From: Tepidiphilus sp. J10
Lineage (GTDB): Bacteria; Pseudomonadota; Gammaproteobacteria; Burkholderiales; Thiobacillaceae
NCBI GenBank assembly: GCA_945897865.1
Contig: CAMDHJ010000018.1
Coordinates: forward strand, 1 to 35,099
DNA length: 35,099 nt
Direction of reading: 5' to 3'
In this document: one piece after another, positions 1-35,099 of the stretch
Position numbering within the stretch: position 1 is the stretch's first letter
Layout: every line of letters begins with the position of its first letter
Position numbers and translations under genes: made by a program
Notes under the pieces: generated by a model
The model's input: the letters and a program-made list of their open reading frames with translations, nothing else
What the model was told of the DNA's origin: nothing
Database searches by the model: none

Positions 1-3000
1 CTGAAGATCACCGGCCTCGCCGCCGGATTCGACATCGAAGGTGCCACCTTCCTGCTTGGCGCCGGCAGCAGCCGGGTCTGGGTGCTAGACCCGGCCGACC
101 TGGCGACTGCCAAACTGGTGGCGCCGGACAATTTCAGCGGCACGGTCAACTTCTCGCTGATCCCGATCACCACTGAGGACGACGGCAACTCGCTGACCGG
201 CGCTGCGATACCGTTGTCCGCGACGATCACGCCGACGCCCGAGGCCACGCTGAATACCAGCACAACCCTGAACGAAGACACGCTGGCCCAGGTCAGTTTC
301 GCGCTGCAACCTCAGCATGGCGACAACGATGAAACCCTGGATTCGGTCTGGATCAAGGCCGCCGATGTCGATGTCAATCCGAATTTCACGCTGTTCTACG
401 GCAATGCCACCAGCACCCCGCTGGCGGATGGCCTGGCTGGCGTGGTGCTGGATGCCGGCTGGTACAAGCTGACCGGCGCGGCGATCAACAACATCTACAT
501 CAAAGGCGCGGACAACCTGTCAACTTCCGACAGCTTCGATATCCGCTATGAAATCACCGATCCCGCCTCCGACGCCTCGCTCACCGCCGTCACCACCCAG
601 ACCTCGGCCAGCTTCAGCCTTGCCATCAATGCAGTCACCGACGCCGTCACGCAAATCATCAGCAGCATCACCCCAAGCAACCTCCTCAATGCCACAGTCA
701 ACGGCACCGTCGTCAGGGCGACCGGCACCACCTCGCTCGACATCGTCATCGACATCACCAAGCAGAACGACGCCAACGCCCACAACACGCCTGACACGGA
801 CGCCAGTGAAAGCCTGACCCAGTTGATCATCGATGGCGTGCCGCAAGGCGTCAGCGTGGTCGGCGCAACCTATATCGGCAACTCCAGCGCCGGCGCCAAT
901 ACCGGCCAATGGCTGCTCAGCGCGGCGGAGGTGTTCAACGCCGCCACCGTTCAGAAAACCCTGACCTTCAATCTCGATGGCAGCGCCAGCCAGCTCGACA
1001 ACCTCAACCAGCTGATCACCATCACCACGGTGACCCGCGACGGTTCGGCCAGCACGGTGAATGCGCAGACCAGCTGGACTTTGCAGACAGCCGCCGGCTT
1101 CGACGACTCCAGCAATCCTGCACCGGTGGACCCGGCCATGATCGACACCTGGAACCACGCGCCGATCGTGGCGATGGAAGATGCCGCAATCAATGCCAAC
1201 GACCTCATCAACGCCCAGATCAGCGACAGCGGCCCGTTCTCCATCACTTTGAGCAACCTGCCCGCCGGCATGGGGGTTTCCGGCATGACGCTGACCCAGG
1301 TCAACGGCATCGACACCTGGACCGCCAGCGGCAACGGTGACAACACCGCGCTGCAAGCCCTGCTCAACGGCATCAGCCTGACACCGCCGGCCAACCTGAA
1401 CAGCAACACCGGCAGCCTGGATTTCAACGCCACCCTGACCACCTATGCCAGCGGCAGCAAACGCAACGACTCGACCCTGGCGATATCCCAGGTGCTGACG
1501 CCGGTCACCGATTCGGCCAGCATCGCGATCAGCGCACCGGATGTCAGTGAAGGCAGCCCGGTCACTTTCAGCGTGCAGTTGTCCAATCCGGCCGACGGCG
1601 CCTTCGCCGACTTTGCCGAACTGCACGACGGCAAACTCTATCTGCAAGTGGACGCCTCCGGCCTCAGCCCCGCCGGCGGTAGCCTCAGCGATAGCGGCGG
1701 ACCGCGGTTCACCACGACGGTGAACAGCGTCGCCGGTGTGCCGAATGGCGACTACTACGTGATCGAAAACGTCGATTTCGGCGACAGCCTCAGCTTCACC
1801 TTCACCCCCGGTTCGCATGCCAGCGGCAGCGCCAGCCTGACCGCTTATCTGCAGGGACAGGAGTCCAACGCCGGCAATGTCGTGACCAGTTCCGGAAGCG
1901 ACAGCTTCACGATCGCACCGGTCAACAGCGGACTCGATGCCGGCGGTTTCGTTTCCGCCACCGGCGATGAAGACACCCGCATCGCGCTCACCCTCACCGG
2001 CGCGAATCTGGTGGATGGCGACAGTTCGGAACGCGTCGTCGGCGCCGTGCTGAAAAACGTGCCGAACGGCTACCTGGTCTACGTCGGTGCCAATGCCGGC
2101 GCCGCCGTGCTGGCCACCAATGCCGGCGACGACGGCCTGGGCAACAACATCTGGTCCATTTCGCCAGCCTCCGGCCAATTGCCGGCCTACCTGGCCATTC
2201 TGCCGCCACCCAACTGGAGCGGCACTGTCACCGGCCTGCAGTTGACCGTGCTGACGCAGGAAACCGGCCTGTCGCCAATCGAGACCAGCGCCAGCTTCGA
2301 TCTTATCGTCAACGGCGACGCCGACTTTGACGGCATCACCCTCGCCCCCACCTTGTCGTTCGGCAACGAGGGCAGCCAGATTGCGCTCAACCTGAATGCC
2401 ACCATGGTGGATACCGACGGCTCCGAAACCGCCACCCTGACCATTGAAGGGCTCGGCGCATTCGCCGCCTTCTTTGCCAGCGGCACGCCGATTGCCGCCA
2501 GCTACGACAGCGGCAACGACATCTACACGCTGAGCGGGGTCAGCAACACCGACGTCAATAACCTGACGTTCATCCAGTCCGCCCGCGTCGGCACGCTCAC
2601 CGTCACCGCCTTCACCAGCGATGGCGGCGACACCTCGGCCACTGAGACTGATACCTTGTCAATCGACATCGGCGACAGCCTGGCTACCACGGGTGACGAC
2701 ACGCTGCTTTACGATGGCGCTGCGCTGAACGGGCTGGCCGGCGTCGACGTGGTGCAACTCCGGCTGGGCGAGAACCTCGATTTCGATGCCGCGCCGGTCA
2801 AACCCAGCAATATCGAAAGCATCGATCTGATGCCGGCCGGCCAGGACCACTCGCTCGCCAACCTGAGTTTGCAGGACGTGCTGGACATGACCGACAGCGG
2901 CAAGACGCTGAGCATCCTGGGTGATGCCGGTGATAGTGTGTCGTTCAAGGACGGCGCCGGGCTGGATGTCTGGAGCAAGGACGTCACCCCTTTGAGCGAG

Positions 3001-3090
3001 GGCGGCCACACCTTCGACGTCTACACCAACACGCTGGACGCCGCCGTTCAGGTCAAGATCGAGCAGGCCATCAACGACAGCATCGTCTGA
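1..3090 (+). CDS. Large repeat-rich secreted adhesin, C-terminal part (5' end outside window)
   Basis: The frame is open from base 1, so the true start lies upstream and at least 1029 residues are visible. The protein is rich in Asp, Gly, Ser, Thr, Ala and Asn, nearly free of Cys, and built of tandem beta-sandwich-like segments. Phrases such as DEDTRIALTLTGANLVDGD and NEGSQIALNLNATMVDTDGSE recur and resemble VCBS/cadherin-like repeats, and a SVSEG-type segment near residue 510 is Calx-beta-like. The last ~130 residues (TGDDTLLYDG, NIESIDLMP, SLQDVLDMTDSG, SILGDAGDSV) resemble the C-terminal region of giant type I-secreted RTX/LapA-like adhesins. Export by an ABC/MFP/TolC system and a role in attachment or biofilm are inferred. 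No secretion genes lie within the window. Long antisense frames over this gene are composition artefacts. Confidence 0.85.
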   Translation: MKITGLAAGFDIEGATFLLGAGSSRVWVLDPADLATAKLVAPDNFSGTVNFSLIPITTEDDGNSLTGAAIPLSATITPTPEATLNTSTTLNEDTLAQVSFALQPQHGDNDETLDSVWIKAADVDVNPNFTLFYGNATSTPLADGLAGVVLDAGWYKLTGAAINNIYIKGADNLSTSDSFDIRYEITDPASDASLTAVTTQTSASFSLAINAVTDAVTQIISSITPSNLLNATVNGTVVRATGTTSLDIVIDITKQNDANAHNTPDTDASESLTQLIIDGVPQGVSVVGATYIGNSSAGANTGQWLLSAAEVFNAATVQKTLTFNLDGSASQLDNLNQLITITTVTRDGSASTVNAQTSWTLQTAAGFDDSSNPAPVDPAMIDTWNHAPIVAMEDAAINANDLINAQISDSGPFSITLSNLPAGMGVSGMTLTQVNGIDTWTASGNGDNTALQALLNGISLTPPANLNSNTGSLDFNATLTTYASGSKRNDSTLAISQVLTPVTDSASIAISAPDVSEGSPVTFSVQLSNPADGAFADFAELHDGKLYLQVDASGLSPAGGSLSDSGGPRFTTTVNSVAGVPNGDYYVIENVDFGDSLSFTFTPGSHASGSASLTAYLQGQESNAGNVVTSSGSDSFTIAPVNSGLDAGGFVSATGDEDTRIALTLTGANLVDGDSSERVVGAVLKNVPNGYLVYVGANAGAAVLATNAGDDGLGNNIWSISPASGQLPAYLAILPPPNWSGTVTGLQLTVLTQETGLSPIETSASFDLIVNGDADFDGITLAPTLSFGNEGSQIALNLNATMVDTDGSETATLTIEGLGAFAAFFASGTPIAASYDSGNDIYTLSGVSNTDVNNLTFIQSARVGTLTVTAFTSDGGDTSATETDTLSIDIGDSLATTGDDTLLYDGAALNGLAGVDVVQLRLGENLDFDAAPVKPSNIESIDLMPAGQDHSLANLSLQDVLDMTDSGKTLSILGDAGDSVSFKDGAGLDVWSKDVTPLSEGGHTFDVYTNTLDAAVQVKIEQAINDSIV

Positions 3091-3100
3091 GTCTGCGCAA

Positions 3101-3126
3101 GCCGTCGAGCCGGCCAGCTCGACGGC
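3101..3126 (+). terminator. Perfect 10-bp hairpin after the adhesin gene
   Basis: GCCGTCGAGC and its exact reverse complement GCTCGACGGC flank a 6-base loop, starting 11 bases after the adhesin stop. There is no T-run behind it, so it is not a textbook intrinsic terminator. It could stabilise the 3' end of the adhesin mRNA, assist termination, or act as an operator, since it abuts the likely -10 box of polA. Confidence 0.6.
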
Positions 3127-3128
3127 AC

Positions 3129-3134
3129 TACAAT
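3129..3134 (+). promoter_or_regulatory. Putative -10 box of polA (TACAAT)
   Basis: TACAAT lies 28 bases before the polA start and is followed by a GC-rich discriminator (GCGGCG). No good -35 hexamer is present at the usual distance, because that region is occupied by the right arm of the hairpin. Confidence 0.4.
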
Positions 3135-3161
3135 GCGGCGTCTTGCTACGACACTTCCGAC

Positions 3162-5876
3162 ATGATGCCTACTCTCCTGCTGGTCGATGGCTCCAGCTAT
3201 CTCTACCGCGCCTTTCACGCCCTGCCCGATCTACGCAACCCGGAAGGTCTGCCGACCGGGGCGATGTATGGCGTCATCAACATGCTGAAAAAGCTGCGCA
3301 AGGATTACCCGAGCGCCTATGCCGCCTGCGTGTTCGACGCCAAGGGCAAGACTTTCCGCGACGACTGGTATCCGCAATACAAAGCGCAACGGCCGCCGAT
3401 GCCGGACGATCTGGTCAGCCAGATCGCGCCATTGCATGACGCGGTGCGGGCGCTCGGCTGGCCGCTGCTGATGATCGAGGGCGTCGAGGCGGATGACGTG
3501 ATCGGCACCCTGACCCGACAAGCCGAAGAAGCCGGCATGCGAGCGGTGGTATCGACCGGCGACAAGGATCTGGCGCAACTGGTGACGCCGCAGGTCAGCC
3601 TGATCAACACGATGACCAATGAAACATTGGACGAAGCCGGCGTGCTGACCAAGTTTGGCGTGCCGCCAGCACGTATCGTCGATTACCTGACGCTGATCGG
3701 CGACACCGTCGATAACGTGCCCGGTGTGCCCAAGGTAGGCCCGAAGACAGCGGTCAAATGGCTGGCGGAGTTCGGCGATCTGGATGCCTTGATGGCGCGC
3801 GCCGGCGAGATCAAGGGTGCGGTCGGCGACAACCTGCGCAATGCGCTGGACTGGTTGCCGATGGGACGCAAGCTGATCACGGTGAAATGTGATGTCGAAC
3901 TGCCGCAACGCCTGGATCAACTCGACTGGAAACCGGAGGACCGCGAGACGCTGGCCGCGTTGTTTGCCAAATACAACTTCCGCACCTGGCTGCGCGAGGT
4001 AACCGAGCCGGCGTCCGCGGACGGGGAAGCGGCAGCCGCAACGCCACCGCTTGTTGCCGCTGCGACACCGGTCGAGCGGCATTACGAAACCCTGCTCGAT
4101 GAAGCTGCGCTGGTTCGCTGGATCGACAAGCTGAATGCCGCTGACCTGATCTGCCTCGATACCGAAACTACCAGCCTCGATCCGATGACGGCGCAACTGG
4201 TCGGCCTTTCATTCAGCGTCGATGCCGGCGAAGCTGCCTACCTGCCGCTGGCGCATCACTATGCCGGCGCGCCGACGCAATTGCCGCTCGCCGAAACCCT
4301 GGCCCGGTTGAAACCCCTGCTGGAAGACGCCAGCCGCGCCAAGGTCGGCCAGAACCTGAAGTACGACTGGCATGTGCTGATGAACCACGGCATCCAGCTG
4401 CGCGGCATGGCGCACGACACGCTGCTGCAAAGCTATGTGCTGGAAGCGCATGAGCGGCACGACATGGACACGCTGGCGGCGCGGCATCTGGGCAAGAAAA
4501 CCATCAAATATGAAGAGGTATGCGGCAAGGGCGCCGGCCAGATCGGTTTCGATCAGGTCGATATCGAACGCGCCAGCACCTACGCCGCCGAGGACGCCGA
4601 CATCACGCTGCGCCTGCATCAGCACATGCACCCGGCATTGGTCGCGGAACCGCATCTGGAATCGGTCTACCGTGACATCGAAATGCCGCTGCTGCCGATC
4701 CTGGCGCGCGTCGAACGCAACGGCGTCAAGCTCGATGCCGATTTGCTGCGCGCGCATTCCGGCACGCTGGCGCTGGAGATGGTGGCGCTGGAAGGCAAGG
4801 CGCATCAGGCCGCCGGCCAGCCGTTCAACCTGAACTCGCCGAAGCAGCTGGGCGAGATCCTGTTCAACCAGCTCGGCCTGAAGCCGAAGAAAAAGACCCC
4901 CGGCGGCGCGCCTTCGACGAATGAAGATGCGTTGCAGGAACTGGCGCTGGATCATCCGCTACCGAAACTGATCCTCGACTATCGCAGTCTGGCGAAGCTG
5001 AAATCGACCTACACCGACAAGCTGCCGAACATGGTCAATCCGCGCACCGGCCGCGTGCATACCAACTATTCACAAGCCGTAGCGGTGACCGGCCGGCTAT
5101 CGAGCAACGACCCCAATCTGCAGAACATTCCGGTGCGTTCAGCCGAAGGCCGCAAGATTCGCGAGGCGTTCATCGCCGATGCCGGCAACGTCATCGTGTC
5201 GGCCGACTATTCACAGATCGAGCTGCGCATCATGGCGCACTTGTCCGGCGATGCCAGTCTGCTGCAAGCCTTCGCCGCCGATGCCGATATCCACGCCGCC
5301 ACCGCCGCTGAAGTGCAGGGCGTCGATCTGGAAGCGGTGACGCCGGACATGCGGCGGATGGCGAAAGCGGTCAACTTCGGCCTGATCTACGGCATGTCTG
5401 CATTCGGCCTGGCGGCGCAACTGAATGTCGAACGCGGCGCGGCACAGCTTTATATCGACCGCTACTTCGCACGCTATCCGGGTGTGCTGGATTACATGAA
5501 CCGCACCCGCGAACAGGCGAAGCAGCTTGGCTATGTCGAAACCCTGTTCGGCCGCCGCCTATATTTGCCGGAAATCCGCAGCAACGGCCCGCGCCGCCAG
5601 GGCGCCGAGCGCGCCGCGATCAACGCGCCGATGCAGGGCACGGCCGCCGACCTGATCAAGCTGGCAATGATCGCAGTACAGGGCTGGCTGGACGCCAGCG
5701 GCCTGCAATCAAGACTGATCATGCAGGTGCACGACGAACTGGTGCTGGAAGTGCCGGAAAGCGAGTTGGAAGCCGTCCGCATCGGCCTGCCGCAAAAGAT
5801 GTGCGGCGTGGCGCAACTGAATGTGCCGCTGAAAGCGGAAGTCGGCGTCGGCGCGAACTGGGAAGCGGCACACTGA
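3162..5876 (+). CDS. polA: DNA polymerase I
   Basis: This 904-residue protein performs gap filling, Okazaki fragment maturation and repair synthesis. The N-terminal 5'-nuclease domain (about residues 1-290) starts with LLLVDGSSYLYRAFHALP. The 3'-5' exonuclease domain (about 320-510) keeps Exo I (CLDTETTSLD), Exo II (GQNLKYDWHVL) and Exo III (YAAEDADITL), so proofreading looks intact. The polymerase domain carries motif A (SADYSQIELRIMAHLSGD), motif B (RRMAKAVNFGLIYG) and motif C (MQVHDELVLEV). Length is close to the usual ~900-930. Two adjacent ATG codons (3162 and 3165) are possible starts, and no clear Shine-Dalgarno site precedes either. The gene is probably monocistronic, because the next gene is on the other strand. 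Confidence 0.98.
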   Translation: MMPTLLLVDGSSYLYRAFHALPDLRNPEGLPTGAMYGVINMLKKLRKDYPSAYAACVFDAKGKTFRDDWYPQYKAQRPPMPDDLVSQIAPLHDAVRALGWPLLMIEGVEADDVIGTLTRQAEEAGMRAVVSTGDKDLAQLVTPQVSLINTMTNETLDEAGVLTKFGVPPARIVDYLTLIGDTVDNVPGVPKVGPKTAVKWLAEFGDLDALMARAGEIKGAVGDNLRNALDWLPMGRKLITVKCDVELPQRLDQLDWKPEDRETLAALFAKYNFRTWLREVTEPASADGEAAAATPPLVAAATPVERHYETLLDEAALVRWIDKLNAADLICLDTETTSLDPMTAQLVGLSFSVDAGEAAYLPLAHHYAGAPTQLPLAETLARLKPLLEDASRAKVGQNLKYDWHVLMNHGIQLRGMAHDTLLQSYVLEAHERHDMDTLAARHLGKKTIKYEEVCGKGAGQIGFDQVDIERASTYAAEDADITLRLHQHMHPALVAEPHLESVYRDIEMPLLPILARVERNGVKLDADLLRAHSGTLALEMVALEGKAHQAAGQPFNLNSPKQLGEILFNQLGLKPKKKTPGGAPSTNEDALQELALDHPLPKLILDYRSLAKLKSTYTDKLPNMVNPRTGRVHTNYSQAVAVTGRLSSNDPNLQNIPVRSAEGRKIREAFIADAGNVIVSADYSQIELRIMAHLSGDASLLQAFAADADIHAATAAEVQGVDLEAVTPDMRRMAKAVNFGLIYGMSAFGLAAQLNVERGAAQLYIDRYFARYPGVLDYMNRTREQAKQLGYVETLFGRRLYLPEIRSNGPRRQGAERAAINAPMQGTAADLIKLAMIAVQGWLDASGLQSRLIMQVHDELVLEVPESELEAVRIGLPQKMCGVAQLNVPLKAEVGVGANWEAAH

Positions 5877-5901
5877 AGGCCGCCGCCCGACGCCTGCCAG
5901 T

Positions 5902-6723
5902 TCAGGCCGCCGCTTGCGTGATCATCACCTGCGCTGGCATCGGCGCCGGGAAACCAGCGGCGGCGAGTGATTCGCGGATCGTGCGATTGCCGTCGAAATA
6001 AACCTGCCAGTAATGATCGGTATGGCAGAACGGGCGCACCGCCAGAATCGGGCCGACCAGATTGAAATCGAGGATTTCGACTTCGACGGCGGGATCTTTC
6101 AGCACATTCGGAATCGCGGCGATCTTTTCGCGCAGCAGCAGCATCGCCGCGACATGGTCGGCGGACCCCGCCAGCTGGCATTTCAGTTCGACGCGACGAT
6201 ACGGGTTGCTGCTGAAGTTCTGGATCGTGTCGCCAAATATTTTGGCATTGCCGATCAGCGTCATCACGTTGTCCGGCGTATCCAGCGCGCTGGCGAAGAG
6301 GCCAATTTCCTTGACCGTACCGGTGACGCCGCCAACGGTGACAAAATCGCCCACCTTGAATGGCTTCAGCACGATCAGGAACGCACCGGCCGCAAAATTC
6401 GACAGCAAACCGCCCCAGGCAGCGCCGATGGCGATGCCGACGCCGGCAACCAGGGCCGCAAAGCTGGTGGTCTCGACGCCGAAGTAGCCGAGGATGGCGA
6501 CCACCAGCACGATGTTCAGCGTCACGCCGACAAAGCTGCCGATGTAACGCATCAGGGTCGGATCCACCTTCTGCCGGCCCAGCGCGCTATGCAGCATGCG
6601 ACCGACCAGACCGATCAGCCAGCGGCCGACAATCCAGAAAACGATCGCCGCCAGCACCTTGAAGCCGGCGTCGGTGGCGTACTGCAGGACCAGATCGGAA
6701 TATTGTTGCAACGTGTTTTGCAT
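5902..6723 (-). CDS. mscS: Small-conductance mechanosensitive channel (MscS family)
   Basis: This 273-residue inner-membrane channel would release solutes on hypo-osmotic shock. The N-terminal part contains three hydrophobic segments. The pore-lining third helix and its exit read GAAWGGLLSNFAAGAFLIV followed by KPFKVGDFV, the typical MscS signature, and a beta domain with GGVTGTVKEIGLF follows. Size matches the short MscS type (E. coli 286). The ATG at 6723 was preferred over a GTG at 6732 because GAGGT lies about 8 bases upstream of it. The gene is convergent with polA (stops 25 bases apart) and divergent from the aroG leader. The frames read on the opposite strand are shadows. Confidence 0.93.
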   Translation of the reverse strand: MQNTLQQYSDLVLQYATDAGFKVLAAIVFWIVGRWLIGLVGRMLHSALGRQKVDPTLMRYIGSFVGVTLNIVLVVAILGYFGVETTSFAALVAGVGIAIGAAWGGLLSNFAAGAFLIVLKPFKVGDFVTVGGVTGTVKEIGLFASALDTPDNVMTLIGNAKIFGDTIQNFSSNPYRRVELKCQLAGSADHVAAMLLLREKIAAIPNVLKDPAVEVEILDFNLVGPILAVRPFCHTDHYWQVYFDGNRTIRESLAAAGFPAPMPAQVMITQAAA

Positions 6724-6898
6724 CGGAATCACCTCATATTAGTTGTCGAATGGAAACGGATCGGCCTCGCGGCGGTTCGAATTTTGCCCATGCAGGACGG
6801 CAAGATCACCATCAATGTCAGCGCGAAGCCAGTTTTTGCCATGAATGCGGCCCCACGACCATGCTGTAGCTCACAGCGATTTGCTTACCGTGTGCGGC

Positions 6899-6928
6899 TT
6901 GTTGCAGGGCAGCATCCTCTGTTAGCAT
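6899..6928 (+). promoter_or_regulatory. Putative promoter of the aroG leader
   Basis: TTGTTG (6899-6904) and TAGCAT (6923-6928) are separated by 18 bases. The -10 box is preceded by TG one base upstream (TGTTAGCAT), an extended -10. Transcription would begin around 6935, only about 3 bases before the leader-peptide ATG, so the leader would be nearly leaderless. The assignment is by eye. Confidence 0.4.
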
Positions 6929-6937
6929 CAGCCGCCT

Positions 6938-7003
6938 ATGAACATGATTCGTCAACACTTTTTTCGATTTACCCGGCTGCCTTCGGCGGTTGGACAGGAT
7001 TGA
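6938..7003 (+). CDS. Phe-rich leader peptide of the aroG attenuator
   Basis: This 21-codon frame begins with ATG (a second ATG is at 6944) and ends at TGA 7001-7003. Residues 7-11 read HFFRF, giving three Phe codons (6959-6964 and 6968-6970) in four positions, as in known Phe leader peptides of the pheA and pheST operons. Immediately behind the Phe codons, the segment 6973-6981 can pair with 6985-6993, and GGCGGTT (6985-6991) can alternatively pair with AACCGCC (7045-7051) in the terminator. This arrangement is what a ribosome-stalling attenuator needs. There is no Shine-Dalgarno sequence before either ATG. Function is inferred from structure and position in front of a DAHP synthase gene. Confidence 0.6.
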   Translation: MNMIRQHFFRFTRLPSAVGQD

Positions 7004-7040
7004 CGCATCCGTGTTGAAGTAAACGCGATCTCAGATTCCC

Positions 7041-7071
7041 CGAAAACCGCCAGCCCGCTGGCGGTTTTTCG
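7041..7071 (+). terminator. Intrinsic terminator / attenuator in front of aroG
   Basis: The arms AAAACCGCCAG and CTGGCGGTTTT enclose the loop CCCG (7054-7057), and five T residues (7065-7069) close the structure. It lies 30 bases before the aroG start with no gene upstream on this strand except the leader peptide, so it acts most plausibly as an attenuator. The 5' arm AACCGCC (7045-7051) is also complementary to GGCGGTT inside the leader frame. Confidence 0.8.
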
Positions 7072-7101
7072 TTCAGGGCTGGCACCCACTGGAGCAGTAA
7101 A

Positions 7102-8178
7102 ATGGCACACATCAGGACCGACGATACCCGCATCGAACAGAGCGACGAACTGCTCGCGCCCATGCAGATCATGCGCGAACTGAAAGCGAGCGAAACCGCG
7201 CTGAATACAACCTTTCATGCGCGCAGCCAGATTCATGACGTGCTGCGCGGCGCTGATGACCGTCTGGTCGTTGTCGTCGGGCCGTGTTCGATTCACGACA
7301 CCGCTGCCGCACTGGAATATGCCGCAAAGCTGAAACTGCTGGCGACTGAACTGGAAGCCGACCTGATCACCGTGATGCGGGTGTACTTCGAGAAACCACG
7401 CACCACGGTGGGCTGGAAGGGCCTGATCAACGATCCGCACATGGATGAAAGCTTCGACATCAACGAAGGCATGCGGCTGGCGCGCAAATTGTTGCTGGAT
7501 ATCAACGAGATGGGCTTGCCCTGCGGCACCGAGTTTCTCGATCTGATCTCGCCGCAATACATCGCCGATCTGGTCGCCTGGGGCGCCATTGGCGCGCGCA
7601 CCACCGAATCGCAGTCGCACCGGCAGCTGGCCTCCGGCCTGTCGTGCCCGGTCGGCTTCAAGAACGGCACCGACGGTGGTATCAAGATGGCGGTAGACGC
7701 GATCAAGGCGGCCACCGCGCGGCATCACTTTGTTTCGATCACCAAATCCGGCCATGTCGCGGTGTTCAAGACCGCCGGCAACGAGGATTGCCACATCATC
7801 CTGCGCGGCGGCAAAACGACCAATTACGACGCAGCCAGCGTCAACGCCGCGTGCAAGGATCTGGCCGGCGCCAACCTGCGACAACAGGTAATGATCGATT
7901 TCTCGCACGCCAATTCGAGCAAGAAATTCGAACGTCAGATCGACGTCGGCCACGATGTCGCTGGTCAGCTTGCGGCCGGCGACCAGCGCATCTTCGGCGT
8001 CATGATCGAAAGCCATCTCAACCCGGGCCGCCAGGACCTGGTGCCCGGCAAGCCGCTGGCGCACGGCGTCTCGGTCACCGATGCCTGCATCGGCTGGGAT
8101 GCTACCGAACCGCTGCTGCGCGAACTGGCCGAAGCCGTGCGGGCGCGTCGCCTGGCGACACCAGCCGAAGAGGAATAA
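7102..8178 (+). CDS. aroG: 3-deoxy-7-phosphoheptulonate (DAHP) synthase, class I
   Basis: This 358-residue enzyme condenses phosphoenolpyruvate and erythrose 4-phosphate, the first step of the shikimate pathway to Phe, Tyr and Trp. GPCSIHD (residues 60-66) holds the metal-binding Cys62. GARTTESQSHRQLASGLSCP and PVGFKNGTDG are hallmarks of the AroF/AroG/AroH class, and length equals the E. coli isozymes (350-356). Which amino acid inhibits the enzyme cannot be read safely from sequence, but the Phe-rich leader upstream argues for control of expression by Phe. The ATG at 7102 follows GGAG about 8 bases upstream. The symbol aroG is given by class; aroF is possible. Confidence 0.93.
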   Translation: MAHIRTDDTRIEQSDELLAPMQIMRELKASETALNTTFHARSQIHDVLRGADDRLVVVVGPCSIHDTAAALEYAAKLKLLATELEADLITVMRVYFEKPRTTVGWKGLINDPHMDESFDINEGMRLARKLLLDINEMGLPCGTEFLDLISPQYIADLVAWGAIGARTTESQSHRQLASGLSCPVGFKNGTDGGIKMAVDAIKAATARHHFVSITKSGHVAVFKTAGNEDCHIILRGGKTTNYDAASVNAACKDLAGANLRQQVMIDFSHANSSKKFERQIDVGHDVAGQLAAGDQRIFGVMIESHLNPGRQDLVPGKPLAHGVSVTDACIGWDATEPLLRELAEAVRARRLATPAEEE

Positions 8179-8209
8179 GGGGGAGGAGACGTGGCATGCC
8201 GCGATAGGC

Positions 8210-8215
8210 TAGAAT
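8210..8215 (+). promoter_or_regulatory. Putative -10 box of the 4.5S RNA gene
   Basis: TAGAAT lies about 8 bases before the predicted RNA start and is followed by TCGCGGCGG, a GC-rich discriminator typical of stable-RNA promoters. A convincing -35 box is not seen. Confidence 0.4.
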
Positions 8216-8222
8216 TCGCGGC

Positions 8223-8317
8223 GGCGGGCCTCCCCGCATGGCTAAGCCGTGAACCTGGTCAGGTCCGGAAGGAAGCAGCCACAGCGGTCGATACCAGTGC
8301 CGGGGGTCAGGCTCGCC
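8223..8317 (+). ncRNA. ffs: Signal recognition particle RNA (4.5S RNA)
   Basis: The core CAGGTCCGGAAGGAAGCAGC (about 8260-8279) is the universal SRP domain IV, with the GGAA tetraloop and the asymmetric loop that binds Ffh. The ends GGCGGGCC (8223-8230) and GGCTCGCC (8310-8317) pair with a single G-U, and CCCCGCA / TGCCGGGG pairs lie inside. Overall size (~95 nt) fits the small bacterial form. The RNA works with Ffh and FtsY to deliver nascent membrane proteins. The exact 5' and 3' ends are estimated from the closing stem. No strong terminator is visible between it and the next gene. Confidence 0.93.
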
Positions 8318-8351
8318 ACCACCCCCAAATTTTGAAAACGAGGTGTTCAGC

Positions 8352-8900
8352 ATGAATCAAGCTGCACTTTTCGCTCGCAACATTTTATCGGTGATGGCCG
8401 TGATGCTTGGCCTCAGCATGTCTTTTCCCTCGTACGCAATCAGCGGTGCCAGCATACAAGCAGGCTACGGAGACGAGCAGATGCAAACCGCCCAGGTCAG
8501 CTTGCGCTGGAACTGGAACAAGTACTGGAGCTTGAGCAAAATCTGGAATGCCAGCGGCTTCTGGGAAGCCGGCCTGGGGTACATGCAGAGCAAGGGCGCC
8601 GGCAAACGCAACGTCTGGGATATTGGCTTTTCGCCCATATTCCGCCTCAGCCCCGGCGTCAGCCGATTCTTTCTCGAAGGCGGCATTGGCGCGCGCTACC
8701 TGACACATGACCAGTTGAACGACTCGCGCCAGTTGGGCAGCAAGCTGCTGTTCAGCGACATTCTCGGCTTCGGCTGGAACCTGGGCGAAAAAGACCGCTA
8801 TGAACTCGGTTATCGCTATCAGCATTTCTCCAACGCCAATCTGGCCAACCCGAATGAGGGAGTCAACCTGCACATGATTCGCCTCGGCTTCAACTACTGA
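8352..8900 (+). CDS. pagL: PagL-like lipid A 3-O-deacylase (acyloxyacyl hydrolase)
   Basis: This 182-residue protein is probably an outer-membrane beta-barrel that removes the 3-O-linked acyl chain of lipid A. A signal peptide is visible (hydrophobic residues 10-25, likely cleavage after SYA at 29), and alternating aromatic strands lead to a C-terminal Tyr. The catalytic signature YQHFSNAN gives His158 and Ser160, and Glu169 could complete the triad. The ATG at 8352 is preferred over GTG 8343 because GAGG (8340-8343) is spaced 8 bases from it. The gene starts 34 bases behind the SRP RNA with no evident terminator between them, so shared transcription is possible. The family call rests on the HxSN motif and the barrel pattern. 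Confidence 0.85.
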   Translation: MNQAALFARNILSVMAVMLGLSMSFPSYAISGASIQAGYGDEQMQTAQVSLRWNWNKYWSLSKIWNASGFWEAGLGYMQSKGAGKRNVWDIGFSPIFRLSPGVSRFFLEGGIGARYLTHDQLNDSRQLGSKLLFSDILGFGWNLGEKDRYELGYRYQHFSNANLANPNEGVNLHMIRLGFNY

Positions 8901-8925
8901 CCTTTTCCTACCCGCCCCCCACTTA

Positions 8926-10674
8926 ATGAGCCATCAAGTTCTCGCCCGCAAATGGCGTCCGCGCAATTTTTCGCAACTGGTTGGCCAGGAACATGTGGTC
9001 CGGGCGCTATCCAATGCGCTGGCGCAAGGTCGGCTGCATCACGCCTATTTGTTCACCGGCACCCGAGGTGTCGGCAAGACGACGCTGGCGCGCATCCTCG
9101 CCAAGTGCCTCAACTGTACCCATGACGACCATCCCACCGCCGAGCCTTGCGGCGTTTGTCCGGCTTGCACGGAGATCGACGGTGGCCGTTTCATCGACCT
9201 GATCGAAATCGATGCCGCCTCGAATACCGGCATCGACAACATGCGCGACGTCATCGAGAACGCGCAGTACGCGCCTACCGCCGGGCGCTACAAGGTGTAC
9301 ATCATCGACGAAGTGCACATGCTGTCGAAGAACGCATTCAACGCCATGTTGAAGACGCTGGAAGAACCGCCCGGCCACGTCATTTTCATCCTCGCCACCA
9401 CCGACCCGCAAAAAGTACCGGTCACCGTGCTGTCACGCTGCCTGCAGTTCAACCTTAAACAGATGCCGCCGGGTCACATCTCCGGCCATCTGAAGAACGT
9501 GCTGGAAGCAGAGAACATTGTGTTCGAACCGGGTGCACTCAGCCTGATCGCCCGCGCCGCCGCCGGCAGCATGCGCGACGCGCTGTCGCTGACCGACCAG
9601 GCCATCGCCTACTGCACCGGCGAGGTCAAGGAAGCCGAAACTCGCGCCATGCTGGGCGTCATCGACCAGGCCTATCTGATGCCGATCCTGGAAGCACTGG
9701 CTGTGCAGGATGGTCCACGCCTGATGGCGGAAGCGGCCGAACTCGCCGCGCGCGGCTTCTCGTTCGATGCCGCTTTGCAGGATATGGCGGCGCTGTTGCA
9801 CCAGATCGCACTTGCCCAGAGCGTGCCGGAAGCGGTGAGTGAAGACACACCGGAGCGCGAAAGGCTGTTTCAGTTGGCCAGCCAGCTCGACCCGGAAAGC
9901 GTGCAACTGCATTACCAGATCGCCACGCTGGGCCGCCGCGATCTGGAATGGGCGCCGGATGAATATGCCGGCTTCAGCATGACGCTGCTGCGCATGCTGG
10001 CGTTTGCGCCGGGTGACGGGCCGGCTGAGAGGTCGACCAACGGGGCGACCAACGGGGCGACCAACAAACCCGCCGCGCGTACACCGAGCAGCCCCCTTGG
10101 CAACGCCAGCGCCACACCGGTTGCCGCAAGTTCGAAAGCGCCGGCACGCCCCGCTGCTACTTTGAGTGCACCAATTCCAAACAGCCCGCTGCGGTCCCCC
10201 ATCGCCATTGCGACAGCGGCAAATGAACCACTACCGACAGCGATTGCGGAGCACGCTGTACCAGTGCAAACCGTATCGAATAGCGAACGCACAGCCAGCG
10301 CCCCGGATTGGCGAACGCTGGCGGAGAGCCTGCCCGGTCTGGTGCGACAGCTCGCCATGCAATGCGAACAAATCGAGCGCAATGACACTGTTCTGCGTCT
10401 GGTGCTGCCGGATAGCCAGAAGGCTCTGCTCGCCAGTGTCGGCGACAAGCTGCGCGCGGCTTTGGCGGAAAAGCTCGGCGCCGCGATCAAGGTTGAAATC
10501 GATCTCACGGCCGCTACCCGGCAATCGCCCGCCGCCGAACGCGCGCGCGAACTGGCCGTTCGCCAGAGTGAAGCCGAACAAGCCATCCACGACGATCCCA
10601 ACGTACAAATCCTGGTCCGCGAATGCGACGCCACGCTCACCCACATCCGCCCGCGCAGCGCGGCGGCAAGCTAA
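8926..10674 (+). CDS. dnaX: DNA polymerase III subunit tau/gamma
   Basis: This 582-residue clamp-loader ATPase loads the sliding clamp and, as tau, links the polymerase cores to the helicase. Walker A GTRGVGKT is at residues 45-52, the zinc cysteines are C64, C75, C78 and C81, Walker B is YIIDEVHML, and the sensor/arginine-finger segment is VLSRCLQF. A Pro/Ala/Ser/Thr-rich linker (about 365-445) joins the C-terminal polymerase-binding domain. No A6G-type slippery heptamer was found, so a separate gamma form by E. coli-style frameshifting is not supported. The gene leads a dnaX-ybaB-recR arrangement common in proteobacteria, here interrupted before recR. The ATG at 8926 begins the conserved SHQVLARKWRP. 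Confidence 0.97.
   Translation: MSHQVLARKWRPRNFSQLVGQEHVVRALSNALAQGRLHHAYLFTGTRGVGKTTLARILAKCLNCTHDDHPTAEPCGVCPACTEIDGGRFIDLIEIDAASNTGIDNMRDVIENAQYAPTAGRYKVYIIDEVHMLSKNAFNAMLKTLEEPPGHVIFILATTDPQKVPVTVLSRCLQFNLKQMPPGHISGHLKNVLEAENIVFEPGALSLIARAAAGSMRDALSLTDQAIAYCTGEVKEAETRAMLGVIDQAYLMPILEALAVQDGPRLMAEAAELAARGFSFDAALQDMAALLHQIALAQSVPEAVSEDTPERERLFQLASQLDPESVQLHYQIATLGRRDLEWAPDEYAGFSMTLLRMLAFAPGDGPAERSTNGATNGATNKPAARTPSSPLGNASATPVAASSKAPARPAATLSAPIPNSPLRSPIAIATAANEPLPTAIAEHAVPVQTVSNSERTASAPDWRTLAESLPGLVRQLAMQCEQIERNDTVLRLVLPDSQKALLASVGDKLRAALAEKLGAAIKVEIDLTAATRQSPAAERARELAVRQSEAEQAIHDDPNVQILVRECDATLTHIRPRSAAAS
10034..10065 (+). repeat. 12-bp tandem repeat inside the dnaX linker
   Basis: CGACCAACGGGG occurs at 10034-10045 and 10046-10057 and as a partial third copy CGACCAAC to 10065. 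It encodes a TNGATNGATN stretch in the flexible linker. Gain or loss of units would keep the frame. Confidence 0.75.
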
Positions 10675-10692
10675 TTTTCTGAAAGGCAACAC

Positions 10693-11019
10693 ATGATCAA
10701 AGGCGGAATCGGCAATCTGATGAAACAAGCCCAGGCGATGCAGGAAAACATGCAGAAGCTGCAGGCAAAACTGGCCGAAATGGAAGTCGACGGCGAATCC
10801 GGCGCAGGTCTGGTCAAAGTCACCATGACCGGCAAACACGACGTCAAACGCGTCAGCATCGACCCCTCGCTGCTCGCCGACGACAAGGACATGCTGGAAG
10901 ACCTGATCGCCGCCGCCTTCAACGACGCGGTACGCAAGGTCGATGCATACAGCCAGGAAAAGATGTCCAGCGCCACCGCCGGACTGCCGTTGCCGCCGGG
11001 GTTCAAGCTGCCGTTCTGA
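10693..11019 (+). CDS. ybaB: YbaB/EbfC family nucleoid-associated protein
   Basis: This 108-residue protein binds DNA as a dimer and is thought to organise the nucleoid. The start [19 protein letters not shown] is the typical Met/Gln-rich helix of the family, followed by the conserved [20 protein letters not shown] strand region and the [10 protein letters not shown] helix. It lies 18 bases after dnaX with GAAAGG as ribosome site, so it is almost certainly co-transcribed with it. Length is exactly that of the family (~107-109). Confidence 0.95.
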
Positions 11020-11067
11020 TGTGCTGTGAAATGCTTAAAGTCGGTTAGTGCATGCAAGGAGGTCTAG

Positions 11068-11298
11068 ATGAGTCCCAAACAACTTGATCGCATCACGATT
11101 GAAGCGGGGAAATGCGGTGGTCGCGCTTGCATTCGGGAATATCGGATTCGTGTCGCAGACATCCTTGGATTACTTGGTGCGGGAGCATCTCATGCGGAAA
11201 TTCTCGAGGATTTTCCCTTCCTCGAAGAAGAAGACATCCTGGCAACCCTTGAATACGCCACCATCCAGGCAGACCACTCCATTCTCATCGCAGCATGA
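11068..11298 (+). CDS. DUF433 family protein (VapB-like antitoxin)
   Basis: This 76-residue protein has the DUF433 pattern: RITIEAGKCGGRACIREYRI, then VADILGLLGAGASHAEILED and FPFLEEEDILATLEYA, a winged-helix-like DNA-binding fold. Genes of this family usually sit directly upstream of a DUF5615 (PIN-like nuclease) gene and serve as its antitoxin. A strong AAGGAGG ribosome site precedes the ATG. Its stop overlaps the start of a short frame (11295) that begins like such a nuclease but is cut short. The gene sits between ybaB and recR, where many relatives have nothing, and is visibly richer in A/T than dnaX and recR, suggesting later arrival. Function as an orphan regulator or a relic is open. 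Confidence 0.85.
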   Translation: MSPKQLDRITIEAGKCGGRACIREYRIRVADILGLLGAGASHAEILEDFPFLEEEDILATLEYATIQADHSILIAA

Positions 11299-11375
11299 GT
11301 TTACTGGTGGACAACCAGTTACCGGCGGCTCGTGGTCTGTCGCTTTTTTTGCGTTTTAAGTTTTATCTTTTTTGA
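11295..11375 (+). pseudogene. Remnant of a DUF5615 PIN-like toxin gene
   Basis: The ATG overlaps the DUF433 stop (ATGA), the usual coupling in these pairs. The first 13 residues, MSLLVDNQLPAAR, match the canonical N-terminus of DUF5615 proteins, including the first catalytic Asp of the PIN-like fold (D6). The frame then runs into unrelated sequence (GLSLFLRFKFYLF) and stops after 26 codons, while intact members have about 100-115 residues. The break coincides with a T-rich stretch at 11344-11372. The most likely explanation is deletion of the rest of the toxin gene. Assignment rests on a short motif plus its position. Confidence 0.6.
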
Positions 11376-11381
11376 TCAAAT

Positions 11382-11750
11382 ATGGGACTCCAAGATAGAG
11401 ATTACATGAGAGAAAGGCGAACCAATGATGGTTCGCCAACAACAGGTGTTAAACGCGTATGGCTCATAGTGGGCACTCTTTTCGCATTCATCATCATCGT
11501 TGCCATCGTGAGTCCACGCAGTTCAAACCACGGTCCATTTTCAATCCCGCCCACTCAGGTTCCACCTTCGGTTGTGAACGTGAATCACGCGTCATTTGCG
11601 GAGTTGCGTACGCTACCGAGAGTCAGCGAGACTATCGCGCAAGCCATCATTGACGGTAGGCCATACTCTACAGCTGACGACTTGCTAAGGGTCTATGGTA
11701 TTGGCCCCAAAACATTAGAGAGCATTAGACCGTACGTGAAAATTGAATGA
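11382..11750 (+). CDS. Membrane-anchored helix-hairpin-helix (ComEA-like) protein
   Basis: This 122-residue protein has one transmembrane helix near the N-terminus (about residues 25-43, VWLIVGTLFAFIIIVAIV). A short linker follows, then a ComEA-type double helix-hairpin-helix: VNVNHASFAELRTLPRVS, AQAIIDGRPYSTADDLL and VYGIGPKTLESIRPYV. This fold binds DNA without sequence preference. Topology suggests the domain is outside the inner membrane, as in DNA-uptake proteins, but no other competence genes are near. ATG 11406 (MRERR) is an alternative start, with GAG a few bases upstream; the start at 11382 has no ribosome site. The gene is A/T-richer than its neighbours and belongs to the same insert as the DUF433 gene. 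Confidence 0.75.
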   Translation: MGLQDRDYMRERRTNDGSPTTGVKRVWLIVGTLFAFIIIVAIVSPRSSNHGPFSIPPTQVPPSVVNVNHASFAELRTLPRVSETIAQAIIDGRPYSTADDLLRVYGIGPKTLESIRPYVKIE

Positions 11751-11881
11751 TGACCATGCAGAGCCCTAATCTGGGGCTGGCATCTAACCGGACTTCCCCG
11801 CACCATCGGGCGGTTTGAAACAGAGCACACACACGTTGTTGTCACGCATAAACCTGCGTAAAGAACGTGGTCCTTCTGGAC

Positions 11882-11897
11882 TCCGGCTTTTGCCGGA
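11882..11897. repeat. Short palindromic intergenic element
   Basis: TCCGGC-TTTT-GCCGGA forms a 6-bp stem inside the context TGGACTCCGGC...GCCGGAATGAC. This resembles the small dispersed palindromes (GGATTCC...GGAATGACG type) found between genes in many proteobacteria. No second copy was seen in the window. The stretch 11751-11938 contains no other gene or clear promoter. Confidence 0.4.
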
Positions 11898-11938
11898 ATG
11901 ACTGTTTAACAAGAAATCACCCTTTGCCAAATTCATAG

Positions 11939-12535
11939 ATGCCCCTCCCTAACGCCCTTTCCAGCCTGATCGACGCCCTGCGCGTGCTGCCTGGCGTCGG
12001 CCCGAAATCGGCGGCGCGGATGGCGTATCACCTGCTGCAACGCGATCGCGCCGGCGCGGCGAAGTTGGCGGTGGGGCTGACCAATGCGCTGGATACCTTG
12101 CAACATTGCCGGCGTTGCAACAATTTCAGCGAAGCGCCAGTCTGCGAAACCTGCGCCAGCCCGAGCCGCAATGCGCGCCAGTTGTGCGTGGTGGAAATGC
12201 CGGCGGATTTGAATCGACTGGAAGAAACGCAGGCTTACCAAGGTCTGTACTTCGTGCTGATGGGCCGGCTGAGTCCGCTCGATGGCATCGGGCCGAAGGA
12301 GATCGGGCTGGAAAGATTGATCGAACGCGCCCGCGATGGTGTCACCGAAGAAGTCATCCTGGCGACCAACTTCACTGCCGAGGGCGAAGCCACCGCGCAT
12401 TACGCCAGCGAACTCCTGAAAGCACGTGGCCTCTCGGTCAGCCGCATTGCACGCGGCCTGCCGGCTGGCGGCGAACTCGAACATGTCGATGGCATGACCA
12501 TCGCGCAAGCGCTGCTGGATCGGCGCGCTGTCTGA
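11939..12535 (+). CDS. recR: Recombination mediator protein RecR
   Basis: This 198-residue protein helps RecF/RecO load RecA at gaps. The N-terminal helix-hairpin-helix reads [20 protein letters not shown], the zinc finger uses C57, C60, C69 and C72 (CRRC...CETC), and the Toprim domain follows (about 80-175), with [13 protein letters not shown] and [14 protein letters not shown]. The end ([19 protein letters not shown]) matches the family and length is standard. It normally follows ybaB directly; here about 920 bases intervene. The next gene begins 8 bases downstream and is probably co-transcribed. Confidence 0.97.
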
Positions 12536-12543
12536 AAGACCGC

Positions 12544-15446
<2,903 letters not shown>

Positions 15447-15503
15447 ATATGTGGTTCTATTCAACGCCCGAGTAACTCATGCAAATAACAATAGGGAGGT
15501 GCG

Positions 15504-16253
15504 ATGTCCAATCCTGAACTTCGTCAGCAAAAGTGGCTGGAACTGGCGGGCTACGAAATTCATGGCCCGTTTGAAGACAAACTGTATGGCTTGACTTGCA
15601 TCGTCGGCGATCTTCTCGCCGCGCGCCGGGTTTCGCTCATGCTGCTCGACGTAGCCCCCGGCGACAAGGGGCCGAGTCTGAAGCTGGCCGCGTTGTTCGG
15701 TGAACTGCCGGAAGCGGCCTGGAAGGAAGAACAGAGCGCCGGCCAGGGCATCGCGGGTGAAGTGCTTGCCAGTGGCGCCAGCGTTCGCATCGCCAACATC
15801 GCCCAATCTCCCTGGAAGGAACTGGCGCGGTATGACGGGGAAGGCGGCGGTTTCATGTCGTGTCCGGTCATGCTGGGTGGCCGCCCGGCCGGCGTGCTGA
15901 ACATCAGCCAGCCCATCGACCGCGCCCACTTTTCCAAGAACGACCAGGCAAACGCCGAACTGGCCGCATTACTGGTCGGTCGCGCAATCCAGATCGGACG
16001 CCTGGACCGCCTGCTCGACTCCCGCTTCGCCCAGATGGCCTTCACGCTGGAAGGTAGCACCGACGCCTGCGCCGTCGTTTCACTCACCGCCCACGAACCG
16101 GACAAAGTCGCCAAGATGTTGGCACGCGGCTTCTACCGCGAAATGCGCCACTGCGGCTTTACGCCCAACCAGGTCATCCACGCTGCCAGTGAAATCATTT
16201 CAGAACTGACGGGCAGCTTGAATCGTCACAAAAAGCGGTTGGGAGGGGATTAA
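15504..16253 (+). CDS. GAF domain protein
   Basis: This 249-residue soluble protein has a GAF domain at about residues 20-170. It reads LTCIVGDLLAARRVSLMLLD, then SAGQGIAGEVLASGASVRIANIAQSPW, and MSCPVMLGGRPAGVLNISQPID, the usual GAF order of strands. The C-terminal ~80 residues (FTLEGSTDACAVVSLTAHEPDKVAKMLARGFYREMRHCGF...) match no output domain I recognise. No kinase, cyclase or HTH part is present, so it may act by protein contact. GGGAGGT lies 6-7 bases before the ATG, a very strong ribosome site. It is separated from purB by 57 bases, and the chemoreceptor gene follows after a 310-base gap. Confidence 0.85.
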   Translation: MSNPELRQQKWLELAGYEIHGPFEDKLYGLTCIVGDLLAARRVSLMLLDVAPGDKGPSLKLAALFGELPEAAWKEEQSAGQGIAGEVLASGASVRIANIAQSPWKELARYDGEGGGFMSCPVMLGGRPAGVLNISQPIDRAHFSKNDQANAELAALLVGRAIQIGRLDRLLDSRFAQMAFTLEGSTDACAVVSLTAHEPDKVAKMLARGFYREMRHCGFTPNQVIHAASEIISELTGSLNRHKKRLGGD

Positions 16254-16563
16254 TTCGACCCGCTTTCATTTCACGGTATCCCACGCCGAATGCTGCATAT
16301 CCCGTCTACGCCCGCATATGTACCCATCGGATGGGCTTTCAACAGACCACGGCGTATCGGCATTTCAGCGCACATGCGTCGCCTGGGCAGTTCTATACTT
16401 GAGCAACTTTTGGCGGCTTACCCACTGGATAACCCGTTACGGATACGCCGCCGAAGCGACAATAAGAGCCCGAAAGCCGAAGAACAGCGGCCATCATCTT
16501 GCAAGCTGAACAAGCGGAACAAGCGGCTGCCGCGCGATGCCAATACTCATCTAGGAAGATGCA
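16254..16563 (+). other. Intergenic region upstream of the chemoreceptor gene
   Basis: No credible gene lies here; a 107-codon plus-strand frame at 16290-16613 runs into the chemoreceptor start and looks non-coding. TATACT (16394-16399) could be a -10 box but lacks a good -35 partner. A tandem AACAAGCGG pair lies near 16508-16525. No flagellar sigma-28 promoter (TAAA-N15-GCCGATAA) was found. The ribosome site AGGAAG (16553-16558) serves the next gene. Confidence 0.4.
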
Positions 16564-17703
16564 ATGGGATTCATGCGCCACTTTCAAGCCGATCAAAACC
16601 CGCAACGCATTGAAGAGCTGGAACAGGAAAACGCCGCGCTACGGCAGCAACTTGAGCTGACTCACGGCAACAACCATCAGCTGGAAGCCGAGCGGCAGCG
16701 CCTGATCAACGAGGTGCTGCGTCTGAGCAGTCTGACCGAGCATCTCGGCAACTTCAGCGAGTCGTTGAAATTATCTCAGACATCCTTGGCTGAGTTGGCT
16801 GGCGCCATGAAGCACGAGATGGATCAGGTCGTGCACAACGTCCATTCGGTCGGTGACAGCCTCGGCATCGTCGAACGAATGACCAGCAATCTGAAACTGT
16901 TCGTCGGGAGGCTGGAAGACACATCCACCGCAGTCGCCGATCTGCATGCGCGCACGACGGAGATCGGCGGCATCGGCAATCTGATCAAGGACATCGCAAA
17001 CCAGACCAATCTGCTGGCGCTGAATGCAGCCATCGAAGCCGCTCGCGCCGGCGAACAAGGACGCGGATTTGCCGTAGTGGCGGATGAGGTACGCAAATTG
17101 GCTGAACGCACGCGCAAGGCCACGGAAGAAATTTCCATTTTGGTCCAAACCGTGCAGGAAGAAGCCAACTCAGTGCGCACCCGCGTCCATGTCGATCCTA
17201 AAGAAACTGAGGCATTAAATCGGGACGGAGTACAGGCTTATAGCGGCATGAAAGAGTTGATGGAACTCTCCGAAGCGATGATCGGCACCATCGCAGCCAC
17301 CTCGTTACGCAGCTTCGTCGAAACAGCAAAGCTGGATCATCTGGTGTTCAAAATGGAGGTCTACAAGATTTTTATGGGGCTTTCCAGCAAGACCCCCAAT
17401 GAATTATCGAGTCACAAGAATTGCCGTCTGGGCATGTGGTACTACGAAGGTGATGGTCAACACTGTTTTTCCAAACTGCCCGGATACGTCGAACTTGAAC
17501 CGCCTCATGTCAGCGTGCATCGTCATGGCGTCGATGCGGTCAAACAATTCATGGCGGGAGATGCCAAAGCAAGCGTTGTCTCTCTTGGGCAGATGGAAGC
17601 CGCCAGTTTCAAGGTGCTGCAGCAACTGGAGATCATGGCCGCCAGCGGTAGCAAGAATCCCAGCATTCTCTGTGCCGGCATGGGCGTGCATCAGCATCCG
17701 TAA
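16564..17703 (+). CDS. Soluble methyl-accepting chemotaxis-like receptor with CZB zinc-binding domain
   Basis: This 379-residue protein has no transmembrane segment or HAMP domain. An N-terminal coiled coil ([20 protein letters not shown], residues 15-55) precedes a shortened signalling hairpin (about 80-205). The hairpin tip reads [20 protein letters not shown] then [20 protein letters not shown], the part that contacts CheA and CheW. The C-terminal domain is a chemoreceptor zinc-binding (CZB) domain with the 3His/Cys set at His259 (KLDHLVF), Cys287 ([12 protein letters not shown]), His315 and His319 (PPHVSVHRH). CZB receptors such as Helicobacter TlpD sense zinc, hypochlorite or redox state in the cytoplasm. 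No CheA/CheW genes are in the window, so its partner array is elsewhere. Confidence 0.92.
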
Positions 17704-17758
17704 ATATCACAGGGCGGGGCCTGCTCTTGCCTTCGCGCTTGCGTCCCCCGCATCGACA

Positions 17759-17764
17759 TACAAT
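17759..17764 (+). promoter_or_regulatory. Putative -10 box of argJ (TACAAT)
   Basis: TACAAT followed by CGCG lies 31 bases before the argJ start. The best -35 candidate (CTTGCG, 17738-17743) is at only 15 bases, so the promoter would be weak or activator-dependent. The motif mirrors the one in front of polA. Confidence 0.35.
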
Positions 17765-17795
17765 CGCGTTTTTCATCACTTCCACTGCCCCCGCC

Positions 17796-19025
17796 ATGCC
17801 TGTCAATCTCTCCGCCCCCGATCCCGCCAGTCTGCGTCCCGTTGCCGGTGTTGAACTCGGCATTGCCTCTGCCGGCATCAAGAAACCCGGTCGCCGCGAT
17901 GTTTTGGTCATTACGCTTCCAGCCGACTCAGAAGTGGTTGGCGTGTTCACGCAGAACCGTTTCTGCGCCGCGCCAGTCACGCTCTGCAAGGAACATCTGC
18001 ATGCCGAATCGGGCATCCGCGCGCTGGTAGTGAATACTGGCAACGCCAACGCCGGCACCGGTGAGGACGGTCTGCGGCGGGCGCGGGAAACCTGCGCTGC
18101 AGTGGCGGAAAACCTGAACATCCTGCCGGAGCAGGTGCTGCCGTTTTCCACTGGTGTGATTCTGGAGCCGCTGCCACACGACAAGATCGTCGCCGCACTG
18201 CCCGCCGCTTTGAATGACCTGAAACCGGACAACTGGGGCGCGGCGGCGGAGGCGATCATGACCACCGACATCGTGTCGAAGGCTACCTCGCGCAAGGCAT
18301 CGCTGGATGGCGTCGAATTCAACGTCACCGGCATTGCCAAGGGCTCCGGCATGATTCACCCGAACATGGCGACCATGTTGTCGTTCGTCGCCACCGACGC
18401 GCCGGTGTCGTGCGAGGCGCTGGAAGCCATGCTGCGCCACGCGGTGAACAAGTCGTTCAACTGCATCACCGTCGATGGCGATACCTCGACCAACGATTCC
18501 TGCATCCTGATCGCCACCGGCACAACCGCCGCTCCGGTGATCATGGATAGCGCCGATTCACGTTTCGACTCGCTACAATCCGTGGTGACCGAAGTCATGA
18601 TCGAACTCGCCCAGGCCATCGTGCGCGACGGCGAGGGCGCCACCAAGTTCATGGAAATCCGCGTCGAAGGCGGCAAGGACGAGGCCGAATGCAAGCAGGT
18701 CGGTTACGCCATCGGCCGTTCGCCGTTGGTGAAGACCGCTTTCTTCGCTTCCGACCCCAACCTTGGCCGTATTCTCGCCGCCATCGGCTATGCCGGCATC
18801 GCTGATCTGGATGTGAATCACCTGCGCATGTGGCTGGGCAATGTGCTGGTCGCGGAAAACGGCGGCCGCGCGGCGTCGTATCGGGAAGAGGAAGGCGCGC
18901 GCGTGATGGCGGCGCCGGAAATCAATGTGCGGGTCGATCTGGCACGCGGCAACAGCGTCGCCACCGTGTGGACCTGCGATTTCTCCTACGACTACGTCAA
19001 GATCAACGCCGAATACCGCAGCTGA
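17796..19025 (+). CDS. argJ: Bifunctional glutamate N-acetyltransferase / amino-acid acetyltransferase
   Basis: This 409-residue enzyme recycles the acetyl group from N-acetylornithine to glutamate in arginine synthesis and may also use acetyl-CoA. The autoproteolysis site [13 protein letters not shown] is present, with cleavage expected between Ala192 and Thr193, whose Thr becomes the nucleophile. [14 protein letters not shown] and NSFNC-like [17 protein letters not shown] are further ArgJ hallmarks. The ATG at 17796 begins a normal-length N-terminus, and the frame upstream to 17727 is not conserved-looking. It is convergent with a small gene on the other strand, with stops 4 bases apart. 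Monofunctional versus bifunctional activity cannot be decided from sequence. Confidence 0.96.
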
Positions 19026-19029
19026 AGTT

Positions 19030-19440
19030 TCAGCGCTTCGGCATCGCCAACACATTAGCCGTCGCGGGGTGAGGCCGGCGTGAATCCAGCAACGTCATGG
19101 CGACATGGAACTCACCCTGGAGCCTGCGCTGCGTGTCGGCGCCCTCCGGCGTGTAGAACACCACCTGATACGCCACCGCTTCATCCAGTGCCTTTCGCTG
19201 ATCCGGCCTGAAGCCGCGCCAGGCCACTTCCACCCAGCGCTTGTACTGGCTGTCGACGAAGATGATTTCTTCAGCATCGATCACCGCCATGTACTGCATG
19301 CCGCGCATCGGAACGAATACACAACCGGTCCGGCTTTGCGCCAGCAGGATGCGGCTCAGGTTGTAGCTGGTGGCCGGCAACGCGGAAGCATTGCGCGCCA
19401 GTTCCGGACCGCGTTCGAAGGATTCGCTGGTGAAGTCCAT
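19030..19440 (-). CDS. Conserved hypothetical protein
   Basis: This protein has 136 residues from the ATG at 19440, which has AAGGA seven bases upstream. The frame is open further to a TTG at 19512, which would add LLSGKYTGRVCNLPKDGR; those residues look protein-like, so a longer form is possible, but it would overlap the promoter of the toxin-antitoxin pair. Recognisable blocks are SYNLSRILLAQSRTGCVFVP, MRGMQYMAVIDAEEIIFVDS and VEVAWRGFRPDQRKALDEAV. I associate this pattern with a conserved betaproteobacterial family of unknown function. There is no signal peptide or membrane segment. Its tail is opposite the argJ tail. Confidence 0.7.
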   Translation of the reverse strand: MDFTSESFERGPELARNASALPATSYNLSRILLAQSRTGCVFVPMRGMQYMAVIDAEEIIFVDSQYKRWVEVAWRGFRPDQRKALDEAVAYQVVFYTPEGADTQRRLQGEFHVAMTLLDSRRPHPATANVLAMPKR

Positions 19441-19496
19441 GCGGCCATCCTTGGGCAGGTTGCAAACGCGACCAGTATATTTGCCTGACAGCAGCG

Positions 19497-19545
19497 TTGG
19501 GGAGGCGACCAAGCCAGCGCTATACTGTATCGAACTGTATTACAG
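19497..19545 (+). promoter_or_regulatory. Promoter and operator of the toxin-antitoxin operon
   Basis: TTGGGG (19497-19502) and TATACT (19521-19526) are 18 bases apart. Two direct copies of ACTGTAT (19524-19530 and 19534-19540) are spaced exactly 10 bp, one helical turn, and overlap the odd palindrome CTGTA-T-TACAG (19535-19545), which touches the AGGAG ribosome site. This is the layout expected for autorepression by a ribbon-helix-helix antitoxin. Confidence 0.55.
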
Positions 19546-19555
19546 GAGAATACCC

Positions 19556-19837
19556 ATGCCATCCACCCCTGTTGCCGTTCGCCTTGGCGAACCTCTCAAG
19601 GAACGTATGCGACTTCTTGCTGGACATAAAAACAGGCCCATGCACTGGCTGATGCGCGAAGCCATTGAGCAATACGTCACCCGCGAAGAGCAACGCGAAA
19701 CTTTTCGCCAGGAAACCCTGGACGCGTGGCGCGACTATCAAGAAACCGGCCTGCATGTCACTGGTGAAGAAGTGGTCACCTGGCTGAATTCCTGGGGTGA
19801 TGAAGCAGAACTGGCGGCACCGGTTCCACATCCTTGA
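19556..19837 (+). CDS. Ribbon-helix-helix (CopG/ParD/RelB-type) antitoxin
   Basis: This 93-residue protein begins with a ribbon-helix-helix DNA-binding domain: the strand PVAVRLGEPLKERMRLLA, then helix GHKNRPMHWLMREAIEQYV. The C-terminal half (EQRETFRQETLDAWRDYQETGLHV...) is a helical, acidic toxin-binding tail. AGGAG lies 7 bases before the ATG; the longer frame upstream would read through the operator and is rejected. Its stop overlaps the toxin start (TGATG), so the pair is translationally coupled. It should neutralise the toxin and repress its own promoter through the repeats just upstream. Confidence 0.87.
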   Translation: MPSTPVAVRLGEPLKERMRLLAGHKNRPMHWLMREAIEQYVTREEQRETFRQETLDAWRDYQETGLHVTGEEVVTWLNSWGDEAELAAPVPHP

Positions 19838-20123
19838 TGCGTGTACTGTTTACGCCAACAGCGTTGCGTGACTTGGAACGCTTGCGCGATTTCCTGCGCC
19901 CAAAGAATCCGGCTGCCGCCAAACGCGCGGCACAAGTCATCGTCAACACCGTCCAAATATTGGAACGAAATCCGCAGATAGGCCGTAGCGTCGAAGGCAT
20001 GGATGACCTGGCCTACCGCGAATTGCTGATTGATTTCGGCGATAGCGGTTATGTGGCGCGCTATCGGTTGACCGTTGATGCCGTTATCGTCCTTGCCGTG
20101 CGCCACCAAAGGGAAGCCGGCTT

Positions 20124-20127
<4 letters not shown>
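19837..20127 (+). CDS. RelE/ParE family toxin
   Basis: This 96-residue protein has the ParE/RelE fold pattern: [68 protein letters not shown] and [14 protein letters not shown]. The final RHQREAGF is the usual C-terminal strand. ParE members poison gyrase and RelE members cleave mRNA; the sequence favours the ParE-like side but does not settle the target. The ATG at 19837 overlaps the antitoxin stop. Its stop codon overlaps that of recQ on the opposite strand by a few bases, so the pair fits tightly between two core genes. Confidence 0.88.
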
Positions 20128-22331
<2,204 letters not shown>

Positions 22332-22446
22332 GAGTGCGGTTGATGAGTCAGGGTTTATGAGTCAGAGAGAATTCGGAATTCGAAGCCTTGTTGGGGAATA
22401 ATCCCGCCCCTATTTGTTTTGTTTGAGATTCTACGACGGAGCTGCC
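22332..22446. promoter_or_regulatory. Divergent recQ-metA intergenic region
   Basis: It holds two direct copies of ATGAGTCAG (22343-22351 and 22357-22365) and a tandem GAATTCG pair (22369-22382). A weak promoter TTGTTG (22388-22393), 17 bases, TATTTG (22411-22416) could serve metA. No SAM riboswitch core was recognised. CGGAG precedes the metA ATG. Confidence 0.35.
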
Positions 22447-23523
22447 ATGCCCATAGTCGCCCACAACGATCTGCCGACACTGCAACGTCTGCGCGCTGAC
22501 GGCACCACCATCGTGCTGCCGGCTGATCGCGCTGCCAATCAGGATATCCGTGAACTCCACATCGGTCTGCTCAACATGATGCCGGATACCGCGTTGGAAG
22601 CCACTGAACGCCAGTTCTTCCGGCTGGTTGGCGAGAGCAATCCGATTGCGCAGTTCTATGTGCATCCGTTCACGCTGGATGCGATTCCGCGCGGAGACAA
22701 AGCGGCGGCGCATATAGCGAAATATTACGAGTCGTTCGACAAAATCAAGGCGGAAGGTCTGGATGCGCTGATCATCACCGGCGCCAATGTCACCGGCGAA
22801 GATCTATCGAAGGAGCCATTCTGGACGCCGCTTTCCGAGGTCATCGAATGGGCCTGGGAGAATGTCACCACCACCTTGCTGTCGTGTCTGGCGACCCATG
22901 CCGTGCTGCATTTCCGCTATGGTCAGCCGCGCGTGATGCAGCCGGCCAAGCGTTGGGGTGTCTTTTCGCATTGCGTGCTAGACAAGCGGCATCCGCTGGT
23001 AGCCGACGTGAACACCCGTTTCGATGTGCCGCATTCGCGCTGGAACGATGTTTCGCGTGCCCAGTTCGAGGCCGCTGGACTGCGCGTGCTGGTGGAAAGC
23101 GAGGAAGTCGGTGTGCATCTGGCGACCAGCCACGACGGTCTGCGCATGGTGTTTTTCCAAGGCCATCCGGAGTACGACACGATTTCCCTGCTGAAGGAAT
23201 ACAAGCGTGATGCGCTGTTGCATGCTCAGGGCAAACTGAAGCACAGCCCGCCATTTCCCGACCATTATCTGGCCCGCCACGAGCAGGCCATCCTGCTCGA
23301 ATGGCGCCAGCAACTTCGGCTGGCAACCGCCAACGGCACGCCGTTGCCGGAATTCCCGGAAGCCCTGGTGGCGCCCAATATCGACAACACCTGGCACGAT
23401 ACCGGCGAGGCGGTGATCGGCAACTGGATGGGCTGCATGTATCAGGTGACGCACCGCGAACGCAGCAAACCGTTCATGGATGGGATCGATCCAAATGACC
23501 CACTCGGTATCTATCAAATTTGA
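22447..23523 (+). CDS. metA: Homoserine O-acyltransferase (MetA family)
   Basis: This 358-residue enzyme acylates homoserine, the first step of methionine synthesis. The family markers are IGLLNMMPDTALEATERQFF, the catalytic Cys147 in LLSCLATHAVLHF, and His240/Glu242 in FFQGHPEYDT. It is about 50 residues longer than E. coli MetA (309), with extra sequence after the HPE motif and at the C-terminus. The position that discriminates succinyl from acetyl donors in characterised MetA proteins (Gly111 in E. coli) appears by eye to align with Thr116 in ITGANVTGED, so the acyl donor is uncertain. Many betaproteobacteria use the unrelated MetX, which makes this choice notable. ATG 22447 has CGGAG just upstream. 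Confidence 0.9.
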   Translation: MPIVAHNDLPTLQRLRADGTTIVLPADRAANQDIRELHIGLLNMMPDTALEATERQFFRLVGESNPIAQFYVHPFTLDAIPRGDKAAAHIAKYYESFDKIKAEGLDALIITGANVTGEDLSKEPFWTPLSEVIEWAWENVTTTLLSCLATHAVLHFRYGQPRVMQPAKRWGVFSHCVLDKRHPLVADVNTRFDVPHSRWNDVSRAQFEAAGLRVLVESEEVGVHLATSHDGLRMVFFQGHPEYDTISLLKEYKRDALLHAQGKLKHSPPFPDHYLARHEQAILLEWRQQLRLATANGTPLPEFPEALVAPNIDNTWHDTGEAVIGNWMGCMYQVTHRERSKPFMDGIDPNDPLGIYQI

Positions 23524-23603
23524 ACTTGCGCCAGGCGACGCATCTGTGTGGCACAATCCGCCGCTAATTTTTCAGCGCAGTGTCACCGACGGAGGAATCG
23601 ATC

Positions 23604-24347
23604 GTGGCAGCAGCAGCCAAGAAACCAGTCAGCAAACCTGTAGCGAGCCGCCTCAAGAAACCTGCCGCTGAAGCTGCCGCGCCCGTCCATGAAGCAACAC
23701 CGTCGACACCGACAAGAGCAAAAAACGCAGCCTCCCCAGATAAACCCAAGGCCGTCGCGCCATCTACAATCAGCGCCAAGCCCCCAGCCAGAAAACCTGA
23801 AGCCGATATCGCGCCCCTAGACGTACCGGAAAAACCACTCAAGGCCATGAAAACAGCAGAAACCAAAACTCCAGTCGCAAAACCCGCAGCCAAAGCGGGG
23901 GCCGCAAAATCCGCCAAGCCCAGCAAGAAAGTCGCCGGCATTCCGCAGAACGATGCAGAACTCATGGCGATGCCCGAGTCCGACTACATGAATGAAGCGC
24001 AATTGGCTTATTTCAAAGCCAAATTGACGCAGATGCGCGATGAAATTCTGGAAAATGCCCGCGAAACTGGCGAGCACCTGAAAGAAAACGAGGTCTTCGC
24101 CGACCCGAACGATCGTGCCACCGTTGAAGAAGAAAACCTGCTTGAACAGCGTGTACGCGACCGTGAACGCAAGCTGTTGAAGAAGATCAATTCATCTCTC
24201 GTCCGGATTGAAGAAGGTGAATATGGGTTCTGCCTGGAAACCGGCGATCCAATCGGCATACCTCGCCTGCTTGCCCGCCCGACCGCTGAGTTGTCGATCG
24301 AAGCACAAGAAAAACATGAACGTCTGGAAAAGCTCTACGCCGATTGA
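23604..24347 (+). CDS. dksA: RNA polymerase-binding transcription factor DksA with long basic N-terminal tail
   Basis: This 247-residue protein starts at GTG with GGAGG eight bases upstream. Residues ~120-247 are DksA: coiled coil EAQLAYFKAKLTQMRDEILE, the functional tip DPNDRATVEEE with both Asp residues, and the globular end GEYGFCLETGDPIGIPRLLA. Only one of the four zinc cysteines remains, as in many alpha/betaproteobacterial DksA forms, so it probably folds without zinc. The first ~120 residues are low-complexity Lys/Ala/Pro (KKPVSKPVASRLKKPAAEAA and onward), histone H1-like, and roughly double the normal length (~150). DksA works with ppGpp in the stringent response. CACAAT (23552-23557) may be its -10 box. 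Confidence 0.93.
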   Translation: MAAAAKKPVSKPVASRLKKPAAEAAAPVHEATPSTPTRAKNAASPDKPKAVAPSTISAKPPARKPEADIAPLDVPEKPLKAMKTAETKTPVAKPAAKAGAAKSAKPSKKVAGIPQNDAELMAMPESDYMNEAQLAYFKAKLTQMRDEILENARETGEHLKENEVFADPNDRATVEEENLLEQRVRDRERKLLKKINSSLVRIEEGEYGFCLETGDPIGIPRLLARPTAELSIEAQEKHERLEKLYAD

Positions 24348-24379
24348 TTCGGCTTTTTTCAGGCTCGTTTTTCAGGTTC

Positions 24380-24404
24380 AAATGGCCGCCTTGCGGCCAT
24401 TTTT
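24380..24404 (+). terminator. Intrinsic terminator after dksA
   Basis: ATGGCCGC (24382-24389) and GCGGCCAT (24393-24400) form an 8-bp stem with loop CTT, extended by A-T pairs and followed by a run of T. It lies 33 bases after the dksA stop. Confidence 0.85.
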
Positions 24405-24518
24405 GCGTCTGCTTCGCAGCGGGCGATCCGTCAGGGATTCCCGGGTAGTGACCGCCTGAATGTAAGGAAAAGCCGATAGCGTTAAGCTTTGTGACATCAA
24501 CGCAACAGTCAAGATCGA

Positions 24519-25457
24519 ATGCAAAGTTCCTGGAAAGACAATATTTATCAGCAACGCGAGCAACTGGCGCTGATGTTGCGCGAACCGTTGGCGACGCTTG
24601 CCGAACAATGCGCACCGCTCTGGGGGAGGCGCAACGAGCTGAACACGGCGCTCATCGCCAGCTTCGAAACCATCCCGCATTGCACCTATCTGTACTGCCT
24701 GGACACTGACGCCCGACAAATCAGCGACAACATTACCAAGCAGGGTGTGTTGCCGGGACACTTCGCCCGTGATCGCTCACATCGACCATATATGAAAGAA
24801 GCCGTGCCGGTCTGGGGGTTTCTGCTCTCCGATGCCTATATCAGCCTGGCCAAGAGTCGCCCCTCGCTCACCGCTTTGCAGATCGTGCGCAGTCAGAATG
24901 GTCATCCGCTAGGCTATCTAGGCGCCGATTTCGATCTGCGCGATCTCCCGGTTTCCTCGGCCCTGTATGAAGAGCCGGAGCACTGGCGCCAGGTCAAAGG
25001 AGATCCATCAATCCGCGGCAATGTATTTCAACAATGCCGCGTCGAAAGTCCGATGGATCAAAACCTGGATCAGGCCTTGGCGATTCTGGAAGAACTGCTG
25101 ACCCAACGTGGCGTGTTTCAGTGTCAGATCCACTTTTCCAGCAGTCAGGCCACCCTCTGGACCCTGGATGATCCGTATCGGTATCGCATCCTCGACCAAG
25201 AGGCCTTGAGTGATCCCGATATCTGCCTCGTCTACCCACCGCAACCCTACCCCGAGGATGCAGTGATTCCACAACCCGAAGTGGCTCGCATCCTGGCCAG
25301 CCTGCGCTCTCTTCGCATGGCGGACGAGAACATCTATCTGCGCATGTCATCGATCAATCTGTTCAACGGCATGGTCAGCCTGACCTTTTCCTGCGATGGC
25401 ACGCACTACATGCGTTATGACGAATTCCTCGGCAAGGATGGGCCATTCTGGTTCTAG
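24519..25457 (+). CDS. Soluble PDC/Cache-like sensor domain protein
   Basis: This 312-residue protein shows a PDC/Cache pattern at about residues 50-150: HCTYLYCLDTDARQISDNI, then FARDRSHRPYMKEAV, LSDAYISLAKSRPSLTALQI and GHPLGYLGADFDLRDLP. Such domains normally sense small ligands outside the inner membrane, but this protein has no signal peptide and no hydrophobic segment. The second half (about 170-312) contains YRYRILDQEALSDPDICLVYP and ends in YDEFLGKDGPFWF; I recognise no output domain. Operon partners are absent, as it stands alone between the dksA terminator and a gap. The start at 24519 lacks a good ribosome site. It may work with one of the diguanylate-cyclase or chemotaxis systems elsewhere, which is speculation. 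Confidence 0.7.
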   Translation: MQSSWKDNIYQQREQLALMLREPLATLAEQCAPLWGRRNELNTALIASFETIPHCTYLYCLDTDARQISDNITKQGVLPGHFARDRSHRPYMKEAVPVWGFLLSDAYISLAKSRPSLTALQIVRSQNGHPLGYLGADFDLRDLPVSSALYEEPEHWRQVKGDPSIRGNVFQQCRVESPMDQNLDQALAILEELLTQRGVFQCQIHFSSSQATLWTLDDPYRYRILDQEALSDPDICLVYPPQPYPEDAVIPQPEVARILASLRSLRMADENIYLRMSSINLFNGMVSLTFSCDGTHYMRYDEFLGKDGPFWF

Positions 25458-25714
25458 CGCCTGTTTCTGCCGCCAACGCCCACTTCTGGCAAGCGACAAC
25501 TGGAAGCGGAACTGAGTCCTCTCTCAGTAACCGTCGAAATCCTGACAGGGGTGTCGAAAGCCTGCCATCGATGCCAGATAGGGATGTCATCAAGAATTCA
25601 AATAGTCCTGATTCAATGCGCCCTGGCATCAGATCAACAGATTTTCGAGGACTGGCACGATTCCCGCTAATTAGCTCCCATACGGCGATTCCTTCTGGTC
25701 TTTGGGAGAGAAAC

Positions 25715-25978
25715 ATGCTTCAAAATGAGGTTAGTCAAGTGGATGTAAGTTTGATTTCTAATGATGATGGTTCAGATCGCATCGCGATCAACCTGCTGAA
25801 CAACCTATTGGGCGGAGACAACGCTGCTGCGTTGATGTTGACCCCCAGTCAGGCACGCATGCTCGCGACCGAATTGATTTCTGCGGTAAATCGCGCGGAA
25901 GTAAAAAAGAGTCTCAAAACAAGCCCAAACTTATGGCGCCGCCAAGGGGAAGCCCGTCCCCATCTGGCAACGGCGTAA
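25715..25978 (+). CDS. Small hypothetical protein
   Basis: This 87-residue soluble protein has no family I recognise. GGGAGAG lies 6-7 bases before the ATG, a good ribosome site, so this start is preferred over the open frame extending back to 25571. Visible features are an acidic start (VDVSLISNDDGSDRIAINLL) and a helical stretch LTPSQARMLATELISAVNRA, a pattern I have seen in small proteobacterial proteins of unknown function. The tail is basic. It stands alone, 257 bases after the previous gene (no feature seen in that gap) and 331 before the next. Confidence 0.6.
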   Translation: MLQNEVSQVDVSLISNDDGSDRIAINLLNNLLGGDNAAALMLTPSQARMLATELISAVNRAEVKKSLKTSPNLWRRQGEARPHLATA

Positions 25979-26261
25979 AGAAGCTGCGGACGAACGAAGC
26001 CTGAATTCGAGGCTTCCTTGTTCACTCGGGAAACTGAGTCTCTTTGAGACTGTTACGAACGTGTCAAACCGGATATTTCATTAATTAGCCTATCGAAACG
26101 CTGATTAAATCCAATTTCCTCATGCTGGCGAAGGCTGGCTGGGAATCCCACGAAGAAGCAGCTTGGTGACTCATACACCTGACAGCGCAAATTTTCCTGT
26201 GTGGTCAACGTGCCAGCAAGTGCGTGCGAGCATTTATGAAATATCCGGGTTAACATCTCAC

Positions 26262-26287
26262 GGCCGACATAAGTCGGCCATTTTTTT
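26262..26287 (+). terminator. Strong intrinsic terminator just upstream of the thioredoxin gene
   Basis: GGCCGAC (26262-26268), loop ATAA, GTCGGCC (26273-26279), one A, then seven T residues. Only 22 bases separate it from the thioredoxin ATG, too few for a complete downstream promoter plus ribosome site. It therefore either attenuates that gene or ends an upstream transcript. Confidence 0.85.
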
Positions 26288-26295
26288 AGTTTAAC

Positions 26296-26309
26296 GACAG
26301 GGGTTTGTC
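26296..26309 (+). promoter_or_regulatory. Hairpin with the thioredoxin ribosome site in its loop
   Basis: GACA (26296-26299) pairs with TGTC (26306-26309), placing GGGG, the only Shine-Dalgarno-like bases, in a 6-base loop directly before the ATG. The stem is short (4 bp), so it may matter only with a protein or ligand bound, or not at all. Confidence 0.3.
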
Positions 26310-26684
26310 ATGGCAGTCCTGGAACTCAACGAGCAGAACTTTGAAGAAGTCATCCTCAACAACAATTTTGTCGTAATCGACTTCTGGGCGCCCTGGTGCG
26401 GTCCCTGCAAAGGTTTTGCACCCGTTTTCGAAGCAGCATCGGAAAAACATGAAGGCATCACCTTTGCCAAGGTAAATACCGAAGAACATCAGACTTTGGC
26501 TGGGCACTTCCAGATCCGCTCAATCCCGACGCTGGTGATTTTCCGCGAGAAAGTGATCATCTATGCCCAGCCCGGCGCATTGCCCGCTAGCGGCTTTGAC
26601 GACTTGATTGCACGCGCCAAAGAAGTTGACATGGCCCAGGTGCACGCCGAAATCGCGGCAGAATCCGCCAAGGGTAACGGCTGA
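26310..26684 (+). CDS. Thioredoxin family protein
   Basis: This 124-residue cytoplasmic protein is predicted to reduce protein disulfides. The active site WCGPC is at residues 29-33 (VVIDFWAPWCGPCKGFAPVF), and the cis-Pro loop reads QIRSIPTLVIF. Compared with classical thioredoxin (~108 residues) it has a C-terminal extension (AKEVDMAQVHAEIAAESAKG) and an unusual segment QPGALPASGFDDLI in place of the usual VGA..K..L. This makes it a distinct thioredoxin subgroup rather than TrxA itself. It follows the terminator by 22 bases. The next gene is convergent, its stop 12 bases away. Confidence 0.92.
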   Translation: MAVLELNEQNFEEVILNNNFVVIDFWAPWCGPCKGFAPVFEAASEKHEGITFAKVNTEEHQTLAGHFQIRSIPTLVIFREKVIIYAQPGALPASGFDDLIARAKEVDMAQVHAEIAAESAKGNG

Positions 26685-26695
26685 TTCTGTTGGTT

Positions 26696-27814
26696 TCAGC
26701 GCGCCGCCGAGCGGTGCGCTGCTGAGTTCTGCTGTACCAAGTGGTGCTGAACTAAAAGCTCAACCGCCTGTTCCGCACCACCCGTTTCGATTGCGACTTT
26801 ACGGGGCAGTCGCCAGAGTGCCGCCAGGGCAACGCCAAGCTGGTCGGAAAACAGGCTTGCTTCATCCATTGCGGCCGCTGTGCCGTTTTCTATCAGCCAA
26901 TTCGCAAGATAGGGCGTTTCCGGCCAATCCGGTCGGTCCAGATACAGCACCGGCACAGCGTGCGCAGCGGCCTCGACAAAACTGCCATAACCCACTTTGG
27001 TAATCAGCGCATCGCTTGATGCCAGCAAATCCAGAAATGAAAAACCCGTCCGGCCAAATGCAATCCGGTCCGGACGCGCAGCCACTGCATCGTCAGACCA
27101 GTCATCCGGTGTCAGCCAAACAACGCCTTGGATGCGGGGTAACTGACCTTTCCCGCTATATGCCACGCCACCAAACCCGAGCAGAACCAGTTTGCTGTTT
27201 GCCGCGAGAGACAGCGTCCGGTTCAGTTCCGGGCGTCGATTGCATCCTGCCGCAGCAATCGGCGCGATGGCTTGCCGGCACGCCAGCTGCAGCATCGGCA
27301 TTGACGGTGTGGGCTGCAGGAACGCGCCGGCCGCAGCGTAAGCCGTGTTTATTTGCTCGAAAATTCGGGGCATATCCGGCATTCCGGCCAGATAGGCCTG
27401 GCTGATATCCGACCAGTTCAACGAACACAGCGCGACGCTCGGAATGCCGGCTGCAGACGCCGCAGCGAGCGGCAAGTAGGCAACGTCGGTAAAAACCAGG
27501 TCAAACCCGTGTTTCAGTAGCCAATCAGCTTCATGCCTTACCCGCGCTGGCCAGTCGGTGTGGAATGCGTGATACGCGGCGTAGCTGGCTTCAACATCCA
27601 CCCGCATCGCATCGTGCATCAGCAGACCGACATCTGCGGCTTCATGGCGATGCGAGAACGCCCCGTCGATACGGGAGTGCAGCGCAGCGGGGCTGAGGCC
27701 GGACCAGATCGTCAATGCCAGATCCGGTTGTTGTTTACGCAGTGCATTCAGCACCGGCGCCGCCTGCGCAAGATGGCCGAGGCCATGCTGGCTGATCACC
27801 GCCAACAAATTCAT
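26696..27814 (-). CDS. Glycosyltransferase-like protein (GT-B fold, UDP-glycosyltransferase/MurG type)
   Basis: This 372-residue protein starts NLLAVISQHGLGHLAQAAPV, a GT-B N-terminal pattern with a glycine-rich loop (HGLGH) like that of MurG and related transferases. In the C-terminal half KLVLLGFGGVAYSGKGQLPR and the sugar-nucleotide-like site KVGYGSFVEAAAHAVPVLYL followed by DRPDWPE resemble the donor-binding region. No membrane segment is seen. Donor and acceptor are unknown; similar architecture is also found in the N-terminal part of sugar-kinase fusions. Its ATG overlaps the hda stop (ATGA), so it is translated after hda. The extreme 3' end of the gene contains a 10-bp hairpin (26698-26720). 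Confidence 0.75.
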   Translation of the reverse strand: MNLLAVISQHGLGHLAQAAPVLNALRKQQPDLALTIWSGLSPAALHSRIDGAFSHRHEAADVGLLMHDAMRVDVEASYAAYHAFHTDWPARVRHEADWLLKHGFDLVFTDVAYLPLAAASAAGIPSVALCSLNWSDISQAYLAGMPDMPRIFEQINTAYAAAGAFLQPTPSMPMLQLACRQAIAPIAAAGCNRRPELNRTLSLAANSKLVLLGFGGVAYSGKGQLPRIQGVVWLTPDDWSDDAVAARPDRIAFGRTGFSFLDLLASSDALITKVGYGSFVEAAAHAVPVLYLDRPDWPETPYLANWLIENGTAAAMDEASLFSDQLGVALAALWRLPRKVAIETGGAEQAVELLVQHHLVQQNSAAHRSAAR

Positions 27815-28491
27815 GGCAGCAGACTTTGCTGCTGAATCTCCTTCAGCATCGACAGCGAAACCGGGCGCTTACGGCTAAGGGAAAACGTATCCAGTTGATC
27901 CACCAGCATCAGCAGATGCGGCAGATCGCGTCGGCAATGTGTCAGCAGATAGCGCAACACCTCGTCCGGCAGACGCATGCCGCGTGCATCGGCACGCACG
28001 CTCAATGCGGCGCGCTTGTCGATATCGCTCAAGTTGTGCAAGCGAAAGACCAATCCCTGCGCCAACCGGGTGGCGAGGTCGGGACGCACGGCAAAGTCTG
28101 GACTGGCCACCAACTGGGCTGGCGGTAAAACCCCGGTGACCAGCACCCGGCCATCGCCTTCACGCGCGGCGTTGATCAAGCTGAACAGACGAATCTGATC
28201 CTCCGCATCAAGGCGTTCCACCCCATCTACCGCCACTCGCGCCAAGGGCGGTTCCGGCAACGGCGAAAGCTCAACCGCTCCAGTTGCATGACACCAGGCC
28301 TGCAAGAGATGGCTTTTGCCGGTGCCGGCTTCGCCCCAAAGGTATAAAACCGGCTCCGCCGTCAACCCGGCGGCATGCTCGCGCACCGCCGCCAGCGCCT
28401 CGGCATTGGGGCCGGGCAGATAATTGCCGAAGCCGGGCGGCGTGTCCGGGCGGATATCCAGAATCAGCTGGTTCAGAATGGGAAAACTCAT
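27811..28491 (-). CDS. hda: DnaA regulatory inactivator Hda
   Basis: This 226-residue AAA+ protein is a DnaA homologue that, with the sliding clamp, stimulates ATP hydrolysis on DnaA after initiation. The N-terminal NQLILDI region matches the clamp-binding motif of Hda. Walker A is GEAGTGKS (residues 53-60), Walker B is ARVAVDGVERLD, and the lid/C-terminal helices include HLLMLVDQLDTFSLSRKRPV. It lacks the DnaA domain IV, consistent with Hda. ATG 28491 gives the family length (~230); the alternative ATG 28515 adds eight residues. Neither has a clear ribosome site. It is divergent from nadA and coupled to the glycosyltransferase gene by a 4-base overlap. Confidence 0.92.
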   Translation of the reverse strand: MSFPILNQLILDIRPDTPPGFGNYLPGPNAEALAAVREHAAGLTAEPVLYLWGEAGTGKSHLLQAWCHATGAVELSPLPEPPLARVAVDGVERLDAEDQIRLFSLINAAREGDGRVLVTGVLPPAQLVASPDFAVRPDLATRLAQGLVFRLHNLSDIDKRAALSVRADARGMRLPDEVLRYLLTHCRRDLPHLLMLVDQLDTFSLSRKRPVSLSMLKEIQQQSLLP

Positions 28492-28632
28492 GGCGCGTGA
28501 GTTTACCAGCGCCATCGTGCCGATTTCGCTGCGTTGGCGCGGGTAGGCGCTGACCAAAACACATTGCTGCGCAGCTTGACAGGCTCCGACGCATGCCACT
28601 AAATCCAATCACACTTAAATCGACTCCCTCAC

Positions 28633-29715
28633 ATGATTGCTGCCGTACCCATCAAACCAGAAATTCCCGTAACCTGCCCCGTTACCGACGTCCCGCCAGT
28701 GGTCGAAGAAATCCTGCAACCAGGCGAACAGGACGCACTGACAGCGCGCATCAAAACCTTGCTGGTTGAGCAGGATGCGGTGCTGGTGGCGCATTACTAC
28801 ACCTCGGCGGCATTGCAAAAACTGGCGGAGGAAACCGGCGGCTGCGTTTCCGACTCGCTCGAAATGGCGCGCTTCGGCCATACCGCCAAAGCAAAGACAT
28901 TGATCGTAGCCGGCGTCCGCTTCATGGGCGAAACCGCCAAGATACTGAACCCGGAAAAACGCGTTCTGATGCCGGATCTGCGCGCGGAGTGTTCACTCGA
29001 CCTGTCCTGCCCTGCGGATACCTTCAGCCGCTTCTGCGACGACCATCCCGACCGCATCGCCGTGGTCTATGCGAATACCTCGGCGGCAGTAAAAGCGCGC
29101 GCCGACTGGGTGGTGACATCGAGCATCGCAGTCAAGGTGGCAGCGCACCTGCATGCTCAGGGCAAGAAACTGATCTGGGCACCGGACCGTTATCTTGGTG
29201 ACTATGTGCAGAAAACGACCGGCGCCGACATGCTGCTCTGGCAAGGTTCCTGCGTGGTGCATGAAAAATTCAAGGCGGACGGCATTCGTGACTTGAAAGC
29301 GCAAAACCCGGATGTCGCCGTGCTGGTACATCCTGAATCGCCGGCCAGCGTCATCGCACTGGCGGATGTGGTGGGTTCAACCACTCAATTGATCCGTGCG
29401 GCGGCGGAATTGCCGCAGCAGACGCTGATTGTTGCCACCGACAACGGAATCTTCCACAAGATGCAACTCGCCGCGCCCGGCAAGACACTCCTCGAAGCGC
29501 CCACTGGCGGTCTGGGTGCAAGCTGCGTGTCCTGCGCGCATTGCCCGTGGATGGCGATGAATGGCCTGAAAGGCCTGTTGCGGGTGCTGGAAACCGGCGC
29601 CAACGAAATCCTGATTGACCCGACCATCGGCCGCCGCGCTATCGTCTCGATCAACCGCATGCTCGAATTTGCTGGTCAGACCGGTATCACGATCGCCGGC
29701 ATGAGCGGCGACTAG
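28633..29715 (+). CDS. nadA: Quinolinate synthase
   Basis: This 360-residue iron-sulfur enzyme condenses iminoaspartate with dihydroxyacetone phosphate to quinolinate in NAD synthesis. Hallmarks are [34 protein letters not shown] and [11 protein letters not shown]. The three [4Fe-4S] cysteines lie in [20 protein letters not shown] and [10 protein letters not shown]. Length is normal for proteobacteria (347-370). The ATG at 28633 lacks a strong ribosome site, and the first ~40 residues are variable as in relatives. nadB and nadC are not nearby. It starts 141 bases from the divergent hda. Confidence 0.97.
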
Positions 29716-29844
29716 CAGAAAACCCGTAGCAAACCCGTTAGAGCACCGCCTGTGATTTGTTTCACTGTTGAATCTGATGATCTATGGTTCCATCCAACGT
29801 CAATTTTTACTGACGCATCTTTTTTTTGACGCAAGGAGTCAAGC

Positions 29845-30264
29845 ATGAGCTTCATACAAGAATTCAAGGATTTCGCGATGCGCGGCAATGTCATCGATCT
29901 GGCGGTCGGTGTCGTGATCGGCGGCGCATTCGGCAAGATCGTTGATTCCCTGGTCAAGGACATCATCATGCCAATGGTCGGCGCAATGATGGGTGGTGTC
30001 GATTTCAAACAGCTCTATATCAACCTGGGTTCAACGCCATTCGAAACAATGGAACTGGCGGAGAAAGCCGGCGCACCGTTGATCAAATATGGTTTGTTCA
30101 TCAACAGCATGGTCAACTTTTTGATCATCGCGTTTGCCATCTTTGTCGCGGTCAAAGCCATCAATTCATTCAAGCGCAAGGAAGAAGCCGCTCCGGCTGC
30201 CCCCGCGCCAACGCCGGAAGATGTTGTCCTGCTGCGTGAAATCCGGGATGCATTGAAAAAATGA
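29845..30264 (+). CDS. mscL: Large-conductance mechanosensitive channel
   Basis: This 139-residue inner-membrane channel opens at near-lytic tension. The N-terminal helix and TM1 read [20 protein letters not shown] then [22 protein letters not shown]2 is [18 protein letters not shown], and a C-terminal helix [15 protein letters not shown] ends the protein, all typical. AAGGAG precedes the ATG. Its stop overlaps the start of the DUF4197 gene (ATGA). A second tension-gated channel gene, the mscS type, is also in this window. Confidence 0.97.
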
Positions 30265-30962
30265 ACCTGACGCGTCGCAATTTTGTATGGGCGTGCGTCC
30301 TTTTGCCCTGGGCGGGTTTGTCGCATGCCGAGTCCAGCGGCGATCTGCTTGCCGCAATCAGCGGCCCCGAGGCCACACAAGCATTGCGCGAGAGCCTTGA
30401 ACAAGGCGCGCGCACTGCACTCAGCACGCTGGGGCGCGAAAACGGTTTTTTCCTCGATCCGAAACTGAAAATTGGTTTGCCGAAAAACTTCGCCAGGGCG
30501 GAAAAGTTTTTGCGTGGCGTTGGTTATGGTCAAAAAATTGATGATCTGATCCTGGCAATGAATCGTGCTGCCGAAACCGCAACCCCCAAAGCACAGGATC
30601 TGCTGCTTGAATCGATCCGGAAGATGAGCATCAGCGATGCCAAGGCGATTCTGACCGGGGGAGACAATGCCGCAACTGAGTATTTCCGCAAATCAACCGA
30701 AGCCCAGTTGACCGAAACCCTGATGCCGGTAGTCAGATCAGTGACTGAAAAAAGTGAATTCGTGCGTGCTTACAATGGCCTTGCCGGCAAACTTGCCAGA
30801 TATGGCATCAAGAGTGACCAGCAGACGGTCGAACGCTATGTCAACACGAAAGCACTGGATGGCATTTATTTGCGGATTGGCGAGGAAGAGCGCAGCTTGC
30901 GCACCAACCCATCAAGATACGCAGGTAGTCTACTGGGCAAGGTGTTTGGTTTAATGAAGTAA
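30261..30962 (+). CDS. DUF4197 domain protein, exported
   Basis: This 233-residue protein starts with a signal peptide ([20 protein letters not shown], likely cleavage after SHA at 23). TRRNF resembles a twin-arginine motif, so Tat export is possible. The mature part matches DUF4197: [60 protein letters not shown] and a C-terminal [17 protein letters not shown]. Function is unknown. It is translationally coupled to mscL by a 4-base overlap, so the two are made together and both act at the inner membrane/periplasm interface. A functional link is inferred only from this. Confidence 0.88.
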
Positions 30963-31061
30963 AAATCATGATTGGGTGATCGTTCTCGCTTTCAGTTTTG
31001 CTTTCGGTTTTATTTTCGCTACCGATGGCAACTATCTATTCAAAATCAACGGAGTTTCCAG

Positions 31062-32150
31062 ATGCGTATCAAATCTTTAGTCCTCAGCAGCCTCAGCCTC
31101 GCCTTGATTTCCAGCGGAATGTTGCATAGCCATGCTGCGGATACCCCCTATTACAACCCGGCCAATTCTGCGAGTTCGAGTGGTTTGACCGTCGGTTATG
31201 AATTATTCAAGACCATAGGCTGTCCCGGCCGGGGCATTCTCGAAGCCCCTTGTGCCGGACCGGTGACCCCCCAAGCCGCTGCGCCCGCAGCTGCGGCACC
31301 AGCAGCCGCCCCCGCCGCCGTACCTGCGGCCACACCGGCAGTGGTTGCCGCGCCAAAAGATAGTGACGCTGACGGCGTTGTCGACAGCCTCGACAAATGC
31401 CCCACCACCCCGGCCGGCCGCACGGTCAATGCTGAAGGCTGTGAACTCGACGGTGATAGCGACGGCGTCGTTGATGCCCTCGACAAATGCCCCACTACCC
31501 CGGCCGGCCGCACAGTCAATGCTGAAGGCTGCGAACTCGACGGAGATGGCGACGGTGTCGTCGATGCCCTCGACAAGTGCCCCACCACCCCGGCTGGCCG
31601 TACGGTCAATGCTGAAGGCTGCGAACTCGACGGAGATGGCGACGGTGTCGTCGATGCCCTCGACAAGTGCCCCACCACCCCGGCTGGCCGCACGGTCAAT
31701 GCAGAAGGCTGCGATCTCGACGGCGATGGTGATGGCGTGATCGATAGCATGGACAACTGCCCGACCACACCTGCCGGTGATCGCGTCGACAGCAAAGGCT
31801 GCTCATTGCCCCAGGTGTTCAACCTGATCGGCGTCAACTTCGACAATAACAAGGACACGCTGCGCGCCGATACCATCGCCATCCTCGATGATGCTGTCGC
31901 GACATTGAAACGCTATCCCGCGCTGAAGGTGGAGATTGCCGGCCATACCGATAGCGCCAACAGCGATGCCTACAACCGGGATCTCTCCCAGCGCCGCGCG
32001 GATACCGTGCTTGGCTACTTTGTCGGCCAAGGTGTCGAAGCCGACCGCCTGAGCGCCAAAGGCTATGGCGAAGCCGAGCCGATCGCCGACAACGCGACCT
32101 CGGAAGGGCGTTCCAAGAACCGTCGGGTCGAACTGCGCAGCCAGAATTAA
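31062..32150 (+). CDS. OmpA-family protein with thrombospondin type 3-like repeats
   Basis: This 362-residue envelope protein has a signal peptide (MRIKSLVLSSLSLALISSGM, cleavage near SHA). A short Cys-containing N-terminal segment follows (VGYELFKTIGCPGRGILEAP), then an Ala/Pro linker. Five 30-residue Ca-binding repeats (residues 100-249) have the form DGDGDGVVDALDKCPTTPAG, each with two Cys. The OmpA C-terminal peptidoglycan-binding domain (about 250-362) reads NFDNNKDTLRADTIAILDDA, EIAGHTDSANSDAYN and NRRVELRSQN. There is no transmembrane barrel, so it is probably periplasmic or lipid-independent on the cell wall. GGAG lies 7 bases before the ATG; the frame upstream to 30972 is not coding-like. 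A strong terminator follows. Confidence 0.93.
   Translation: MRIKSLVLSSLSLALISSGMLHSHAADTPYYNPANSASSSGLTVGYELFKTIGCPGRGILEAPCAGPVTPQAAAPAAAAPAAAPAAVPAATPAVVAAPKDSDADGVVDSLDKCPTTPAGRTVNAEGCELDGDSDGVVDALDKCPTTPAGRTVNAEGCELDGDGDGVVDALDKCPTTPAGRTVNAEGCELDGDGDGVVDALDKCPTTPAGRTVNAEGCDLDGDGDGVIDSMDNCPTTPAGDRVDSKGCSLPQVFNLIGVNFDNNKDTLRADTIAILDDAVATLKRYPALKVEIAGHTDSANSDAYNRDLSQRRADTVLGYFVGQGVEADRLSAKGYGEAEPIADNATSEGRSKNRRVELRSQN
31359..31808 (+). repeat. Five 90-bp tandem repeats in the OmpA-family gene
   Basis: Five units of 90 bp encode 30 residues each. Units 2-4 are nearly identical in DNA (for example 31561 onward repeats at 31651), while units 1 and especially 5 (DGVIDSMDNCPTTPAGDRV) have diverged. 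Near-identity at silent sites points to recent duplication or gene conversion. Confidence 0.9.
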
Positions 32151-32167
32151 GGTTCACCGCAGCAAAC

Positions 32168-32197
32168 AAAAAAGGCCACTGAAAAGTGGCCTTTTTT
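32168..32197. terminator. Bidirectional intrinsic terminator between the OmpA-family gene and ubiE
   Basis: AAAAAAGGCCACT, loop GAAA, AGTGGCCTTTTTT. T-runs on both strands make it work for the plus-strand OmpA-family gene and the minus-strand ubiE. Confidence 0.92.
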
Positions 32198-32219
32198 CAT
32201 TCAGAGTCAAAAAACCTGG

Positions 32220-32957
32220 TCAGACTTTGTACCCCACATGCAGGGCAACGACGCCTACCGTCATGTTGAAGTAGTCGACACGCTGGAAGCCGACCGATTC
32301 CATCATGCCTTTCAAGGTTTCCTGGTCCGGGTGCATGCGAATCGACTCGGCCAGATAGCGGTAGCTTTCCGCATCCTTGGTCACCAGTTCGCCCATGCGC
32401 GGCAGCATCTGGAACGAATAGAGATCGTACAGCGGCGCCAGGGGTTTCCAGACCTTGGAGAACTCAAGCACCATCAACTTGCCGCCGGGTTTCAGCACAC
32501 GGCGCATCTCCGTCAATGCCACGTCCTTGTGCGTCATGTTGCGCAGGCCGAACGCGACCGTGACCAGATCGAAGTAATCGCTCGGGAACGGTAGTTTTTC
32601 CGCATCGCACTGCGCAACCGGCAACATCAAGCCCTTGTCCAGCATGCGATCGCGGCCAACGCCCAACATCGAACCGTTGATGTCGGTCAGCCAGACTTCG
32701 CCAGTCGGGCCGGCCTCCTGCGCCAGCAAACGTGAAATATCGCCGGTGCCGCCGGCAATATCGAGCACCTTGAATCCGGGGCGAATCCGCGCGTGCAAAG
32801 CCAGGAATCGTTTCCAGACCCGGTGCAGCCCCATCGACATCAAGTCATTCATCGCGTCATAACGATTGGCGACAGAATGGAATACCTCGGCAACCTTGTG
32901 GGCTTTTTCTTCCTCGGCGACGGTCTTGAAGCCGAAATGGGTTTGTTTGTCAGACAT
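32220..32957 (-). CDS. ubiE: Ubiquinone/menaquinone biosynthesis C-methyltransferase UbiE
   Basis: This 245-residue SAM-dependent enzyme methylates the benzoquinol (and demethylmenaquinol) ring carbon. It starts [20 protein letters not shown] with [20 protein letters not shown], both UbiE hallmarks. SAM motif I is [14 protein letters not shown], and [20 protein letters not shown] is the family signature. It ends [12 protein letters not shown]. Length is near E. coli (251). The ATG at 32957 fits the conserved start; the frame upstream runs through a repeat cluster and is rejected. No clear ribosome site is visible. Confidence 0.97.
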
Positions 32958-32965
32958 GGCGGAAA

Positions 32966-33101
32966 CAGTGAAGGGTGATAGGTGATGTGGCTTTGCCGCA
33001 GTGAAACGTGAAAGGTGATGCAGCTTTACCGCTGGTGAAATGTGAAGGGTGTTCACGTTTCACCGAAGCCGCGCAGCGGCAAGTCACCTTTCACATTTCA
33101 C
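32966..33101. repeat. Cluster of direct and inverted GTGAAA-type repeats
   Basis: Three degenerate ~33-bp direct units start at about 32966, 32999 and 33032, with cores GTGAAGGGTGATAGGTGATG, GTGAAACGTGAAAGGTGATG and GTGAAATGTGAAGGGTG. Inverted copies follow: CACGTTTCAC (33054-33063) is the exact reverse complement of 33001-33010, and GTCACCTTTCACATTTCAC (33083-33101) is close to the reverse complement of unit 2. The array fills the whole gap between yggX and ubiE. Confidence 0.75.
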
Positions 33102-33103
33102 GC

Positions 33104-33370
33104 TCAATGTGGCTTGAAGCCCTCAGGAGCGCCGACACCTTCGCCGAAGAAGTATTTCTCGGCTTGTTCCATCAGATATTTGCGATGCTGGATATCCGCA
33201 AGGTTAAGGCGGTTTTCATTGATGATCATGGTTTGCAGCTTGATCCAGCCCTGCCAGGCTTCTTTCGAAATATGCTCGAACACACGTTTGCCAAGGTCGC
33301 CCGGCAACGGGGGAAAATCCATACCTTCGGCTTCACGGCCGAGTTTTACGCACTGCACCATACGTGCCAT
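33104..33370 (-). CDS. yggX: Probable Fe(2+)-trafficking protein YggX
   Basis: This 88-residue protein is linked to protection of iron-sulfur clusters from oxidants. The start [20 protein letters not shown] is the family signature, with the conserved Cys; [20 protein letters not shown] and [20 protein letters not shown] follow. AGGAG lies seven bases before the ATG at 33370, which decides against the longer frame. It abuts the repeat cluster at its 3' end. Confidence 0.96.
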
Positions 33371-33423
33371 TTTGATGCTCCTGCTCAAGTTGAATTGAAT
33401 GTTGTGGATGGTAGCCGCTGACC

Positions 33424-33451
33424 GCGCTTACGTCACTGCGCTTACGTTACT
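33424..33451. repeat. 14-bp tandem repeat
   Basis: GCGCTTACGTCACT (33424-33437) is followed directly by GCGCTTACGTTACT (33438-33451), one mismatch. It lies between the TPR gene and yggX, both on the minus strand. Confidence 0.7.
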
Positions 33452-33474
33452 CCGGCTGAGTGACTCCCGCGATC

Positions 33475-33801
33475 TCACTCCGCCGCAAGCTGTTTGTCGA
33501 TCCGCTTGGCGAACACAGTCATTTCCTTTGCCGCCTGGATATCACCCTTGGCTTCAGCAGCGGCGATGCCCTGGCGGAAGGTCTCGCGCGCTTCCTTCAA
33601 CATACCCGCATCGCTTTGCGCCTTGCCAAGCAGTTTCCACGCCGCCGAGTAACGCGGATCGAACACCAGTGCGGCTTGTAAATGCTCGCGCGCGGCGTCC
33701 AAGCGGCCCAGTTTGTTGTATTCATTACCCAGGGAATAGCGCAGCAATGCATTGTCCTTGCCGGCAGCAAGCATCTTTTCAAAGGTGTCCAGCGCACTCA
33801 T
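33475..33801 (-). CDS. Tetratricopeptide repeat protein
   Basis: This 108-residue soluble protein is made of about two and a half TPR helix pairs: NALLRYSLGNEYNKLGRLDA, AREHLQAALVFDPRYSAAWK and LLGKAQSDAGMLKEARETF. The A/G/Y and DP positions match the TPR consensus. TPR proteins are scaffolds for protein contacts; the partner here is unknown. The ATG at 33801 (MSALDTFEKML) has GGAA about 6 bases upstream; ATG 33819 would add six residues. It lies between trmL and yggX on the same strand. Confidence 0.85.
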   Translation of the reverse strand: MSALDTFEKMLAAGKDNALLRYSLGNEYNKLGRLDAAREHLQAALVFDPRYSAAWKLLGKAQSDAGMLKEARETFRQGIAAAEAKGDIQAAKEMTVFAKRIDKQLAAE

Positions 33802-33852
33802 CACGGTTCCGTTATGCAATTTGCGACCGGACTGACATGGGGACGAGTCGCC

Positions 33853-34323
33853 TCAGCGCAAGACGGCACCGGCGTAGCCTTGCTGACGCCAGGCTTCAAA
33901 CACCGTCACGGCGACTGCATTCGAAAGATTCAAACTGCGTTGACCGGACAACATCGGCAATCGCAGGCGCGCATCGGCATCAAATTCGGCCAACTGGGCA
34001 GCCGTCAGGCCCCGGGTTTCCGGACCAAAAACCAGCACATCACCTGGTTGAAATGCAATTTCGGCGTAGTTTCGCGACGCCTTGGTGGTGAACGCGAAAC
34101 GACGCCGACCGGCAATTGCCTTTAGCAACACGGTCCAGTCGTCATGCACGATGAGCTCGGCATATTCGTGGTAATCCAGCCCGGCGCGGCGCAGTTGCTT
34201 GTCAGACAGATCAAAACCCAGCGGTTTGACCAGATGCAAACGACAGCCGGCATTAGCTGTGAGGCGGATCACATTGCCGGTATTCGGCGGGATTTCGGGT
34301 TCAACCAGCACAATTTCAAACAT
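33853..34323 (-). CDS. trmL: tRNA (cytidine(34)-2'-O)-methyltransferase TrmL
   Basis: This 156-residue SPOUT-class enzyme methylates the wobble nucleotide of leucine tRNAs with SAM. The start [20 protein letters not shown] is the SpoU-family motif 1; [11 protein letters not shown] and the knot segment [17 protein letters not shown] form the SAM site. Size equals E. coli YibK/TrmL (157), the minimal SPOUT form without an extra domain. The gene is divergent from the mshE-like gene. Confidence 0.95.
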
Positions 34324-34328
34324 ATGAC

Positions 34329-34357
34329 TTGAGCAATCGATGGCAACTCGTTAATTT
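34329..34357 (+). promoter_or_regulatory. Putative promoter of the mshE-like gene
   Basis: TTGAGC (34329-34334) and TAATTT (34352-34357) are 17 bases apart, ending 29 bases before the start codon. CTGGAG serves as ribosome site. Called by eye. Confidence 0.4.
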
Positions 34358-34386
34358 ACGTCCAAATTCAACCCTGGAGACCGCAT

Positions 34387-35099
34387 ATGGCGCGGCCAGA
34401 GAAGATCCGTCTTGGCGATCTTCTGGTACAGCAAAAGCTCATTTCGCAAGAGCAACTCATTGAGGCGCTCGCGAAACAGAAGCAATCCGGACGCAAACTT
34501 GGCCGTGTTCTGGTCGAGCTTGGTTTCGTCACCGAGGATGAAATCTCCGGCGCCATCGCGCGTCAGCTCAGTATTCCATTTCTCGATTTGCGCCAGGTGC
34601 ATGTCCGGCCCGAGATTGTGCGCCTGCTGCCGGAACAACTGGCACGCCGCTTCCGCGCGATTGTGCTGGAACAACGTGAAAACAGGGTTCTGGTTGCAAT
34701 GGCCGACCCAACCGATCTGTTTGCGTTCGACGAGATCATCAATCACCTCACCCGCGAGGTCGAGCTCGCGGTGGCGAACGAAGGCGCGCTGGCGCAGTTC
34801 ATCGACCGGGTGTACCGCCGCACCGAGGAAATCAGCGAACTCGCGCGCAACCTGACCGACGACCTCGGCGAGGACGTCATCGATTTCGGCGCCCTGGCGG
34901 CCACTCAATCGGCGGAAGAAGCGCCCGTTGTACGCCTGTTGCAAACCCTGTTCGAAGATGCCTTGCAGGTGCATGCGTCGGACATCCATATCGAACCGCA
35001 AGAACGCAATTTGCAGATTCGCTTCCGCGTCGATGGCATGTTGTCGGTCGCCACCGAAGCCGATCGCAAGATCAGTCCGGCGCTGATTCAACGCCTGAA
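34387..35099 (+). CDS. MshE/GspE-type secretion or pilus assembly ATPase, N-terminal part (3' end outside window)
   Basis: About 237 residues are visible before the window ends. The first ~150 residues form the MshEN domain (RLGDLLVQQKLISQEQLIEA, LGRVLVELGFVTEDEISGAI, IPFLDLRQVHVRPEIVRLLP, VLVAMADPTDLFAFDEI), which in some relatives binds cyclic di-GMP. The start of the type II/IV secretion ATPase core follows: VVRLLQTLFEDALQVHASDI then HIEPQERNLQIRFRVDGML. The closest named match by pattern is MshE of MSHA pili, but PilB or GspE cannot be excluded without the rest. It powers assembly of pilus or pseudopilus subunits at the inner membrane. Confidence 0.88.
   Translation, partial: MARPEKIRLGDLLVQQKLISQEQLIEALAKQKQSGRKLGRVLVELGFVTEDEISGAIARQLSIPFLDLRQVHVRPEIVRLLPEQLARRFRAIVLEQRENRVLVAMADPTDLFAFDEIINHLTREVELAVANEGALAQFIDRVYRRTEEISELARNLTDDLGEDVIDFGALAATQSAEEAPVVRLLQTLFEDALQVHASDIHIEPQERNLQIRFRVDGMLSVATEADRKISPALIQRL

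Follow-up and report, generated by a model that had tools for sequence, protein, structure and literature searches.

A probable phenylalanine-codon attenuator in front of the DAHP synthase gene aroG of Tepidiphilus sp. J10 and its relatives

Introduction

What could control a DAHP synthase gene that is preceded by a short open frame crowded with phenylalanine codons and by a terminator? This question is raised by a 35,099-nucleotide stretch of DNA from Tepidiphilus sp. J10 (hereafter the window), in which a first-pass annotation had read the segment before aroG as a Phe attenuator: a leader peptide frame followed by four segments in three mutually exclusive pairings (1:2, protector; 2:3, antiterminator; 3:4, terminator). 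Comparison with related genomes supports this interpretation. In our reading, the element is very probably a transcription attenuator of the ribosome-mediated kind, sensing charged tRNA-Phe and controlling aroG, with a response to Phe that we infer from sequence comparison. The leader frame, a promoter element, the complementary GGCGG/CCGCC strands and the terminator are present, and they keep their order and spacing among relatives.

The aroG locus

The host draft genome consists of 247 contigs and is 86% complete, and the records closest to the window by aroG are labelled Tepidiphilus sp., Betaproteobacteria and Pseudomonadota, followed by Thiobacillus. The gene (7102-8178, plus strand) encodes a class I DAHP synthase that matches NF006723 AroG with 572.1 bits (cut-off 568), and residues 5-350 of its product align with chains of known structure called Phe-sensitive or phenylalanine-regulated DAHP synthase. 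It is the sole AroG-type DAHP synthase found in this genome, where the only other match to the DAHP synthase domain family is one 300-residue frame, presumably KdsA; because the genome is incomplete, a second DAHP synthase may nevertheless exist in it. A probable ribosome binding site of aroG, GGAG at 7091-7094, lies outside the terminator. Directly 3' of aroG there is a bacterial small SRP RNA gene (8223-8320, 73.8 bits), and dnaX is next at 8926.

A 369-base intergenic region separates aroG from an mscS-like gene (5902-6732, minus strand). Since this upstream gene is divergent, the terminator at 7041-7071 can only end the aroG transcript, and the possibility that it belongs to the upstream gene was ruled out. 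A riboswitch or a known Rfam leader was also rejected: in an Rfam search of the whole window the SRP RNA alone reached its cut-off, with no amino acid leader family over the gathering cut-off, and a permissive search of 6880-7110 gave four weak matches, none of them to an amino acid leader family.

Leader frame and promoter in the window

The leader peptide frame, MNMIRQHFFRFTRLPSAVGQD, was found where it had been annotated, at 6938-7003 (plus strand), and runs for 21 codons from the ATG at 6938 to the TGA at 7001-7003. Three of four successive codons, the putative regulatory codons Phe-Phe-Arg-Phe (codons 8-11, 6959-6970), specify Phe, at positions 8, 9 and 11, and Phe is the only aromatic residue in the peptide. 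Upstream lie a -35-like hexamer, TTGTTG (6899-6904), which is a weak match, and, after an 18-base spacer, an extended -10 element, TGT-TAGCAT (6920-6928), which ends 9 bases before the leader ATG. With a gap of 9, about 0-4 untranslated bases are expected before this ATG, and the leader mRNA is accordingly predicted to be leaderless or nearly so.

Chance alone produces some of these features. When the region 6733-7101 was shuffled 2000 times with its dinucleotides preserved, a frame with three Phe in four codons appeared in 36 shuffles and a terminator of the same type in 16, and a Phe frame followed by a terminator in none. The folding z-score of 6930-7075 is -2.89, with 2 of 200 shuffles equally good, and a simple scan for sigma-70 promoters and terminators detected neither the promoter of the aroG leader nor its terminator. 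The strong evidence is conservation among relatives, not chance statistics in the window.

Conservation in the family

When 100 genomes of the window's family were searched for AroG, 92 gave a match, and upstream regions were taken from 80 of the 91 relatives with a match, or 81 regions including the window. The promoter element, the leader and the terminator are all present in 77 of the 81. As for the other four, L085 has neither terminator nor leader, L115 has a terminator and no leader frame, the frame of L124 is broken by a frame change, and L100 has leader and terminator in an examined excerpt that stops short of the promoter. The attenuators of L115 and L124, and those of L088 and L129 with their single Phe codon, appear to have decayed or weakened.

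A TANNNT hexamer 5-13 bases before an ATG was the entry criterion for the 77 leaders, so that the free results are the exact spacing and the TGN: the gap between the -10 and the leader ATG is 7 in 54 of the 77 and lies between 6 and 9 in 74, against a mean of 0.99 and a maximum of 4 of 77 in shuffles. If several in-frame ATGs were possible, the one with a gap nearest 7 was taken, a choice that favours the leaderless reading. TGN stands ahead of TANNNT in all 77, and -10-like sites elsewhere in the family regions are few (5 beyond a gap of 13). A motif resembling a Shine-Dalgarno (SD) sequence precedes the leader ATG in 2 of the 77 leaders; downstream of the terminator, 75 have one before some ATG. 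The first-pass annotation had placed the likely transcription start just before the leader ATG and had suggested that the leader peptide may be translated without a Shine-Dalgarno site. Spacing and motif counts lend this suggestion strong support for a predicted start, and the promoter, as predicted from conservation, is located ahead of 6960, the limit that the annotation had set for a refuting downstream start. These observations suggest that the leader mRNA of the family is probably leaderless.

To follow the element as a whole, an RNA model (R1) was built from 49 leaders; the family search is partly circular, the training sequences being included. R1 matches strongly (E 6.8e-13 or better), once each, in 89 of the 100 family genomes (counted by hand), and by hand comparison 88 of these 89 matches share a contig with the AroG match and lie upstream of it. 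The remaining one, in G086, a genome with no AroG match, is at the end of a contig; the match in G041 spans model positions 34-129 only. Eleven relatives had been left out of the upstream set, and R1 is strong in nine of these and not in G018 and G070. A second copy of the element in the window's own genome was rejected, as the place in the window alone scores strongly: it reaches 88 bits, and scores elsewhere are at most 26.2 bits, a value given by the same terminator read on its reverse strand. Among four weaker places in this genome, L254 and L256 show terminators after gene ends. A search for class II DAHP synthase gave nothing in any of the 100 family genomes, and four of them have a second AroG-type gene with 63-64% identity.

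Terminator, antiterminator and proposed protector pairings

In the window, the GC-rich terminator (7041-7071) is formed by segment 3, its 5' arm (7041-7053), pairing with segment 4, its 3' arm (7058-7071), which holds the annotated run of five T (7065-7069). Segment 2 (GGCGGTTGG, 6985-6993), the candidate antiterminator strand, lies within the last leader codons, and, as had been claimed, its GGCGGTT (6985-6991) complements AACCGCC (7045-7051) in segment 3 exactly. Segment 1 (6973-6981), the proposed protector strand, can pair with segment 2 over 9 bp, including three G-U pairs.

The pentamer GGCGG, the partner of CCGCC in the terminator, is found in 76 of the 77 leaders of the family, where shuffles give 14.7 on average and 23 at most, and in 64 of the 66 non-family leaders (shuffles: mean 7.9, maximum 13). 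Together with CCGCC it is found in 140 of the 143 leaders in both sets. In alignment A1, which contains 49 of 50 non-redundant leaders (L114, whose 2:3 pairing is weak, was omitted), 92.3% of the cells are paired for 3:4, 79.6% for 2:3 and 67.8% for 1:2, and shifting the 2:3 core by one to three columns lowers its paired cells to at most 51%. The energy of the duplex between leader end and terminator arm has a median rank of 5 among 100 shuffles and is within the best five in only 42 of 77.

The 2:3 core shows no covariation within the family (A1), because it is nearly invariant. Around it, in 100 distinct contexts from all groups, one flanking 2:3 pair is formed in 47% against 40% for shuffles (0.3% of shuffles as high), a second is marginal (58% against 54%, 4.6% of shuffles as high), and two further pairs show no excess. 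The flanks of the 3:4 terminator pair clearly above shuffles (97% against 84% and 77% against 68%, with 0 of 2000 as high). Conserved Phe codons and covarying stems in relatives had been named in the first-pass annotation as a check. The Phe codons and the 2:3 and 3:4 pairings are indeed kept; as for covariation, the 3:4 flanks exceed shuffles, and the invariant 2:3 core and the 1:2 pairing gave none.

The protector pairing fared differently. The 9 bp noted between segments 1 and 2 exist in the window, but their register is not conserved: 67.8% of the cells are paired in the 49 relatives against 67.3% for shuffles, without covariation, and hairpins of any register in this stretch do not outdo shuffles (their median rank is 57 of 100). 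In other words, the comparison supports the terminator and the antiterminator strand well and leaves the 1:2 protector unsupported.

In L160 the terminator loop and flank differ, and the leader offers a matching 9-base pairing, possibly a joint change. L208 is a leader without GGCGG; it has GCCGGCG, by eye the exact complement of CGCCGGC in its own terminator.

The geometry of the leader bears on what a ribosome would expose. Segment 2 follows the last Phe or Tyr codon at a distance of 11-21 bases, 14 being the value in 53 of 76 leaders, and in 70 of 76 it starts 16 bases before the leader stop. Given the usual ribosome footprint, stalling on the aromatic codons would leave segment 2 mostly free, and a ribosome at the stop codon would cover it.

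Spread beyond the family

In a sample of the order, 230 of 300 genomes have an AroG match among the matches listed. Eighty non-family regions were examined, spread over 26 families with 1 to 8 regions each and a single gene per genome; they comprise 20 loci returned by the search and 60 chosen by hand from the better-scoring places listed; one region, L237, is cut by a contig end. The element is present in 26 of the 80 regions and in 6 of the 26 other families (f22 8/8, f7 5/5, f4 4/4, f31 3/3, f12 2/2, f9 4/6), by a terminator filter that misses L209 (f9), accepted by an earlier filter. No element was found in the 20 other families sampled (52 regions). Of 67 further records nearest by aroG, 40 have the element, including Duganella, Collimonas, Herbaspirillum, Paraburkholderia and Cupriavidus; these records and the sampled genomes may overlap in organism, and the counts are not additive as independent species.

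The close promoter spacing does not accompany the element everywhere. A gap of at most 10 between a -10-like hexamer and the leader ATG occurs in f22 (8/8), f4 (3/4), the f9 carriers (3/4) and f12 (1/2); f7 and f31 have no such case, and the 40 nearest-by-aroG records have 3, many of these records showing no -10-like hexamer within 45 bases of the leader ATG. Here too, the leader ATG was taken as the one with a gap nearest 7 if several were possible. By a simple count, SD-like motifs before the leaders of f7, f31 and the nearest-by-aroG records are few (f7 1/5, f31 0/3, nearest-by-aroG records 10/40), so we do not claim that a normal ribosome binding site is used in these groups.

Mapped onto a tree of 101 DAHP synthases, presence or absence of the element takes 7 changes, where shuffled labels need 31.2 (none of 500 shuffles as low); the tree was made by a quick method with no mixture model, near-copies help the clustering, and the labels of 13 records of the window's own group (L002-L014) were set by inspection, 12 with the element and L005 without. 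In three f2 regions (L176-L178) a -10-like TAGCAT or TACCAT is kept before aroG, with no leader frame and no terminator, and the attenuator has probably been lost there. Four f22 regions (L172-L175) have two adjacent AroG-type genes, the first behind a Phe/Tyr/Trp leader.

Reading of the leader

Which amino acids would the leader sense? Phe is present in all 77 family leaders, which were chosen as open frames, with 4 Phe in 39, 3 in 17, 5 in 8, 2 in 7, 6 in 3, and a single one in 3 (L088, L114 and L129); it is present in all 143 leaders when those from outside the family are added, although these were chosen for having 4 or more aromatic residues in 10 and their Phe content is not independent. 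Phe and Tyr occur together in 57 of the 77, and all 8 leaders of f22 contain Phe, Tyr and Trp. The same switch might thus read several aromatic amino acids, or general translation, and not Phe alone, the more so as aroG feeds all three pathways and no further DAHP synthase turned up in the genome. We consider this unlikely for the window, whose leader has Phe only, as do 17 of the 77; Phe is the residue that no family leader lacks, which is not true of Tyr or of Trp (absent from 74 of 77), and the F-Y-F leader of Corynebacterium glutamicum answers to Phe and not Tyr, according to the available parts of the papers cited below.

The leader length up to GGCGG varies by whole codons, with 71 of 76 leaders in one phase; the stretch from GGCGG to the terminator keeps no phase (43/18/15), and Phe codons are distributed over the three frames as 282/174/90. 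This codon phase suggests that the leader frame is translated, and the peptide itself could then be the agent, either through arrest by the nascent chain or in trans as a peptide or small RNA, instead of codon-specific stalling. A very constant C-terminus, PTPxAVGRR, in one group of 28 leaders would suit such action, and in Sinorhizobium meliloti peTrpL and rnTrpL work in trans (available part of PMC7298713). In these same 28 leaders, however, 6 of the 9 codons of the PTPxAVGRR part are identical throughout, which fits RNA pairing better than a peptide, and the first two Phe codons alternate between TTT and TTC; this would fit selection on the amino acid in the first part and on the RNA in the second, with the counter-point that two aromatic codons of the first part (TTT and TAT) are also invariant. 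The C-terminus of the window leader differs, and the geometry in cis suffices, so that we regard action of the peptide or in trans as very unlikely. A fixed terminator behind a fortuitous or decaying frame, with no regulation, is hardly credible: the leader is lost or eroded in some relatives and the 1:2 pairing is unsupported, but nearly every family member examined retains the codon phase, the Phe codons, GGCGG and the promoter spacing.

Proposed mechanism and meaning

We return to codon-specific stalling at Phe. In the model that we infer, from its 5' end through the stalling and the switch to the direction of the response, transcription would start at the leader ATG or about four bases from it at most, as the promoter spacing indicates, and ribosomes would load onto the nearly leaderless end thus produced. 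With ample Phe-tRNA, the ribosome would reach the stop codon at 7001 and cover segment 2; the 3:4 terminator would then form, and transcription would stop before aroG. When Phe-tRNA is scarce, the ribosome would wait on codons 8-11 and leave segment 2 free to pair with segment 3, so that no terminator would form and aroG would be transcribed.

The mechanism itself is classical. What is new, as far as the literature found goes, is that it stands at betaproteobacterial aroG, how widely it is spread and how strictly a large clade keeps the leaderless spacing. We found no report of an aroG attenuator in betaproteobacteria in the open-access literature, and earlier comparative work may exist in subscription papers. 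The main text of a 2010 survey of premature terminators mentions no aroG, aroF or phenylalanine (PMC2965389), and a 2013 survey of RNA-controlled regulons does not include aroG (PMC3766115). In the available part of a regulon survey of Proteobacteria, aroG is under TrpR in Pasteurellales and under TyrR in Vibrionales, and attenuation is named for trp and pheA only (PMC5343134).

Taking the groups together, we lean towards the view that a widespread, undescribed family of betaproteobacterial attenuators sets the entry to the shikimate pathway. It would be leaderless by design in one large clade, as the strict -10 to ATG spacing suggests, and probably carry an untranslated stretch in another (the Oxalobacteraceae and Burkholderiaceae types), with a codon sensor retuned from Phe to Phe/Tyr and to Phe/Tyr/Trp. 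The element would likely represent a control of the entry step to aromatic amino acids in bacteria for which the literature found describes none, and would explain how flux may be matched to Phe supply where an organism has one DAHP synthase. If this is true, the family is a natural series for how leaderless initiation couples to attenuation, and the tight promoter-ATG spacing in scores of species offers a natural system for studying the loading of ribosomes on a leaderless transcript in its race with RNA polymerase.

Comparison with known systems

The closest known system is aroR-aroF of Corynebacterium glutamicum, an attenuator reportedly treated by Neshat and colleagues in 2014, in which a leader with Phe codons (F-Y-F) precedes a DAHP synthase gene. 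It answers to Phe limitation and not to Tyr in the available parts of PMC4046766 and PMC11802643, and the accessible text of PMC3890552 names the aroF leader peptide as a possible case of attenuation. The first-pass annotation had called the logic textbook but unlike E. coli aroG; the contrast with E. coli stands, its DAHP synthase genes being under TyrR/TrpR (parts of a review and of PMC5343134), but aroR-aroF provides a precedent for a DAHP synthase gene. It differs in its actinobacterial host, where aroF is one of two DAHP synthases according to the same partial sources. The two leaders are likened here by their description, and a common origin is not likely.

The pheL-pheA and pheST leaders of E. 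coli have a normal ribosome binding site. They resemble the window element in their Phe codons or Phe-tRNA response, their terminator and their ribosome-mediated attenuation, and they differ in controlling a later step or a tRNA synthetase, as stated in the available part of a review. The leader families in Rfam are alike in general architecture, and the window element falls below their cut-offs.

Predicted leaderless initiation has parallels of its own. The aroR-aroF transcript of C. glutamicum is leaderless. The leader peptide of ilvBNC in that species is said, in the title of a paper, to be formed without a ribosome binding site, and a further case comes from S. meliloti, an alphaproteobacterium. 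Its trpL resembles the window element in that the attenuator transcript starts with the leader ATG, and differs in that it concerns Trp and trpE(G) (both from the available part of PMC7298713). At the level of the enzyme, the single DAHP synthase of Neisseria meningitidis is most sensitive to Phe (available part of PMC4735112), a parallel for a lone DAHP synthase tied chiefly to Phe.
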